Assembly (NCBI GenBank): GCA_014874455.1
Contig: JADBJL010000079.1
Location: forward strand, 1 to 62,812
DNA length: 62,812 nt
From: Thermomicrobiaceae bacterium
GTDB taxonomy: Bacteria > Chloroflexota > Chloroflexia > Thermomicrobiales > Thermomicrobiaceae
Reading direction: 5' to 3'
Below are positions 1 through 62,812 of this stretch, piece by piece. Below the pieces are notes generated by a model that saw only the letters and a program-made list of their open reading frames with translations, ran no database searches and had not been told where the DNA came from. Positions within the stretch are counted from its first letter, which is position 1. Every line of letters begins with the position of its first letter. Made by a program: the position numbers and the translations under genes.

Positions 1-237
1 TCCGATCCCAGGGCAGGCAGGGGCCAGGAGCTCTCCTGGCGCGCCTCAGCCGGGGCTTCCAGCCAGCCGTAGCAAGGACGCGCTCTTCAGAGCGGTGTGG
101 CGGAGCGTGTCGAGAGCCAGTCAGCCCGCTCTCCTGCGGCTACCAGCTCGACCACCGGCCCGCACGTTGACACCCTCGTCAGAAGACACCAGCGGCTCTC
201 CAGCTCCCTCGTCGAGCGCTGGTTGTGGGGCCCCACC

Positions 238-266
238 TTGCAGCGCGCAGGGCGACGCGCCATACT
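238..266 (+). promoter_or_regulatory. Candidate promoter of the selenocysteine tRNA
   Basis: A TTGCAG hexamer at 238-243 and a CATACT hexamer at 261-266 are separated by 17 bases, each matching the sigma-70 consensus at four of six positions. Initiation would fall near 273, about 14 bases before the mature tRNA. The placement in front of a stand-alone tRNA gene is the main support; the boxes alone could arise by chance. Confidence 0.4.
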
Positions 267-272
267 CAGGTC

Positions 273-285
273 GGTAACGGTTACC
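273..285. repeat. Perfect palindrome abutting the tRNA-Sec 5' end
   Basis: GGTAAC and GTTACC flank a single central G, giving a perfect 6+1+6 inverted repeat that ends one base before the first tRNA base. It would lie in the 5' leader of the tRNA precursor or at its start site, so it could be a protein-binding site. A one-base loop is too tight for a normal RNA hairpin. Function is unknown. Confidence 0.5.
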
Positions 286-286
286 T

Positions 287-383
287 GAGGGCGGATCGGG
301 CCCGGTGGCCTGCGCGGTCTTCAAAACCGTCGGGCGGGGTGACGAGCCTCGCCGGTGGGTTCGACTCCCATGCGCCCTCGCCA
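287..383 (+). tRNA. selC: tRNA-Sec (anticodon TCA)
   Basis: The 97-base gene folds as a selenocysteine tRNA. The acceptor stem pairs GAGGGCG with CGCCCTC, followed by discriminator G and an encoded CCA at 381-383. The D stem (GGGCC/GGCCT) closes on a CGGT loop. The anticodon loop is CTTCAAA, giving TCA, which reads UGA. A long GC-rich variable arm and a T loop TTCGACT follow. Extended acceptor/T arms and a long variable arm are hallmarks of the selC family. Position 8 of the acceptor is a G-G mismatch rather than a pair. No selA, selB or selD and no selenoprotein lies in this window. The gene implies that the organism decodes UGA as selenocysteine somewhere in its genome. Confidence 0.93.
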
Positions 384-638
384 GCGTCTCCCCTGATGGC
401 CATGAACCAAGCCCTCGGTGGGGTCAGGCTGGGATCAGCGACCAGCTCGACCACACAGACACCCCCGCTGGCGACGGGGCCACCGGGGGTGCACGGTGAC
501 GACACTTAGCGCTGCTAGGCGAGCCGACTCCCTCGCCTGCCCACGTCGCAGGCTGCTCCACCAGCGCGGGGACGCTCTCTTCCCTGGTAACGTGCCGTCG
601 ACCGTGGCCTAGCAAGGTTCGGCGGGATTGTCAAGCCC

Positions 639-812
639 CTAGAGCTTGACCTCACCGCCGCACCTTGGGCATCGGCCGTCGCTGGCGTCAGGGACGATCC
701 CCCATCGGCTGCAGCGCCTGACCAGCTCGAAGGTGACCACCAGGAAGAGCCGGCCACAGGCTGGGCACGGGGGCGGGTCAGGCTCGCCAGGCTCGGCGAG
801 GCGGAAGCGCAG
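639..812 (-). CDS. Possible small zinc-ribbon protein (no ATG)
   Basis: After the stop of the frameshifted gene to its right, the same frame stays open for about 57 codons and encodes two CxxC knuckles (CPAC and CPRC) about 35 residues apart, the spacing of a zinc ribbon. There is no ATG, GTG or TTG start; a CTG at 812 is the only plausible initiator. It may be a real small protein, a remnant, or read-through sequence belonging to the upstream gene. Only the Cys pattern supports it. Confidence 0.3.
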   Translation of the reverse strand: MRFRLAEPGEPDPPPCPACGRLFLVVTFELVRRCSRWGIVPDASDGRCPRCGGEVKL

Positions 813-827
813 CGCCCCGCTGAGAGG

Positions 828-1420
828 TTATCCCCACGGCCCTAGGCCGATAGGATCTTCGCAGTGATCCCTCAGCCACTGCTCCAGGTACTTGGCCAGC
901 CATGCCTCCGCCGGGGTCTGGTCTCTAGATCTTCCCAGGAGGATCCACCGCAGCCACTCGACAGCCGCAATCACCTCGCCGCCCGAGAGCTGGTCAACGT
1001 CAATGTAGCCGGGCATCGCAGCATCCCCCGAGATCCCCATCGTGACTTGACCATCCGGAATCTTGGCCACAGACTCAGCCTCCTTCCTCTGGCGGTAAGC
1101 ACGCTTCCGGCAGGCCGGGCTGCAGTATTGCGGCCGTCAGCCTGCCCGTCCCAGGTCAATGCCTTCCCGCAGGCCGGGCGCTGGGGACACTCGGGCCCGT
1201 TTTCGGCTTGTGCACCGAAAATATCACGAATTGTTTGCGGATAATCGCCGTGTTCGCCGTTTTTGACGTCTGCATCGGAAATGTCACGAAATGCGGGGGC
1301 GTCATCACTGTCACCATACTGAGTGACCAGTGATGACGGTGATGGGTCACCGGTCGGGTCATCACCGTACCCAGGGCGAGTCACCAGCGCCCGTCCCTCA
1401 CGGGCCGCCCTGGCTGGCAT
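828..1420 (-). pseudogene. Frameshifted zinc-finger protein, mobile-element style
   Basis: Two overlapping minus-strand frames read as one protein if one base is restored near 1125-1135. The first frame (from ATG at 1420) ends in CxxxxxC and a TWDGQADGR segment. The second, one base back, continues directly as QYCSPACRKRAYRQR, then an acidic C-terminal region ending at 828. The joined motif C-x5-C...YCSPACRKRAYR is the knuckle plus basic helix common in short proteins of actinobacterial and Chloroflexi integrative elements. The N-terminal part is rich in Asp and repeats an RDI-x-AENG pattern. In the second frame a TGA lies immediately upstream of the join. A single-base deletion, sequencing error or a -1 frameshift would each explain it. 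Position beside a tRNA gene fits an old integration. Confidence 0.55.
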
Positions 1421-1773
1421 GACGCGTGGGAGCGCGCAGCGATCCGGTTCGGCTGGCGCGTCTGGGCTCGCCCATCCCGGAGCCGAGGCGGGCCCGCTGC
1501 GGGGCAGTATCCCCGGCGCTGGTGCGGCTCCACCCCGTACGCCGACCCCGGTCTCTCGCCACGAGGGAACTCTGCGTCCACGGCATGTATGCCACGCGAC
1601 TACTCAGGCGTTATACCTGCAGGCGGTCACGTCCCCGGGGGCACTCCGACAGCCCGAGGACGAGGCCGGGAGCGAGCCGCGCCGGGAATCACCGGCCGTC
1701 GAATGACCGGCACGGCCGGGCCGCAAGGCGGATGGGCGAGATCGTCGAGCCCCGGTCGAGGAGAGGAGAGGGC

Positions 1774-3129
1774 ATGCGGGGCCTACGCTGTACTCGAGCG
1801 CTCCTGCTCGCTGGCGCGCTGCTGCTGGCGGCGTGCCAGGGGACGCTGAAGTCGAGCGCGACGGCGACGCCATCGAGCCAGGTGGCAAGCTCGTCAGCCT
1901 GCCAGTCCTGGCCCGGCACGGTTCCGTGGGGGGCGGCCCTCTTCTCCGGCCAGGCCCTGACCCCGCGCCCCGCATTGCTGAGTGCCACCGGCAATCCGCC
2001 GCACTACACGACGATCAATTTGAGCCTCACCGCAGCACAGACGTACTACCTGCACACGTTCACCGTCTCGCTTCCGGCACCTCCGGTCAGCGGCTATCTC
2101 TACTTCAGCGCCCGTCCGTTCGCCCATCCCGATTCGCAGGACGACTTTGTCAAGATCTTTAGCGGCGCTACCCCGACTCTCCTCCACCAGTTCCAGCTCG
2201 GAACAAGCGGTAACATCGCTGGCGCCATGCCCAACCCCTGGCTGCCATCCAACTACCCGACCTGGCAGAACTTCACCTATACGTTCACTGCGCCGCAGTT
2301 GGCGACCATGTTCGCGTCCGGCGTCCTCGACGTGCAGATCGGCGACGAGACACAGGTGCAGAAAATCGGCGTTCTCCTCTGTGTACCACAGCCGACACCC
2401 ACGCCGACCGTCGTCAAGAAGCCGACCGCCGTCGCGGTCGGCACGGTCGTGCCAGTGCCGACCCCCACACCGACGCCCACGCCGACTGTCGTGAAGCAGG
2501 CCACCGTCGTGGCGGTCGTGACCCCGGTACCGCTCCCCACCCCGACCCCCACCCCGACGGTCGTGAAACAGCCGACGGTCATCGCGGTCGTCACGCCTGT
2601 CCCACTGCCGACCCCCACTCCGACCCCGTCCCCCACACCGACGCCGACTCCCCCGGCCACCCCTACTCCGGCACCGACCGCGACACCGACGCCTACCCCC
2701 GCACCGACTGCGACGCCGACGGCCGTACCGACGCCGACACCGACTCCCACACCGACGGGCGCCTGCGACCTCGCCGTCACCAAGCAGATCGACCCCACCG
2801 GCACGCCCGGTGTCTACCACGTCGCGATTACCGTCCAGAACGTCGGCAACGGCCCCTGCCCCGCCGGAGCTGTGCTCTCGGATCCTCCTCCGGCTGGCAT
2901 GAGTTTCAGCGGGCCTCTGACGATCACCGAGCCGGGCGCGAGCGGCAACTGGGCATGCAGCGGAACCACCTGTACCGCGGGAAATCCGCTCCCACCCGGC
3001 TACATGGGCACGTTCGGCTTCACGGCCACCGTCACCGTGCACCAGCCGCCGGTCACCAACTGTGCCCGGATCGTGAGCGCGGCCGACGTGGTTGCGGGGA
3101 ACAATTCGAGCTGCGCGCAGGCGAATTGA
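1774..3129 (+). CDS. Pro/Thr-rich cell-surface lipoprotein with DUF11-like domain
   Basis: The 451-residue product starts with a basic n-region, a Leu/Ala core and a lipobox (LLLAACQG), so it should be exported and lipidated. Residues about 40-205 form a soluble domain with regular beta-like character. A long TPTP linker (about 207-330) holds three copies of a VVK-x-PT-x-xAV unit. The last 120 residues (from CDLAVTKQ) match the conserved-repeat DUF11 fold, an Ig-like surface domain with paired cysteines. The ATG at 1774 was chosen because AGGAGAGG precedes it and it begins the signal peptide, although the frame is open to 1426. It stands alone, convergent with the kinase/phosphatase gene. Its ligand is unknown; a role as a surface stalk protein is inference. 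Confidence 0.85.
   Translation: MRGLRCTRALLLAGALLLAACQGTLKSSATATPSSQVASSSACQSWPGTVPWGAALFSGQALTPRPALLSATGNPPHYTTINLSLTAAQTYYLHTFTVSLPAPPVSGYLYFSARPFAHPDSQDDFVKIFSGATPTLLHQFQLGTSGNIAGAMPNPWLPSNYPTWQNFTYTFTAPQLATMFASGVLDVQIGDETQVQKIGVLLCVPQPTPTPTVVKKPTAVAVGTVVPVPTPTPTPTPTVVKQATVVAVVTPVPLPTPTPTPTVVKQPTVIAVVTPVPLPTPTPTPSPTPTPTPPATPTPAPTATPTPTPAPTATPTAVPTPTPTPTPTGACDLAVTKQIDPTGTPGVYHVAITVQNVGNGPCPAGAVLSDPPPAGMSFSGPLTITEPGASGNWACSGTTCTAGNPLPPGYMGTFGFTATVTVHQPPVTNCARIVSAADVVAGNNSSCAQAN
2392..2757 (+). repeat. In-gene Thr-Pro repeat tract
   Basis: Low-complexity CCNAC-rich DNA encodes PTPTPT runs punctuated by three near copies of a unit reading PTVVKQPTVxAVVTPVPLP (DNA copies start near 2404, 2485 and 2557). 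The tract serves as an extended linker in the lipoprotein. Copies this similar are prone to length change by recombination. This is coding sequence, not a CRISPR: there are no unique spacers. Confidence 0.85.
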
Positions 3130-3164
3130 CAGTAATCCCGTCGCCTGCTGCCGGTGAGAGGAAA

Positions 3165-3192
3165 GGTCGCCGCTTACTCACCAGCGGCGACC
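3165..3192 (-). terminator. Terminator hairpin holding the stop codon of the kinase/phosphatase gene
   Basis: A perfect 9-bp stem (GGTCGCCGC with GCGGCGACC) encloses a 10-base loop. On the minus strand it is followed by CTTTCC, a weak U-tract. The loop contains the TAA at 3174-3176, so the stem begins inside the last codons of the leftward gene. It also follows the rightward lipoprotein gene, and may stop transcription from both sides. Confidence 0.65.
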
Positions 3193-4580
3193 GCGACTTC
3201 TTCCGGCGTCATCTCGTCGGCCGCCGGTAGCAGGAGCGGGCGCTGCAAGTCCTCTGGCGTGAGCAGGGCACGCGGCGCAGGGTAGTACGCCGCCCGCGCT
3301 GGCACCGAGACCAGCTCGAGCTCTGGGTAGCGCAGAGCGGTCAGCTTGTGCCCGAACACACAGCCGGTGTCGATGTTGATCGTCCGGTTGACCCAGACCG
3401 CCTCCTGCACGGGAGTGTGCCCATAGACGACGAGCGCACGCCCCCGGTACGAGAGCGCCCAGTTGATCCGCTCCGGCAGGCCCTGCTCGTCGCGCCGACC
3501 GGTCGTCACGCCGAAGAGGGCGATCCGGCGAACCGTCGGGGAGCAACGACCGTGGAACTCCTCCGGTAGACCGGCGTGAGCGACCACCAGCCGGCCGTCA
3601 TCGAGCACGTAGTGGCTCGACAAGCGCCGGAGAAAGGTGAGAACGCGGTGGCGGAACTCTTCCGTCTCCCCAGCGATCTGCTCCAGCGTCCTCTCGAACC
3701 CGTGCGCGACTTTGACCTCCTGGCCTTCCAGATAGCGCATCAGCTTGCGGTCGTGGTTCCCGAGGACGCAGAGCGCTCTTGCCCGCCGCACCGCGTCCAT
3801 GGCCAACCGCAGGACGGACACGCTGTCCGGCCCACGGTCGACGAGGTCACCGATGAAGACCAGCCGTCGCCCGGCAGGATGCGCAATGCGGAAGCTCGCC
3901 TCTCCCGACGGGCTTACCACCCGTTCGACTCGGTAGCCAAGAGCCTCCAGGAGGTCACACAGCTCTGTGAAGCAGCCGTGCACGTCTCCCACGATATCGA
4001 ATGGGCCGTGCCAGCTCCGCTTGTCGCTGCACAGCGGCCGGCGGACGACGACAGCGCGTTCGATCTCCTCCACGCTCCGCAGCCAGTAGCGATGGGCGAA
4101 CGGCTCCCTGAGGATGCGGCCCCGGTTCGCCGCAAGCTGGCGGAACTGGCGCGAGATCACCGGCTCGCCGACGCGTCGCCCCGGGCGCATTGCATCGCGT
4201 TGCAGGTACACCTCGAGCGGCAAGTCGAACACGAGAGCCACGGCCGGCACGTGGTTCTGCTCGGCGAGCGCGAGTAACCTCGCACGCGCCTCGGCCGTCG
4301 TGTTGGTGGCGTCGATCACGGTGAGACGGCCCCGACGGAGACGCTTCTCGGCGACCAGGTGGAGCACCTCGAAAGCGTCGCGCGACGCGGTTTGATCGGC
4401 CTCGTCGTCCGAGACGAGCGCTCGGAAGGAGTCGGAGGAGAGCACCTCGGTAGGGCGGAAGTGGCGCCGCGCGAAGGTCGTCTTCCCAGAGCCCGAAGGG
4501 CCGATGAGCAGGACGAGCGCAAGCTCCGGCACCACCAGTCGCCGTTGCCGCGGCCGAGCAGGTGCGGTGGCCTCATCCAT
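3174..4580 (-). CDS. Polynucleotide kinase / metallophosphatase fusion (Pnkp-like, no ligase)
   Basis: The 468-residue protein joins two enzymes. Residues about 20-185 are a P-loop kinase domain with Walker A GPSGSGKT (27-34), as in T4 Pnk and bacterial Pnkp. Residues about 190-440 are a calcineurin-type phosphatase with GDVHG, GDLVDRG, GNHD and YGHTP in order, the metal-binding set of this superfamily. Bacterial Pnkp heals broken RNA with 5' kinase and 3' phosphatase activities and carries a third, ligase domain; here the protein ends after the phosphatase. No Hen1 partner is adjacent. The ATG at 4580 puts the P-loop near the N terminus; the frame is open to 4724, but that extension looks non-coding. 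A diadenosine-polyphosphate hydrolase role for the phosphatase half is also possible. Confidence 0.85.
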   Translation of the reverse strand: MDEATAPARPRQRRLVVPELALVLLIGPSGSGKTTFARRHFRPTEVLSSDSFRALVSDDEADQTASRDAFEVLHLVAEKRLRRGRLTVIDATNTTAEARARLLALAEQNHVPAVALVFDLPLEVYLQRDAMRPGRRVGEPVISRQFRQLAANRGRILREPFAHRYWLRSVEEIERAVVVRRPLCSDKRSWHGPFDIVGDVHGCFTELCDLLEALGYRVERVVSPSGEASFRIAHPAGRRLVFIGDLVDRGPDSVSVLRLAMDAVRRARALCVLGNHDRKLMRYLEGQEVKVAHGFERTLEQIAGETEEFRHRVLTFLRRLSSHYVLDDGRLVVAHAGLPEEFHGRCSPTVRRIALFGVTTGRRDEQGLPERINWALSYRGRALVVYGHTPVQEAVWVNRTINIDTGCVFGHKLTALRYPELELVSVPARAAYYPAPRALLTPEDLQRPLLLPAADEMTPEEVAVAAGE

Positions 4581-4751
4581 GCCCTGCGAGTGGTCGCACC
4601 CGACTGGATCCGTCACGCTCCAACACACCTCCCGGCTCGGGGCGCCGCCGAAAATAGTAGCACCGCCGCCAAGTCCGCTCGGGAGCCGGGCTGTCACCTG
4701 CCCAGGCGCGTACGTACTCGTCATCGACCGACGGCAGCGGACGGTGCGCGC

Positions 4752-4780
4752 TTGCCTACCCCCTTGCAGTCCGCTACAAT
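4752..4780 (+). promoter_or_regulatory. Promoter of tRNA-Met (and perhaps rsfS)
   Basis: TTGCCT (4752-4757) and TACAAT (4775-4780) are separated by 17 bases; the -10 box matches consensus at five of six positions. A start near 4787 would leave a 13-base leader before the tRNA. No other promoter is evident before rsfS, so the two may be co-transcribed. Confidence 0.65.
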
Positions 4781-4799
4781 CTAGGTGCAGCGCGCTCTC

Positions 4800-4871
4800 G
4801 GGCCTGTAGCTCAGCGGCAGAGCAAGGGGCTCATAACCTCAAGGTCGTAGGTTCGAATCCTACCAGGCCCA
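4800..4871 (+). tRNA. tRNA-Met (anticodon CAT)
   Basis: A complete 72-base cloverleaf: acceptor GGGCCTG/CAGGCCC with discriminator A, D stem GCTC/GAGC, anticodon loop CTCATAA, and T arm GTAGG-TTCGAAT-CCTAC. The anticodon is CAT. Position 27-43 of the anticodon stem is an A-A mismatch. The first acceptor pair is G-C, so it is not an initiator with the usual 1-72 mismatch; an elongator methionine tRNA is most likely, and a lysidine-modified Ile tRNA cannot be excluded. The sequence after the discriminator is CCC, so the terminal A must be added enzymatically. Confidence 0.95.
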
Positions 4872-4922
4872 CCCGCCCACAGCACCTGCGCTGTGGAGCA
4901 CGTGTGAATTCGAGAGGTGTGC

Positions 4923-5294
4923 ATGGTTCGAGCACCACAGGAGGTAAGGCTCAGCGCTGGCGAGATCGCCAGGCTCGCTGCCGAGACTGCAGCCGAAGCC
5001 CTGGCTACCGATGTCCAAGTGCTGGATCTTCAGCGCCTGACCCCGTTCTTCGATCTCTTCGTGATCTGCACCGCTGACAACACGCGCCAGCTCCGCGCCA
5101 TGAACGTGCGCATCCTCGAGGCCTTGAGCGAGGCTGGCATCGAGCCCGTCCGCAAGGAGGGCGAACCGGAGTCCGGTTGGGTCGTGCTCGACTACGGGAC
5201 GGTGCTCGTCCACCTCTTTACGCCAGAGCAGCGCGCGTTCTATCGTCTCGAAGAGCGTTGGGCCGAGGCTCAGCGCGTCTTGCTGATCCAGTAG
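4923..5294 (+). CDS. rsfS: Ribosomal silencing factor RsfS
   Basis: The 123-residue protein matches the RsfS/Iojap family over its length. Recognisable parts are the Asp-rich core DVQVLDLQ, the FFDLFVICTADNTRQ strand-helix that follows, and the C-terminal GWVVLDYGTVLVHLF signature. RsfS binds ribosomal protein L14 on the large subunit and blocks subunit joining when translation is down-regulated. ATG 4923 sits 5 bases after GAGAGG; a GTG at 4917 is in frame but overlaps that site. It lies 50 bases after tRNA-Met. The usual partner nadD is not adjacent. Confidence 0.93.
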   Translation: MVRAPQEVRLSAGEIARLAAETAAEALATDVQVLDLQRLTPFFDLFVICTADNTRQLRAMNVRILEALSEAGIEPVRKEGEPESGWVVLDYGTVLVHLFTPEQRAFYRLEERWAEAQRVLLIQ

Positions 5295-5309
5295 AGAGGC
5301 GGGGGCGCG

Positions 5310-5495
5310 GTGCACTGTCGGACATCCACCAGAGGATGGCGCTGGCTCGTCCTCGGCCTCACGGTCGGCTGGCTGGGCGGCCTTCTCGTCGGCCTCGTCG
5401 CGGCGAGCCAGCGCGACCACCTCACGCACGCGGTCGATCGCGTCTGGCCGCACCGCCAGCCGGAACAACCGCAGTTCGACCTGCTGCTGCAGTGA
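5310..5495 (+). CDS. Small single-pass membrane protein, unknown
   Basis: A 61-residue frame from GTG 5310, preceded by GAGGCGGGGG, follows rsfS by 15 bases. Residues about 12-32 form one hydrophobic segment rich in Leu, Gly and Val, followed by a polar, His-rich tail. It ends 10 bases before the convergent FmdB-like gene. I do not recognise the family. Support is the spacing, ribosome site and clear membrane segment; the short length leaves real doubt. Confidence 0.5.
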   Translation: MHCRTSTRGWRWLVLGLTVGWLGGLLVGLVAASQRDHLTHAVDRVWPHRQPEQPQFDLLLQ

Positions 5496-5505
5496 CGGTT
5501 CGGGA

Positions 5506-5940
5506 TCAAGACGCTTCGGGGCCAGCCACTGCCGGATCGTTTTCGAGACGTTCGAAGACCTCGTCGGGGTCGGCACCGCGCTCGAGGTCGGTCAGCGCCT
5601 GGTCGAGCACCGGATCGAGCGGCTCGCCGAGTTCCTGGCTCATCCGGCGCGTCCACTGCGCCAGCTCGCGCGGGTCATCCGTGTCCGGCAACCCCTCCTC
5701 ATCGACAAGCGGCCAGTCCTCATCGTCCGCAGTGAAATCGTCCTCGAGCGCTTCCTTGGCCTCCGGGAAGCCAGCGGTCTCCGATCGACCACGCAGCACG
5801 GTCACCCGTGAGAACACGCGCTCGCTCTGCGTCCCACCGCAACGCGGGCAGGCCGGACTTCCCGAAACTGAGCTGAACGAGCGGTAGAACACGCTGAAGC
5901 GCCGGCGACAGGAGAGACACCGATACTCGTAGATCGGCAT
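5506..5940 (-). CDS. FmdB-family zinc-ribbon protein
   Basis: The 144-residue product opens with MPIYEYRCLSCRRRF and a second knuckle CPRCGG about 25 residues later, the diagnostic FmdB regulatory-domain pattern (CxxC...CxxC zinc ribbon). The rest is strongly acidic and probably flexible. FmdB was named for a regulator of amide-utilisation genes, but most members are uncharacterised. It sits 4 bases downstream of the WecA-like gene and is probably in its transcript. A specific role cannot be given. Confidence 0.85.
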   Translation of the reverse strand: MPIYEYRCLSCRRRFSVFYRSFSSVSGSPACPRCGGTQSERVFSRVTVLRGRSETAGFPEAKEALEDDFTADDEDWPLVDEEGLPDTDDPRELAQWTRRMSQELGEPLDPVLDQALTDLERGADPDEVFERLENDPAVAGPEAS

Positions 5941-5944
5941 AGCT

Positions 5945-7042
5945 TCAGAGCCTCCGGCTCGCTTCTGCTATCGATGGGTTCGACTGCTCCGGCCTGTAGC
6001 GTGCCAGCGCCGCCAGCAGCGCGAGGCCGATCAGCCCGGCGATGACCAGCGTCACCAGCTTGTACACCGGCGCCGGGATAAGCAACGCCGCAGCGCCGAA
6101 ACCGGCGGAGATCACCGTGAAGAGCAAGACGATCCGCTGCTGTGACCACCCCAGATCGAGCAGCCGGTGGTGCAGGTGGCCTCGGTCGGCGACCAGCGGG
6201 GAACGCCCGTTCAGGATGCGATACAGGATCAACCAGGCGACGTCCAGGATCGGCAGCCAGAGCGCTAGGAGTGCCGTGGCGATCTTCGCCCCTCCGATGA
6301 TCGCGACCACGGCAAGTGCGTAGCCGAGAAACATCGCTCCACAGTCCCCCATGATGATCCGCGAGGGATGCCAGTTGTACGGGAGAAACCCGATCACGGC
6401 CGCGCCGAGCGCCACGGCCAACAGCGAGATGGTGAACTGCGGGTTACCGGCGGGACGGAAGAACGTGTGGATGAACAGGACGGTCGAGGCGACCAGAGTC
6501 ACCATGCCGGCTAAGCCGTCGAGCCCGTCCACCCAGTTGAGGGTGTTCATCATACCGATCACCCAAAAGAAGGTGAAGCCGATCGCCGCGGCCAGCGGCA
6601 GCACGACGACGCCACCGAATGGGTTGTTGAACTGCTCGATGACGAGGCCATGCTCCGGCCCGCGCAAGCGAGGCACGACGATCACGGCGGCTGCGAGGAT
6701 CTGGTTCGCCAGCTTCGCCAGTGGCGAGAGCCCGACCAGGTCGTCGTACAGCATGGTTCCCACAACGATCCCGGCCCCCGCGAGCAACAGCGCGATCCGC
6801 TCTACTTCCATCGGAAAGCGCTCGACCGGCAGGCTGAACGTCAGCGCGATACCCGCGGTGAAGCCCAGCAACATCGCGATGCCGCCGATACGCGCGACCG
6901 GGTGCCGGTGAACCCATCGCGCTTCCGTGGGATAGCTCAGGATGTCGTAGCGCTGGGCGACGCGGATCAGACGAGGGACGACCAGTGCGGTCACCCCAGC
7001 ACTGACGATTCCGGTTAGCAGAGCGATCAGCGCCCGCTCCAT
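5945..7042 (-). CDS. Undecaprenyl-phosphate sugar-1-phosphate transferase (WecA/MraY family)
   Basis: This 365-residue polytopic membrane protein has about 10-11 hydrophobic segments and the family signatures: an aspartate pair in MLYDDLVGLSP, the NTLNWVDGLDGLAG stretch, and MGDCGAMFLGY. These form the Mg-UDP-sugar site of polyprenyl-phosphate hexosamine-1-phosphate transferases. By family knowledge it transfers a sugar phosphate from a UDP-sugar to undecaprenyl phosphate at the inner membrane face, starting synthesis of a wall-linked glycan; the exact sugar is not determinable. It lies between glyA (18 bases upstream) and the FmdB-like gene, in one leftward run. C-terminal TM segments extend past residue 300. 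Confidence 0.88.
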   Translation of the reverse strand: MERALIALLTGIVSAGVTALVVPRLIRVAQRYDILSYPTEARWVHRHPVARIGGIAMLLGFTAGIALTFSLPVERFPMEVERIALLLAGAGIVVGTMLYDDLVGLSPLAKLANQILAAAVIVVPRLRGPEHGLVIEQFNNPFGGVVVLPLAAAIGFTFFWVIGMMNTLNWVDGLDGLAGMVTLVASTVLFIHTFFRPAGNPQFTISLLAVALGAAVIGFLPYNWHPSRIIMGDCGAMFLGYALAVVAIIGGAKIATALLALWLPILDVAWLILYRILNGRSPLVADRGHLHHRLLDLGWSQQRIVLLFTVISAGFGAAALLIPAPVYKLVTLVIAGLIGLALLAALARYRPEQSNPSIAEASRRL

Positions 7043-7060
7043 CGCGCGACCCGCCGCAGG

Positions 7061-8338
7061 CTAGTCCTGTGTCGCATGCTCCACCATGCTCAACGCTGGC
7101 GCGCCAGGTAGCGGGAACTGCGCTACCAGCTCTCGCACCTGGGCGCGTACCCGTTCACGCACGACTTCGTCGTCTACGTTGTACAGCACATCAGCGATTA
7201 GCCGGCCAGTCAGCCGCATCTCCTCGGGGCCGAAGCCACGAGTCGTCATCGCTGGCGTGCCCAAGCGGATCCCGCTGGTCTGCACCGGCGGTCGCGGGTC
7301 GTTCGGGATCGCGTTCTTGTTGACGGTGATGCCCACGGAGTCGAGCGCGCGCTCAGCCTTGCGCCCACTGATCCCCAGCGGCGTCAGATCGACCAGCATC
7401 AGGTGATTGTCGGTGCCGCCGGAGACGATCCGGAAGCCCGCGGACTGCAGAGTCTCGGCCAAGACCCGCGCATTCTCGAGAACCCGCTCGATGTAGACTC
7501 GAAACTCCGGCTTCAGGGCCTCACCGAACGCCACCGCCTTTCCGGCGATGATGTGCATCAGCGGCCCGCCCTGGGTGCCAGGGAAGACCGCCTTGTCGAT
7601 AGCCGCTGCATACTCTGCATCGCAGAGGATCATCCCGCCGCGTGGCCCGCGCAACGTCTTGTGGGTGGTCGTGGTGATGATCTGCGCGGCTCCCACCGGC
7701 GTCGGATGCAGGCCAGCCGCGACGATGCCGGCTATATGGGCGATATCGGCCATGAGGATCGCGCCCACCTCGTCGGCAATCTCACGGAAACGCGCAAAGT
7801 CGATCGTGCGCGAGTAGGCGCTGTAGCCAGCGATGATCAACCGGGGCCGGACTTCATGCACTTGCTGGCGGATCAGGTCGTAGTCGAGTTGCTCGGTCTC
7901 GGGGTGCAGCGTGTAGAAGTGCGGCTCGAACAGCCGGCCCGAAGCGTTGACGTCCATGCCGTGCGTCAGATGGCCACCTTGCCGCAAGCTCAAGCCCATG
8001 ATCCGATCGCCGGGCTGGAGCACCGCGAGCATGGCGGCCAGGTTGGCCTGCGCCCCGGAGTGCGGCTGGACGTTCACGTGCTGGGCGCCGAAGAGCTGCT
8101 TCGCCCGCGCGATAGCGAGCTCTTCGACCCGGTCGACGCACTCGCAACCACCGTAGTACCGCCGTCCTGGATATCCCTCCGCATACTTGTTCGTCAAGAC
8201 CGAGCCGACGGCCGCCATCACCGCCGGGCTCGTAAAGTTCTCCGACGCGATGAGCTCGATGGTGCCGAGCTGCCGCCGCTCCTCGCAGGCGATCGCATCG
8301 GCGACCTCGGCATCCCAATCCCACAGCGCGTTGCGCAT
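7061..8338 (-). CDS. glyA: Serine hydroxymethyltransferase
   Basis: The 425-residue protein aligns by eye over the whole GlyA family: [13 protein letters not shown] near the N terminus, [11 protein letters not shown], and the PLP lysine in [15 protein letters not shown] (with the T-x4-HK pattern). It interconverts serine and glycine while loading tetrahydrofolate with a one-carbon unit, in the cytosol. The ATG at 8338 is preceded by GAGGAGG at a 9-base distance. A 148-base gap separates it from der upstream; no riboswitch-like structure is visible there. Length is normal. Confidence 0.97.
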
Positions 8339-8486
8339 CCGGCAAAACCTCCTCGCACCACTGAGACGCAGGTATCCGCACGGGAGTCTAACACATGTAC
8401 CGTTTGCAGCAGCGGTTCACCGCGGTCTCGTCGCTGTCTCTGGCGTGGGCAGTCCACAGCTCGGGTTGCCCCGGGGAATGGCCCAA

Positions 8487-9863
8487 CTACCTCTTCCGGG
8501 CCGTTTCTCCGGGCTGGCTCCGGGCCCGCTCGCGGAAGACCAGCTCGATCGGCGTTCCGGTGAAACCGTACACCCGGCGTATCTGGTTCTCGAGGTAGCG
8601 CTTGTAGGAGAAATGCACACCCTCAGCATTGCGGCAAAAGAAGACGAAGGTAGGAGGGTTCACAGCAGCCTGGGTCACATAATAAAATTTCACCCACTTC
8701 CCCGGTTTCGACGGTGGCGGGTGCCGCTGCACCGCCTCGCGCAGCAGACGGTTCAGCTCGGCGGTCGAGATCCGGCGCGACCGCTCAGCGACCACCGTCA
8801 TCGCGAGATCCATGACCTGCTCGACGTTGAGGCCGGTCACTGCCGAGGTGAACACCAGCGGGGCCCAAGGCATGAAGTGGAACGTTTCACGAGCCTCCGC
8901 CCGGTAGGCGTCCTCCGCTCCCTCCATGTGCTGGAAGAGATCCCACTTGTTGACCGCGACAACGACACCCTTCTTGGCTTCGAGGATCTCTCCCGCAACG
9001 TGCTGGTCTTGTGCGGTGAACGGCTCGCTCGCGTCGATCACTAGGATCGCGACGTCACAACGCGCGATCGCCCGGCGCGCCCGCACGATGCTATACCGCT
9101 CGATTCCTCGCTCGATCCGGCCTGGACGCCTGATTCCTGCCGTGTCGATCAACGTCACCGGCTGCCCCTTCCAGACGATGTCGGTGTCGACCGCCTCGCG
9201 CGTCGTCCCTGGCACTGGGGAGACAATCTGCCGGGGCTGCCCGAGGATGGCGTTGAGGAGCGCCGACTTGCCGACGTTAGGCCGGCCGACGATCGCGATC
9301 TTGGGACGCTCGACCTCCATCGGCGGCTCGGTGTGCGGGAGCCGCCGGACGATTTCGTCCAGAAGGTCACCGACACCGATGCCATGCGCGGCTGACACCG
9401 GGATCGGATCGCCCAGGCCCAACTCGTAGAACTGCACCGCATTGAGCTGTCGCTCGCGCGATTCAGCTTTGTTCGCGACCAGGAGCACCGGCTTCGTCGA
9501 GCGACGAAGGAGCTCAGCCACTTCCCAGTCCCCTGCTGTCGGCCCCGTCGAGGCGTCGACCAGGAACAGGATGAGATCGGCCTGTTCCATCGCCAGTTCA
9601 GCCTGCTCCCGTGTAGCCCGCAGGATCTCCCGCTGGGTCGACCTCTCGATCTCTTCCTCGGACAATAGCCCGCCGGTATCGAACAGACCGAAGTGCACCC
9701 CTCCCCATTCCGCCTCCCCATACAGGCGGTCACGGGTCGTGCCAGGCAGATCTTCGACGATCGCTCGCCGCTGCCCGATGATCCGGTTGAAGAGCGTCGA
9801 CTTGCCCACGTTTGGCCGGCCGACGATCGCGACCAGTGGCACAGACGTCACAGGCTTCCTCAT
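8487..9863 (-). CDS. der: Ribosome assembly GTPase Der (EngA)
   Basis: The 458-residue protein has the tandem GTPase layout unique to Der: GRPNVGKST near residue 16 and GRPNVGKSA near 195, each followed by DTGG/DTAG, and N-K-x-(D/E)-like G4 motifs (NKAE, NKWD). A C-terminal KH-like domain ends the protein with a basic tail. Der binds the 50S subunit and is needed for its maturation. It is the first gene of the leftward run der-glyA-wecA-like-fmdB-like. Confidence 0.97.
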   Translation of the reverse strand: MRKPVTSVPLVAIVGRPNVGKSTLFNRIIGQRRAIVEDLPGTTRDRLYGEAEWGGVHFGLFDTGGLLSEEEIERSTQREILRATREQAELAMEQADLILFLVDASTGPTAGDWEVAELLRRSTKPVLLVANKAESRERQLNAVQFYELGLGDPIPVSAAHGIGVGDLLDEIVRRLPHTEPPMEVERPKIAIVGRPNVGKSALLNAILGQPRQIVSPVPGTTREAVDTDIVWKGQPVTLIDTAGIRRPGRIERGIERYSIVRARRAIARCDVAILVIDASEPFTAQDQHVAGEILEAKKGVVVAVNKWDLFQHMEGAEDAYRAEARETFHFMPWAPLVFTSAVTGLNVEQVMDLAMTVVAERSRRISTAELNRLLREAVQRHPPPSKPGKWVKFYYVTQAAVNPPTFVFFCRNAEGVHFSYKRYLENQIRRVYGFTGTPIELVFRERARSQPGETARKR

Positions 9864-10207
9864 CCCGCCGGCGTCAAGCTTTTGCCGGCGCTTCTGCGCG
9901 CGAACTACCAGGCGTTACAGAGCGTCACGCCTCCCTTTGATTGTGCCTGATCCAGGCCAGGCGATGCCGCTGTCACTTCCCTGCGCCGTGCTAGCTCGCT
10001 ACCTCGCCACCTTCTGGGGACACCCAGACACGCTTCAGGCCGATGCCCCGCACCATGCGCCGAGGCACGCCAACTGACTTGCTCCGGCTCTAAAGGAGCG
10101 CGACTTTCGTACGGCAAATCCACCGTGGACGGACGAGCTGCACGACCTGACCGCGCAGAAGAGCGGCGGTCGTCCATGAGCGCATAAGGCTCATCAGAGC
10201 CCGCATC
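9864..10207. other. Intergenic region with no gene seen
   Basis: Between der and the promoter of the aminotransferase operon I see no convincing reading frame in either direction; a 103-codon minus-strand frame here (10216-9905) has arbitrary composition. It should hold the der promoter, but no clear box pair was found. Confidence 0.5.
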
Positions 10208-10235
10208 TTGACACACCGTCGTCCACCGCTATAAT
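10208..10235 (+). promoter_or_regulatory. Strong sigma-70-type promoter for the aminotransferase cluster
   Basis: A perfect TTGACA (10208-10213) and a perfect TATAAT (10230-10235) are 16 bases apart. This is the best consensus promoter in the window. Transcription would start near 10242, about 57 bases before the chosen GTG start. Such a strong core promoter is likely to be held in check, and the IclR-family gene second in the operon is the obvious candidate regulator (inference). Confidence 0.85.
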
Positions 10236-10298
10236 GTATTCAGCTAGTGCACAAGTATTTTGATCAGTGAAACGATGCCCGCTCAGAGGGAGTCGACG

Positions 10299-11618
10299 GT
10301 GAGCGAGACTGATTCTCCGTCAGCGGCTCAGCTCTTCAGTGACGCGCGACTCTCGCTCGCTGGCGGTGTCACTGCGGGCTTGCGCTGGCATCCCTACCTG
10401 GGCCGCCCCTTCTACGTGAGCCGGGCCGAAGGGCCATACCTCTACGATCTCGAGGGGCGACGCTACCTCGACTTCAACATGGCCAACGGTGCTGTGCTGC
10501 TCGGTCACGGCCACCCAGCAGTCTGCGAGGCCGTGCAAGCCGGACTCGCGGCCGGCGTCCTCACAGCGTCCGAGACGGAGCACCACGTCAGGCTGGCCGC
10601 CACCCTCTGCCGGGTCATCCCCTGTGCGGAGCGGGTTCGCTTCGCGGTCACCGGCACCGAAGCGTCCCTGGTCGCTCTCCGCCTGGCGCGCCATGCGACT
10701 GGCCGCCGCAAGCTCCTGGTCTTCGCTGGTCACTTCCACGGCTTGGCCGAGCCCTTCCTGTTCCGCCCTTCCCATCCGGGCGATGATGGCCCGCCCCTCC
10801 CGGCATCCGGCGGTGTGCCGCGGGAGTACGGTCAGGACGTCGTCATCGTGCCGTGGAACGATCCCGACGCGCTCGACCGCGCACTCGCGCGTCAGCGAGG
10901 GGAAATCGCCGCCGCTGTCTGCGAGCCGGTGCACTACAACGCCGGGTGCATCCCGCCGCAACCTGGCTTCCTGGCCTATCTGCGACAGCGCACGCAAGAA
11001 GAGGGGATCGTGCTGATCTTCGACGAGGTGCTCTCCGGCTTCCGCATGGCACTCGGCGGTGCCCAGGAGTATTACGGGGTGACACCCGACCTCTGCACGC
11101 TGGCCAAAGCGGTGGCGAGCGGTTTTCCCCTTGCCGTCCTGTGCGGGCGAGCCGATCTGATGGAGCAGCTCTCACCCGGCGGCCCGGTCGCCCACAGCGG
11201 TACCTACACCGGGCAACTCCTCAGCGTGCTCGCGGCGCTGGCGACGCTGCGGGAACTGCAAGCTCCGGGGGTCTACCAGGAGCTCAACCGGCGGGCCGAG
11301 CGCTTCTACGCCGCCCTGCAGGGTCTCTTCGACCGTACTGGCGTACCCGCCAAGGTGCAGGGCCTGGGTGCCCGCTTCGGGCTCTACTTCGGTCGCCGGG
11401 AGCCAGTGGTCAACTGGGCAGACGCCGTCGCCTGCGACCAGTCGCTCCACCGGCGCTTCGTCCTCGGGTGTATCAGGCGCGGCCTCTTCTTCCACGCCTA
11501 TCTTGGCCTACCGGGTCACGCCGGCTTCTCCCTGGCCCACGGCGACGACTGCCTGGACGAGGCGCTGAGCGTCATCGAAGACGTGGCGTCTGACCTCGCG
11601 CGGCAGCGGGAGACGTAG
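10299..11618 (+). CDS. Class III aminotransferase (glutamate-1-semialdehyde aminomutase-like)
   Basis: The 439-residue protein shows the class III PLP fold: LYDLEGRRYLDFNMANGAVLLGHGHP near the N terminus (a motif ending in the cofactor phosphate region), VTGTEASLVALRLAR, IFDEVLSGFR with the PLP-binding Asp, and TLAKAVASGFPLAVLCG with the Schiff-base Lys. The overall pattern is closest to HemL-like aminomutases, but the cluster with an IclR regulator, M81 peptidase and ABC uptake genes argues for catabolism of an amino compound rather than heme synthesis. GTG 10299 follows AGAGGGAG by 6 bases; TTG 10260 and ATG 10275 are in frame but lack a ribosome site. Its stop abuts the ATG of the IclR gene. 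Confidence 0.85.
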   Translation: MSETDSPSAAQLFSDARLSLAGGVTAGLRWHPYLGRPFYVSRAEGPYLYDLEGRRYLDFNMANGAVLLGHGHPAVCEAVQAGLAAGVLTASETEHHVRLAATLCRVIPCAERVRFAVTGTEASLVALRLARHATGRRKLLVFAGHFHGLAEPFLFRPSHPGDDGPPLPASGGVPREYGQDVVIVPWNDPDALDRALARQRGEIAAAVCEPVHYNAGCIPPQPGFLAYLRQRTQEEGIVLIFDEVLSGFRMALGGAQEYYGVTPDLCTLAKAVASGFPLAVLCGRADLMEQLSPGGPVAHSGTYTGQLLSVLAALATLRELQAPGVYQELNRRAERFYAALQGLFDRTGVPAKVQGLGARFGLYFGRREPVVNWADAVACDQSLHRRFVLGCIRRGLFFHAYLGLPGHAGFSLAHGDDCLDEALSVIEDVASDLARQRET

Positions 11619-12410
11619 ATGGGCGAGAAGGCGCGAGACTACAGCATCGCGGTCGTACTGCGCGCACTCGATGTCCTCGAAGCGCTGGCCGAGGCGAAGC
11701 GGCCGCTCGGCCCCACCGAACTCGCTCGCCGGGTCGGCACCACACCGTCGGCGGCCTTCCGCGTCCTCAAGACGCTGGAGGAGCGCGGGTACGTGGCTCG
11801 CGATTCGATCAGCGGGCAGTACCGGTTGGGCACACGGCTCGCCTACCTGGGCGAACGATCCACCGGGACGCTCGACCTGCGGCAGGTCGCCCGGCCGGTG
11901 CTCGAAGATCTCCACCGTCGCTTCCATGAGACCGTCAACCTGGGGGTTCTGGAGGACGACCAGATCGTGTATATCGACATGGTCGAGAGCGACCAAGGGC
12001 TGCGGATGACCGCGCGGATCGGGGCCCGCGACTACCCGCACTCCACCTCGCTGGGCAAGGCGATCCTGGCCTACCTGCCGGAGCAGGAGCTCGAGCGCTA
12101 TCTCGAGCGACCATTAGCGGCGCGGACGCCGAACACGATCACCGACCCGTCAACGCTGCGGGCTGAGCTCGAGCGGGTGCGGGCCAGCGGCGTGGCTGAA
12201 GACCATGAGGAGAACGAGGAGGGGGCTTGCTGCTTCGGCGCGCCAGTCTTCGACCGCCAGGGGCGTGTCGTCGCGGCCATCAGCATCTCCGGCCCGGCGG
12301 TTCGGCTGTCCGGCCCGCGAGCGGATGAGATGCGAGCAGCGGTCAGGGATGCCGGGCTGGCCGTCACCAGGGCGATCGGCGGTCGCGTGCCGGAGCCGGT
12401 GGAGGGGTAG
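11619..12410 (+). CDS. IclR-family transcriptional regulator
   Basis: The 263-residue product has an N-terminal winged helix (residues about 8-70, including GPTELARRVGTTPSAAFRVL) and a C-terminal IclR effector domain, with the typical stretches GVLEDDQIVYIDMVES, HSTSLGKAILAYL and ACCFGAPVFDRQGRVVAAISISGP. IclR proteins bind small carboxylic ligands and repress or activate neighbouring catabolic operons. The gene starts directly at the aminotransferase stop and ends 3 bases before the M81 peptidase gene, so it is inside the operon and probably controls it. Confidence 0.92.
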   Translation: MGEKARDYSIAVVLRALDVLEALAEAKRPLGPTELARRVGTTPSAAFRVLKTLEERGYVARDSISGQYRLGTRLAYLGERSTGTLDLRQVARPVLEDLHRRFHETVNLGVLEDDQIVYIDMVESDQGLRMTARIGARDYPHSTSLGKAILAYLPEQELERYLERPLAARTPNTITDPSTLRAELERVRASGVAEDHEENEEGACCFGAPVFDRQGRVVAAISISGPAVRLSGPRADEMRAAVRDAGLAVTRAIGGRVPEPVEG

Positions 12411-12413
12411 GCG

Positions 12414-13943
12414 ATGCGCCTCGTGACCGGCGGGATCATGCACGAGACGCATTCCTTCGCCTCGGTTCCGACGACGCTCGAGTGCTTCAGGGTCGTGCGC
12501 GGCGACAAGCTCCGGGCGTATGCCGGCACCAACCACTCGCTGGGCGGCGTGCTGGACGCCTGCCGCGAGCGAGGTATCGAGCTCGTCCCGACGCTCTTCG
12601 CCCACGCGGCGCCCAGCGGGCTGGTCGAGCGGGTCGCTTTCGAGTCGCTGCTCGATGAGCTGGTGACGAGGATCGAGTCAGCGTTGCCGGCTGACGGCAT
12701 CGTCCTGACGCTGCATGGTGCCATGGTGGCCGACGGCTTCCCAGACGCCGAGGCCGAGATCGTCCGCCGCGTGCGCGCGGTGGCGGGAGCCGAGCTGCCA
12801 CTGGCGGTGACGCTCGATCTCCACGCCAATATCGGGCCAGAAATGGTCGCCGCCTCGACCGTCGTGGTGGGCTACGACACCTATCCGCACGTGGACGCCG
12901 CCGAGCGCGCACGAGAGGCTGTCGCGCTGCTGGCGGCGACGATCGAGGGGCGAATCCGGCCGGCGCTGGCGCTCGTCAAGCCACCGCTCCTGCCAGTGCC
13001 CCAGGCGATGTACACCGAGCGCCCGCCGATGAGGACGCTCTTCGAGCGGGCCTTCGCGCTGGAACGGGCAGGGGAGGCACTCTCCATCACGCTCGCCGGG
13101 GGCTTCCCCTACGCCGACGTGCCGATCGCGGGGATGAGCGTGTTGGTGATCACCGACGGCGACCCAGCGGGGGCCGAGCGCATCGCGAGCGAGCTGGCGA
13201 CGCTAGCGTGGTCGCTGCGGGCGGAGTTTCGGGTGCAGAACGTACCGCCCGAAGAGGCGGTGGCCCGGGCCATTGCCCATCCTGAAGGGCCGGTGGTACT
13301 GGTGGACGTCGGCGACAACATCGGCGGCGGCTCGCCGGGCGACGGCACCGTGTTGCTGGCCGAGCTGCTGGCGCAGGGCGCGCGGGAGGCGACGGTGGTG
13401 ATCGCCGACCCGGAGGCGGTGGCCGCGGCCTTTGCCGCTGGCGTCGGCGGCTTCGTCGAGACCCACGTCGGCGGCAAGACCGACGGCCTGCACGGCCCGC
13501 CTGTGCCGATCCGCGGGCGGGTGCGGCTACTGTGCGACGGGGAGTTCGTGCACGAGGGGCCGGAGAACGCCGGCGTGACGGCCAGCATGGGGCCGACGGC
13601 AGTGGTGCGGATAGAGGGGATCAATCTGGTGCTGACCTCGCGTAAGACCGCGCCGGGAGATTTGCAGCAGCTCAAATCGGTCGGGATCGACCCAACGCGG
13701 CAGAAGATCATCGTGGTCAAGGCGGCCGTGCGCTGGCGCGGCGGGTATGCGCCGATCACGAAGCACTCGATCGACGTGGACACGCCGGGGCTGGGAAGCG
13801 TGGATCTCTCACGCTTCCCCTTCCAGCGGCTCCGGCGGCCGATCTACCCGCTCGACGAGATCGGAGAGCCGCAGTACGTGCGGTGGACGGCGAGCTCGAC
13901 AGGCAACGCGCGACGGGACGCCAGGGCGGTGAGGAGAGCGTGA
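12414..13943 (+). CDS. M81-family metallopeptidase (MlrC-like)
   Basis: The 509-residue protein matches the M81/MlrC family: an N-terminal GGIMHETHSF with the metal-binding His and Glu, TLHGAMVADGFPDAEAEI, TLDLHANIG, YDTYPHVD, and the DVGDNIGGGSPGDGT motif starting the C-terminal domain. MlrC was described as the last peptidase in microcystin breakdown, but most M81 members occur in non-cyanotoxin settings, typically beside peptide or amino-acid uptake genes. Here it lies 3 bases after an IclR gene and upstream of an ABC transporter, so it probably hydrolyses an imported amide or peptide-like compound. No signal peptide; cytosolic. Confidence 0.9.
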   Translation: MRLVTGGIMHETHSFASVPTTLECFRVVRGDKLRAYAGTNHSLGGVLDACRERGIELVPTLFAHAAPSGLVERVAFESLLDELVTRIESALPADGIVLTLHGAMVADGFPDAEAEIVRRVRAVAGAELPLAVTLDLHANIGPEMVAASTVVVGYDTYPHVDAAERAREAVALLAATIEGRIRPALALVKPPLLPVPQAMYTERPPMRTLFERAFALERAGEALSITLAGGFPYADVPIAGMSVLVITDGDPAGAERIASELATLAWSLRAEFRVQNVPPEEAVARAIAHPEGPVVLVDVGDNIGGGSPGDGTVLLAELLAQGAREATVVIADPEAVAAAFAAGVGGFVETHVGGKTDGLHGPPVPIRGRVRLLCDGEFVHEGPENAGVTASMGPTAVVRIEGINLVLTSRKTAPGDLQQLKSVGIDPTRQKIIVVKAAVRWRGGYAPITKHSIDVDTPGLGSVDLSRFPFQRLRRPIYPLDEIGEPQYVRWTASSTGNARRDARAVRRA

Positions 13944-14109
13944 GAGGAGGAGAGCGATGCGAGGCACCATGACCTAAGGCGCTATACTGTAGACTGCCAC
14001 GGTGTCAACGCCGACAAGATCTCACAGGCCTGCCTCTGCGGTGCAGCCTATCGTGAGGTGGCTTGACAGGGGTTCGGTAGACGTTTGGACGGTGGGAGGA
14101 GGAGGCGCG

Positions 14110-15534
14110 ATGGGAGAGCGATACACGCGACTGCCGAAGTCCGAGCCACTGATGCTCCAGACGAGCCGGAGACAGTTCCTCAAGCTCGGTCTGGCTGGCC
14201 TTGGGATCATGACCGTCCCGCTGCTCGCAGCGTGCCAGGGCAAAGGCGAGCAGCCAGCTCCTGCGAGCCCGGCTGCCAGCGCTCAGACACCTGCCGCGAG
14301 TGGTGCTGAGGTGGTCACCGTCCGGTTCGAAGGATGGAATTACGAACCAGCGCTCGTGGAACAAAACCTTAAGCGGTTCATGGAACTGAATCCAGATATC
14401 AAGGTGGAGTATACGCCGATCGAAGGTAGCCAGTATCGGCAGAAGATCGTCGCGGAGTTCACGGCCGGTACCCAGCCAGATGCCTTGTATGTTCGGGACG
14501 ACTACTTCGCTGGCTGGGTTACCGCGGGCTATCTTCAGGACATCGAGGGTATGCCTGGTCTCGACGAGGCCTATGGCCGGATATACGATTTCAACGCGGC
14601 AGCGATGACGTATGAAGGCAAACGATATGGTCTCCCGTATTATGCGGATATTGTGGCCTTCGCCTATAATGCCGAGCTTCTGGAGAAGGCGGGTATTAAG
14701 GAGCCTCCCAAGAGCCTCGAAGAGCTCGAGGAACAGGGCAAGAAGCTGAAGAGCGCGGGTCTTGTGCAGTATCCGATCGCCTTCGGTTTCAAATTGACCA
14801 ACGACTTCTGGTACGACTGGTGGGGACTCATTTATGCCAGCGGTGCGCGCCTGTTCAATGACAAGATGGAACCGATCATGCACACCGAGAACACCGTCGC
14901 ACGAGATGTGCTAGCGTGGATCGAGCGCGGGATGAATGAGACGGGAATTGTGGATCCGGCCTCGATAGAGCTGGACGGCGGGAAAGTACGTGATGCTTTC
15001 CTGGCGGGGCAGTATGCGTATATCCTGTTCCAGCGCTACGAAATGGCTCGTGCCAACAACCCCGAGCAGTCGCAGATCGCGGGCAAGGTGAAGATGGCAC
15101 TGGTTCCGAGCCTCGACGGGGAGAACAAGGGCACCGTCGGCTGGACGCGTATGTACTGCCTGAGCAAGACAACGCAGGTAAAGGACGCGGCCTATCGGCT
15201 CATCTATTACCTTGGCGGGCTCGACGAGAGCGGTGTGCCGTATACGGCCAAGTGGTGGTTCATGCAGCGCGGACTCGGATTTGCCTATAAGGAGCTGGCA
15301 CAGGATTCCGAGATCAGAGCGAAACTTCAGACGTTTGTCGATCCGGACATCTATAGCCGCCAGGCGGAGAACGCTCGAGCGCGCGAGAACGTTCAGGAGC
15401 CGTGGTACTCAGAATGGGAAAGCGAAAACCAGAAGCTGATGCAGCAGGCTCTTACACGCCAGATCTCGGTGGATGACGTGATGAAGGGTATGGCGGAGAA
15501 CGCCGAACGGTTCAAGAAGCAGTACGGGGCTTGA
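14110..15534 (+). CDS. ABC transporter substrate-binding lipoprotein (family 1)
   Basis: The 474-residue protein begins with a twin-arginine type export signal (SRRQFLKLGLAGLGIM) that ends in a lipobox (LLAACQG), so it is probably exported folded and lipidated. The mature part follows a Pro/Ala linker and has the family-1 solute-binding layout seen in MalE/UgpB-like proteins: FEGWNYEPALVEQNLKRF, FTAGTQPDALYVRDDY, YGLPYYADIVAFAYN. ATG 14110 sits behind GGAGGAGGAGGC. The codons upstream to 14002 are open but not protein-like. Two permeases and an ATPase follow in order. Family 1 proteins usually bind sugars or glycerol phosphates; the substrate here is unknown. Confidence 0.9.
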   Translation: MGERYTRLPKSEPLMLQTSRRQFLKLGLAGLGIMTVPLLAACQGKGEQPAPASPAASAQTPAASGAEVVTVRFEGWNYEPALVEQNLKRFMELNPDIKVEYTPIEGSQYRQKIVAEFTAGTQPDALYVRDDYFAGWVTAGYLQDIEGMPGLDEAYGRIYDFNAAAMTYEGKRYGLPYYADIVAFAYNAELLEKAGIKEPPKSLEELEEQGKKLKSAGLVQYPIAFGFKLTNDFWYDWWGLIYASGARLFNDKMEPIMHTENTVARDVLAWIERGMNETGIVDPASIELDGGKVRDAFLAGQYAYILFQRYEMARANNPEQSQIAGKVKMALVPSLDGENKGTVGWTRMYCLSKTTQVKDAAYRLIYYLGGLDESGVPYTAKWWFMQRGLGFAYKELAQDSEIRAKLQTFVDPDIYSRQAENARARENVQEPWYSEWESENQKLMQQALTRQISVDDVMKGMAENAERFKKQYGA

Positions 15535-15601
15535 CCGACAGGGAGCTGACCCGACCGCTTCGCTACCCGCGAACGAGACTCTGCTCCAGGAAGGGGGTCG
15601 C

Positions 15602-16558
15602 ATGCGCATCGTCCCGTATGCTGCCCGCCCGGGGCTTGTGACGAGCTATTTGCGCCAGTTGCGTCAGCGCTCGCTCACGCTCTCCGACAACCTCTTCGCT
15701 TATGTCCTGAACCTGCCAGCCCTGGTGGTTGTCCTAGCGCTGATCGCCTACCCGATCGGGTATTCGTTCTGGCTCAGCCTGCACCGGTACAACCTGAAAC
15801 GGCCAGACCTGTATCGCTTCGTCGGAATCGAAAACTATCGTGAGATCCTCACTGATCGCGTCTTCCTGAACTCGTTAAAGGTGTCCGTTATCTTTTCGCT
15901 CTTGTCTGTGAGCCTCATCCTCGTACTAAGCCTGACATTCGCGCTGTTACTGAACGAGACCTTTCTCGGGCGCGGCGTGATGCGCAGCTTGGTGCTGCTC
16001 CCGTGGGCTATTCCCGGCGTGGTCAACGGTATGATGTGGAGCTGGATCTTCAACGCGAAGATTGGCGCTCTCAACGGCCTGCTGTACAGTCTTGGCCTCA
16101 TCGACGCATATCGGCAATGGTTGAGCAGCCCGACCAGTGCCCTACTCGCAGCCGTGTTCGCGCACGTCTGGAACATGGTGCCATTTTCCGTGATCATCCT
16201 TTTGGCCGGTCTGGCGAGCATTCCAGGTGAGCTGTACGATGCAGCACGAGTCGACCGGTGCGGAGTATTTCAGCGCTTCATGCATGTGACGTTGCCATGG
16301 TTAATGCATCCATTGCTGATTGTGCTCATTCTGCAAACCATGAATGCCTTCAGGACATTCGACACGATCTACGTACTCACTGGGGGAGGTCCCGGCGAGG
16401 CAACCAACGTCATTGCGCTTCAGACCGTGCGAACAGTCCTGGACTTCACAGATTTCGGCCAGGGGAACGCGTACGCCTATGTCATCATGCTGATTACGCT
16501 CATCATCTCTATTGTCTACGTCAGATTGCTCTACAAGCGAGGGAGCTTCGAGACATGA
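15602..16558 (+). CDS. ABC transporter permease, MalF/UgpA type
   Basis: This 318-residue inner-membrane protein has six main hydrophobic segments and the EAA loop near residue 210 (ELYDAARVDRCGVFQRFMHVTLP), which contacts the ATPase. The N-terminal half contains LIAYPIGYSFWLSLHRYNL, typical of MalF-like permeases. Its TGA overlaps the ATG of the second permease (ATGA, 16555-16558), implying coupled translation and equal amounts of both subunits. Confidence 0.92.
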   Translation: MRIVPYAARPGLVTSYLRQLRQRSLTLSDNLFAYVLNLPALVVVLALIAYPIGYSFWLSLHRYNLKRPDLYRFVGIENYREILTDRVFLNSLKVSVIFSLLSVSLILVLSLTFALLLNETFLGRGVMRSLVLLPWAIPGVVNGMMWSWIFNAKIGALNGLLYSLGLIDAYRQWLSSPTSALLAAVFAHVWNMVPFSVIILLAGLASIPGELYDAARVDRCGVFQRFMHVTLPWLMHPLLIVLILQTMNAFRTFDTIYVLTGGGPGEATNVIALQTVRTVLDFTDFGQGNAYAYVIMLITLIISIVYVRLLYKRGSFET

Positions 16559-17445
16559 CCGCACGCGTGCAAACATGGCACGAGCGGGTCTCCTGGAAGA
16601 GCATTGCCCTATACGCCTGTTCGTTCGTTGTCGCGTGTTATCTCCTCGCGCCGTTCCTATGGCTGGTACTGACCAGCTTTATGACCGAAGCGGAGGCACG
16701 CTCGGTGCCACCTCACTGGATACCTGAGCGGCCGACCGCATCGAACTATGCCGCCTTCGTGAACCCGAGCCCAGAACTCCGGATGGTAGGCTCGCGAGCC
16801 ATCGAGGAGACGCCGCGCGCATTGTTGAACAGCGCGGTCGTCTCCCTGAGCACAGCCTTGGTCAACCTGTTTATCGCGACCTTCGCTGCGTACTCCTTCG
16901 CTCGTCTTAACTTTCGCGGTGGTCGGCTGCTCCTCATGGCGTATCTCGCGTCGCGGATGGTTCCAGGCATCGCTATCATTATTCCTTTCTATATCCTTAT
17001 GAGAAAGCTTCAACTTCTCGATACATACCTAGCTCTGATATTATCTTACTCTACCTTCACCTTGCCATTTACCATCTGGATGCTCAAGGACTATTTCCGC
17101 ACTATTCCTCGCGATCTCGAAGACGCGGCACGTGTTGATCGATGTGGCTGGTTCGGGATGATGTGGCGCGTCTTTCTTCCCATCTCGGCACCCGGCCTCA
17201 TCGCCGCGGCCGTGTTCGCCTTCATGTTCTCCTGGAATGAATTCCTGTTCGCACTCTTCCTGACCTCGACGATCCAATCGAAGACGATCCCGATCGTCGT
17301 CGCGAATTTTGCCACGGATCTGGATGTGCAGTTCACGTTCATGGCAGCGGCCGGCGTCCTCGCTGTGATCCCGCCTCTGGCGTTAGCGCTGGTGTTTCAA
17401 CGGCTCATCGTGCAGGGGCTTGCCGCCGGCTCGGTCAAAGGCTAG
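16555..17445 (+). CDS. ABC transporter permease, MalG/UgpE type
   Basis: The 296-residue partner permease has a long first periplasmic stretch, six hydrophobic segments, and the EAA loop DLEDAARVDRCGWFGMMWRVFLP near residue 185. The C terminus (LVFQRLIVQGLAAGSVKG) is the canonical MalG ending. ATG 16555 overlaps the first permease; the frame is open upstream to 16258 but that part is antisense-like and inside the first permease. The ATPase gene follows after 15 bases. Confidence 0.92.
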   Translation: MTARVQTWHERVSWKSIALYACSFVVACYLLAPFLWLVLTSFMTEAEARSVPPHWIPERPTASNYAAFVNPSPELRMVGSRAIEETPRALLNSAVVSLSTALVNLFIATFAAYSFARLNFRGGRLLLMAYLASRMVPGIAIIIPFYILMRKLQLLDTYLALILSYSTFTLPFTIWMLKDYFRTIPRDLEDAARVDRCGWFGMMWRVFLPISAPGLIAAAVFAFMFSWNEFLFALFLTSTIQSKTIPIVVANFATDLDVQFTFMAAAGVLAVIPPLALALVFQRLIVQGLAAGSVKG

Positions 17446-17460
17446 AAAGGAGCCACGCGC

Positions 17461-18594
17461 ATGGCCGAGGTACACCTGGAACATGTCACGAAGAAATTCG
17501 GCTCCGTTGTCGCTGTGGATGACCTCTGTCTGACAGTTCACGACGGTGAGTTTCTCACCCTGGTCGGGCCGTCCGGGTGCGGGAAATCGACCACGCTTCG
17601 GCTGATCGCAGGGCTCGAGCGACTGAGCAGCGGGCAAATCTACTTCGACGGGCAGCCAGTAGGACACTTGCCGGCAAATAAGCGTGACATCGCCATGGTC
17701 TTCCAAAGTTATGCGCTCTATCCACACATGAGCGTGGAGGAAAATATCGGCTTCGCTCTGAAGATGATGGGGTATCCACGAGACGAGATTCGAAGGCGGG
17801 TGACTGAGGTCGCATCGATGCTGAATATTCAACATCTTCTGGCGCGGAGGCCGCGCGAACTTTCCGGTGGACAGCGACAGCGTGTCGCACTCGGGCGTGC
17901 CATCGTTCGCGACGCTGGCGCATATCTCCTCGATGAGCCCCTCTCGAACCTGGATGCCCAGCTCCGGGTCACGATGCGAGGCGAACTAAAGAAACTTCAT
18001 GCCGACCTGCAGCGCACCTTCATCTATGTCACCCATGACCAGGCTGAAGCGATGACGATGTCTGATCGGGTAGCTGTCCTCAACGAAGGGAAAGTGCTCC
18101 AGTGCGCCGCCCCTGCGGAGGTGTACAACCGGCCAGCAAATATGTTCGTGGCTGGTTTCATTGGGAGCCCGCCGATGAACTTCATCCCAGGCGAGGTGCA
18201 GCGAGAAGCGGGCATGCTCGTCTTTCGCGCTGAGGGTATACGCCAGAGACTGCCGCTGCATGTAGCGCTAGCCGTGGACGGTACGTCTGTGCACGACGTC
18301 GTGCTGGGTGTCCGCCCGGAGGACATTGTGGTTTCCCATAATCCTGAAGAAGGTACACTCACCGCGACCGTACTGGTTGTCGAGCCGATGGGAGCCGATA
18401 CCTTCGTGACTCTGACGATTGGCAGAATCCGCTGCATAGCGAGGGTGACCGGTGAATTCCGAGTCGGATCTCAGGAGACACTCTATATCCGATTTGATGA
18501 AGCGAAGCTGCATCTCTTTGCATCTGACGATGGTAGGGCGCTGCGGGCTGAGCGTGCGATGGTGCTCAACCAGCAAGAAGCCGATCTTGCCTAA
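17461..18594 (+). CDS. ABC transporter ATP-binding protein, MalK/UgpC type
   Basis: The 377-residue ATPase has Walker A GPSGCGKST (about 38-46), Q-loop VFQSYALYPH, signature LSGGQRQRVA, Walker B YLLDEPLSNLD and the H-loop VTHDQAEAMTM. The C-terminal TOBE region (from residue about 240) identifies the carbohydrate CUT1 type, in which this domain can bind regulators. ATG 17461 follows AAAGGAG. It completes the importer encoded upstream. The next 150 bases contain a permease stump. Confidence 0.95.
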   Translation: MAEVHLEHVTKKFGSVVAVDDLCLTVHDGEFLTLVGPSGCGKSTTLRLIAGLERLSSGQIYFDGQPVGHLPANKRDIAMVFQSYALYPHMSVEENIGFALKMMGYPRDEIRRRVTEVASMLNIQHLLARRPRELSGGQRQRVALGRAIVRDAGAYLLDEPLSNLDAQLRVTMRGELKKLHADLQRTFIYVTHDQAEAMTMSDRVAVLNEGKVLQCAAPAEVYNRPANMFVAGFIGSPPMNFIPGEVQREAGMLVFRAEGIRQRLPLHVALAVDGTSVHDVVLGVRPEDIVVSHNPEEGTLTATVLVVEPMGADTFVTLTIGRIRCIARVTGEFRVGSQETLYIRFDEAKLHLFASDDGRALRAERAMVLNQQEADLA

Positions 18595-18597
18595 CGG

Positions 18598-18748
18598 ATT
18601 CCATAGTCAATCGGCGGCCACCAGCTTCGACGTCAGTTATGCTCTGGCCTCGACGGCGGTCGTCATCGCGATCCTGCCCCCGATCGTGCTGGCGCTATCG
18701 TTCCGGAACTCCGTCCTGCGCGGCCTGAGTACGGCTGTCGGGCAGTAG
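18598..18748 (+). pseudogene. C-terminal remnant of a second MalG-type permease
   Basis: Right after the ATPase stop, one frame reads SFDVSYALASTAVVIAILPP and then LALSFRNSVLRGLSTAVGQ before a TAG. This matches, in order and spacing, the last 45 residues of the intact permease at 17445 (VQFTFMAAAGVLAVIPP, LALVFQRLIVQGLAAG). The identity is partial, so it comes from a different permease, not from a tandem copy. The rest of that permease is missing. The frame is nominally open from 18452 inside the ATPase gene, but there it is a shadow. Confidence 0.7.
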
Positions 18749-19069
18749 ACACAGACGGCCGAGCATTGTGACTTCGGTGCCTCTCGCTTCTGACAGTCGT
18801 CACTGTGACCCAACCTTCGACCACGAGCCCGCGAGAACCCTGGCTCGAGCGCGGGCGTGACCCCGCGCGCGCCTCTCAGGTCGCCGCCAGGCGCGGCGCA
18901 GGGTACGATGTCAGTAGGCGGTACCGTGCGCTCTGCCATCGAGAGGGACGGTACGGCCGGCCGGTCTCGCAGTTTACTCGGACTGAGCGCGGTGGTCGCC
19001 CGACGGGAACAAAGCGAGCGTGTCGTGGGCGAACGAACGGTGGTTTCAGCGGCAGTGAGGGAGGGCATC
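18749..19069. other. Intergenic region, no gene seen
   Basis: About 320 bases without a convincing frame. An open frame leads into the small gene at 19070 from 18857, but its residues are Arg/Pro-rich without family features and no ribosome site precedes it, so it is treated as non-coding. No clear promoter boxes were found. Confidence 0.5.
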
Positions 19070-19348
19070 ATGGCCGAGACGCATCCCTTCCGGTTGCATC
19101 CGGACGAGGTCGCAGAACGAGCGCGGAAGTTCTTCGGGCCCGAGGGCTTAGGACTGCAACTCGTCAGTAACGTGTCGGGCCGGATGCGGTTCGAGGACGT
19201 CCGCGGCTTCGTCGAGATCGATATCGTTGGCGACGCGAACAACCAGTCCCGGGTGACCTTCCACTACGAGGGCTTCGAGAACGAAGTCCACGAGTTCCGG
19301 CGCAAGCTCGCCAGGCAGGCCGCCGAGGAGAGTCGCTCGCCGGAGTAG
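19070..19348 (+). CDS. Small conserved-looking protein, unknown function
   Basis: The 92-residue product from ATG 19070, preceded by GAGGGAGGG, is charged and soluble, with an alternating strand-like core (MRFEDVRGFVEIDIVG, SRVTFHYEGFENEVHEFRRKL). It has no Cys, signal or membrane segment. The composition resembles a compact alpha/beta domain. I do not recognise the family. It converges on glnA, and a perfect 15-bp hairpin lies between them. Confidence 0.75.
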   Translation: MAETHPFRLHPDEVAERARKFFGPEGLGLQLVSNVSGRMRFEDVRGFVEIDIVGDANNQSRVTFHYEGFENEVHEFRRKLARQAAEESRSPE

Positions 19349-19394
19349 GACGGGTTCGGACGACTGACCTCGCCAGCAGTGATCCTGAGCAAAC

Positions 19395-19430
19395 GGAGAC
19401 GGGGCAGGCCGCACCGCCTGCCCCGTCTCC
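19395..19430. terminator. Bidirectional terminator, perfect 15-bp stem
   Basis: GGAGACGGGGCAGGC and its exact complement GCCTGCCCCGTCTCC flank a 6-base loop between two convergent genes. The stem is very stable, but the following T tracts are poor (GTTTGC on the minus side), as is usual in GC-rich genomes. It can end transcripts from both the small rightward gene and leftward glnA... the latter only if read-through arrives from the left, so its main partner is the rightward gene and the end of glnA transcripts at 19452. Confidence 0.75.
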
Positions 19431-19451
19431 AGCCTGTGCTTCAGGCGTGGC

Positions 19452-20825
19452 CTAGTAGATTTCGAGGTAGCGCTCGATCTCCCAGGGGGTCACGTACTGG
19501 CGGAAGGCGTCCCAGTCGCGCTTCTGCGCCTCGACCAGGCGCTCGAAGACGTGCTCGCCCAGCGCCTCCCGGATCACCTCGTCGCGCTCGAGCTCAGCGA
19601 TCGCCTCACCCAGCGTCGACGGCAGCACGCCGACGTTGCGCCGCCGGAGATCCTCCTCGGTAAAGTGGTAGACGTTCTCCTCGATCGGCTCCGGTAGCGG
19701 CAGCTCGCGCTCGATACCGTCCAGCCCCGCAGCCAGCATGACCGCGTAGGCGAGATACGGATTCGCCGATGGATCCGGGCAGCGCAGCTCGATCCGGGTG
19801 GCCTGCAGTCGCCCGGCGCGCACCGCTGGCACCCGGATCAGCGCCGAGCGGTTCTGCCGTGCCCAGCTTATGTAGACCGGCGCCTCGTAGCCGGGTACGA
19901 GCCGCTTGTAGGAGTTCACGAGTGGCGCCAGCACGGCACACATGCCACGCGCATGGTAGAGCTGCCCCGCGATGAACCGCTTGGCGATTTCCGAAAGGCC
20001 GTATGGATCGCTGGTGTCGACGAAGGCGTTCTGGCCGCTCTCGAGCCAGGCCAGGCTCTGATGCGTATGCATCCCGGAGCCGTTGATGCCCTGGATCGGC
20101 TTGGGCATGAAGGTCGCATGGAGGTCATGCTGCTGCGCCACCGCCTTCAGCGTGTACTTGAAGGTGATGGCGTTGTCGGCGGTCGTGAGCGCGTCGGCGT
20201 ACTCGAAGTCGATCTCATGCTGGCCGACGGCGACCTCGTGGTGGCCGGCCTCGACTTTGATCCCGAACGCCGCGAGCGCCTTGATCATGTCCTTGCGCAC
20301 CGCTGCGGCGAGATCGGTTGTCAGGTCGAAGTAGCTGCCCTGGTCGTGCGGGAGCGGTGCGATCCGACCGTTCTCCTTGCGGAAAAGGAAGAACTCGAGC
20401 TCGGGCCCGGTGTTGTAGACGAGGCCGAGCTTCGCGGCCCGCTCGAGCTGGCGCAGTAGCACGACGCGAGGATCGCCGGGGAAGAGATCGCCGTTGGGGT
20501 TATAGACCCAGCAGATGACCCGGGCCGTCGTGCCGGTACCGCGCTCCCAGGGAATGACCGCGAAGGTCGAGAGGTCCGGCATCAGGTACATGTCGCTCTC
20601 AGCGATCCGGGCGAACCCCTCGATCGAGGAGCCGTCGAACCACTGCCCTTCTTCGATGATGTGCGGGAAAACGTCGATGGGGATAGTCACGTTCTTGACG
20701 ATCCCCATGATATCGGTGAATTGCAGGCTGACGAACTCGACGCGCTCTTCTTCGGCCCGCGCGAGCACCTCGTCCGCCGTCGGGGCAGGCGCTCGCCGGC
20801 CGATCACGCTTGTATCGACAACCAA
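19452..20825 (-). CDS. glnA: Type I glutamine synthetase (first copy)
   Basis: The 457-residue enzyme carries the GS landmarks: DGSSIEGFARI, GPELEFFLFR, the ATP and metal site stretch AGHHEVAVGQHEIDF, MPKPIQGINGSGMHTHQSL, and NRSALIRVPA. It condenses ammonia with glutamate using ATP. TTG 20825 was chosen because AAGGAG precedes it by 7 bases; the longer frame to 20933 adds an Arg-rich tail unlike any GS. The C-terminal half has an NVYHF tyrosine at the usual adenylylation position, but whether it is modified is unknown. The paralog at 21031-22479 is only about 200 bases upstream and on the same strand, and belongs to a different subgroup. Confidence 0.95.
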   Translation of the reverse strand: MVVDTSVIGRRAPAPTADEVLARAEEERVEFVSLQFTDIMGIVKNVTIPIDVFPHIIEEGQWFDGSSIEGFARIAESDMYLMPDLSTFAVIPWERGTGTTARVICWVYNPNGDLFPGDPRVVLLRQLERAAKLGLVYNTGPELEFFLFRKENGRIAPLPHDQGSYFDLTTDLAAAVRKDMIKALAAFGIKVEAGHHEVAVGQHEIDFEYADALTTADNAITFKYTLKAVAQQHDLHATFMPKPIQGINGSGMHTHQSLAWLESGQNAFVDTSDPYGLSEIAKRFIAGQLYHARGMCAVLAPLVNSYKRLVPGYEAPVYISWARQNRSALIRVPAVRAGRLQATRIELRCPDPSANPYLAYAVMLAAGLDGIERELPLPEPIEENVYHFTEEDLRRRNVGVLPSTLGEAIAELERDEVIREALGEHVFERLVEAQKRDWDAFRQYVTPWEIERYLEIY

Positions 20826-21030
20826 CGGTCGTCTCCTTCGCTGAACTCTACCGTTCCCACCAGTCCACCGAGCCGTCCCGGCTGCCCGCTCGGACGGTCG
20901 CCTCGGGGCTTCCGGGTCGTGCCGCCCATGCATACAGTCTACTCCTCGTCCTCACGGTCCCATGCCACCTGTCCTTCCCACCCACCGTGCGTCCACCAGC
21001 CCTCAAGCGAGCCGAACGGCCGCTCCCGCG

Positions 21031-22479
21031 CTAGACATCGAAATAGAGGTAGAACTCGTATGGATGCGGCCGGATGCTGACTTCTTGCAACTCCTTCTCC
21101 CGCTTGTGCTGTATCCAAGCCTCGAGCACGTCGCTGGTGAAGACGTCACCGACCAGCAGCCACTCGTGATCCCGCTCCAGCGCAGCCAGCACGGCGTCGA
21201 GCGAACCGGGCACGCTCTTGACGCCGTTCGCCTGCTCGGCTGGCAAGTGGTACGTGTTCACGTCGAGCGGCCCGAACGGCGAAGCGTCGAGCTGGCGCTC
21301 GATACCGTCGAGCCCGGCCAGAAGCATCGCAGCGAACGCCAGGTATGGGTTGCAGCTCGGGTCGGGCGGGCGGAACTCAATGCGCTTCGTCGCCGCGTTC
21401 TCCGGTCCGGTGGCGTACATCGGGATGCGCACGCACGCGCTGCGGTTCCGCTTGGAGAAGGCGATGTTGACCGGCGCCTCGTAGTGCGGCACGAGGCGCT
21501 TGTAGGAGTTCGTGGTCGGGCTGGTGAGGGCGAGCAGCGCGTCGACGTGTGTCAGCAGCCCGGCGATATAGTGGAGCGCCGTCGCGCTCAGCTCGGCGTA
21601 GTGGCACTGGGCGTAGAACAGGTTCGTCCCGTCGCGCCACAGGCTCTGGTGAGTATGCATGCCGTTGCCGTTGTCGCCGAAGAGCGGCTTGGGCATGAAG
21701 GTGGCCGTGCAGCCGTGCTTGCGCGCCACGTTCTTCACCACGTACTTGTAGAGCATCACCTTGTCGGCCATCGCCACCAGGGTATCGCGTCGCATGTCGA
21801 TTTCACCCTGGCCAGCGGTGGCGACTTCGTGGTGGTGCATCTCTACCGGCACACCGAGCCGCTCCAGCGTGAGTGCCGCCTCGCTGCGGATATCCTGGAA
21901 GCTATCGTGCGGCGGAACTGGGAAGTACCCCTCCTTGGGCCGGATCTTGTAGCCGAGGTTGGGGGCGCCGTCATCCTGGCCGGTATTCCAGTATCCCTCG
22001 CGCGAGTCGATCGCGTAACCCATCCGGTGAGGCTGGACATCGTAGGCGACGTGGTCGAACAGGAAAAACTCGACCTCCGGGCCCCAATAGCTCACGTCGG
22101 CGATCCCTGCGGCTCTGAGGTACGCCTCGGCCTTCTGCGCGATGTAGCGGGGGTCGCGCGAGTAAGGTTCGCCGCTCTCCGGATCGTACACGTTGCAGAT
22201 GATGGCCAGCGTCGGCACTGAGCAGAACGGATCGACGAACGCGGTCTTCGGGTCTGGGACGAGGAGCATATCGCTCTCCTCGATCGCCTGGAACCCGCGG
22301 ATGCTGCTGCCGTCGAAGCCGATGCCGCGCTCGAAGTCGGCCGCCGAGAGGTGAGCGGCGGGCAGCGAGGCATGCTGCCAGGTGCCGGGCAGGTCGGTGA
22401 AGCGGAGATCGACGATCTGAACGTTGTGCTCCCGGATGAGCTGGAGCACGTCCTGCGGCGTGGTGCATCGTCCGTACAT
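21031..22479 (-). CDS. glnA: Type I glutamine synthetase (second copy)
   Basis: The 482-residue enzyme has the longer form of type I GS. Landmarks are IGFDGSSIRGFQAI, the extended loop DVQPHRMGYAIDSREGYWNT absent from the neighbour, HHHEVATAGQGEIDM, MPKPLFGDNGNGMHTHQSL and NRSACVRIPM. The insertion and NTYHLPAEQ near residue 400 fit the GSI-beta group, whose tyrosine can be adenylylated. ATG 22479 follows GGAGAGGAG. It shares strand and order with the other glnA but about 200 bases lie between, so separate control is possible. Confidence 0.95.
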   Translation of the reverse strand: MYGRCTTPQDVLQLIREHNVQIVDLRFTDLPGTWQHASLPAAHLSAADFERGIGFDGSSIRGFQAIEESDMLLVPDPKTAFVDPFCSVPTLAIICNVYDPESGEPYSRDPRYIAQKAEAYLRAAGIADVSYWGPEVEFFLFDHVAYDVQPHRMGYAIDSREGYWNTGQDDGAPNLGYKIRPKEGYFPVPPHDSFQDIRSEAALTLERLGVPVEMHHHEVATAGQGEIDMRRDTLVAMADKVMLYKYVVKNVARKHGCTATFMPKPLFGDNGNGMHTHQSLWRDGTNLFYAQCHYAELSATALHYIAGLLTHVDALLALTSPTTNSYKRLVPHYEAPVNIAFSKRNRSACVRIPMYATGPENAATKRIEFRPPDPSCNPYLAFAAMLLAGLDGIERQLDASPFGPLDVNTYHLPAEQANGVKSVPGSLDAVLAALERDHEWLLVGDVFTSDVLEAWIQHKREKELQEVSIRPHPYEFYLYFDV

Positions 22480-23389
22480 CGCGCTCCTCTCCTTCGCTCC
22501 TGTGCAACCGCGCACCGAGCACGCGGCGCCGTTGCCGCGCCTCCCTCAACGGTAGCAGGGCCCGATCAGCGAACCATCGGCGGCCTGCCTCAATTCCCGT
22601 GCACAACTTTGTGCGTGATGCACAATGCCGGAGTGCTGAGGCGGACGAGCGGGCCACCAGCGAACTGGTCGAGCGCATCGGCCTTGCCATCGATTGGGAG
22701 CACCGTGGCGTGGACGGGTGACGGCAGTCGCAGGTCGTCCCAGGCAGCGAAGACTGGCTCGGGCAGCGTGGATCAGGCCCAACCGAGCGACTGGCGGCAG
22801 GAGGTCGAAGGTCAAGAGCGTGAGCACCTCGAGGAGAGCAGTGTCCACGGCCGGCCGACCTCTCGGCTCGCCGGGGCTCAGGAGATCGATCCCGTGTGCC
22901 TGCACCGTGGAAGGGTATCGAAGGACACGCGTCGTTCGCCGAGCGCCTGGATTGCAAGACGCAACTGGAGCAAAAGCGCGATCCCGACGAGCCGTCACCT
23001 GAACCGGCGCCGCCCTGTCGCGTCCCATTGGCCCGCGGAGCTGGCATCGAGCCAGGCGCCGCGACCTCTGGCGTGGGCCCTCCCGGTTGCCCGTTCGGGC
23101 CGGGGCCGGTCAGCTTTCGCTGACCGTTGCGCCGATCCCGTGAGCGATCTCATCGGGATCGCGTATGTATCGTAGCACATCACACCTCCGGTGTCAAGCA
23201 CGGCCGCAGTCGATGGTTTCTTCTCTTCCTCGGCATGAGGTTCGATCCATCACGCCGCGTCACCCGGTGGAGAGCCACTCCCCTGCCGGAGGAGGCCTCT
23301 TGACCGTGAGCCCTGGATTCAGGTAGACTTCCCCTCACCGGGCGAGGCGGGTTTCCCATCTGACTCGAGCGCGCAGTGGGCTCTGTCGG
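22480..23389. other. Long region without a clear gene
   Basis: Nine hundred bases with only composition-driven frames on both strands. On the minus strand, 22772-22590, a frame without a usual start encodes a protein-like stretch (WDDLRLPSPVHATVLPIDGK and on to TPALCITHKVVHGN before TGA), while another frame upstream has LLEVLTLLTFDLLPP. These could be pieces of one decayed gene, but I cannot name it. A 7-bp hairpin GGTCAGC-TTTC-GCTGACC lies at 23108-23125 with no T tract. The glnA promoter should be near 22490-22560; no clear boxes. Confidence 0.35.
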
Positions 23390-23719
23390 ATGAGGAGGCA
23401 CGCCATCATCAGCGAGAGGCTTCCAGCACTCACCGCGCATGCGCGCATGCGCGCGCGGCAGCGTGGGATCCCGGAATGGGTTGTCGGGCTGGTGATCCGA
23501 TACGGCAGACGACTCTATGCCCGGGGAGCGTTCCACTATTTCTTCGGCCACCGCGATGGTCGGCGCCTGTCGGCCCAGTTAGGGCCCGTCGTGGAGCGCC
23601 TCCAGGGCATCGTCGTAGTCGTCGAAGACGGGTGCGTCGTCACGGTCTACCATAACCCACAGGTCTTGAAAGACCTGCGGCGTAGGAGATCGAAGCCACG
23701 AGAGCGCCTGGCGGCCTAG
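23390..23719 (+). CDS. DUF4258-like small protein
   Basis: The 109-residue product contains the H-A-R-x-R-x-x-x-R-G-I-P motif near residue 17 followed by a helix, and ends with the strand VVVVEDGCVVTVYHN, the pattern of DUF4258 proteins. That family shares a small RelE-like fold and some members are thought to be toxins, but function is generally unproven. The C-terminal tail is Arg/Lys rich. ATG 23390 is the first Met. No antitoxin-like gene is adjacent; 23720-23950 downstream holds no gene. Confidence 0.65.
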   Translation: MRRHAIISERLPALTAHARMRARQRGIPEWVVGLVIRYGRRLYARGAFHYFFGHRDGRRLSAQLGPVVERLQGIVVVVEDGCVVTVYHNPQVLKDLRRRRSKPRERLAA

Positions 23720-23950
23720 CCAGCGACTTCGATTGCGGCCGTGCTCCTGCGGGCTCGCAGGCAGATGGGTAGACCTCCTCGCCCGGCCCTGGCCAGTGGT
23801 GGGGCATCATCGCGACCGGCGAGGTGAGACACGCGATCAGGCAAGTCAACGACGTCTCGACAAGCGGCACCCCCGTTGGGACTGGCCAGCGGGGATGCCG
23901 TGTCCAGGGATTGACTTCACTTCACCCCGACGTCTCGGTGGCCCTGTAGT

Positions 23951-24035
23951 GCCGGAGGAGGGACTCGAACCCACACGGGGGTCGCCCCCCAGCGGTTTTT
24001 GAGACCGCCGCGTCTGCCGTTCCGCCACTCCGGCC
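23951..24035 (-). tRNA. tRNA-Leu (anticodon CAA)
   Basis: On the minus strand, acceptor GCCGGAG pairs with CTCCGGC followed by discriminator A at 23951. The anticodon arm GCGGT-CTCAAAA-ACCGC gives anticodon CAA, and a long variable arm plus T loop TTCGAGT confirm a class II leucine tRNA. CCA is not encoded. A TATACT -10 box lies at 24053-24048, 12 bases upstream of the tRNA start, with no good -35. Confidence 0.95.
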
Positions 24036-24159
24036 AACCTCTCTCAAGTATAGCTCTTCCCGCTCAGCCTTGCCGCTCGCGCACGGATCTCCCATCGCCC
24101 TCCCGTAGCCGCACCGACCCTTCGACCTGGGTCAACTCCAGGTACGACCGGTGCGGCGC

Positions 24160-25743
24160 TCAGCCGCGGCGCGATCCCTCGCCCGGGGTCGTGGGCACGT
24201 TCACGGCATCAGTCACCGGCTGCCGCTCGCCGTCTCCCAGGCCGAGCGCAGCGGCTGCCTGCACCGCCAGCCATAACGTCACGACGTCGCTCGTCCGATC
24301 GATCCTCAGGCCGGTTAGCTTCTCGACCTTGCGCAGGCGGTACACGAGGGTCTGCCGATGGATCCCCAGTTCCCGCGCGGTCTCACTCCACGAACAGTTG
24401 TGTTCCAGAAAGCAGCGGAGTGAGCGTAGCAATCGTCCATCGCGGGAAGCATCGTACGCCACCACCGTACCCAGCACGCGTTCGGCGAGGCTGCGCGCAA
24501 GCTCGACGCTCAGCGGCACGCCCCCACCGCCCAGCCCCTGCTCTCCGTAGCGCACGAGAGACCGGCCGGCTTCACGCGCCTGGTGCAGCGCCCACCGTGC
24601 CTCCAACATCGCTTCCGGTACGCGCGAAAGCGTGCCGATCCGCTCGCTGAACCCGACAAACGTCGAGCGTATCCCCTCGCAGAGCGACTCCCTCATCCGG
24701 TCGGTGTCGGGCAGCAAGAGGTACACATACCCCTCTCTGCGCAACGCCACGTGGGGTATCTCATACGCATCCAACCTGTCCTGCAGCTCGCACAACGGCA
24801 CGCTGTCTGCAGCGAGCGCGGCAACGGCGTACGGCGGCGGCGGAAACCCCTGCTCCTGGAGGAGCAGGTCGAGCGCCAGATCCGGCGTGATCCGCCGGTC
24901 GGCGAGGTGGGCGAACAGCTCTCCGCCTAACCGGCGCCTCCGCTCCACGTCCGCCGTCATGCGCTCGAGCGCGAGCGCGACCACTGTCGCGACATGGCGG
25001 AGCACGACGACATCGTGTGCGGCCCGGCGAGACCGCCCGCTAACCACCAGAAACGCGCGGCGGCGAGCTGGCACCGCGAGGGCGATCGTCGATGGGCCGG
25101 CGTCAGGGAGCTGGATAATCGCCGGTAGCTGCTCACTCGAGTAGCGTTCCAGGGCCCGCGACAGCGCTGGCGCGAGCGCGGCCGGTACACTGGCTTTCGG
25201 TGGGAGGACAGCCTGGCCCATCGCCGGATCGACGACGAGGAGCCTCGCTCCGACGCACCGCTCCAACCGGGCGATGAACTCCACAGGAGACGGGTCGGCG
25301 TTGACGGCCAGGCGCGCAACATCGTACACCTGGAGCGTTCGCCACAGCCGAGCGTGCTCCTCTTCACGGTTCGCGTCAGCGACGACCCGCGACACCGCGA
25401 CGAACGGCACCTCGAACGCAGTGAGCATCACCGGAAAGCTCCAGCGGTCGGCGGCCTCGAGCATCTCCTCGGAAAGCCTCGGGGCGCGCATCCCTTCGCA
25501 GATCATCACCCCGCTGAGTTGGGCCCGTGCCAACCGCTCGACGTAGGCAACCTGTCCGGCTGGATCAGCAGGAATGCCGATTCCAACCGTCATCACCAGC
25601 TCGCCGCCGCTCAGCCAGGCCGTCGGATCCTCCAGTTCGCAGACGTGCGCCCAGGTCACCGGGCGGTCGATCCCGGCCTCGCCCGCGATCAGGCGTGTCT
25701 GCAGGTCTGGTCGATCCAGCAAGTCGCGTACGGTGATACCCAT
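24160..25743 (-). CDS. PucR-family transcriptional regulator
   Basis: The 527-residue protein has the three-part PucR layout: an N-terminal PucR domain (TVRDLLDRPDLQTRLIAGEAG, WLSGGELVMTVG), a central region, and a C-terminal helix-turn-helix (CSWSETARELGIHRQTLVYRL, residues about 455-500). PucR in Bacillus controls purine catabolism; relatives control uptake and breakdown of amino acids, polyamines or nucleobases. The gene is divergent from the acyl-CoA cluster and is its likely regulator (inference). ATG 25743 starts the conserved domain; the frame is open to 26037, overlapping the divergent gene, which is unlikely to be used. Confidence 0.9.
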   Translation of the reverse strand: MGITVRDLLDRPDLQTRLIAGEAGIDRPVTWAHVCELEDPTAWLSGGELVMTVGIGIPADPAGQVAYVERLARAQLSGVMICEGMRAPRLSEEMLEAADRWSFPVMLTAFEVPFVAVSRVVADANREEEHARLWRTLQVYDVARLAVNADPSPVEFIARLERCVGARLLVVDPAMGQAVLPPKASVPAALAPALSRALERYSSEQLPAIIQLPDAGPSTIALAVPARRRAFLVVSGRSRRAAHDVVVLRHVATVVALALERMTADVERRRRLGGELFAHLADRRITPDLALDLLLQEQGFPPPPYAVAALAADSVPLCELQDRLDAYEIPHVALRREGYVYLLLPDTDRMRESLCEGIRSTFVGFSERIGTLSRVPEAMLEARWALHQAREAGRSLVRYGEQGLGGGGVPLSVELARSLAERVLGTVVAYDASRDGRLLRSLRCFLEHNCSWSETARELGIHRQTLVYRLRKVEKLTGLRIDRTSDVVTLWLAVQAAAALGLGDGERQPVTDAVNVPTTPGEGSRRG

Positions 25744-25752
25744 AGCACCGGC

Positions 25753-25781
25753 ATCGTACCAGGTTCGCTCGCCTTTGTAAA
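25753..25781 (-). promoter_or_regulatory. Candidate pucR promoter, near-leaderless
   Basis: On the minus strand TTTACA (25781-25776) and TACGAT (25758-25753) are 17 bases apart. The -10 box ends 9 bases before the PucR ATG, so the transcript would start almost at the start codon. This fits the lack of a good ribosome site there. The boxes match five and four of six consensus positions; chance occurrence cannot be excluded. Confidence 0.4.
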
Positions 25782-25996
25782 AGTGTATGAAATGCCTCTC
25801 GCGATTTCCGATACTGGCGTATTGCCAGCCCATCCCCCGACAGGGTATAGGCAGAGTAGTGTCCGCTCTCGACGCGCAGGAGGTGATCTGCGCTTCCGAC
25901 GCGTGGACGCATACCTGACGCGACGCAGGCCAAAAAGCGGCAGGCCGCCTGCCGAGGCCATATCTCGGAGCACCGCAAAGGAGTTGTACCGCGCCC

Positions 25997-26479
25997 GTGG
26001 ACGAACGAACTGCTCCCAATTCGACGCGGGGAATCACTCCACCGATCCCCCTCGCTGCGTTCCGGTTCTGGCACCCATGGCGGGTACGCTATCGGGACTG
26101 CGACCAGCAGGGAGTGGTGTACTTTTCGGTCTATCTCGAGTACACAGAACAGGCCATCATGGAATACTTCCGGCATATCGGTGTCGCACTGTCCGAGACT
26201 ATTCGCGACGGAAGTTTCGACTGGACTGTTGTTCATGCCGATATTGACTACCTCAGGCCCGCGCGCTTCGATGACCTGCTCCACATCGGCGTCCGCGTCC
26301 TGCGGTGCGGACGATCGAGCTTCGATGTCGAGTTCGTGATCGCTCACCCCGACCGAGAAGCGATCCATGCCTTCGGCCGGCTGGTGCTTGTCTGCTTCGA
26401 TTCCCGAGCGGGACAGGCCTGTCCGATTCCCCAGCTCGTACGCGAGCAGATCCGGAAGTTCGAGGCCGCCTCATGGTGA
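25997..26479 (+). CDS. Acyl-CoA thioesterase, 4-hydroxybenzoyl-CoA type
   Basis: The 160-residue product is a hotdog-fold thioesterase. The signature WRVRYRDCDQQGVVYFSVYLEY contains the catalytic Asp region of the 4HBT family (D-x-D/Q-x-x-G-x-V-x-x-x-x-Y). It hydrolyses an acyl-CoA thioester; the acyl group is unknown. The GTG start is 13 bases after AAAGGAG, so the true start may be a little later. The stop overlaps the ATG of the acyl-CoA synthetase (ATGGTGA, 26473-26479), so both are in one operon. Confidence 0.85.
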   Translation: MDERTAPNSTRGITPPIPLAAFRFWHPWRVRYRDCDQQGVVYFSVYLEYTEQAIMEYFRHIGVALSETIRDGSFDWTVVHADIDYLRPARFDDLLHIGVRVLRCGRSSFDVEFVIAHPDREAIHAFGRLVLVCFDSRAGQACPIPQLVREQIRKFEAASW

Positions 26480-28599
26480 CGTGGAACCGGCTCGAGCCGC
26501 TTCTCCGCCCGCGCAGTGTCGTCGTCGTCGGCGCCAGCCCTCGCAGGCGCATGGCTCGCACCGTGCTCGCAAACCTGCGACGGTTCGGTTTCACCGGAAC
26601 GGCCTGGGCGCTCCACCCGAGCGGCGAGCCGGTCGAGGGCTACGCCTGTTACCGCACGGTCGACGAGCTCCCGGAGACGCCCGAGTGCGCTGTCATCGCC
26701 CTCTCCCCGGAGAATACGCTCCAGGTCTTCCGGCAGTTGGTGGAGCGAGGGCTGCAGGCGGCCGTCATCCTCGGATCCGGTTTCGGTGAGGCAGGGCCCG
26801 AAGGCCAGCGTATCCAGTGCGAGATCGCGGAGCTCGCCAGAGCCCGGCGGGTGATGGTCTGCGGCCCAAACTGCCTCGGGCTCGTCACACCGGATGCTGG
26901 CGTCACTCTCACCGGGTATCACCTCCCCGGCGATCTCGCCCCAGGCCCGGTCGTCGGCGTCGTCCACAGTGGGTCAGTCTTCTGGGCACTGGTACACAAC
27001 ACGCGGGGTATCCGTTTCCGCTACCTGATATCCAGTGGAAATGAAGCGGTCTTGACTGCGGCCGACTACCTAGAAGCCGCGCTGGCAGACCCGGAAGTGC
27101 GTCTCCTCGTTGCTTTTCTCGAAGCGGTACGGGATGGCGAGCGCTTCCTCGAAATCGTCCAGGCGGCCCACGCGCGTTCGATCCCGGTCGTCGTGCTCAA
27201 GGTCGGACGCTCAGAGCTGGGCCGCTCGGCAGCACTGGCGCACACCGGAGCACTTGCGGGCTCCGATGAGGTCTTCCGCGATGTGATGGCGCAGCACGGC
27301 GTGATCCGGGTCGACACGATCGACGAGCTGTACGACACCGCCGAGTTCCTTCTCGCCGGCCGGTGGCCGACCAGTCGCCGAGTCGGTGTCGTCACCGATA
27401 GCGGGGGCGAGAAGACCCTGATCCTGGACTGGGGCGAACGGGTCGGTCTCGAGTTTCCCGAGTTCGCCGCCCAGACGTCTGCTCGGTTGCGCCAGATCCT
27501 CGCCCCCTATGTTCCAGTCAGCAACCCGTTGGACGCCTGGGGCGCCGGCAACTTCGAGGACGTCTACCCGGCAGCCCTCGCAGCACTGGCTGACGACCCG
27601 AATATCGAGACGGTTGTGCTCGGCACCGATATGGTGCGGGACACCGAAGAGGCGCGCCTCTACGCAGAGGCTGTGCTCTCGCTGGCGCGCCGGACAACGA
27701 AGCCGATAGCGGTCGTGACCAATCAGGCTACCGGCTTGGACGAGGCGGCGGTGCAAGGGCTCCGCGCCGCTGGCATACCGGTTCTCCAGGGAACGGAGTA
27801 TGGGTACCGGGCGATCGCTCGTGTTGCCGCCTACAACCGCTGGCGAGCGAGTGAGCGACCCTCGCTTTCGCCACCAGTGCCGCTGGCGGAACTCCGCCGA
27901 GAACTGGAACGCCAGCTTGGACATCGCCCGCGAGTGCTCGCCGAGTTCGAGGCCAAACAGCTCTTCGCTCTGGTCGGCCTGCGGATACCACGCGAGAAGC
28001 TCGTCCTGACCCTCGATGAAGCCATCGCGGCCGCCGAGGAGATCGGCTATCCGGTCGTGTTGAAGGCGCAAGGCCCCGACCTGCTCCACAAGAGTGATCT
28101 CGGCGCGGTTCGCCTCCACCTCGCCGACCGCGAGGCGCTCACGCGTGCCTGGAGCGAGATGAACGCCGCGCTCCAGGCGCTCCCGTCGCTCACAGTCAGT
28201 GGTTTCCTCGTCCAGCAACAAGTCCCCTCTGGGCTGGAACTGATCGTGGGGTGTCACCGCGATCCCACGTTCGGCATGGTCGTGAGCGCCGGCCTCGGTG
28301 GCGAACTGGTGGAAATTCTGCGCGACGTGGTCTATCGCCGGGCACCGGTCAGCCCGTGCGAGGCAGCGGCGATGCTCGCCAGCCTGCGCGCCACACGACT
28401 CTTCGAGGGATACCGGCGCTTTCCGCCCCGCGACCGCGAGGCTGCCGCGGATGCCATCGCCCGGTTTAGCTGGTTTGCGCTGGCTGCGGCAGACCTCATC
28501 GAGGCAGCGGAGGCGAACCCGCTCATCGTGCTCGAAGCAGGCGGTGGTGCCTGGGTAGTCGATGGACTCGTCATCGTGCGCGGAGCCGAAGGGAGGTAG
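26473..28599 (+). CDS. Acyl-CoA synthetase, ADP (NDP)-forming, fused subunits
   Basis: The 708-residue protein joins alpha and beta parts in one chain. The N-terminal CoA-binding Rossmann domain has SVVVVGASPRRR; the ligase-CoA domain has ALAHTGALAGSDEVF with the phosphorylatable His; the C-terminal ATP-grasp domain contains GYPVVLKAQGPDLLHKSDLG. Such enzymes convert acyl-CoA, ADP and phosphate to acid, CoA and ATP, or the reverse. ATG 26473 overlaps the thioesterase stop. The acyl-CoA dehydrogenase gene follows after 5 bases. The pair suggests that an acid is activated and then oxidised. Confidence 0.92.
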   Translation: MVTWNRLEPLLRPRSVVVVGASPRRRMARTVLANLRRFGFTGTAWALHPSGEPVEGYACYRTVDELPETPECAVIALSPENTLQVFRQLVERGLQAAVILGSGFGEAGPEGQRIQCEIAELARARRVMVCGPNCLGLVTPDAGVTLTGYHLPGDLAPGPVVGVVHSGSVFWALVHNTRGIRFRYLISSGNEAVLTAADYLEAALADPEVRLLVAFLEAVRDGERFLEIVQAAHARSIPVVVLKVGRSELGRSAALAHTGALAGSDEVFRDVMAQHGVIRVDTIDELYDTAEFLLAGRWPTSRRVGVVTDSGGEKTLILDWGERVGLEFPEFAAQTSARLRQILAPYVPVSNPLDAWGAGNFEDVYPAALAALADDPNIETVVLGTDMVRDTEEARLYAEAVLSLARRTTKPIAVVTNQATGLDEAAVQGLRAAGIPVLQGTEYGYRAIARVAAYNRWRASERPSLSPPVPLAELRRELERQLGHRPRVLAEFEAKQLFALVGLRIPREKLVLTLDEAIAAAEEIGYPVVLKAQGPDLLHKSDLGAVRLHLADREALTRAWSEMNAALQALPSLTVSGFLVQQQVPSGLELIVGCHRDPTFGMVVSAGLGGELVEILRDVVYRRAPVSPCEAAAMLASLRATRLFEGYRRFPPRDREAAADAIARFSWFALAAADLIEAAEANPLIVLEAGGGAWVVDGLVIVRGAEGR

Positions 28600-28604
28600 G
28601 GCTC

Positions 28605-29888
28605 ATGGAAGGCGTGCGACCCGAGGTGCTCGATTTCGTGGAAGAGACGAAGCGCTATGTCTACGACGAACTGATGCCACTCGAGGACGAGATCGAGCGC
28701 ACGGATTATCTGCCCCAAGAGGTTATCACCGACGTCGCCAAACGCGGCTACTTCGGCATGACGATCCCGAGGGAGTACGGCGGCCTCGGCTTCAACTTGC
28801 TCGAGACCTGCCTGGTGCTCGAACAGCTCCATAAGGCGCCGCTGGCGATCGGGTACGTAGTCGACCTCAACAACGGCATCGGCAGCCTCGCGCTTCTCCA
28901 CGGTGGCACCGAGGAGCAGAAGCGCGAGTACCTGCCCAGACTGGCTCGCGGGGAAATCATCGGTGTCTTCGCGATGAGCGAGCCGGCCGTCGGTTCGGAC
29001 GGCCAGGGCATCACGACGAGGGCCGAACGGCGCAACGGCCAGTGGGTGCTGAACGGTGTCAAGTACTGGATCACCTGGGCGGAGCGCGGCGACCTGTTTA
29101 CCGTCGCCGCGACGACCGACCCCGGGAAAGGGGCCCGTGGCGGCATTACCGTCTTCCTCGTCCCGAAGGGGACGCCTGGGATGCGTGTGGCCCGGCGGCA
29201 GAAGATGATGGGGAACGCCGGTGTGGATGAGAGCGTGCTGGTCTTCGAGGACTGCACGGTGCCGGATGAGAACGTCCTCGGGGAAGTCGGCTGGGGCTTT
29301 CGGCTCCTGATGCGGACGCTCGACGAGGGGAGGATCAAGTGCTGCGCGCTTGCGGTCGGTTACGCGGAGCGAGCGTGGGAACTGGCACAAGCGTATATCA
29401 AGCGGCGCCACGCATTCGGGCAACCACTGGCTGATTTCCAGGGGATCCAGTGGATGCTCGCCGACGCGGCCACCACGATCTGGCTCTCCCGGCTGGCCAT
29501 GTACGAAGCGGCGCGCAAGGTCGACCGCGGCGAGTTCGCAGCGAAGGAAGCTGCGATGGCCAAACTGTTCTCGACTGAGGCGTGCCAGCATGTCGTCGAC
29601 GCGGCCGTCCAGTTGTTCGGTGCTCGCGGGTACTGCCGGGATTACCCACTGGAGAGGATCTACCGCAATTACCGCAGCCTGCGGATGGTCGAGGGCACGA
29701 GCGAGATCCAGCGTCGCATCATCTGGAAGCAGATGAGCAAGCTGTACGACCCAGTTCGCGCTCCGGACGAGCGAAGCCGTGAACACGCCATCCGGGTCGA
29801 GCGGATGCTGGAGCGAGCCCTGGCGGTCGACCGCCCGTACCAGGACTGGGGATTCCGTTATCTCGACGAGGTCGATGCGGACGACTGA
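28605..29888 (+). CDS. Acyl-CoA dehydrogenase
   Basis: The 427-residue flavoenzyme shows the family landmarks: FAMSEPAVGSDGQGITTRA (flavin-contacting), WITWAERGD, and near the C terminus RMVEGTSEIQRRII with the Glu position of many family members. It introduces an alpha-beta double bond in an acyl-CoA, passing electrons to an electron-transfer flavoprotein that is not encoded here. ATG 28605 follows GGGAGG. The preceding CoA synthetase presumably supplies its substrate. Confidence 0.93.
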   Translation: MEGVRPEVLDFVEETKRYVYDELMPLEDEIERTDYLPQEVITDVAKRGYFGMTIPREYGGLGFNLLETCLVLEQLHKAPLAIGYVVDLNNGIGSLALLHGGTEEQKREYLPRLARGEIIGVFAMSEPAVGSDGQGITTRAERRNGQWVLNGVKYWITWAERGDLFTVAATTDPGKGARGGITVFLVPKGTPGMRVARRQKMMGNAGVDESVLVFEDCTVPDENVLGEVGWGFRLLMRTLDEGRIKCCALAVGYAERAWELAQAYIKRRHAFGQPLADFQGIQWMLADAATTIWLSRLAMYEAARKVDRGEFAAKEAAMAKLFSTEACQHVVDAAVQLFGARGYCRDYPLERIYRNYRSLRMVEGTSEIQRRIIWKQMSKLYDPVRAPDERSREHAIRVERMLERALAVDRPYQDWGFRYLDEVDADD

Positions 29889-29893
29889 GTCGA

Positions 29894-30466
29894 ATGCGCC
29901 GATCGGTACACGCTCGCCCGTCCCCCTGGCGACGGCGGAAGCGAAGGATGCTCGACGTGATGTCATCATGCGGCAATACCCCAGCGACGATCGCGACGAC
30001 GCGTGCGGAGACGACCCTACGCGTACCACGACGCCTCGTGTGGGCGTTCCTTCTGGACGTCCCGCAGTCGGCGACGTGCCTACCTGGCGTGCGGAACGTC
30101 CGCCGTATCGACGACCGCACGTATGCTGGCGAGGTGCGCTTTCGCGTGGGCCCGCTCTCCTTCGGCTTCGAAACCACGGTGGTCATGACCGAGCTGATCG
30201 AGGAGGAGCGGCTGACGTTGACGGCCCACGCGGTCGATCCGCTGACTGGCGAGGCGATCGAAGCCACCGCAACTGCGGTGCTCGCCGACGCGCCGGACTC
30301 GTCCACGCGTGTGCACTACGAGCTGCGCGTGATGACGCCCGGAGTCCTGGCGGGGCTCGGCCGCCGGATGTTCGAGGACTTGAACCGCCGGATGGCCGCC
30401 GAGTTCCTCGCCCGAGTTGAAGAACGGCTCACCGAGGGCACAGCACGCCCACCATCTGCGCGGTGA
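29894..30466 (+). CDS. SRPBCC (CoxG-like) ligand-binding protein
   Basis: The product has the START-like fold of the CoxG/SRPBCC group: TTLRVPRRLVWAFLLDVPQ, ATCLPGVRNVRRID, and a long C-terminal helix DLNRRMAAEFLARVEERL. CoxG members occur with carbon monoxide dehydrogenase, but none is here, so a general lipid or acyl-ligand-binding role is more likely. Start is uncertain: ATG 29894 adds an Arg-rich leader, ATG 29948 or 29960 would give a more normal N terminus and I favour one of those. It follows the dehydrogenase closely and precedes an FAD oxidoreductase. Confidence 0.8.
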   Translation: MRRSVHARPSPWRRRKRRMLDVMSSCGNTPATIATTRAETTLRVPRRLVWAFLLDVPQSATCLPGVRNVRRIDDRTYAGEVRFRVGPLSFGFETTVVMTELIEEERLTLTAHAVDPLTGEAIEATATAVLADAPDSSTRVHYELRVMTPGVLAGLGRRMFEDLNRRMAAEFLARVEERLTEGTARPPSAR

Positions 30467-30493
30467 CCCTGAACGGCCGAAAGGAGGAACACC

Positions 30494-31657
30494 ATGGCTG
30501 CATACGAGTTGGTCATCGTCGGTGGCGGAAACCTCGGCCTTTGGACAGCCTATCACCTCGCGAAGCGCGGTATGCGCCGGATCCTCGTCTGCGAACGATA
30601 TTGGGCCGGCTACGGTGCCACGATGCGGTCAGCGGGAATCGTCCGCCAGCAAGGAGGTTCGGAGACTGCGGTCAAGCTCGGCAAGTGGTCGCGAGAACTC
30701 TACCTGGAGCTCGCCAACGAGTTAGGGGTCGATAGCGGGTTCCGCGAGGTCGGGTACTACGTAGTCGCGTCGTCGGCTATGGAGAAAGCGGTCTTCCAGC
30801 GCTTGGTGGAGCTGCGACGGGCTCACGGCGTCGCGAATGAGTGGTTGGAACCCGACGAGCTGAAGCGGCGACTTCCCTACGTCGACTGGGATCGCTTCGC
30901 CGGGGCAACGTTCACTCCGAACGATGGCTTCGTCGAGCCAGCGATTATCGCGCGCAACATCGCGATGGCAGCACGTGCGCGTGGGGTCGAGCTGCTGGAG
31001 CGCTGCGAGGTTCGAGCGATCGAGCCGCGGGACAGCGGATACGCAGTCGTGACCGACCGCGGCACGTTCGAGGCTGAGCGCGTCCTGAACGCTGGTGGGC
31101 CGCGGGGTGCTCGCCAGATCGGGGCGCTGCTGGGCATCGATATCCCTGTCGCCGCGTCGCGCCATATGGTGATGTCCTTCCCAACGCGGCCGGAGAGCAT
31201 GCCGCCCGATTTCCCGATGATGTTCGTGCTCAGCTCCGGCTACTACCTCAGACCCGACGAGCAAGGCGTGCTGATCGGTTTCAGCAACCCGCTGGAGCAG
31301 GCAGACCCGAGCGACCGCTTCCTTCTGGAATTCGACTGGGACTACTACCAGAGCATCAAGTCGGATTGGGAAAGCGCTATCCCCGGGCTGCAAGGCCTGC
31401 GTCCCGGGCGAGCGTGGACGGGCTCGATCGACTATACCCCGGATCAGTTGCCCATCATCGACGAGGCGCGCTTCGGTTTCTACGTCCTGGCCGCCGGTGG
31501 CCACGGCATCATGTGGGGGCCGGCTCTGGGACTGAAGATGGCCGAACTGATCGTCGATGAGCGCGTGGTCGACCTGCCCGCCGACGAGATCCGGCTCAGC
31601 CGCTTTGCGGAGGGCCGCGCGGCAGCCGATGCCATCCATCTGCCGTTCCCGCAGTGA
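30494..31657 (+). CDS. FAD-dependent amine/glycine oxidase-like (DAO family)
   Basis: The 387-residue protein opens with the FAD-binding VVGGGNLGLWTAYHLAKRG and the conserved second motif MRSAGIVRQQGG, and ends with FYVLAAGGHGIMWGPALG. These place it with sarcosine oxidase beta and glycine/D-amino-acid oxidases. It probably oxidises a secondary or primary amine; the substrate is unknown. ATG 30494 follows AAAGGAGG. It is upstream of a PotD-like binding protein, so a polyamine or amine substrate is a reasonable inference. Confidence 0.87.
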   Translation: MAAYELVIVGGGNLGLWTAYHLAKRGMRRILVCERYWAGYGATMRSAGIVRQQGGSETAVKLGKWSRELYLELANELGVDSGFREVGYYVVASSAMEKAVFQRLVELRRAHGVANEWLEPDELKRRLPYVDWDRFAGATFTPNDGFVEPAIIARNIAMAARARGVELLERCEVRAIEPRDSGYAVVTDRGTFEAERVLNAGGPRGARQIGALLGIDIPVAASRHMVMSFPTRPESMPPDFPMMFVLSSGYYLRPDEQGVLIGFSNPLEQADPSDRFLLEFDWDYYQSIKSDWESAIPGLQGLRPGRAWTGSIDYTPDQLPIIDEARFGFYVLAAGGHGIMWGPALGLKMAELIVDERVVDLPADEIRLSRFAEGRAAADAIHLPFPQ

Positions 31658-31720
31658 GAACGGGCAGTCATTGCTTTGTGCCGGTAGAGGGCATTCAAGC
31701 TAGCGAGAGGAGGTTCGTAC

Positions 31721-32911
31721 ATGGCCGATCGACTCGACGCGCTCCTCCGCCTGCTGCAGCGACAGCACCGGATGCGGCGGCGCCACTTCATCACGACCTT
31801 GCTCGCCGCGGGCGTCTCGCTCAGTGCCTGCCGCCAGCCGGGCACTCCTACTCCGGCCCCACCGTCGGCAAGCCCGGCGGCTCCTGCAGCCACACCGACG
31901 GCGCCACTCGCGGAACTCACCGTACCCGGCTATGACGACCCGAACCGGTGGAAGGGGCGCACCATCGTCGTGACCTCCTGGGGTGGTGCGCTCCAGGATG
32001 CCCTCCGCCAGGCAATCTACGAGCCCTTCATGCGGCTCACCGGATGCCAGATCGTCGAGGACGCGACCGACGAGGCCAAGCTGCGCACGATGGTCGAGTC
32101 GGGCAACGTCCAGTGGGACGTGGTCGACGTGGGCACCGAGTCGGTCATTCCCATGGGCCGGCTGAACCTGCTCGAGCCATTGGACTACAAGAAGATCGAC
32201 ACGAAGGACATCTTCCCGGAGCTGATCCTCGAGCACGGGGTCGGCTACTATTACTACTCGACCTGCCTGGCCTACCGCAAGGACAAGTTCCCCGACAAGC
32301 CCCCGAGCAGTTGGGCCGACTTCTGGGACGTCGAGGGCTTTCCCGGTCCTCGCGCTTTCCAGAAGTATGCCCAGTGGGGCCCAATCGAGGCCGCGCTCCT
32401 GGCCGATGGGGTGCCGATCGACCAGCTCTACCCGCTCGATGTCGACCGGGCGTTCCGCTCGCTGGATCGAATCAAGCCGCATATCACCGTTTGGTGGGAA
32501 GCGGGCGCCCAGCCGGCGCAGCTCCTGACCGATGGCGAGGTCGACATGACCGATGCCTGGATCGCGCGGGTGCAAGTCGTGATCGAGCAGGGAGCGCCCC
32601 TCGCCTACACCTGGAAACAGGGCCGGCTGTCCAGTGACTCGCTGGTCATCCCGCGCGGCTCGAAGAACGTGGACGTAGCTCACGACTTCATCAACTTCGC
32701 CTTGCGGCCGGAGATTCAGGGCTCTTTCGCGATGATCTACCCTGACGGCCCGGCTCACCAGAAGGCCTTCGACGCGCTGCCGAAGGAGCGCCGGGCAATC
32801 CTGCCTAGCTCGCCTGAAAACAAGGCGCTCCAAGTCTACCCAGACTATGAGTGGTGGGCTGATCACCTCGACGAGGTGGTCGAGCGCTTCAACGCCTGGG
32901 TCGTCGGGTAG
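31721..32911 (+). CDS. PotD-like spermidine/putrescine-binding lipoprotein, orphan
   Basis: The 396-residue protein has a basic twin-arginine-like region (MRRRHFITTLLAAGVSLSAC) with a lipobox ending at Cys, then a Pro/Ala-rich linker. The mature part follows the PotD/extracellular solute-binding layout: VVTSWGGALQDALRQ, VQWDVVDVGTES, YYYYSTCLAYRKDKF. ATG 31721 follows AGGAGG. No permease or ATPase gene is within the window, so the rest of the transporter must be elsewhere or shared. A strong terminator follows, closing the acyl-CoA cluster. Confidence 0.87.
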   Translation: MADRLDALLRLLQRQHRMRRRHFITTLLAAGVSLSACRQPGTPTPAPPSASPAAPAATPTAPLAELTVPGYDDPNRWKGRTIVVTSWGGALQDALRQAIYEPFMRLTGCQIVEDATDEAKLRTMVESGNVQWDVVDVGTESVIPMGRLNLLEPLDYKKIDTKDIFPELILEHGVGYYYYSTCLAYRKDKFPDKPPSSWADFWDVEGFPGPRAFQKYAQWGPIEAALLADGVPIDQLYPLDVDRAFRSLDRIKPHITVWWEAGAQPAQLLTDGEVDMTDAWIARVQVVIEQGAPLAYTWKQGRLSSDSLVIPRGSKNVDVAHDFINFALRPEIQGSFAMIYPDGPAHQKAFDALPKERRAILPSSPENKALQVYPDYEWWADHLDEVVERFNAWVVG

Positions 32912-32974
32912 CGCGAGCGGTACCCTCGCCAGGGCTCGTTCGCGCGCTCCTGCATCGTTTGCGCTCGTCAGCCG

Positions 32975-33008
32975 GCTGGCCACACCGGTACCACTCGGTG
33001 TGGCCAGC
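32975..33008 (+). terminator. Rho-independent terminator after the PotD-like gene
   Basis: GCTGGCCACACCG and its complement CGGTGTGGCCAGC form a perfect 13-bp stem with an 8-base loop, followed by TCTTTCCTTCTC. It lies 64 bases after the PotD-like stop and ends the rightward acyl-CoA operon. Confidence 0.85.
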
Positions 33009-33202
33009 TCTTTCCTTCTCGGCCCTACGCCATGCCTGCACGCTCTGCCATGCTCGCCCGCAGGCGAGGTTGCGGCTATCCTGATGTGCAGCAGGCCGCA
33101 GTTGTCTCACAGAGTGAACCGTGGGGGCATGGAGTTGGAACGCCAAATGGGTTCGGTTGGATACGTGAGCGAACTGGCGCGAACCGTGGAGAGGGGGCAC
33201 CG

Positions 33203-33532
33203 ATGGCGATGATCATCACGACCACGAACACGATCGAGGGTAAGACCGTGCGGGAGTACCTGGGGATCGTGACCGGTGAGGCGATCCTCGGAGCGAACAT
33301 CTTTCGCGACCTCTTCGCAGGCATCCGCGATATCGTCGGCGGCCGATCCGGCGCCTACGAGGCGGAGCTGCGGCGGGCACGCGAGATCGCGCTCGACGAG
33401 ATGCGGCAGGCCGCCGAGCAACTCGGTGCCAACGCAATCATCGGTGTCGATCTCGACTACGAGACCATCGAGATGGGCGGTGGCGGCGGCATGTTGATGG
33501 TGACCGCGTGCGGCACCGCGGTTCGGATCTAG
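33203..33532 (+). CDS. YbjQ/UPF0145-family protein
   Basis: The 109-residue product matches the YbjQ family over its length: [20 protein letters not shown], an Asn-Phe-Arg-Asp stretch, then the helix ARELALDEMR-like and [18 protein letters not shown], ending in the conserved [11 protein letters not shown]. The family forms a pentameric barrel of unknown function; a heavy-metal-binding role was suggested from a Cys near the C terminus. ATG 33203 follows AGAGGGGG. The gene stands alone between two terminator/intergenic stretches. Confidence 0.9.
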
Positions 33533-33599
33533 CTGCCTGCTTCGCTGGCGACGCGCGCCGCCGACCTGAGCCGAGCGCCGCTCTTGGCGACTACCGCGC

Positions 33600-34061
33600 T
33601 CAGGTCAGGGCATAGAACTCGGCCTCCTCGCCGCCGAGGCCGATCACATCGTAGATGTGCCGGACTGCCCAGCGCTGGCCTGTCCAGAGGAGTCGGGCGA
33701 CGGTCTCCTCCAGGTCGCACCAGGCGTAGTCGTTGTAGTCGCTGGCGAGCTGGAGAGTCGCTCTCGGCTCGACCAGAGCGGCGAACGATGGGGCTAAGAC
33801 GATCGAGTCGGTCGTATGGTCATAGAACTGGTTGATAAAGTCAGCCGAGTACAGCTTCTGAGGAACGAGACCCGTCTGCTCGCGCAGCTCGCGCAGTGCG
33901 GCCTCGACAGCGCGCTCGTGCGGCAGGATCTTCCCGTGCACTGCCTGCCAGGTGTTGCCGAGCGGGACATCGGGGCGCCGATGCAGCAGCAGGAACTGAA
34001 CTGTCTTGCGGTGGCGGCGAAAGACGTAGACATCGACGATATCGCTGACGATCTTCGGCAT
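33600..34061 (-). CDS. NUDIX hydrolase with altered Nudix box
   Basis: The 153-residue protein has a Nudix box at residues 43-65, GKILPHERAVEAALRELREQ then TGL. The consensus is G-x5-E-x7-R-E-U-x-E-E-x-G-U; here the last Glu is Gln62, so one metal ligand of the REUxEE helix is changed. NUDIX enzymes hydrolyse nucleoside diphosphates linked to another group. Reduced activity, a different metal geometry or an unrelated role are possible. The gene is alone on the minus strand, upstream of small membrane and desulfurase genes. Confidence 0.85.
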   Translation of the reverse strand: MPKIVSDIVDVYVFRRHRKTVQFLLLHRRPDVPLGNTWQAVHGKILPHERAVEAALRELREQTGLVPQKLYSADFINQFYDHTTDSIVLAPSFAALVEPRATLQLASDYNDYAWCDLEETVARLLWTGQRWAVRHIYDVIGLGGEEAEFYALT

Positions 34062-34155
34062 CCCCCACCCACATCCCTGTACCTGTACCAGGAGCGCTTC
34101 GCCTTCCCTCGCTCGTTAGCATAACCCAGCCAGGAACAACACACCGGTTAGACGG

Positions 34156-34587
34156 TCACCGGCGCTGGCGTCGCCGCCAGAGCCAGTAGCGGAGCCGACC
34201 CAGCAGGCCAACGCGAGGTGGAGGGAGATCGATGTCCCGTCCTCGCCAGCGCCGCGGGCTGGACGACGTCGCGGCACTGCGGCGGAATTGCGCCACGATC
34301 GGGAGAAAGAAGACAACGAGGCTTCCGATGGCCAGCACTAACGCGAGCGTGCGTGACCAGTCAGAGAGCACGAGAGCAAGGAGTGCCAGGCCGAAGGTCG
34401 CCCCTATCCAGACCCAGGTTGATTCCATCCAGAGTGACCACCTTCTGGTGCGGGGCTTGACGAGTTCCAGACGTGGTCGCCGCCGAAAGCGCCGACTCCA
34501 GCGCCGCCAGGCCGGCTCGCGGTCTACCTGCTCCAGGATCTCTCGGATTTGGTCTTCCAGGCGAGTCGAACGTCGATTTTCCGGCAT
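34156..34587 (-). CDS. Small membrane protein, two-TM, unknown
   Basis: The 143-residue product has a charged, coiled-coil-prone N-terminal region (RLEDQIREILEQVDREPAW), a very basic stretch, then two adjacent hydrophobic segments (about 60-80 and 84-100) and a basic tail. ATG 34587 follows GAGGGGGGTG. It lies 13 bases after the desulfurase-like gene and is probably co-transcribed. I do not recognise the family. Confidence 0.7.
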   Translation of the reverse strand: MPENRRSTRLEDQIREILEQVDREPAWRRWSRRFRRRPRLELVKPRTRRWSLWMESTWVWIGATFGLALLALVLSDWSRTLALVLAIGSLVVFFLPIVAQFRRSAATSSSPRRWRGRDIDLPPPRVGLLGRLRYWLWRRRQRR

Positions 34588-34600
34588 GGACACACCCCCC

Positions 34601-35764
34601 TCAGGCCAGATGGAGAGGCGTGCGGGCGAGCTCGTGGACGGCTGCGATGGCGAGGTCGATCTCCTGCTCTGTCGTGAAGAAGCCGGGTGAGAAGCGCACC
34701 GTCCCGCGAGGGAAAACGCCCAACGTCCGGCAAGCATCTGGCGAGCAATGCAGGCCGGTGCTGCAGGCAATGCCAAAACTACGATCGAGCACATCGCCGA
34801 GGTCGGCCGGGCTCCACCCATCCACGACGAATGAGACAACAGCCACTCGCCGCCTCGTGTCGGAAGGCGAGAGGACACGCACGCCCGGGATGGCACTCAG
34901 CCCCTGCACCAGACGGTCTGCGAGCACTCGGGCGTGTGCTGCTACGCGCTCGATACCGATCTGGTGCAAGAACTCCAGCGCGGCGCCCAACGCAGCGATT
35001 CCAACGGTATTGAGCGACCCGGCCTCGTAGCGATCCGGGAGGCCACGGGGCTGGACGTCTCTCTCTGTGTCCCCCTGGGTACCTCCCTCGCGCAGCGGCG
35101 ACAAATCGGACGGCTCGACGCGTGATCCGATAACGAGTGCGCCGGTACCTGGCGGCCCCATCAAGGCGCGGTGCCCGCTGAAGGCCAGCAAGTCGGCGTC
35201 GAGGTCGGCGAGCGCGAAGGGGAGCGCGCCGACGGTCTGCGCGGCATCGACGAGTAACAGAGCCCCGTGCTCGTGCACGATATCCGCCACCTGCCGGATG
35301 GGCTGGATCGCGCCATTCACGTTCGAGGCATGAGTCACCGTCACCAGCCGGGTATTGGGTCGCAGCGCCACGCGGATCGCCTCGAGGTCGATGAAGCCCT
35401 CGGCACTGGCCGGCACTTTGGTCATGCTGACGCCGATCGCCTCCAGGGCTCGCAGGGGCCTTCGCACGGAGTTATGCTCCAGTACCGTCGTCACGACGTG
35501 GTCGCCGGGGGAAAGCAGGCCCTTGATGGCGAGATTCAGCCCATCGGTGGCGTTGGCCGTGAAGATGACCCGCGAGGGATCGTCGAGGCCAAGCAGCCTC
35601 GCCAGCCCCCAGCGTGTCTGCTCGACTGCTCGCGCAGCTTCCCTGGCCATCCGGTGGCAGGTGCTCACTGGGCTCCCTGCCGCGCCGCGCAAGAACTCGC
35701 CGAGCGTCTGGTAGACGATTTCGGGCTTGGGCCAGCTCGCGTTGGCATTGTCTAAGTAGATCAT
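34601..35764 (-). CDS. Cysteine desulfurase-like protein lacking the PLP lysine
   Basis: The 387-residue protein aligns by eye with the class V aminotransferase subgroup typified by EF2568 (TIGR01977): MIYLDNANASWPKPE, FTANATDGLNLAIKGLL, VTHASNVNGAI, LLVDAAQTVGALPF. The catalytic Cys site GLHCSPDACRTLG is present at Cys340. The PLP site, normally SGHK/TGHK, reads FSGHRALMGPPGTG: Arg199 replaces the Schiff-base Lys (codon CGC at 35170-35168). Without this Lys normal desulfurase chemistry is unlikely. It may be a non-catalytic partner, a binding protein, or a lysine provided from elsewhere. Its start abuts the stop of the ThiF/MoeB-like gene by 3 bases, indicating an operon for sulfur handling. 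Confidence 0.87.
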   Translation of the reverse strand: MIYLDNANASWPKPEIVYQTLGEFLRGAAGSPVSTCHRMAREAARAVEQTRWGLARLLGLDDPSRVIFTANATDGLNLAIKGLLSPGDHVVTTVLEHNSVRRPLRALEAIGVSMTKVPASAEGFIDLEAIRVALRPNTRLVTVTHASNVNGAIQPIRQVADIVHEHGALLLVDAAQTVGALPFALADLDADLLAFSGHRALMGPPGTGALVIGSRVEPSDLSPLREGGTQGDTERDVQPRGLPDRYEAGSLNTVGIAALGAALEFLHQIGIERVAAHARVLADRLVQGLSAIPGVRVLSPSDTRRRVAVVSFVVDGWSPADLGDVLDRSFGIACSTGLHCSPDACRTLGVFPRGTVRFSPGFFTTEQEIDLAIAAVHELARTPLHLA

Positions 35765-35767
35765 GGC

Positions 35768-36805
35768 TCACATTCCGACATAGCGGGCGTAGACGGCCCT
35801 CGCCTCGACGGGATCGGTGACTCCCTTGATAATCGCCCGTCCGTCGGGAAACATCGTCAACTCGAACGATTCAGTCCGAAACCGCAAGACGTGGCTGTTA
35901 TAGCTTACCTCACCAGAGCCACGGAGTCGCTCCGCGAGCACAGGGAACGAGACCGAGACAGGCGGTCGGATACTCACCTGCACCGCATCGCGCCCGCAGA
36001 GCTGAAGAGTTTGCGACGCCGGGACTCGCTCGAGGAAGTCGTAGCGGCCGAGGCCACAGGTCGGACAATGCGGACTGCGGTCCGGCAGCTCGAGGCGCGT
36101 CATCTCAAGCGTCCAAACATCGAAGCCGAGCAGCCAGCGACTACCTGCCTCTGGGTGCCCCACCAAGAGCTTGATCGCCTCGCTTGCCTGCAGCGCCCCA
36201 ACCACCGCGACCGCCGGGCCGAGGACGCCGACCGTGTCGCAGGTCGGCGCGACACCAGGCGGGGGCGGATCGGGGAAGATGCAGCGGAGACAGGGGGTCT
36301 CCCCCGGCACGATGGTCATGGTCGTCCCGTGGGTCGCGATGACACCGCCGTAGATCCACGGTCGGCCCAGCTTCACCGCCGCATCGTTGAGGAGATAGCG
36401 TAGCTCGAAGTTGTCGCTGCCATCGATGATCAGGTCGACGTCGGCGATGAGGCGCTCGATATTGCCCGAGTTCACGTCCTCGACAACCGGTTCGAGCCGC
36501 ACCTCGCGGTTGACTGCACCCAGGCGCCGCGCTGCCGCGACCGCCTTCGGGATCGCAGCCTCGACGTCCGCCTCGTCGAAGAGGACTTGTCGCTGGAGGT
36601 TCGTGCGTTCGGGTACGTCCCGATCGATCAGGCGTAAGAAGCCGACCCCTGCGCGAGTCAGGTGGTCAGCGACATGAGAACCGAGTGCCCCCACGCCGAT
36701 AATGCAGACCCGTGCACTCCGCAGCCGCCGCTGGCCATCGACGCCGATCTGCGGCAACAGCACCTGGCGATGATAACGATCAGTAGGAAGCGCCTGCCCG
36801 CTCAC
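35768..36805 (-). CDS. ThiF/MoeB-family adenylyltransferase
   Basis: The 345-residue protein has the E1-like adenylation fold: RYHRQVLLPQIG, IIGVGALGSHVADHL (nucleotide loop), NLQRQ, and DGSDNFELRYLLND with the catalytic Asp. Zinc knuckles CLRC and CPTC are present, and TCDTVGVLGP holds a possible catalytic Cys. The C-terminal extension from LCGRDAVQV to the end is shared by ThiF-like enzymes of Firmicutes and Chloroflexi and ends in FPDGRAIIKGVTDP. It adenylates the C-terminal glycine of a small sulfur carrier such as ThiS or MoaD. It lies 3 bases from the desulfurase-like gene downstream. Confidence 0.9.
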   Translation of the reverse strand: MSGQALPTDRYHRQVLLPQIGVDGQRRLRSARVCIIGVGALGSHVADHLTRAGVGFLRLIDRDVPERTNLQRQVLFDEADVEAAIPKAVAAARRLGAVNREVRLEPVVEDVNSGNIERLIADVDLIIDGSDNFELRYLLNDAAVKLGRPWIYGGVIATHGTTMTIVPGETPCLRCIFPDPPPPGVAPTCDTVGVLGPAVAVVGALQASEAIKLLVGHPEAGSRWLLGFDVWTLEMTRLELPDRSPHCPTCGLGRYDFLERVPASQTLQLCGRDAVQVSIRPPVSVSFPVLAERLRGSGEVSYNSHVLRFRTESFELTMFPDGRAIIKGVTDPVEARAVYARYVGM

Positions 36806-36934
36806 GCGGCCAACCCTTTCCTAATATCGTCCGAACTCTATGGTACAGTTGCCAGAGGCTGTTCCCAAGACGCTCGCATCGCCGGAGCACCGGCGAGGAG
36901 CCGTCGGGTCTTCGCGAAGGGTCATGGTGAGTCT

Positions 36935-37417
36935 GTGACACTCGTTCGGTTTACCGTTATCGACTCTCAGGGCGCTGTCAGCTTCGTGGGCCCAGGCCAT
37001 GCGATCAAAATGTTCGCTGCTGCCTGTAGTCGTGGCCCGCGAACGCTCCAGGAGTTCCTCGAGTTCACGCGGCCGTACGATGCCGACTTTATCAACGAAG
37101 TGCGGAGAGGGCTGGCGATCTTCGACGAGCACAACACGCCGGAGGACACGTCGGCCTTCCATGCCATGCTCCAGCAGAGACCGTCGGCAACGTTGCCTCC
37201 CTTCCGCGTGCTGGACGAGGTGACGCGAGATCTCAGCCTGCAACCCGTCGATTCAGGCTTGATCCTCTACAACCTCGGCGCGCGACGAATCATCCAGATC
37301 CAGAACAGCTACGGCCAGTTGCAGCGTGAGGATCGCGGTCGAATCCGCCGGTCAGGTCAGCCCACCCGCATGCTCTACTACTACCGGCTCCCTGATGACT
37401 GGGCCATCGTTCCGTGA
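36935..37417 (+). CDS. Conserved-looking protein, unknown function
   Basis: The 160-residue frame from GTG 36935 has regular alternation of helix and strand (VTLVRFTVIDSQGAVSFVGP, LQEFLEFTRPYDADFINEVR) and ends in Tyr-rich YYYRLPDDWAIVP. It is divergent from the ThiF-like gene. Start is uncertain: no strong ribosome site, and the frame is open upstream to 36662. I do not recognise the family. No signal peptide or membrane segment. Confidence 0.6.
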   Translation: MTLVRFTVIDSQGAVSFVGPGHAIKMFAAACSRGPRTLQEFLEFTRPYDADFINEVRRGLAIFDEHNTPEDTSAFHAMLQQRPSATLPPFRVLDEVTRDLSLQPVDSGLILYNLGARRIIQIQNSYGQLQREDRGRIRRSGQPTRMLYYYRLPDDWAIVP

Positions 37418-37757
37418 CGCTGCAGTGCTGGCCTGTCATCCCGCTACTTGACACCCAGCGTCTAGCTGCCGATACGGTGTGACCCGGAACGGCGCGACGG
37501 CCCATACCGGCATGGGAGCTACTACTCGGTGACCCGATGAGAACCGTCATTTGACGAGCATCCAGCTCGGCAGTTTCCGTTCCACCGTGCCCCCTCACCA
37601 TCCTGGTGTCGGCCTACACTGGCCACGCATCTGCGATTGCACCCGCTCCAAACGCTGAGTAATCCGGCACACCAGACGAGCGCACTCCACCGCTGCTTCG
37701 TGACGCGCTCACCGACGGGTACAACGTCGCCCGCTCAGATGGCAGGAGGGAGTGTCG
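37418..37757. other. Intergenic region before the VOC pseudogene
   Basis: About 340 bases without a convincing gene. A perfect TTGACA lies at 37449-37454 with only a poor GATACG 17 bases later. A small hairpin CCCAT-ATGGG occurs near 37501-37515. An AGGAGGGAG ribosome site directly precedes the VOC start. Confidence 0.45.
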
Positions 37758-38207
37758 ATGGGGCGGGCAGTGTGGTACCTCCTCGATAACGAGCGACTCT
37801 CCTGGGAACGCCCAGGCACCCACCAGAACGGTGCGACCGGGGTGGTTGGGATCACAGTCGCCGACCTGGAGCGCGGTCTGCACCTGTACGAGCAGCAGCT
37901 CGGTCTGGAGCTGTAGGGGCAAGACGAGGTGCTGGAGCTGGCCGCCCGGCGCGCTCGCTTCCAGGTGGGCGGGTTCACTATCGAGCTACTGGCTGCGGTC
38001 GGGGATGGGCCGGTACAGCAGGCCATCGAGCGCGACGGCGAGCATCCCCTCGAGGTCGTGCTCCAGGTAAGAAACCTGGAGAAGTCGAGGCAGACCCTCG
38101 AGCAGGCCGGTATCCTCGTCGAGTCGGCGCCGGGCCGGGCCGGCATCGTCATCCCCGAGCAACAGGCGCTCGGTGCCCACCTGGAGCTAGTGGCGCCGGG
38201 CGGCTAA
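37758..38207 (+). pseudogene. VOC/glyoxalase-family protein with in-frame amber codon
   Basis: From ATG 37758 (AGGAGGGAG ribosome site) the frame encodes a VOC start (VVGITVADLERGLHLYEQQL), then codon 53 is TAG at 37914-37916, and the same frame continues with RARFQVGGFTIELL and the C-terminal IPEQQALGAHLELV to a stop at 38207. The two parts together make a normal 149-residue VOC domain of beta-alpha-beta-beta-beta type. A UAG is not read by the selenocysteine tRNA and pyrrolysine is not expected. A single nonsense change, or a sequencing error at one base, would explain it. Confidence 0.7.
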
Positions 38208-38382
38208 CATCCGGGTACGCGGGGCACGCGCTCGAAGACCGGACACCTTGCGCCGTGGACAGCAGGCGCGTACCTGGTGAATTCCGGTGCCAGCCTGGCA
38301 ACGTTGCGGGGTGCCCGGGCAGCCAGCGCGGGTATACTTCTCGGGTGCCGTCGAGGATGACGACTGCCAGTAAAGGTGTGCT

Positions 38383-41300
38383 ATGCCTGAATTCCAGCTC
38401 GTGACCGATCTCCGACCTACCGGCGACCAGCCACAGGCGATCGAGAAGCTCGTCGAGGGGCTGCGACGAGGCTACCGGCACCAAACGCTCCTCGGGGTCA
38501 CCGGCTCCGGCAAGAGCGTTGTGGGGCGCACGCCTATCCTGTTCCGGCAGGGGACGCGTGTTGCCGTCGCGGAGATCGGCCCACTCATTGATCGCCTGAT
38601 GGCGCGGCACGCAAGGCGATGCTACCTCGTGGCGGACGCTGAAGTCCTCGAGCCGACACTGCTGGAAGAACCGGTCGAAGTTTTCAGCTTCGACCCCAAG
38701 ACCGGTCGAGCTCTGTGGAAGCCGGTTCGGCAGTTCATTCGCCACCGATCCCCAGACGAGCTTTGGAAAGTGACGACAGCCTGCGGCCGCACGGTCATCG
38801 TCACAGGGGATCACAACTTTTACGCCCTGCGAGATGGGCAGCTCCGCTTGCTGCGTACCGATGAGCTCCGGGCTTCTGATTACCTGCCTTTGCCACGCGA
38901 GCTACCCGAACCTGCCGATCCACTCGTCGCTCTCCCTCTCACGGAAGAGCTGGACAGAGACCAGCGGGTGCACCGTGCGCTGGAGGCCTTCCCCGAGGTT
39001 TGGGCAGCGCATCGGGCAGCGCGCCAGCCGCTCTTCTCCCGCCCGGAGGCACATACGCTCCTCCTCCATCGGGGCGGGCGCGTATCGCTCGGGCTGTGTC
39101 GACGGATGGTGGTTGAAGCGCCCTCTCCGGCTACGGGAGCATTCCTCAGGACAATCACGCGCCGGCATGCCGCAGCAGCCTCTCTGCCCCTCACCCCGGC
39201 GCTGCTGCGACTGCTCGGCTACTACGTGGCGGAAGGCCATAGCGGATCAGAGTCCTTCATCCTCTCGTCCACCGATCCCGAGATCGTCCGGGGCATCGAG
39301 GAGAGCCTCAGGGTACAAACGACTGCTGGCATCGCCGGCGAGGAGCTCGACCTGTATCGAGTGCACTCACGTTTCTGGGCACACCTGCTCGCCCGCTGGT
39401 GTGGTCGAGACGCCCGATCCAAGCGGCTTCCCCCGTTTTGGCCTCGCCTCTCGAACGCGCAGCTCGCTCAGCTCCTCAAGGCGTACTTCACAGCCGGTGG
39501 AACTGTCGAGCGTGCTGGGGTGACGTGCCTTACTGCAAGCGAGTCGCTTGCCTCAGACCTCTCCTACGCCCTGCTTCGTTTCGGGATCGTGGCGCGTATC
39601 CGACCTCGACCGGTGAAACTGCCCGGTCGCTCGGAGCGGGGAGTCTACTGGAGCTTTTCCATCTCAGGCCAGGAGTCCCTCCAGCGTTTCCGTGAGTCAA
39701 TCGGCTTTACCCTGACACGCAAGACCGAGCGACTCGAAAGGCTGCTCAGGCAAGCGGGCAACACGAACGTCGAGATCGTGCCGCTGGACGGATCCAGGCT
39801 CCGCCAGTTGCGCATCACGCTCGGCCTGTCACAGGCTCGACTCGCCGAGCGAGCAGGGTGCAGCCGTGCCACGCTGTCGCTGATCGAGAACGGTCATCGC
39901 CACCCCTCCCGCGTCCTCGCTTGCCGGTTGCTGGGCGCTCTCGAAGAGGCCGCGGAGATACGGGCGGACGGAGCAGCGCTCCAACAACTGAAGGCGATGG
40001 ACTCGCTGTTGCACCTTTTCTGGACGCCGATCAGGTCGGTTGAGCGCGCGCCCGGCGAGGACTTCGTGTACGACCTGGCCGTCGCGGACAACGAGACGTT
40101 CTTGGCCGGCCACGGCGGCCTGTTCGTCCACAACACATTCACCATGGCCAACGTCATCGCGCAAGTGCAGCGCCCTACGCTGGTGCTGGCACCCAACAAG
40201 ACGCTGGCCGCCCAGCTCTACGCCGAGTTCCGCGAGTTCTTCCCGCGCAACGCGGTCGAGTACTTCGTCAGCTACTACGACTACTACCAGCCGGAGGCCT
40301 ATGTCCCGCGCACGGATACCTACATCGAGAAAGAGACGGAGATTAACGACGAGATCGACAAGCTGCGCCACGCCGCCACCCGCGCGCTCCTGACACGGCG
40401 TGACGTCATCATCGTGGCCAGCGTCTCCTGTATCTACGGGCTGGGCTCGCCGGAAGAGTACGGCAAGACCGTCATCTCGCTCCGGCGCGGCGGCAAGATC
40501 CGCCGTGACAAGCTGCTCCGTCACCTGGTCGATATCCAGTACGACCGCAACGACCTGACCCTGGTACGCGGCACCTTCCGAGCTCGTGGCGATGTCATCG
40601 AGATCTTCCCGGCCTATGAGGAGATCGCGGTGCGGGTCGAACTCTGGGGCGATGAGATCGAGCGGATCGTCGAGATCGATCCGCTGACCGGCGAGATCCT
40701 CGCGGAGCGTGCCGAGATCGATATCTACCCGGCCAAGCACTGGGTGACGAGCCAGGACAAGCTCCTGCTGGCCATCCAGGACATCGAAGCGGAGCTGGAG
40801 GAGCGCGTGCGCGAGCTGGAGGCGGAGGGTAAGCTCCTTGAGGCCGCCCGGCTCAAGCAGCGCACACTCTACGACCTGGAGATGCTCCGCGAGGTCGGCT
40901 ACTGCTCGGGCATCGAGAACTACTCCCGGCACCTCTCGCGCCGGGCGCCGGGCGAGCCGCCGTGGACGCTGCTCGACTACTTCCCCGAGGACTTTCTGAT
41001 GTTCATCGACGAATCGCACATGGCCATCCCCCAGGTGCGCGGGATGTACCACGGGGATCGCTCGCGAAAGGACGTCCTGGTCGAGTACGGGTTCCGCCTC
41101 CCCTCGGCCCGCGATAACCGGCCGCTCACCTTCGAGGAGTTCCTGGAGCGCATCAACCAGGTGATCTACGTCTCGGCCACGCCTGGGCCGTTCGAACTGC
41201 AAGTGAGCCAGCAGGTGGTCGAGCAGGTGATCCGCCCGACCGGCCTGGTCGACCCGGAGATCAGCGTCCGGCCCACCCGCGGCCAGATCGACGACCTGAT

Positions 41301-42006
41301 CCACGAGATCCGCCAGCGGGTGGCCCGCGGCGAGCGGGCGCTGGTGACGACGCTGACGAAGAAGATGGCCGAAGACCTCGCGGACTACCTCAAGGAGGTC
41401 GGCGTCCGCACCCATTACCTGCACAGCGAGATCGATACGCTCGAGCGTGTCGAAATCCTGCGCGACCTGCGGCTCGGCGTCTACGACGTGGTCGTCGGGA
41501 TCAACTTGCTGCGCGAGGGGTTGGATCTGCCCGAGGTCTCGCTGGTGGCGATCCTCGACGCCGACAAAGAAGGCTATCTGCGCTCTGACACCGCGTTGAT
41601 CCAGACCATTGGCCGGGCGGCGCGGCATGTCAACGGCCTGGTGATCATGTATGCCGACACGGTGACCGACTCGATGCGGCGCGCCATCGACGAGACCTAT
41701 CGTCGCCGGGCGATCCAGATGGCCTACAACGAGGAGCACGGCATCGTTCCGCGCGGCATCGTCAAAGAGGTGCGGGATCTGACCGACCGCGTCAAGGCGG
41801 TCGCCGAGGAGCGAGCTGGTTATCGGGCCGATCGTGAGAGCAAGCCGGGGGTGATCGCCGAGCTGCCGCCGGACGAACTGGCCCGGCTGATCCGCGATTT
41901 GGAGAAACAGATGAAAGAAGCCGCGAAAGCGCTCGAGTTCGAGAAGGCGGCGCTCATCCGCGACCAGATCATCGAGCTACGTCGCATTCAGGAGGTGCTC
42001 GCCTGA
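38383..42006 (+). CDS. uvrB: UvrB excinuclease subunit precursor, intein-containing
   Basis: The 1207-residue precursor begins as UvrB ([20 protein letters not shown]) and is cut at residue 44 by an intein, between GVTGSGK and TFTMANVI. After removal of 540 residues the 667-residue UvrB is normal: P-loop [28 protein letters not shown] (the beta hairpin), DESHM Walker B-like motif [12 protein letters not shown], helicase motifs to the end, and a C-terminal UVR domain ([25 protein letters not shown]). UvrB loads DNA damage recognition with UvrA and hands over to UvrC in nucleotide excision repair. Splicing is required before ATP can bind, because the P-loop is split. It stands alone; the intein is described separately. 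Confidence 0.95.
38515..40134 (+). mobile_element. Intein in uvrB with LAGLIDADG-like and HTH domains
   Basis: The 540-residue insert starts at Ser1 (SVVGRTPIL, block A) and ends in VHN (block G) before an extein Thr. Block [16 protein letters not shown] has the conserved T-x-x-H, and block F is [16 protein letters not shown]. Middle residues about 233-244 ([12 protein letters not shown]) and 320-332 ([10 protein letters not shown]) look like the two LAGLIDADG homing-endonuclease motifs, the second lacking the usual Asp-Gly. Residues about 425-480, from [20 protein letters not shown] onward, form a Cro/C1-type helix-turn-helix between the endonuclease region and the C-terminal splicing block. 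The site in a P-loop is a classic intein insertion point. Nuclease activity is uncertain; splicing residues look intact. Confidence 0.9.
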
Positions 42007-42141
42007 ACGGCTGGGCCCTGCTGACCCGCTTTCGAGCGACTACTGCAGGTTACCGGGGCACGAGGTATCGGTGGGAGGCCGCTCAGGTGGCCTCCCTGGT
42101 GCGAGTCGCGGGCAATAAGACCCGCGCAGCGAAGGAGACGA

Positions 42142-43302
42142 GTGGCATCGATGTCGGGACGACGCCGGAGCAGGCGGCGGGCAAGAGGGCAGCAGCGCTG
42201 GGTCGTGCCGGCAGCGCTGGGGTTGCTCGCTATGGGGATCTTCGCCGGCTGGCTGGCCCTCGGGCTGCGTGGTGAAGCAGGTGAGGGACCTGCTGGCACG
42301 CCCACTGCGGCACCGATTCCGTCTACGGAACTCGGGATCGAGACCGTGACGCCGGTTGTCGACGAGCGGACGCCGACGGTCGAGGAGAGCGCCGCCTCAT
42401 CGCCTGAAGCGCCATCGACCCCGCAGACGACGCCCACACCGGCAGCGCCCCTCGTCATCGGGCAGTTCGGCGAACTGCCGCCGCCGAACATGCCGCAAAC
42501 GCGGCCCGATCTCGCCCGCCTGCAGCCGCACTACACCCTCGCGCTGAGCCTCGACCTCGTGCCGAAAGAGGCTCCGGTCTACCGCGCTGTGCCGAAGACC
42601 TGGGACGCGGATCGAGTGAGAACGATTGCCCTGGCGCTCGGCATCGAGAGCGAGGTCACCCAATCAGGCGATGCCTTCCACGTAGCTGACTCGGAACAGG
42701 AACTCTACGTCGCTGGCGATCTGATCCAGTACCAACGGCTGGCAACGGCGCAGCCCGGCGGCGAGCTACCTGAGGACGCGCTGTTGATCCAGACTGCACG
42801 TGACTGGCTTACCTCGCACCAGCTCGTAGGAGAAGGACTGGGGGAAGGAACGGTAACTGACCGGTTGGAGGAGGCCGGCCTGGCGATCGTGGTCTTCCAA
42901 CCGGCCGAGCCGTCACCCATCCTCGCCGCTGTGCCGCGAGCCACCGTGACCGTTACCGCAGACGGCGCAATTCAGCAAGCGTTTATCAACTGGCCTGCCG
43001 CGTTCGAGTCCTCCATCTACAGCCTGCGCGACGCGGCTTCGCTCTGGCAAGACGTGCTACGGGGACGGGGATACCTGGAGGTCGCGGTGGAAGGCATGCC
43101 CCCGGGTACCGAACCGCTGCCGGCCAGCGTAACCGTCACTGGCGTCGAAATCGTCTACACCGATGCGGGGAACCCTGGTAACCGTTACCTGACACCGCTC
43201 GTACGCTTCACCGGCGAGGCGACGATCACGGGCATCGACGGTACGGTTCCAGTTCGAGTGTCGGTGCCTGCGGTGGCCGCTCAGGCCGCACCGCGAGGCT
43301 AG
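42142..43302 (+). CDS. Membrane-anchored extracytoplasmic protein, unknown
   Basis: The 386-residue product has an Arg-rich N terminus followed by one hydrophobic segment (residues about 20-42, WVVPAALGLLAMGIFAGWLA), which fits a type II anchor. A Pro/Thr/Glu-rich linker (about 50-95) leads to a soluble domain that shows repeated beta-strand-like segments. GTG 42142 follows AAGGAG by 4 bases; ATG 42151 is also possible. I do not recognise the family; some features recall YycH-like extracytoplasmic proteins. It precedes the GH18-like hydrolase and may share its transcript. Confidence 0.7.
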   Translation: MASMSGRRRSRRRARGQQRWVVPAALGLLAMGIFAGWLALGLRGEAGEGPAGTPTAAPIPSTELGIETVTPVVDERTPTVEESAASSPEAPSTPQTTPTPAAPLVIGQFGELPPPNMPQTRPDLARLQPHYTLALSLDLVPKEAPVYRAVPKTWDADRVRTIALALGIESEVTQSGDAFHVADSEQELYVAGDLIQYQRLATAQPGGELPEDALLIQTARDWLTSHQLVGEGLGEGTVTDRLEEAGLAIVVFQPAEPSPILAAVPRATVTVTADGAIQQAFINWPAAFESSIYSLRDAASLWQDVLRGRGYLEVAVEGMPPGTEPLPASVTVTGVEIVYTDAGNPGNRYLTPLVRFTGEATITGIDGTVPVRVSVPAVAAQAAPRG

Positions 43303-43387
43303 GCGAGCCGCGTCGAAAGACCTGCTCAGCAGGCGAGAGGTACCTGTACGGCCACCGTGCCTCAGAAGACAGGGAAGGGGGACATTC

Positions 43388-45130
43388 TTGACGGGGAAGA
43401 CGACACGCCGGTCGCTCGGTCGCGCGTCGCAGCAGCAATACGTCGCGAGCCTTGCCCCGCCGAAGCGAGCCGGTTACCGGAGTGCCGCCAGGGTACTGGC
43501 CGCGGCGCTGCTCCTCGCCTTTTCACTCACGCCGCTGCTCTCTCCTCCCACCGCGCGCGCTGCCCGCCCGGCAGTGATCCGCTGGGGCTACTACGTGACC
43601 TACGATCCCACGTCGTGGCGCACGCTGCAAGCGCAAATCGGCCAGCTCGACATCGTCGCACCCTACTTCTACCACCTCAACGCCGATGGCACGATTGAGG
43701 ATTTCAGCGATGCCCGCGCGCTCGATCTCATGCGCCGCTCCGGTGTGCAGATCGTGCCGATGATCAAGAACGTGCCACGCTGGGACGAGTTCCACGACAT
43801 GATCGACACCGCGCAGAAGCGAGCCAAGATCATCGAGCGCTTGGTTCGACTGGTCGTGGACGGAGAGTACGACGGAATCCACATCGACTTCGAGGCGGTC
43901 AATGCCAGCGACGCGCCGCTGCTGACTGCCTTCATGCAAGAGCTCGCTGGACAGCTTCGCCCTCGCGGCAAGCTGGTGACACAGGCTATCGCTGCTCGCA
44001 CGTCGGACACCCCGACAGCCTGGGGTGGTGCCTACGACTACGCCGCACTCGGCCAGATCAACGACTTCGTCGTGGTCATGGCCTACGACTTCCACTACAG
44101 CGGTGGCAGCCCCGGGCCGATCGCGCCGATCACCTGGGTGCAGCGCGTCGTCGACTACGCGGAGAGCAAGATCCCCAGGCCGGTCATTCTGCTCGGTATC
44201 CCCCTTTACGGGTATGACTGGGATACGGTGGAAGGGCCTCCAGCCAGCTCCGTCCGCTATGAGCAGGCCGTCGCACTCGCCGCCCGGCCGGGCGCGACGA
44301 GCGGCTACGACTCGTTCGAGCAGGAGGCCTGGGTGCGCTACACTGACGACCAGGGGCATGCCCACGAGGTCTGGTATGCGAGCGCGGCCAGCGTGGCGGC
44401 GCGGCTGAGGGTAGTACTCGACGAGGGACTCGGCGGGTTCGCCGTGTGGCGGCTGGGCCACGAGGATCCCGGCGTCTGGGAGGAGATCGCCCGGCTCAAC
44501 ACGCCGGCCACGCGCATTCCGGCAGTGCCTTCTACCCGCGATCGTCTCTACTTCCCGGAGACCGGCCACTCGCTGGCCTTCGGCTTCAAGCAGTTCTGGG
44601 AGCGGAGCGGCGGCCTGATGGTCTTCGGCTACCCCCTTACTGAGGAGTTCGACGAGCTGAACCCTGACCTGGGCAAGAACCTCACCATCCAGTACTTTGA
44701 GCGCCAGCGCTTTGAGTTTCACCCCGAGCTTCGTGGCACACCGTACGAGGTCCAGCTCGGGAGGCTCGGCGTCCAGGACGCCCAGCGGCGCGGCCTGCTC
44801 AGTGCCGCTCCCTTCCGGCCTGTGAATGCGGTGAGCGATGCCAACTGCGACTACTTCCCGGAGACCGGGCACCGGCTCTGTAATGGTTTCCGCGCCTACT
44901 GGCGGTCACACGGGGTGGAGTTCGGAGATCCTGGTGTCTCGTTCCGGGAGTCGCTGGCCCTCTTTGGCTATCCCATCAGTGAGGAGTTCACCGACCCTGC
45001 TTCCGGCCTCACGGTGCAGTACTTCGAGCGGGCCCGCTTCGAGTACCATCCGGAGAACCCGGAGCCGTATCGTGTGCTGCTGGGGCTGCTCGGGGTCGAG
45101 GAAGTGCGCGCAATGGGGTGGATCCGATGA
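43388..45130 (+). CDS. GH18-like secreted glycoside hydrolase with tandem C-terminal repeats
   Basis: The 580-residue protein starts with a signal peptide (hydrophobic [12 protein letters not shown] core, cleavage near ARA). Residues about 60-370 are a GH18 TIM barrel: [22 protein letters not shown] with the catalytic Glu169 in the D-x-x-D-x-E motif, and [12 protein letters not shown]. This resembles spore-cortex YaaH-type hydrolases acting on glycans. The C terminus holds two similar blocks ([13 protein letters not shown] and [14 protein letters not shown], each followed by [10 protein letters not shown]-like and QYFERxRFEFHP-like segments), typical of Chloroflexi surface repeats. TTG 43388 follows AGGGGG. 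Its last bases overlap aroQ (ATGA). Confidence 0.85.
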
Positions 45131-45597
45131 GGGAGCAAGCTCTGCCAGCTCGACGGTTGATCCTGGTGCTTCACGGCCCGAACCTGAACCTCCTCGGACG
45201 GCGAGAGCCGCACATCTACGGCTCCGCTACGCTGGAGGAGATCAACGAGCGGCTGCGCCGGATGGCGGAAACGCGCGGCTTTGAACTCGTGACGGTACAA
45301 TCCAACCACGAGGGCGAACTCATCGACCAGATCCAGCAGTACGGTTGGAGCGTCTGCGGTATCGTGATCAACCCGGGCGCGCTGACGCACTATAGTATCG
45401 CCCTGCGTGACGCGCTGGCCGCCGTTCCCGCTCCAGCGATCGAAGTCCACCTCTCCAACGTGCATGCGCGCGAACCGTTCCGGCAGCGCTCGGTGATTGC
45501 GCCGGTTACACTGGGCCAGATCGCCGGGCTCGGGCCGGCCGGGTACGAGCTTGCACTGCGGTACTTGATGGATCGCGCGGAGGAGGAGCGGTCGTGA
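45127..45597 (+). CDS. aroQ: 3-Dehydroquinate dehydratase, type II
   Basis: The 156-residue enzyme has the type II signature [22 protein letters not shown] near the N terminus, with the catalytic Tyr and Arg, then [31 protein letters not shown] and the His in [14 protein letters not shown]. It removes water from 3-dehydroquinate in the shikimate pathway. ATG 45127 overlaps the GH18-like stop and its own stop overlaps the GTG of the aminopeptidase gene, so the three are translationally linked. Confidence 0.95.
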
Positions 45598-46694
45598 GAC
45601 CTGGACATCGCCTTGCGTCGTTGCGAGACCAGTTGCGTGAGCACGGCCTGGATGCAGTCGTCGTCACGCACCCGTCCAACCGGTTCTGGCTGAGCGGGTA
45701 CAGTGGAGAGGACATCCCGCCCAACGAGTCAGCCGGCCACCTCGTCATCGCACACGACGTCGCGTACCTCGTCACCAGCCGGCTCAACGCCGAGCAGGCA
45801 CGGCTGGAGGCACCCGGCTTCACGGTCTACGACCGCGAGCGTGACTTCGCCAGGGCCGACGCAGTACTCCTACGAGAGCTCGGCGCTCGACGCATCGGCT
45901 TCGAAGACCACGCGATCCTCTATCGCGACTACCGCGCGCTCCAGCAAGAACTCGGCGACGGTGTCGAGCTGGTGGCACTCGAGACCCTGATCGACGACCT
46001 CCGGGCGGTCAAGAGCCCGGACGAGATCGAGCTGATCGCCCGCGCTCAGGCCCTGACCGACGAGGCCTTCATGCAGGTGGTGCCGACCATCCGCCCCGGC
46101 CAGACAGAACGCGAGATCGCCTGGCACCTGGAGCAAGCGCTGCGCGAACTCGGGGCCGAGGGGCTGGCGTTCCCGATCGCTGTCGCCTCGGGGCCGAACA
46201 GCGCTCTCCCCCATTACCGGCCAACAGACCGGCAAGTGCAACACAGCGAGCCGATCGTGATCGACATGGGGGCGACCGTCAGCGGGTATTGTGCCGACCT
46301 TACGCGCACCATCTGGATCGGCGAGGCCGGAGAGCAACTCGAACGCGTCTTCAACGTCGTTCTGGCGGCGCTGGAGGCAGCCGAGGTGGGTATCCGGGCT
46401 GGGATGACTGGAAAGGAAGCTGACGCACTTGCGCGTGAGGTAATCGCAGCGGCGGGCTTCGGTGAGGCGTTCACTCACTCGCTCGGGCACGGCGTGGGAG
46501 TGCGGGTGCACGAAGCACCGTCTCTCTCGCCCCGGAGCGAGCGGCCGCTGCAGGTCGGTAACGTGGTGACGATCGAGCCCGGCATCTACATCCCCGGTTG
46601 GGGCGGTGTCCGCATCGAAGATCTCGCCGTGGTGGAGGAAGTCGGCGCGCGCATCGTAACGACGGTGCCCAAGCGCATTCCGGTCGCGGTGTGA
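45594..46694 (+). CDS. pepP: Xaa-Pro aminopeptidase (M24 family)
   Basis: The 366-residue protein has a creatinase/prolidase N-terminal domain ([17 protein letters not shown]) and a C-terminal M24 pita-bread domain. Metal ligands are in [18 protein letters not shown] (two Asp), [16 protein letters not shown] (His), [18 protein letters not shown] (two Glu). It removes N-terminal residues preceding proline, in the cytosol. GTG 45594 overlaps the aroQ stop. The order aroQ-pepP-efp is a common arrangement. Confidence 0.93.
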
Positions 46695-46919
46695 GGTAAC
46701 ACGGCACCGTCGCTGGTGGACGATGACCGCCCACCCTCGCACTCGGTGCCGATTGCCACCGTCAGCCGTCCCTGCGGTCATGGCCGTCCGGCAGAGAGTT
46801 CGAAGGGCTCCGCGCGGCGGCATCAGACGAGCTGATCGGATCGACGCTGAGCTTGCCCGCAAGCTCTCCTAATCCTACAACTGTACCGGGCGGCTGTACG
46901 GGCGGCGAGAACGAGCGCG

Positions 46920-46925
46920 TATACT
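46920..46925 (+). promoter_or_regulatory. Candidate -10 box for efp
   Basis: TATACT lies 55 bases before the efp start in a 285-base gap after pepP. No good -35 is at the right distance, so this is only a tentative site. The rest of the gap (46695-46919) shows no gene. Confidence 0.35.
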
Positions 46926-46979
46926 CACTTGTAACTGCATGTCTCTTCGCGGGAGTATCGACACACGGGAGAGTTCAGG

Positions 46980-47540
46980 ATGATCGAAACCGGTGACCTT
47001 CGCAAGGGGTTGACCCTGCTGATCGATGGCGACCTGGTTCGTGTGCTCGACTTCCAGCACGTGAAAGTCGGTCGGGGTAGCGCCTTCGTACGGCTGACAC
47101 TCCGCAACCTGCGGACTGGCGCCACGACGACCACGACTGTGCAGGCTGGCTCCCGTTTCCAGCTCGCTCCGCTCGAGCGCCACCGGGTTCAGTTCCTCTA
47201 TGACGAGGAAGGCCAGTACCACTTCATGGATCTCGACAGCTTCGAGCAGTTCGTGCTCGACCGTGAGGCTCTCGGAGAGGCGGTAAGCTACCTTAAAGAG
47301 AATATGACCTTAGATCTGCTCACGTACGACGGACAGGCGATCGAGGTCGAGTTGCCGGTGACCGTCGACTTGAGGGTCATCGAGACCGAGCCGGGGGTAC
47401 GCGGCGACACTGCTGCTGGTGGAACGAAGCCGGCCCGCCTGGAGACAGGACTGGTGGTCAGTGTGCCGCTGTTCATTAATGTCGGCGACGTGATCAAGGT
47501 GGACACGCGAACCGGCGAGTACATCGAGCGAGTGAGCTAG
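46980..47540 (+). CDS. efp: Elongation factor P with Arg at the modification site
   Basis: The 186-residue protein aligns over all three domains: the N-terminal KOW-like domain, the OB domain (SRFQLAPLERHRVQFLYDEE) and the C-terminal GLVVSVPLFINVGDVIKVDTRTGEYIERV signature. EF-P rescues ribosomes at polyproline stretches. The tip of domain I reads KVGRGSAFVR, so the residue usually modified (Lys34 in E. coli) is Arg32, as in rhamnosylated EF-P, and the preceding Pro is Val. Modification genes are not in view. It follows a 285-base gap after pepP and precedes accB by 6 bases. Confidence 0.96.
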   Translation: MIETGDLRKGLTLLIDGDLVRVLDFQHVKVGRGSAFVRLTLRNLRTGATTTTTVQAGSRFQLAPLERHRVQFLYDEEGQYHFMDLDSFEQFVLDREALGEAVSYLKENMTLDLLTYDGQAIEVELPVTVDLRVIETEPGVRGDTAAGGTKPARLETGLVVSVPLFINVGDVIKVDTRTGEYIERVS

Positions 47541-47546
47541 CGGCCG

Positions 47547-48032
47547 ATGGCATCGCGCGGAGGACACAGCCAGAGCGTCGATTACGCAGCGCTCACGCAG
47601 GTCGTCCGTGAGCTGGTCGAGGTGATGCGGCGAGCCGGGTTGTTCCGCCTCGAAGTTGCGCACGGCGACCTGCGGATTCTTCTGGAGGCGGAACCGGCAG
47701 GGCCGCCAGTCTCTGGGGTCGCTACCAGCGGCCCACTGCCGCTGGCGTCGTTGCCAGCCACCCAGGAAGTATCGGACGAAGCCGACACCTTTACGATCGA
47801 CGCCCCCATGGTCGGCACCTTCTATTCCGCCCCCGCGCCCGGCGCCGATCCGTTCGTCCAGGAGGGTGACCGCGTGGAGCCAGGGCAAACTGTCGCGATC
47901 ATCGAGGCGATGAAGATCATGAACGAGATCGTCGCCGAGCGGCCGGGCGAGGTGGTTGCGATCCTCGTCGCGAACGGGCAACCCGTGGAATACGGGCAGC
48001 CGCTGATCCAGTTTCGAGCGGTGGATGGATGA
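47547..48032 (+). CDS. accB: Biotin carboxyl carrier protein of acetyl-CoA carboxylase
   Basis: The 161-residue protein has a family-typical N-terminal helix region (VDYAALTQVVRELVEVMRRA), a Pro/Ala linker and a C-terminal biotinyl domain. The biotin acceptor is Lys123 in IIEAMKIMNE. It carries carboxyl groups in fatty-acid synthesis. accC, which often follows accB, is absent here: xseA starts inside the accB stop (ATGA). The order efp-accB is common. Confidence 0.93.
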   Translation: MASRGGHSQSVDYAALTQVVRELVEVMRRAGLFRLEVAHGDLRILLEAEPAGPPVSGVATSGPLPLASLPATQEVSDEADTFTIDAPMVGTFYSAPAPGADPFVQEGDRVEPGQTVAIIEAMKIMNEIVAERPGEVVAILVANGQPVEYGQPLIQFRAVDG

Positions 48033-49264
48033 GCGGCATCGAAGCGAGGTTCACTGTCCTCAGCGTCGCCGAGCTGACCTCCTATATCCGGGAGGTCATC
48101 GAGCGCGACCCGATGCTGGAGAGTGTCTGGGTCAGCGGCGAAGCGGCCAACGTCGTCCGCTCGACCGCAGGCCATGTCTATTTCTCACTGCGCGACCCGA
48201 CGTCACAGATCAAATGTGTCCTGTTCCGCTCCTTGGCCCGCGTACAGGCCTACCTCCCCGAAAACGGAGACGCTGTGCTCGTGCACGGGAACGTTTCTGT
48301 CTACGAGGCTGCCGGCGCCTATCAGCTTTACGTCGACCAGGTGCGGCCACTCGGTGATGGACGGCTGCGGCTCGAGTTCCAGCAGCTCTACCAGAAACTC
48401 GAACGCGAGGGGCTCTTCGACGAGAGCCGGAAGCGCCCGCTGCCCGCGCGCCCGCGCTGCATCGGCGTGATCACCTCGCCGACCGGAGCAGTCTGGCACG
48501 ATATCCAGACCATAATCCGGCGTCGTTACCCACTGGCTCATCTGCTGCTCGCGCCCGCTCAGGTACAGGGCGACGACGCACCCGCGTCGATCATCGCCGC
48601 CCTCGAGCAGCTCAACCAGGACGGGCGTGCTGACGTGATCATCATCGCGCGTGGCGGGGGATCGCTCGAAGATCTGTGGTGCTTCAACAGCGAGCTCGTC
48701 GCCCGCGCCGTCTTCGCTTCCCACATCCCGGTCGTCTCAGCGATCGGCCACGAGACCGACGTGACGCTCTGCGACCTGGTCGCTGACTATCGGGCCCCGA
48801 CCCCGTCTGCCGCTGCCGAGATCGTCGCGCCTGACCTTCAAACACTGCTCGGTGAGTTGATCGAACACGAGAGCCGTTTGACCTCCGCGATCGAAGCTCG
48901 AGTCCAGCAGGCGCGCGGCCGGCTGGAACGGCATATGAGCCGCCTCGAGCACGCGAGTCCGCGGCGCAGGATCGACCGCGAGCGTCTTCACATCGATAGT
49001 CTGGGGGGTCGGCTGCAGCGCCTTCTTGCGCACCGGGTGGAGGACGAGGCGGCGCGCCTCTCAGCGCTCGGTCGGCAGCTTCACCTGCTGCACCCGCACG
49101 GGCCGCTCCAGCGGGGCTACGCACTGGTGATCGACCGCGCCACCGGCCGGCGCCAGCGGACGATACACGACCTGATGGTCGGACAGTATCTGACCATCGA
49201 GTTTGTCGACGGTACTGCCGGAGCCCAGGTGACTGAACTCGATGTCGCCCGCGAGAGGAGTTGA
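48029..49264 (+). CDS. xseA: Exodeoxyribonuclease VII large subunit
   Basis: The 411-residue subunit begins with the OB-fold (FTVLSVAELTSYIREVIERD, VWVSGEAANVV, YFSLRDPTSQIKCVLFR) and has the family core GVITSPTGAVWHDI, ARGGGSLEDLWCFNSE and SAIGHETDVTLCDLVADYRAPTPSAAAE, followed by coiled-coil-like helices. With XseB it degrades single-stranded DNA. ATG overlaps the accB stop; xseB begins 2 bases after the stop. Confidence 0.96.
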   Translation: MSGIEARFTVLSVAELTSYIREVIERDPMLESVWVSGEAANVVRSTAGHVYFSLRDPTSQIKCVLFRSLARVQAYLPENGDAVLVHGNVSVYEAAGAYQLYVDQVRPLGDGRLRLEFQQLYQKLEREGLFDESRKRPLPARPRCIGVITSPTGAVWHDIQTIIRRRYPLAHLLLAPAQVQGDDAPASIIAALEQLNQDGRADVIIIARGGGSLEDLWCFNSELVARAVFASHIPVVSAIGHETDVTLCDLVADYRAPTPSAAAEIVAPDLQTLLGELIEHESRLTSAIEARVQQARGRLERHMSRLEHASPRRRIDRERLHIDSLGGRLQRLLAHRVEDEAARLSALGRQLHLLHPHGPLQRGYALVIDRATGRRQRTIHDLMVGQYLTIEFVDGTAGAQVTELDVARERS

Positions 49265-49266
49265 CC

Positions 49267-49614
49267 ATGGCCGAGGAGTCCACGGGGGTACCGCACGCGG
49301 CGTCGCCGCTTACCTCGATCGAGGAGTACGACCGCCTCGTCGGTGAGATCGAGGCGATTGTCGAACGCCTGGAGTCCGGCGACCTCTCGCTGGCCGAGGC
49401 ACTTCTCGAGTACCAGCGTGGCGTGGAACTGATCCGCCTCTGCAACGACTTGCTCGACCAGGCTGAGCTGCGGATCAGCGAACTCTCGGGCGGATTACGC
49501 CTCAACCGGGAGAGTGAGACCGCGTTCCGTGGCGATTACCGGCGCTACTTTTCTCCACTGGAAGCGACCGACGAAGAGGACACTGAGGACGGGAACGAAC
49601 CATCCAACTGTTGA
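49267..49614 (+). CDS. xseB: Exodeoxyribonuclease VII small subunit
   Basis: The 115-residue product has the XseB helical pair: YDRLVGEIEAIVERLESGDL then SLAEALLEYQRGVELIRLCNDLLDQAELRI, matching the family core, plus an acidic C-terminal tail longer than usual. ATG 49267 is chosen over TTG 49261. It partners XseA just upstream. Confidence 0.93.
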   Translation: MAEESTGVPHAASPLTSIEEYDRLVGEIEAIVERLESGDLSLAEALLEYQRGVELIRLCNDLLDQAELRISELSGGLRLNRESETAFRGDYRRYFSPLEATDEEDTEDGNEPSNC

Positions 49615-49840
49615 ACAGCCCACGAACTTCGCAGTACGGTTCCCGCTGTCTCGCCGTACGCGCTGGCACGCCCCCATTCTCTTTCTTCAGAGGGCTGCTC
49701 CAGTCGATCCCAGGTGTCACGTTCATCTGCCCGAACAGGTCGCCGGTCATCGCTCACCTCGCTTCGTGCGCATCTCCCATACAGGGCATAGGATAGCGTG
49801 CGGCGATAAGATCGAGCAGGGCTGACGGCTCCGAGGAGGC

Positions 49841-51151
49841 GTGGTGGGCGACGAGCGTACCCTCACGAGGGTTCCGGCAAGGCTGCGTGATCTCACCTCC
49901 TGGTATCGCCGCAACCGGGTACTGGCTTGGATCTGCGTGGTCATCGCAGTGAATCAGCTTGGCTTCGGCAGCATCGTTCCGGTGGTGCCGCTCTACGCCG
50001 CTGCCTTCGGCGTGTCTCAGGCACTCATCGGGCTCACCATCGCGATCTACGGCCTGGCTCGTTTCGCAGCGTCGGTGCCAGCCGGGTGGATAGCCGACCG
50101 TGCCGGGCGGCGCTGGTCGCTTGCGGCCGGGGGTGCGCTGACGGTCGCCGGCAACGTGATCTGCGGGCTTGCCCCCTCCTACGAGGTCTTCCTGTTCGGA
50201 CGCTTCGTCGCCGGGAGCGGGGCGAGCATGGTGCTCACCAGCGGCCAGGTGATCCTGGCCGACATCACCACCCCGGAGACACGCGGACGCACCATGGCAC
50301 TCTACATGGCGGTGTTTCTCTTCGCCGTCGGCATCGGCCCGCTGCCAGGTGGTCTCCTGGCGGAGCTCGGCGGCCTAGCGTTTCCCTTCTTCACCTATGC
50401 CGTATTCGGCTCCATCGTCGCGCTACTTGCGCTCTGGCGCGTGCCGGAGACCCGATCGAAGACACCAGCACGCGCGGTGACGCAGTCACCCGGCATGCCG
50501 TACCTGGCCCAGGTCGGAGTGCTGCTCCGCCACCGACCCTTCTTGTTGGTGAGCTTGCTGTCGTTCGCCGCGTTCTTCGCCCGTACAGGAGCATTGTTCA
50601 ACCTCGTACCCGTCCGCGCCCAGCAGTCGATCGGCCTGGGCCCGGCTCAGATCGGGTTAGGACTCGCGCTCATCAGCGTGTTGGGCCTGCTGGGCGCGTA
50701 CCCGTCGGGTATCCTGGTCGATACCTTCGGCCGCAAGGCGGTCATCGTTCCCTCCACGCTGTTGAGCGGCGCTGGTTTGGTCGGCTTCGCGCTCGCGCCA
50801 GATTACGGCTGGTTCCTGATCGCATGCTTGCTTTGGGCATTGGCCAGCGGGATCAGCGGCGCCGCTCCAGCCGCCTACGCTGCCGACATCGCGCCCCGCG
50901 GGATGAACGCTGCGGCAATGAGCACCTACCGGATGCTCGCCGACAGCGGCTACGTCGTTGGCCCGGCTCTGCTCGGCTGGTTGAGCGACTTCACCGGCGC
51001 GACCACCGCCCTGATCGTCACCGCGGCGCTCGTCGTCACCACCGGTGCCCTGTTCGCGCTCCTCGCGCCCGAGACGTACCGTCGGCGAGCCCAGGAAGCT
51101 GCGTCGCCGGGAACAGAGCCGCGGCCCCTCGAAGTTCCTCCACGCGACTGA
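49841..51151 (+). CDS. MFS transporter
   Basis: The 436-residue protein has 12 hydrophobic segments and the motif between TM2 and TM3, ASVPAGWIADRAGRRWSL, typical of the major facilitator superfamily. A related copy occurs mid-protein (GILVDTFGRKAVIVPS). It resembles drug or metabolite efflux carriers, but the substrate is not predictable. GTG 49841 follows GAGGAGGC. It stands alone, 226 bases after xseB. Confidence 0.9.
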   Translation: MVGDERTLTRVPARLRDLTSWYRRNRVLAWICVVIAVNQLGFGSIVPVVPLYAAAFGVSQALIGLTIAIYGLARFAASVPAGWIADRAGRRWSLAAGGALTVAGNVICGLAPSYEVFLFGRFVAGSGASMVLTSGQVILADITTPETRGRTMALYMAVFLFAVGIGPLPGGLLAELGGLAFPFFTYAVFGSIVALLALWRVPETRSKTPARAVTQSPGMPYLAQVGVLLRHRPFLLVSLLSFAAFFARTGALFNLVPVRAQQSIGLGPAQIGLGLALISVLGLLGAYPSGILVDTFGRKAVIVPSTLLSGAGLVGFALAPDYGWFLIACLLWALASGISGAAPAAYAADIAPRGMNAAAMSTYRMLADSGYVVGPALLGWLSDFTGATTALIVTAALVVTTGALFALLAPETYRRRAQEAASPGTEPRPLEVPPRD

Positions 51152-51236
51152 GAGCGCCAACTATGTTGCCGCGCGGTGCGGCGCATGCTTCTCCCGGTGC
51201 AGCCAGGCGCGCGCATTCGGGCTCTGGCGAGCGCTC

Positions 51237-52040
51237 CTACAGGTCATGTTGCAGCCAGCTCAGGGGGAACTGCTCGCCGCCCGGTATTACGAGCTCGCGG
51301 TCGCGGGCAAGGATCGTGACTGTCCCTGCTCCGTACACCAGAGCGGTTCCCGACTGCGGCTCGATGATACAGGCGGTGTGCTCGTCGATACCGAGAACTA
51401 CGGCCTCGGGAGGCAGCATACGCCGGAGGTAGCGAAAGCGCTCGACCCCCATGAAGCAGCGGCTCGTGTCCAGCTCTCGGCCGCCCTCGGCATTGTTCCA
51501 GTGCGGCATCACCGCCACGCAGAGTCCGAGCTCCGAAAGCAGGTCGAGCCCGTCGCTCCAGGATAGATCGGCCCCGGCTTTGTAGACCTCATAGACCGGC
51601 AGCGCATAGCGGCCGGTCGCGATGGCGGCCGCGCTGGCGAAGGCGACAGCGGCTCCGGAGCGCCACCGCTCCAGGAGCAAGGCCAATGTCCGCGTCCCGC
51701 GCAGGTGTTTGACCATATAGGTGGGGCTACCCGGCCCGGCGAAGAGGTAGTGGGCCCAGAGCAGCGGCTCGGTGACGATCGGGGAGTCAGGGTCGTAAAC
51801 GCCGTCGCGCCGACGGGCCGGGACGAAGCGAACCTCGGGGCGCAAGTTGACGAGGCTCTGAACGAAGAAGTCGCGGATCCTCGCCGCGACCAGGCCGGCA
51901 TTGGGTTGGAAGCCGGCCGGCGTCTCGATGATGGCGATCCGTACCGGCGGGGAGAAGCGGCTGAGCAGGCGCTCGTGCACCTGGCGGCCTTGCTTCGAGG
52001 TCTCGCCGGAACCGAACAGGGCGACAGGGCCGAGCGTCAT
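51237..52040 (-). CDS. Type 1 glutamine amidotransferase-like / S51-like protein
   Basis: The 267-residue protein resembles cyanophycinase/S51 peptidase folds: VALFGSGETSKQGR at the start, YLFAGPGSPTYMVKHL, and VAFASAAAIATGRYALPVYEVYKAG. In cyanophycinases the nucleophile is the Ser of GTSAGA; here the corresponding stretch reads FASAAA, so the Ser is kept but its surroundings differ. It may be an uncharacterised hydrolase. ATG 52040 follows GGAGAAG; the frame is open to 52139. It is isolated. Confidence 0.75.
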   Translation of the reverse strand: MTLGPVALFGSGETSKQGRQVHERLLSRFSPPVRIAIIETPAGFQPNAGLVAARIRDFFVQSLVNLRPEVRFVPARRRDGVYDPDSPIVTEPLLWAHYLFAGPGSPTYMVKHLRGTRTLALLLERWRSGAAVAFASAAAIATGRYALPVYEVYKAGADLSWSDGLDLLSELGLCVAVMPHWNNAEGGRELDTSRCFMGVERFRYLRRMLPPEAVVLGIDEHTACIIEPQSGTALVYGAGTVTILARDRELVIPGGEQFPLSWLQHDL

Positions 52041-52322
52041 GTTACTTCTCCTGGCGCAGGCCCACCGGCCGCTCTCCCGCGTTTCGAGCCAGTGCTGCCC
52101 TCGACGGCGTGGTGACCGGCTGGTTCCCGGACGCTTCAATGATAGTATTCTCGGGAGGAGAGCACGCAGCGGCGTCTCACCGGGTGATCAGGAACGGGCA
52201 GGGATCGCCGTGCGCTGTGGCGCCAGGCTACGCTCGCCTAGCTCTACCAGCCGCTCAAGACGCCACCGATTGATGGTCTCACTTCGAGCACCGGCACCAT
52301 CGGCCCACGAGAGGACGGCCGC

Positions 52323-53075
52323 TCACCGCACGGCCTCGAGCACGTAGGGCGACCAGTAGAGCACGATCGAGCCGCCAGCGACCACCAGCAGCATGGCGGC
52401 GACTGTCTGCACGTAGGGCATCGCCCGCCGCAGCGCGGTGACGACGCCGGCCTTCACCAGGGCAATGGCGAGGGTCAGCGTGATGACCACACTGGCCATG
52501 CCCAGCCCGTAGCTGAGGAGCTGGACGAAGCCCCGGCCCAGGCTGCCGCTGATCAACGCGCTGCCGGCAGCGATCATGAAGACGGGCAGCGTGCAGCTCA
52601 GCGAGCACAGGCCGTAGGTCAGTCCGAAGAGGAAGAAGCCGTGGAGACTTCGCTCTCGGGAGTAGCCGATGCGATCGGCGAGCTGCTCGAAGAGCGCCGG
52701 GCTGAAGGTGCGCCCGGCCAGCATGGCCAGGCCCAGCAGCACCAGCCCTACCCCGATCGTGAGCCCGATCCACGGCATGACCGGCAGGAGGAAGCGGCCG
52801 CCAGCCGATATCACCGCTCCGGCGGCCGCAAACAGCACGACGAAGCCAGCCGACACCGTTCCGCCGACGACAATAGCTTCCGCCAGCCGCCGCACCCCGC
52901 TGCGCTGATCGGGCTGCCCGCCCGCTCCGAGGTAGAGCGCCAAGTAGGCCGGCAGCATGGCGAAGCCACACGGGTTCACCGCCGCGATCATCCCGGCGCC
53001 GAAGGCATAGCCCACCGGTAACCAGATGACCAGGGTCGACAGCCACTGTGCGGCCTGGGCTTGCAGCTCGCTCAC
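52323..53075 (-). CDS. ccdA: CcdA-family thiol-disulfide membrane protein
   Basis: The 250-residue membrane protein has six hydrophobic segments and both redox Cys in their family settings: AAVNPCGFAMLPAYLALYLG in TM1 and YGLCSLSCTLPVF in TM4. CcdA moves electrons from the cytosol to extracytoplasmic thioredoxins. Its immediate upstream neighbour, a thioredoxin-like gene that would be the usual partner, is broken. The gene is last in the leftward mercury-resistance run. It may supply reducing power for exported Cys or metal-handling proteins. Confidence 0.9.
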   Translation of the reverse strand: MSELQAQAAQWLSTLVIWLPVGYAFGAGMIAAVNPCGFAMLPAYLALYLGAGGQPDQRSGVRRLAEAIVVGGTVSAGFVVLFAAAGAVISAGGRFLLPVMPWIGLTIGVGLVLLGLAMLAGRTFSPALFEQLADRIGYSRERSLHGFFLFGLTYGLCSLSCTLPVFMIAAGSALISGSLGRGFVQLLSYGLGMASVVITLTLAIALVKAGVVTALRRAMPYVQTVAAMLLVVAGGSIVLYWSPYVLEAVR

Positions 53076-53227
53076 GGTTCCCCCCGCAGTAACCGGTCGA
53101 GTACCTATCGCAACTGCTCGGACGAGGTCGGCCCATAGTCCACGCAGGCGACTCGCCCTTGCTCGTTGATGATAATCGTCTGGTCGAGCGTGCGCACGTC
53201 GCGCAGCCGGGTCAGCGTCTGGTCTCT

Positions 53228-53255
53228 ATCGATGGCCCAGGATCGATGGCCCAGG
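53228..53255. repeat. 14-bp perfect tandem duplication
   Basis: ATCGATGGCCCAGG is present twice in immediate succession (53228-53241 and 53242-53255). In the minus-strand redoxin gene it inserts two bases modulo three and breaks the frame; deleting one copy gives continuous family-like protein. This looks like a recent slippage event. Confidence 0.93.
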
Positions 53256-53583
53256 GTGAGGCCGCCACCTCGCGACCTGCCAGCTCCCAAAAGCTCGCGA
53301 GCGTGCCCGGCGTATCGGACGGATCCACCTTAAGCAGGAGCACGTTGAGCCCGCGCTGGTGGTATTCCGGGTAAAGCCTCGCCCATGCCCTAGCTTCAGG
53401 GATACTGGAGAGGCACCAGCCCCCATTGTGAAGATCGCCACCACCCGGCCGCGGTGCTCATCGAGGCGGAACTCCGTCCCATCGAGAAGCCGGGCAGTGA
53501 GATCGAAACCCTCGCCGGCCGACTCCGGCGAGGCCGCAGTCGAGCCTGCTGTGCTCGGAGGCGCGCCGGCCTGCGGAGCGGTG

Positions 53584-53613
53584 ACCTTGCTGCTCGGTAG
53601 CGAGCAGCAAGGT
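53584..53613. repeat. Perfect 13-bp hairpin inside the redoxin pseudogene
   Basis: ACCTTGCTGCTCG and its complement CGAGCAGCAAGGT enclose a 4-base loop, within the linker part of the redoxin gene. Neither side is followed by a T tract. It could attenuate transcription between merE and ccdA, but its strength is the only evidence. Confidence 0.6.
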
Positions 53614-53920
53614 GGATGGGTGGCCGGTGGGCGGGCTTCAATCGACACCAGAGCGGGAGAGTTCCCTCGCGTCACCGCTTCCGGCTCGGCTCGCGGGTTC
53701 GGTACCAGTGGCCAGGCTGGTCGGGTGAGCGCTGCAGTCGGATCTCCTGCTGGAGCGACCGCCAGCACCGGGGGTGGCGGCACCACAGGGGGACTGGGCC
53801 CCCGGGGAAGACGCTTGGCCCGGCGGTGTGGCCGAGAACCAGCGCCAAGCCCACGGCGATGAAGCCGGCGAGGCTCCTCCCGAGTCAGGAATGCCGGAGC
53901 AGGCGCGGCAGTGCGAGAGA

Positions 53921-54241
53921 CTAGCCATCAGCTCGCTCCTCTCGCGGTGCAGGCGGCATGCTCATTGGCAGCCGAGCTGGCGCGCAGCAGGACTGCGCCC
54001 GCTCCTCCAATGGCTCATTACCGGTTCCGCGGGTGGGCTCTAACCCCGCCTTTGCCTCCCGGCGGCCGAGCAGCAGCCCGGCGACGGCTCCGGCGAAGAT
54101 GAGGCTCATCGCTGCAAAGAGCCAGAGCTGGTGCGCCGCGAGCGCTCCCCCGATGGCCGTGCTCCCGAGGAGGGCGAGTAGGATGGGTAGGTGGCAGGGA
54201 CAGGTGAGAGCGGCGAGAACACTCAGGGCCCAGCCCTTCAT
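53921..54241 (-). CDS. merE: MerE-like mercury transporter with C-terminal Cys pair
   Basis: The 106-residue protein has the MerE core: LAALTCPCHLPILLALLGST in the first membrane segment with Cys14 and Cys16, then a second segment. MerE moves mercuric or methylmercury ions across the inner membrane. Unlike usual MerE it has a long C-terminal tail with a vicinal pair at Cys85-Cys86 (QSCCAPARLP). ATG 54241 is chosen; the frame is open to 54289. It lies 13 bases after the regulator gene in the mer run. Confidence 0.85.
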   Translation of the reverse strand: MKGWALSVLAALTCPCHLPILLALLGSTAIGGALAAHQLWLFAAMSLIFAGAVAGLLLGRREAKAGLEPTRGTGNEPLEERAQSCCAPARLPMSMPPAPREERADG

Positions 54242-54254
54242 CGCCGTCGCCTCG

Positions 54255-54692
54255 CTACATCCGCGTGCAGGCGATGATCGCCTCAGCATGGTCGGCCAGC
54301 ATGTCCTTGGCCAGCGCCAGGAGCAGCGGCACCCGCTGGTCGGCGACCCGGTAGTAGACGAACTTCCCTGCGCGGCGGGCCGACACGTAGCCGCAGCCTC
54401 GCAAGCAGGCGAGGTGCGATGAGACGCGCCCCTGCGGCTGACCCAACCGCTCGACCAGCTCGCTCACGTTCAGCTCGCCCTCCCGGATCAGCAGGTCGAG
54501 GATGCGCAGCCGGGTCACGTCGGTGAGCCCGCGAAAGTACTTCGCCAGCAGTTCGGCTTGCCGGCGCGCCTCCTGTGCCTCGATCCGGCGCGTGAGGCGG
54601 CGCCCTAACCGGGGGTGCAGCGTGCTCTGCTCCGCCTCCCCGTCTCGCGGGGCCTCTCCGGTGATCAGCTCCCTCTCCTCATACGTTCCCAT
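54255..54692 (-). CDS. ArsR/SmtB-family metal sensor, CmtR-like
   Basis: The 145-residue regulator has a winged helix (residues about 45-120, with VSELVERLGQPQGRVSSHL as recognition helices). Its Cys pattern, Cys96-x3-Cys100 in HLACLRGCGYV plus Cys142 near the C terminus (IACTRM), is that of CmtR-type Cd/Pb sensors and of ArsR-type MerR regulators from actinobacteria. Metal binding releases the operator. It lies between merA and merE, so it probably represses this operon and perhaps merB. ATG 54692 starts a long polar N-terminal leader. Confidence 0.9.
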   Translation of the reverse strand: MGTYEERELITGEAPRDGEAEQSTLHPRLGRRLTRRIEAQEARRQAELLAKYFRGLTDVTRLRILDLLIREGELNVSELVERLGQPQGRVSSHLACLRGCGYVSARRAGKFVYYRVADQRVPLLLALAKDMLADHAEAIIACTRM

Positions 54693-54729
54693 AGCCAGGC
54701 TCCTCACCAACTCTCTCGCACCCAGCGAC

Positions 54730-56385
54730 TCACGCGCAGCAGGACAGCTTCGCCACGTCTCGCTCGAACGCCAGCGCTGCCAGCCGCAGGCCCTCGGCCA
54801 TCGTCAGGTAGGGCGCGAAGCTCTCGACCAGATCGCCGACCGTCAGCCGGTGCTTCACCGCCAGCGTAGCCGCGTAGATCATCTCGCCAGCATGTCGCCC
54901 GACGGCCTGGACTCCCAGGACGCGCCCGCTCTCCCCGTCGGTCACCATCACCACGCCACCCTCGGACGCCAGGTCGACGCGCGCCCGGGCGATCGCCTGG
55001 GCCGGCACGAAGGCGCTCTCGACGCGGTAGCCCTGTTGCTCTGCCTCGGCTCGCGTCAGCCCGACCACGGCCACCTGCGGGTCGGTGAAGATCACCTCCG
55101 GCACCGCAGAGAGGTCGGCCGGCTCTTCCAGGCCCAGCACCGCGTTCCGCGCGGCGAGTCGCCCCTGGTAGGCGGCCACGTAGACGAACTGCGGCGCGAG
55201 GGTAACGTCGCCAGCGGCCCAGACCCGGGGGTTGGTCGTGCGCAGCGTCTCGTCCAGCATCGGGGCGCCGCGCTCGTCCAGGGCGACACCAGCGCGCTCC
55301 AGGTCGAGCGCTTCGGTATTCGGCCGCCGGCCGGCCGCCACGAGGATCTGCTCGACCTCGAGCGCCTCCTTACGCCCATTCCGGAGCACTACCAGCCGGC
55401 GGCCCCGCCTCATGCGCTCGACCCGCAGGATCCGCGTCCCGGTCAGCACGGTCGTCCCCAGCCGCTCGAGGGCCGCACCCATCGCCTCGGCCACCTCTGG
55501 CTCGTAATCGGGCAGCAGGCGCGGCCGGCGCTGCAGGAGCGTGACCTCGCTGCCCAGCGAGCGGAAGACCTGCCCGAGTTCCAGCGCCACGTAGCCGGCC
55601 CCGATCAGGCCGAGCGAGCTCGGCAACCGGTCCAGCTCCATGGCGCTCGTGCTCGTCAGGTAGCCGGCCTCCTCGAGCCCCGGGATCGGCGGCACAGATG
55701 GACGAGCGCCGGTGGCGATCAGGAAGGCGCGCGCTCGCACCACCCGGTCACCGACCGCCACCGAGTCAGGGCCAGCGAACCGGGCGCGGCCACGGACCAG
55801 CTCCCAGCCGTAGTAGGCGATCAGCTCCTCGTACTTCTCGCGCCGCAGCTCGGCGGACAACTCGCGCTTCTGGGCGACCAGCCGATCGAACTCCACGCCG
55901 AGCACGGCCGTGTGCACGCCAGCGTAGCCATGGTGACCTGCCTCGTGGTAGACCTTCGCCGCCCGGAGCAGGAACTTGCTGGGCACGCAGCCCACGTTGA
56001 CGCAGGTGCCGCCGATCGTGCCCTCTTCGATCATGATGACGCGCGCGCCGAGCCCGGTGGCCGTGATCGCCGCGCTGAACGCCGCCGAGCCACCGCCGAG
56101 GATGACCAGGTCGGCGTCCACCCCAGCGGGGGAGAACACGACCGGCGCTGGCCCCGGCTCTTGCATCTCGACGATCTGGCCCGGGGTATACCCGGCAGCC
56201 TGCACCGCGCGTTGCAGGGCCGAGAGATCGGCCCCATCGGAGACGGTGAAGGTCGCCTCGCCACGTCTCCAGTAGGCCCGCACGCCGCGTGCGCCCTCAG
56301 CCTGCAGTGCCCGCTCGATCGTTACCTCGCAGTGCGCGCAGGTCATACCGGCGATCGCCATCCGATAGGCTTGCTCGCCCTTCAT
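54730..56385 (-). CDS. merA: Mercuric reductase
   Basis: The 551-residue flavoenzyme has every MerA feature: an N-terminal HMA domain with GMTCAHC (Cys16, Cys19), the redox disulfide in GGTCVNVGCVPSKF (Cys128, Cys133), FAD and NADPH binding motifs, and a C-terminal SCC pair (Cys549-Cys550) that hands Hg(II) to the active site. It reduces Hg(II) to volatile Hg(0) with NADPH in the cytosol. It follows the membrane protein by 18 bases and precedes the regulator. Confidence 0.97.
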   Translation of the reverse strand: MKGEQAYRMAIAGMTCAHCEVTIERALQAEGARGVRAYWRRGEATFTVSDGADLSALQRAVQAAGYTPGQIVEMQEPGPAPVVFSPAGVDADLVILGGGSAAFSAAITATGLGARVIMIEEGTIGGTCVNVGCVPSKFLLRAAKVYHEAGHHGYAGVHTAVLGVEFDRLVAQKRELSAELRREKYEELIAYYGWELVRGRARFAGPDSVAVGDRVVRARAFLIATGARPSVPPIPGLEEAGYLTSTSAMELDRLPSSLGLIGAGYVALELGQVFRSLGSEVTLLQRRPRLLPDYEPEVAEAMGAALERLGTTVLTGTRILRVERMRRGRRLVVLRNGRKEALEVEQILVAAGRRPNTEALDLERAGVALDERGAPMLDETLRTTNPRVWAAGDVTLAPQFVYVAAYQGRLAARNAVLGLEEPADLSAVPEVIFTDPQVAVVGLTRAEAEQQGYRVESAFVPAQAIARARVDLASEGGVVMVTDGESGRVLGVQAVGRHAGEMIYAATLAVKHRLTVGDLVESFAPYLTMAEGLRLAALAFERDVAKLSCCA

Positions 56386-56403
56386 CCTGCCCCTCCGACT
56401 GCA

Positions 56404-57009
56404 CTAATTCCCGCCTCGCGGAGCCGGTGCGCTCTCTCCCTCACCGAGCCGGCAGCAGTTCGCCGCTCGCGCCCGGTTCCGGCCGCTCCTCGCACGCCAG
56501 CGCGGAGCGAGCTGGCCGGCCCCTCGCAGGGCAATCGCGGCGCCGAGCGCGACCAGGAGGACCTGCTGCCGGTGCACGAACACGACGTACAGCGGATGAG
56601 TCCCGAGGAGGAAACCCCGTTCGAACTCCCACAGCAGCCGGAGCGAGCCGAGGCCGATGGCCAGCCCGCCGAGCGCCACGCCCACGAGCCGGCCGATCCG
56701 GTCGTGGGACAGACGCGCAGCGAGGAGCTCGACGCTGCTGAGCGCGATCAGGATCGTCGCCTCGTAGCGGATGAGCAGGTGGAAGGCTGCCGCCCCGCCG
56801 ACGGCGTAGAGCGCGAGCGACAGCCACTGGATGACCAGCCAGCTACAGCAGGCGAGGGCGCTCAGCGACGCGAACCCCAGCGCGGCTGCCGCGTCGAGCG
56901 GTATCGCCCAGTGCTGGTACCTCCGGTGCTTCTGGTGGCCGATCGAGCGCGTCACCTGCTCGCTCTCCGGTGCGCCCGCGACTTTCCTTGCCGACTCGAC
57001 GAGATTCAT
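56404..57009 (-). CDS. Unrecognised membrane protein heading the mer operon, with Cys pairs
   Basis: The 201-residue product has about five hydrophobic segments. The first (FASLSALACCSWLVIQWLSL) carries vicinal Cys54-Cys55, as MerT does in its first segment, and the C-terminal tail carries Cys185-Cys186 (AANCCRLGEGE). MerT is only about 116 residues with three segments, so this is not a standard MerT. Vicinal Cys pairs bind Hg(II), and the location before merA suggests uptake or delivery of Hg(II) to MerA (inference). ATG 57009 overlaps the operator-like repeat; a later GTG in frame is an alternative start. No merP is present. Confidence 0.7.
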   Translation of the reverse strand: MNLVESARKVAGAPESEQVTRSIGHQKHRRYQHWAIPLDAAAALGFASLSALACCSWLVIQWLSLALYAVGGAAAFHLLIRYEATILIALSSVELLAARLSHDRIGRLVGVALGGLAIGLGSLRLLWEFERGFLLGTHPLYVVFVHRQQVLLVALGAAIALRGAGQLAPRWRARSGRNRARAANCCRLGEGESAPAPRGGN

Positions 57010-57036
57010 ATTCGCACATCCGTATATCACTGTCAA
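57008..57036 (-). promoter_or_regulatory. Mer promoter with operator-like inverted repeat
   Basis: On the minus strand TTGACA (57036-57031) is followed by ATATACG-N6-CGAATAT at 57027-57008, an inverted repeat with one mismatch. The 17-base-spaced -10 is GAATAT, weak, and overlaps the right arm. The A/T-rich palindrome is of the ArsR/SmtB operator type and stands out in this GC-rich region. If this is the promoter, the annotated start codon at 57009 must lie at or just beyond the -10, so the true start may be downstream. Confidence 0.55.
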
Positions 57037-57362
57037 GAGTCATCACGGCTAAGCGCTCGCCAGAATTTTCACCCCCTACCCATTTGCTCTTCTTCCACAT
57101 CAGCGCGGGGCAGAAGCCACGCACAAGCTACGCAGACACTGGCGCCAGCGACGGAGAGGCAGCTCTCGCTCTGCGCTCGCTACCGGCGCCGAGTACCGCG
57201 CTGGAGGATACATCGGAAACAGCGTATACTTCGGCCGCAGCTCGCGCTCGCGGCCGGCGGCGCTCTTCCCCGGCACTTCCCTGGGCCATGGCCCTGCCAC
57301 GTGGCTGCGGGCGTAGCCTCGCGGGGCGGTAGCGTCCAGGGCTCGGACGGAAGGGGGACAAC
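57037..57362. other. Divergent intergenic region between mer operon and merB
   Basis: No gene is seen. A TATACT box lies at 57225-57230, directed to merB, with no good -35. The transcript would have a leader of about 125 bases. A GGGCCATGGCCC palindrome lies at 57283-57294. Open frames here are short and without features. Confidence 0.45.
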
Positions 57363-57998
57363 ATGACACACGCGGATCCCGGCGCTCGGGACGCGCTGGC
57401 GCAGCACTGGCTGGCCTGCGCGGCTCAGCAGCGTCATACGGTCGAATACCGCCTGGCGTGCCTCGCGTTCGAGGCGATCGCAGCCGGGCGCCCCCTGTCG
57501 CTCGCCGATGCGCAGGCCGTGCTCGGAGTGACGCGCGAGGGCGCCCGAGAGCTGATCGAGCGCATGGCCGGACAGGGCCGTCTCACGCTCGACGAGCGCG
57601 GGGAGGCCATCGTCGCAGCCGGCGGGCTCTCGCTGATCCCGTCCAGGCACCGCCTGTTGCTCGACGGCCGGCAACTCTACACCTGGTGTGCGCTGGATGC
57701 GGTGGGCATTCCGGCCGGTCTAGGCGTAGACGCCCGCGTCGAGAGTCGCTGCGCCGCCTGCGGGTCGCCGGTCTGGCTGGAGATCGAGGCTGGTGAACTC
57801 CGCCGTGCTTCCCACCCAGACCTCTCGCTCTCGCTCGTCGCACCCGACCTCAACCGATCGCTGCGCGATGGCGTCTGCACGGAGATCGGCTTCTACTGCT
57901 GCCGGCGAGCGGGCCAGACGATCCCGCACGACGTCGTTTCGCTGGCGGGCGCTTTAGAACTCGGGCGCGAGCTGTTCAGGCATGGCCCACCGATCTGA
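57363..57998 (+). CDS. merB: Organomercurial lyase
   Basis: The 211-residue protein matches MerB: an N-terminal winged-helix-like domain and the catalytic core LYTWCALDAVGIP with Cys109 and Asp112, then Cys172 in GVCTEIGFYCC. The 63-residue spacing between Cys109 and Cys172 equals the Cys96-Cys159 spacing of the R831b enzyme, and Asp112 corresponds to Asp99. It cleaves the C-Hg bond of methylmercury, giving Hg(II) for MerA. ATG follows GGAAGGGGGAC. It is divergent from the mer operon. Confidence 0.93.
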   Translation: MTHADPGARDALAQHWLACAAQQRHTVEYRLACLAFEAIAAGRPLSLADAQAVLGVTREGARELIERMAGQGRLTLDERGEAIVAAGGLSLIPSRHRLLLDGRQLYTWCALDAVGIPAGLGVDARVESRCAACGSPVWLEIEAGELRRASHPDLSLSLVAPDLNRSLRDGVCTEIGFYCCRRAGQTIPHDVVSLAGALELGRELFRHGPPI

Positions 57999-58007
57999 AC
58001 TCGGCCC

Positions 58008-58247
58008 TTAGTCCAGGCGAAAGACCGGGCCACGCTCGTCGGCCCGCTCGAACACGACGCGCGCGCCGACGGCGAGCGGTCGTTCCTGCCACCCCTCGAC
58101 CCGGCCCAGCAGCCGCTCGCCGTCGCTCGTCTCGATCACCGCCAGCGCGTAGGGGGCCAGGTCAGCGAACTCCGGCGTGGGGACATAGATGACGGTGTAG
58201 CTGATCACCGTGCCGGGCGTCCCCGGCGCAAGCTGTACCGCCTGCAT
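58008..58247 (-). CDS. DUF35 OB-fold acyl-CoA-associated protein
   Basis: The 79-residue product has the OB-fold half of DUF35 proteins (VISYTVIYVPTPEFADLAPYALAVIE, then GERLLGRVEG) but lacks the usual N-terminal zinc ribbon. DUF35 proteins associate with thiolase-like enzymes and channel acyl-CoA substrates. The ATG at 58247 overlaps the thiolase stop (TGATG), so the pair is coupled. It is convergent with merB. Confidence 0.85.
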   Translation of the reverse strand: MQAVQLAPGTPGTVISYTVIYVPTPEFADLAPYALAVIETSDGERLLGRVEGWQERPLAVGARVVFERADERGPVFRLD

Positions 58248-59407
58248 CACCCTGCCCTTCCGAGGATAGCGACCACGCAGGTCGCCCCGGAGCCGCCGAC
58301 GTTGTGGGTCAATGCCAGCTCCGCGCCATCGATCTGCCGGCCTCCCGCCTCGCCCCGCAACTGGAAGGTCGCCTCGACGAGCTGGCCGACGCCGGTCGCA
58401 CCCACCGGATGCCCCTTGGCCTTCAGTCCACCGCTGGGGTTGACCGGGATCTGGCCATCGCGACTGGTCGCGCCAGCCTTGGCCGCTTCTCCGCCTTCAC
58501 CGGGCTGGAAGAAGCCGAGGTCTTCGGTCGCGATGATCTCGGCAATGGTGAAGCAGTCGTGCACCTCGGCCAGGCTGATGTCCTGGGGCGACACGCCGGC
58601 CATCCGGTAGGCCCGTTGGGCCGCCTGCCGGGCGGCCGGCAGCGTCGTCAGATCCGGCCGCCGGTAGAGCGCCAGCGAGTCGGAGGCCTGCCCGAAGCCG
58701 AGCACCCGCACTGCCGGTTTGGCGAAGTTACGAGCAGCGTCGGCGGCCACCAGCAGGATGGCCGCCGCTCCATCGCTGATCGGCGAGCAGTCGTACAGGG
58801 TCAACGGATCGGCCACCATCGGGGACTTCGCGATATCCTCCGTCGTGATCGCCTTGTGAAACTGGGCGTAGGGGTTCGCCAGGGCATTGGCGTGGTTCTT
58901 GATCGCGACCGCATCGAGGATCTCACGGCCATAGCCGTACTTGTGCAGGTAGGCTCGAGCCATCAGCGCGAAGGCGCCGGGGAAGGTCAGGCCGACCTTG
59001 CTCTCGTTCTCCCAGTCCGCCGCCTCGGCCAGGATCCGGGTAGTCTCGGCGACGGGCGTAGACGTCATCTTCTCGGCACCGACAACCAGCACCACGTCGT
59101 AGACGCCGGCGGCGATCGCCATCATCCCGCTGACGAACGCGGTGGCTCCCGAGGCACAGGCGTTCTCCACCCGGGTGCTCGGGACGTGTGACAGCCCCAA
59201 CTCCGAGGCGATCAGTGGCGCCACATGCTCCTGGTGGACGAACGTGCCCGGCGAGTAGCTGCCGAGAAAGAGCGCCTCGACCTGCCCTGGCTCCGCTCCG
59301 GCGTCCTCTAGGGCCGCCCGCGCCGCCTCGACCGCCAGCTCCCGGTAGGACAGCTCGCTTTTGCCGAATTTGGTCTCGGCTGCGCCGACGATCGCTACTT
59401 CCCGCAT
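58247..59407 (-). CDS. Thiolase-family acetyl-CoA acyltransferase (SCP2-like)
   Basis: The 386-residue enzyme has the thiolase fold with the nucleophile region VENACASGATAFVSG (Cys), the second domain GHPVGATGVGQ (His) and the C-terminal NVGGSGATCVV with the final active-site Cys. This resembles the SCP2-thiolase or archaeal-type acetyl-CoA acetyltransferase group that pairs with DUF35. ATG 59407 follows GGAGGATTT. Its partner DUF35 gene follows immediately. Confidence 0.9.
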   Translation of the reverse strand: MREVAIVGAAETKFGKSELSYRELAVEAARAALEDAGAEPGQVEALFLGSYSPGTFVHQEHVAPLIASELGLSHVPSTRVENACASGATAFVSGMMAIAAGVYDVVLVVGAEKMTSTPVAETTRILAEAADWENESKVGLTFPGAFALMARAYLHKYGYGREILDAVAIKNHANALANPYAQFHKAITTEDIAKSPMVADPLTLYDCSPISDGAAAILLVAADAARNFAKPAVRVLGFGQASDSLALYRRPDLTTLPAARQAAQRAYRMAGVSPQDISLAEVHDCFTIAEIIATEDLGFFQPGEGGEAAKAGATSRDGQIPVNPSGGLKAKGHPVGATGVGQLVEATFQLRGEAGGRQIDGAELALTHNVGGSGATCVVAILGRAG

Positions 59408-59529
59408 CGGAAATCCTCCCGTCGCGCTGGCCCAGTGGTGCGATACCGCATCCACCAGGCGGGAATGTGCATGCACAGTATCGCACAGAGAGTCATCCCG
59501 GCCCCACCGGGCGCGGAGCACGCTCGCTC

Positions 59530-59802
59530 TTACTCCTCGGCTCGCCGTCCTGCCCGGTAGAAGCCGTGTGGCTCGATATCGAGCACGCGGTTGAAGCGCG
59601 GCCGGTCGTTCTCTCAGGCACAGACAGCCGCCAGCTCGACGATTTGTGCCGCCGTGAAGTAGTGCCGTAGTCGGCCGAACAGCTCGTCGATCACCGCAGG
59701 CGTTCGTGTCACTCGCTCTGCCAACTCCAGGTTCAGCGAGATCGCGAGCAGGTTCCAACGCCGACGCGAGAGCCTGGCGCCCTCACCATCCCATTCCAGC
59801 AC
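59530..59802 (-). pseudogene. Carboxymuconolactone decarboxylase-like remnant with in-frame TGA
   Basis: From ATG 59802 the frame reads LAERVTRTPAVIDELFGRL and FTAAQIVELAAVCA, then codon 63 is TGA (59616-59614), and the same frame continues ENDRPRFNRVLDIEPHGFYR to TAA at 59530. Both parts match the C-terminal half of CMD/AhpD-like proteins, where the TGA falls at a position commonly occupied by a residue such as Trp in WENxRxRFN; a TGG to TGA change explains it. The N-terminal half is missing, so it is a decayed gene. Reading UGA as Sec is unlikely: the site is not the redox CxxC of AhpD. Confidence 0.6.
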
Positions 59803-59813
59803 CGTTGCAGCCC

Positions 59814-60701
59814 TCAGAATGACGGGCAGGCGTCGCAGAGCGGCGTCATCAGGAACGGCTGCGCCGCGAGGTGGCCGATCACCGCTCCGATGATCACCAG
59901 CACCAGGACACTCACCAGCGCGTCCCGCGCGTCGAACCGAATCGCGACCGGCCGGCCGAGGAGCGCCGCCACTCGTGCCTGATCGGGCGTCAGGCCAGCC
60001 CCCGCAGCCAGCGGCGGGACGGCCGGCCGATCGCCGGCCACCTTGATCAGCGCGCTCGCCAAGACTTCGACGGGTACCTGCTGGAGCGCGGCGCGATCTG
60101 CCGCCAGCTCGATTTCCACCCGAACACGGTCGAGCAGGGCCCGGGCGACCGGGAGCGGTGCCGCCAGTCGCTGGGCCAGACCCAGGAAGAACAGGCGCAA
60201 CGGATCCCGCCGCCGGAGATGATGGGCCTCATGCCGCAGCACGGCCTCCAGTTCCCACGGAGTGAGCAGACTCAGCAACCCCTGGCTGACGTAGACCTGC
60301 GGCCGCAGTAGCCCGGCACAGAAGGCGCAGGCCCCAACCCCGCCCAGGACCCGCAGCCGTTCGCCGCCCCCCACTGCCTCGGCGAGATGCGACCAGTCTT
60401 CGGCAGCCAGGCCACCCGGCCGGGTAGATCGCCGACCGATCCGGTAGAGCCCAGCGAGCTCACGCAGCAGCGCCACACCGAGCAACGAGGCCGAGGCGAT
60501 CAGGACGAGGGCGATGACGGCAACTACGTACGGCGGGGCGTGATGATCTCGCCAGTATCCGGCGAGGCGAGCACAGGCGCGCACGTAGGTCTCCGCCAGC
60601 GGATCCAGGAGGCTCGGGTACCGCGCCAGCAGCGCCGCTGCCAGCACGACGACGAGCGAGGGCGCGTACCGCCGAAGCATCCCCCTAACCTGCCGGCACA
60701 T
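59814..60701 (-). CDS. M56-family (BlaR1/MecR1-like) membrane metallopeptidase
   Basis: The 295-residue protein has membrane segments at both ends and the zinc peptidase motif HEAHH in LEAVLRHEAHHLRRRDPL, followed by a second conserved Glu region EIELAADRAAL. In BlaR1/MecR1 such domains cleave the BlaI/MecI repressor on signal. There is no penicillin-binding sensor domain here. Its start is 2 bases from the BlaI-type stop, a classic sensor/repressor pair. Confidence 0.9.
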   Translation of the reverse strand: MCRQVRGMLRRYAPSLVVVLAAALLARYPSLLDPLAETYVRACARLAGYWRDHHAPPYVVAVIALVLIASASLLGVALLRELAGLYRIGRRSTRPGGLAAEDWSHLAEAVGGGERLRVLGGVGACAFCAGLLRPQVYVSQGLLSLLTPWELEAVLRHEAHHLRRRDPLRLFFLGLAQRLAAPLPVARALLDRVRVEIELAADRAALQQVPVEVLASALIKVAGDRPAVPPLAAGAGLTPDQARVAALLGRPVAIRFDARDALVSVLVLVIIGAVIGHLAAQPFLMTPLCDACPSF

Positions 60702-60703
60702 GC

Positions 60704-61111
60704 CTACTCTCCCCCTTGCGGGCGTCGCCGCTCGGCGATGAGCCGCTCCAGCTCGGCGAGTTGCTCCGGCGGGATCTCCTGGACGAAGTGCGCCAGCGTC
60801 GGCTTGCCGAAGTCGGCCAGCAAGCCGGACAGAACGCGGCCGGCGACGTGCTGCGCGAAGCTGTCGCGATCCAGCACCGCGGAGTAGAGAAAGCTGCGCC
60901 CCCGGGCTACACGGCGCAGAATGCCCTTCTCCACCATCCGGTTCATCACGGTCATCACGGTCTTGACGTGCGCATCAGGCCCGAGCGCCGCTGTGACGTC
61001 CTTTACCGTCGCCTGGCCCAGAGCCCAGACCGTCTCAAGAATTCTGGCCTCGAGCTCACCCAGCACACGGGCGAGCCCCCGGCTATCGAGAGCGAACCGG
61101 TTGATCTTCAC
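60704..61111 (-). CDS. BlaI/MecI/CopY-family repressor
   Basis: The 135-residue repressor has the winged helix of the family: GELEARILETVWALGQATVKDV, HVKTVMTVMNRMVEKGILRRV with recognition and wing, and a helical dimerisation tail. GTG 61111 follows TAAGGTCACT. Family members are cleaved by M56 peptidases (BlaI) or bind copper (CopY). No Cys pair typical of CopY is seen, so signal probably comes through the M56 partner downstream. Confidence 0.93.
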   Translation of the reverse strand: MKINRFALDSRGLARVLGELEARILETVWALGQATVKDVTAALGPDAHVKTVMTVMNRMVEKGILRRVARGRSFLYSAVLDRDSFAQHVAGRVLSGLLADFGKPTLAHFVQEIPPEQLAELERLIAERRRPQGGE

Positions 61112-61118
61112 AGTGACC

Positions 61119-62081
61119 TTACCTGCTCACCCACGTCCGACCGCCGTCGTCGCTGCGGTAGAAGTTCCCTTGAGCGTCGACGAGCACGACCCGCTCAGCG
61201 CCACCCTCCAGCCTGCCAACCGCGACGGCCAGCACGGCGTCGCGGGGCTCAGCAGGCAGCTTCTGCCAGGTACCGCTGTTGTCCAGCTTCCAGATGCCCT
61301 GGTCGGTTCCGGCGTACAGGCCCTTGCCGCTCGCCGACACCGCAAGCGCCATGATCATCCCGCCAGGTCCCGGCCCCGCCTGCCGCCAGCTTTGCCCGCC
61401 ATCGAGGCTCTCCCAGATCTGTCCCCCGACTCCGGCATAGAGGTGCTGTGGGTCTTCCGCTGCCACCGCCAGCGGGATCATCCCCTGGTTCACGTTCGGC
61501 GGAAGCGTCCGCGTCTCCCAGGTCATGCCTCCGTCGCTGCTGGCGTAGAGGCTGAAGGTGCCGAGTTCGAAGGCGTAGATCCGGTCTGGATCGGAGGGGG
61601 CGACCGCGAAGCCGTGGAGATCCAGCGCCGGCAAGTTGTGCGCGGGTACTTCCCATGTCTGGCCGCCGTCCCGGCTCACCGTGAAGGCGTTGTGCCCCGA
61701 AGCGTATATCCGGTCGGGATCAGCCAGCGGGATAACGAGCTGCATCGCGTCGACGCCAGACAGCGTGCCTGCCTGCCAGCTCCGTCCCCCATCCCGGCTC
61801 ACCAGCAGGCCGCCGTGGTGGCCGAAGTAGATCGTCTGCGGGTCGGCCGGATCGATCGCCAGCGAGTGGAAATCCTGCGTCCGGAACTGGTAGAGCACCG
61901 GCGTCCCGGACGACCCGGTGCGAGCCACCAGCCACCACACAGCGACTGCTGCCGCCAGGATCACGATCACCCCGAGCCCACCGCGAAGGAGCAGTCGCTG
62001 CTGTCTTCGCCGCCGGGCCTGCCGGCGGGCCTCCTCTCGGCGCTGGGCACGACTGCTCCTCGGCGGCGCTGTCTTGGCCAT
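61119..62081 (-). CDS. Membrane-anchored sialidase-like (BNR/Ycf48-type) beta-propeller protein
   Basis: The 320-residue protein begins with a basic region and one transmembrane anchor (about 34-52), then carries repeated BNR/Asp-box motifs (SRDGGRSW, SRDGGQTW, SSDGGMTW, ESLDGGQSW, SDDGGRTW). This is a WD/sortilin-like propeller. It starts directly after the stop of the Met-rich gene and ends 7 bases before the repressor, so it is part of the BlaI/M56 run. Function is unknown; a ligand-binding surface protein is inferred. Confidence 0.87.
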   Translation of the reverse strand: MAKTAPPRSSRAQRREEARRQARRRRQQRLLLRGGLGVIVILAAAVAVWWLVARTGSSGTPVLYQFRTQDFHSLAIDPADPQTIYFGHHGGLLVSRDGGRSWQAGTLSGVDAMQLVIPLADPDRIYASGHNAFTVSRDGGQTWEVPAHNLPALDLHGFAVAPSDPDRIYAFELGTFSLYASSDGGMTWETRTLPPNVNQGMIPLAVAAEDPQHLYAGVGGQIWESLDGGQSWRQAGPGPGGMIMALAVSASGKGLYAGTDQGIWKLDNSGTWQKLPAEPRDAVLAVAVGRLEGGAERVVLVDAQGNFYRSDDGGRTWVSR

Positions 62082-62327
62082 CTAGTGCCCCCTTCCCATG
62101 GGGTCGTGCATCCCGTCCACTATGTCGTCGTGCATCATCCTGCCCATGCCACTCAGCATGCCCGGCATGGCACCGGGTTGCCCGGAGCGCTCGCGCTCCA
62201 CCTTCGCCCGGGCGCAGAGGTCCGTCATCTCCGCCGAGCCGGGCATCGCGTCATGCATCGCCTGGCTGAACCCCTCGCCATTCATCGCGTCCATCAGCGG
62301 TAGCTTCGCATATGTCCCCTTGCGCAC
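62082..62327 (-). CDS. Met/His-rich small protein, putative metal-binding
   Basis: The 81-residue product has repeated Met and His near its C terminus (MPGMLSGMGRMMHDD, DGMHDPMGRGH) with an MxxMxxM-like spacing typical of copper-binding tails. No signal peptide is seen. ATG 62327 follows AAGGGG by 4 bases. Its stop abuts the ATG of the propeller gene. The Met/His content next to a BlaI/M56 pair and near a mercury locus suggests metal response, but this is inference. I do not recognise a family. Confidence 0.65.
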   Translation of the reverse strand: MRKGTYAKLPLMDAMNGEGFSQAMHDAMPGSAEMTDLCARAKVERERSGQPGAMPGMLSGMGRMMHDDIVDGMHDPMGRGH

Positions 62328-62340
62328 GACGCGCGAAGTT

Positions 62341-62357
62341 GCTTACGGCGCGTAAGC
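62341..62357. promoter_or_regulatory. Perfect inverted repeat at the head of the BlaI-type operon
   Basis: GCTTACG and CGTAAGC flank a 3-base spacer. On the minus strand it lies 14 bases upstream of the Met-rich gene's start and overlaps the -10 region of a candidate promoter whose -35, TTGACA, is at 62383-62378. A BlaI-family repressor dimer needs such a dyad, making this the best candidate operator for the local repressor. Confidence 0.55.
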
Positions 62358-62812
62358 GTAACTGACCGCCTAGCCGCTGTCAAGGGAGTCCAGTCTCTAC
62401 TCCTGAAGGCGCGGATCTCACTTAAGCCCAAAACTTCGTGAAGAGCTTCACCGACCAGGTTCGCGCGCAAGCGCCATCCGCCAGCAAGAGGCAGGGGACG
62501 ACGTGTCACGAGGGCGACGCTATCTACCGGCAGTCGGCAGCCGGGCGACCCTCGCGCCGTCCGGCGAGGGCTACGCGACGACCTTCGATATCGAGCTCCG
62601 GTTGACCTGAGTGCCTGTCGAGCTTCGACGGCGATCCGGAGCGCGCCTTCACCCGCTCTGCGCCATGGCACCACACGCCTGCGAAGTGGCTCGGCCTGCC
62701 CCGCCCATCAGGTAGGGGCTCCTGCCTTACCAGCCGCCGGAAGTTCCCACCCACCATCGCCGCTCGAGGTACTATCCCCGCACGGCAGTCTCCGCTCGCC
62801 GGTGTAGAATCG
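62358..62812. other. Terminal region without a clear gene
   Basis: The last 455 bases hold the -35 box at 62378-62383 and open frames without family features on the minus strand. A TAGAAT-like box near the right end may belong to a gene beyond the window. Nothing else was recognised. Confidence 0.4.

Follow-up and report, generated by a model that had tools for sequence, protein, structure and literature searches.

The stretch of DNA that was analysed (hereafter the window) is 62,812 nucleotides long and comes from a genome of the Thermomicrobiaceae that is close to Thermalbibacter longus (locus L003). Its minus strand carries, in order, the gene of a membrane protein named CysTM here, merA, a CmtR-like arsR, a MerE-like gene, a redoxin remnant and a CcdA-like gene (Table 1). 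This gene order and strand had been given in a preliminary description of the locus, and both were borne out by the open reading frames and the profile matches. The divergent merB gene was missing from that description, as it is placed outside the interval it covered (52323-57009).

Table 1. Genes and sequence features of the mer locus in the window. TM, transmembrane segment; "over" and "cut-off" refer to the cut-off of the model named.
Feature	Position	Strand	Basis and remarks
CcdA/DsbD-TM-like protein	52323..53075	-	DsbD_TM 22.5, below cut-off 27.1
Broken TlpA/ResA-like redoxin	~53105..53550	-	Compared with the intact redoxins of L012 and L003
MerE-like small membrane protein	53921..54241	-	CPC in TM1 and CC in tail; PF05052 28.4 over 22.8
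ArsR/SmtB-family metalloregulator	54255..54692	-	CmtR-like Cys pattern CLRGC...C; NF033788 84 bits over 55
merA, mercury(II) reductase	54730..56385	-	TIGR02053 566 bits, cut-off 454
CysTM, 4-TM protein, 183 aa	56404..56955	-	Probable GTG start at 56955; conserved family, invariant CC
Operator-like palindrome ATATACGGATGTGCGAATAT before CysTM	57008..57027	-	Common to five held-out merA loci
TTGACA box	57031..57036	-	17 nt before GAATAT (57008-57013); weak -10
Second, weaker operator-like site on the merB side (ACATCGGAAACAGCGTATAC)	57210..57229	+	Tentative; 12.2 bits
merB, organomercurial lyase	57363..57998	+	PF03243 75.5 bits over 27

MerA has an N-terminal HMA domain with the motif GMTCAHC (PF00403, 27.7 over 24.8), so that the CxxC of NmerA is present, and its C-terminal end is a Cys pair. 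The regulator had been described as ArsR/CmtR-type; the ArsR part of this assignment holds, but the CmtR model (NF047906) was missed with 54 bits against a cut-off of 150, and the general ArsR metalloregulator model alone was passed. The MerE-like protein scored 38 with the NCBIfam MerE equivalog model, below its cut-off of 80. Two frame breaks interrupt the redoxin remnant, and its CxxC has become CxxS (WCLSS) with loss of the second Cys. The CcdA-like protein is 93% identical to its orthologue in L003, and a further orthologue in L102 scores 35, over the DsbD_TM cut-off. MerB has the MerB-type Cys-Asp-Cys triad (C..D..C), as read from the sequence, and orthologues with 81-86% identity occupy the same position in L003 and L004. 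The conserved cluster probably reaches past ccdA to an S51-peptidase-like gene at 51240-52040 on the minus strand (PF03575, below cut-off). An S51-peptidase-like gene is also found 3' of an unlinked arsR-ccdA cluster in Thermomicrobium genomes (L101, L102).

The CysTM gene had been read from ATG 57009, a start which was discarded in favour of GTG 56955. The latter is probably correct because the ATG overlaps the last bases of the operator-like palindrome, the upstream frame is lost in relatives, and the resulting spacing fits that of other loci. The stretch between the two codons is out of frame in L003 and L004 (7-nt and 1-nt indels), and L003 has no ATG at the matching position; from the GTG onward the frame is preserved in both. 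With this start the palindrome lies about 53 nt upstream of the gene, and the distance elsewhere is 46-68 nt (46 in L003, 52 in L013, 54 in T. roseum and 68 in L015). The protein is then of the same length as that of T. roseum. Both of the Cys pairs noted in the preliminary description are real, but with this start the numbering Cys54/55 changes: the first pair is Cys36/37, in TM1, and the tail pair is Cys167/168.

Four TMs were predicted by hydropathy for five of the seven CysTM members, with five in L012 and three in T. roseum. Based on the four TMs and on the positive-inside charge topology, both termini are probably inside the cell and the tail Cys pair is therefore probably cytoplasmic. 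The AlphaFold model of CysTM, built from a two-row alignment, was too poor to bear on the fold (pLDDT 56).

No match to CysTM was found in Pfam, NCBIfam or PDB sequences, and nothing meaningful in PHROGs. Relatives are present in 7 of the 61 genomes of the order that were examined. None were found elsewhere in the class or on viral contigs, and the 400 genomes of the phylum gave only chance matches; the weak phylum-wide matches at L056-L059 were rejected as such, having no CC and no mer genes. Beyond the phylum the search covered close relatives and plasmids, and the plasmid search returned T. roseum alone. The protein of T. roseum DSM 5159 (WP_012643299.1) is labelled 'hypothetical protein' and its gene overlaps merA. 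Within the data searched the family is thus seen in Thermomicrobiales only, and a deeper search may widen this range. No published description of CysTM was found in the literature searched, and the T. roseum genome paper makes no mention of mercury.

Seven sequences with 30-66% identity to the window CysTM share 20 invariant columns of 153 ungapped ones, and these include both TM1 cysteines (CC in 7/7) and the motifs QWL, GG, RxE and FxxRQ. The tail Cys pair is found in six of the seven, as CC in five and as CxxxxC in one, and T. roseum has two separated cysteines.

In the window, L003, L004, L012, L015 and T. roseum, CysTM is the gene immediately preceding merA. The ends of the two genes overlap in L012, L015 and T. 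roseum, and the overlap of 4 nt in the last two suggests translational coupling. In L014 the gene lies between a divergent arsR gene and merB (arsR<>CysTM-merB). In L013 (genome G025) it is the first gene of an operon that also encodes a small CPC-motif protein and two redoxins; the merA of this genome is found on that contig too, at a distance of about 262 kb. Every relative found adjoins merA, merB, arsR or merE-type genes. A protein encoded near CysTM-merB in L014 (7748-8530, minus strand), in tandem with arsR, has a C-terminal heavy-metal-associated domain (PF00403, 38.8 bits) and is a possible MerP stand-in.

Co-occurrence with merA, which the preliminary description had put forward as a check, held in one direction: all seven CysTM genomes are among the 13 of the 61 that have merA over cut-off (Fisher p 4e-6, with kinship not corrected). 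Homologues lacking merA and the Cys pairs, which that description had named as a refutation, were not encountered; the CysTM of G025 is away from merA, yet the genome has merA and the protein keeps its pairs. At five Thermomicrobium loci merA has no intact CysTM next to it, although G025 keeps its CysTM elsewhere. In G020 the gene is broken by stops and a frame break, and in G021 and G023 the DNA that separates the palindrome from merA (0.7-0.9 kb) holds faint CysTM-like traces (weak matches, E about 0.002-0.005). As merA is kept where no intact CysTM adjoins it, CysTM is an accessory of the mer system and not an essential part. In two Thermomicrobium genomes (L064 8500-9453 and L066 8050-8926) the HMA domain of merA is seemingly degraded, and the DNA from the operator-like site to merA contains faint remnants of CysTM.

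The operator-like palindrome is 20 bp long with a consensus of roughly GCATACGGAnnTnCGTATGC. A model built from five CysTM-upstream sites was then applied to five held-out merA-only loci (67,694 bases). Each of them has a match of ≥18 bits before merA, and ten Markov controls and the remainder of the window gave no site. The stringent pattern RYATACGGNNNNNCGNATRY has a single site in the window genome, before CysTM; it occurs once in G025, also before CysTM, and in G021, G023 and G026 it is confined to the position before merA. There is one further unexplained site in each of G018 and G019. In G025 an operator-like site is found before the CysTM operon (L013 8434) and before the distant merA (L060 8622), and since both units carry it they are probably co-regulated. 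The weaker site on the merB side scores 11.5 bits in L003 and 13.8 in L004. The TTGACA box and GAATAT form a possible promoter overlapping the operator-like site; the box was not listed by a consensus promoter scan. ArsR was considered as the binder of the palindrome and this was unsupported, there being no such site near the unlinked arsR-ccdA clusters of Thermomicrobium. A variant palindrome, ATATTCGATTATGnTnATAT, lies just before merA in two order-level relatives (L014 3602 and L061 4949). A perfect palindrome resembling the mer operator-like site, GTATACGGGTTCCCGTATAC, is present in Thermalbibacter longus (L089 1501) away from mer, between two divergent genes with a GntR/MocR-like gene on one side.

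These associations bear on which metal is involved. Cys pairs bind soft metals in variety, and CmtR-type regulators sense Cd/Pb in mycobacteria, from which it could be argued that CysTM carries another soft metal (Cu, Cd or As) and merely travels with mer. This is very improbable, however, given that CysTM is always found with merA, merB or merE-type genes, that it has the operator-like site of merA, and that no Cu, Cd or As genes stand beside it in the loci read.

The CysTM protein was compared with known mer membrane proteins. The preliminary description had set MerT aside by size. Profile checks against MerT, MerC, MerF and MerE gave no match; for the Pfam profiles of MerC and MerT this was the case at E<=10 in all six members scanned. 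Neither MerT nor MerC was found in the window genome. MerC (PF03203; Tn21), like CysTM, has four TMs, one Cys pair in TM1 and another in the C-terminal tail, and is encoded directly before merA. CysTM has the MerC layout by hydropathy, but it has 183 aa and CC where MerC has about 140 aa and CxxC in TM1, and the CysTM motifs QWL, GG, RxE and FxxRQ were not found in MerC. A 2012 survey recorded merC in no group other than the beta/gamma-proteobacteria (PMC3466566).

It is possible, if somewhat unlikely, that CysTM belongs to the MerC/MerT superfamily and has strongly diverged within it, with the same mechanism and an ancient kinship. The common layout would fit this, as would the hhalign score against MerC, which at 28.1 (P 0.001) was the best of all comparisons and aligned RYE with QYE. 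However, this score was reached by 5 of 100 local shuffles (and by 0 of 100 in another shuffle set), the alignment begins past the Cys pair, the profile-profile scores for MerT and MerH were at noise, and Pfam matches are lacking as described above. The profile-profile comparison, with a score not above the local-shuffle controls, does not support calling CysTM a MerC.

MerT (PF02411) shares with CysTM the vicinal CC in TM1, a second Cys pair on the cytoplasmic side and the setting in a mer operon. It has three TMs with the second pair in a cytoplasmic loop, whereas CysTM has four with the pair in the tail, and no MerP is encoded beside CysTM; with no profile match in addition, CysTM was not assigned to MerT. 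MerH of Mycobacterium marinum pMM23 resembles CysTM in its length of about 170 aa, the CC in TM1 and the four TMs, and likewise in its mer operon with merA/merB and an ArsR regulator, a type of mer regulator that is already known (PMC3466566). It is without the tail pair and the CysTM family motifs, and as no significant alignment to it was obtained, CysTM was not assigned to MerH either. In another Chloroflexota genome, an ORF (L080 1381-2103, minus strand) combines a part resembling glutaredoxin with a MerT-like membrane part that contains CC and matches MerT weakly. The best reading of these comparisons is that CysTM represents a new family, functionally parallel to MerC and MerT and without detectable sequence kinship to them.

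A Cys pair in TM1 is a trait of known mer uptake proteins, and the N-terminal domain of MerA takes Hg(II) from proteins. CysTM is, on balance, likely to be an inner-membrane Hg(II) carrier of the mer operon that feeds MerA, a role proposed because of the TM1 pair, the tail pair, the frequent translational coupling and the lack of MerT and MerC in the genome. Hg(II), probably as a thiol complex, would first bind to Cys36/37 in TM1 and then move to the tail Cys pair. From there MerA would receive it at its N-terminal HMA domain and reduce it to Hg(0). Hg(II) released by MerB inside the cell would go directly to MerA. The initial suggestion that the protein may be a new mercury carrier is thus supported by its linkage to mer genes, by the invariant TM1 Cys pair and by the operator-like site in common with merA, all of which are read directly from the DNA. 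The view that CysTM works like MerC and MerT stands; uptake, its direction and the hand-over we infer from MerT, MerC and MerE. Uptake by MerT and by MerE depends on the Cys pair in TM1 (PMC5715351).

The MerE-like protein of the window operon could be the actual carrier. CysTM could also be a membrane partner of another kind, i.e. a redox acceptor for redoxin/CcdA, an anchor of MerA, or a sensor or exporter of Hg. It does occur in operons with TlpA-like redoxins and CcdA (L012, L013), and in G025 it is next to redoxins and not to merA. This is nevertheless improbable, as CysTM-merA in T. roseum and L015 and CysTM-merB in L014 have no adjoining redoxin or CcdA, and as the vicinal TM1 Cys pair is a hallmark of mer uptake proteins.

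As a putative Hg(II) carrier, CysTM is a testable candidate for Hg(II) entry, with predictable active cysteines, in thermophilic lineages without MerT/MerP. The gene merA is thought to originate in hot environments. If the assignment is true, T. roseum and its relatives would acquire an annotation for Hg(II) uptake, and the solution of a Cys pair in TM1 would be seen in at least one family without detectable kinship to the known ones.

The redoxin/CcdA part of the CysTM loci has a precedent in actinomycete mer operons, for which TrxA-like and CcdA proteins have been tabulated as mercury transporters; redoxin and CcdA genes are counted there among the mercury-resistance proteins, but the tables contain no CysTM-like protein (PMC12195606). 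A bolder reading, which we regard as doubtful, is that CysTM founds a carrier family unrelated to MerT, MerC, MerF and MerE, and that the fuller operons of L012 and L013 have a substitute for MerP. Hg(II) would there be collected outside the cell by a lipoprotein redoxin that has an additional C-terminal Cys pair and is kept in the reduced state by CcdA, and thermophilic Thermomicrobiales would have a thiol-relay mer system of their own. Redoxin 1 of these operons could be such a collector in the place of MerP. This protein (L012 10532-11428, plus strand; L013 6788-7477, minus strand) has a lipobox-like N-terminus, a CxxC and an extra Cys pair near its C-terminal end (GCC).
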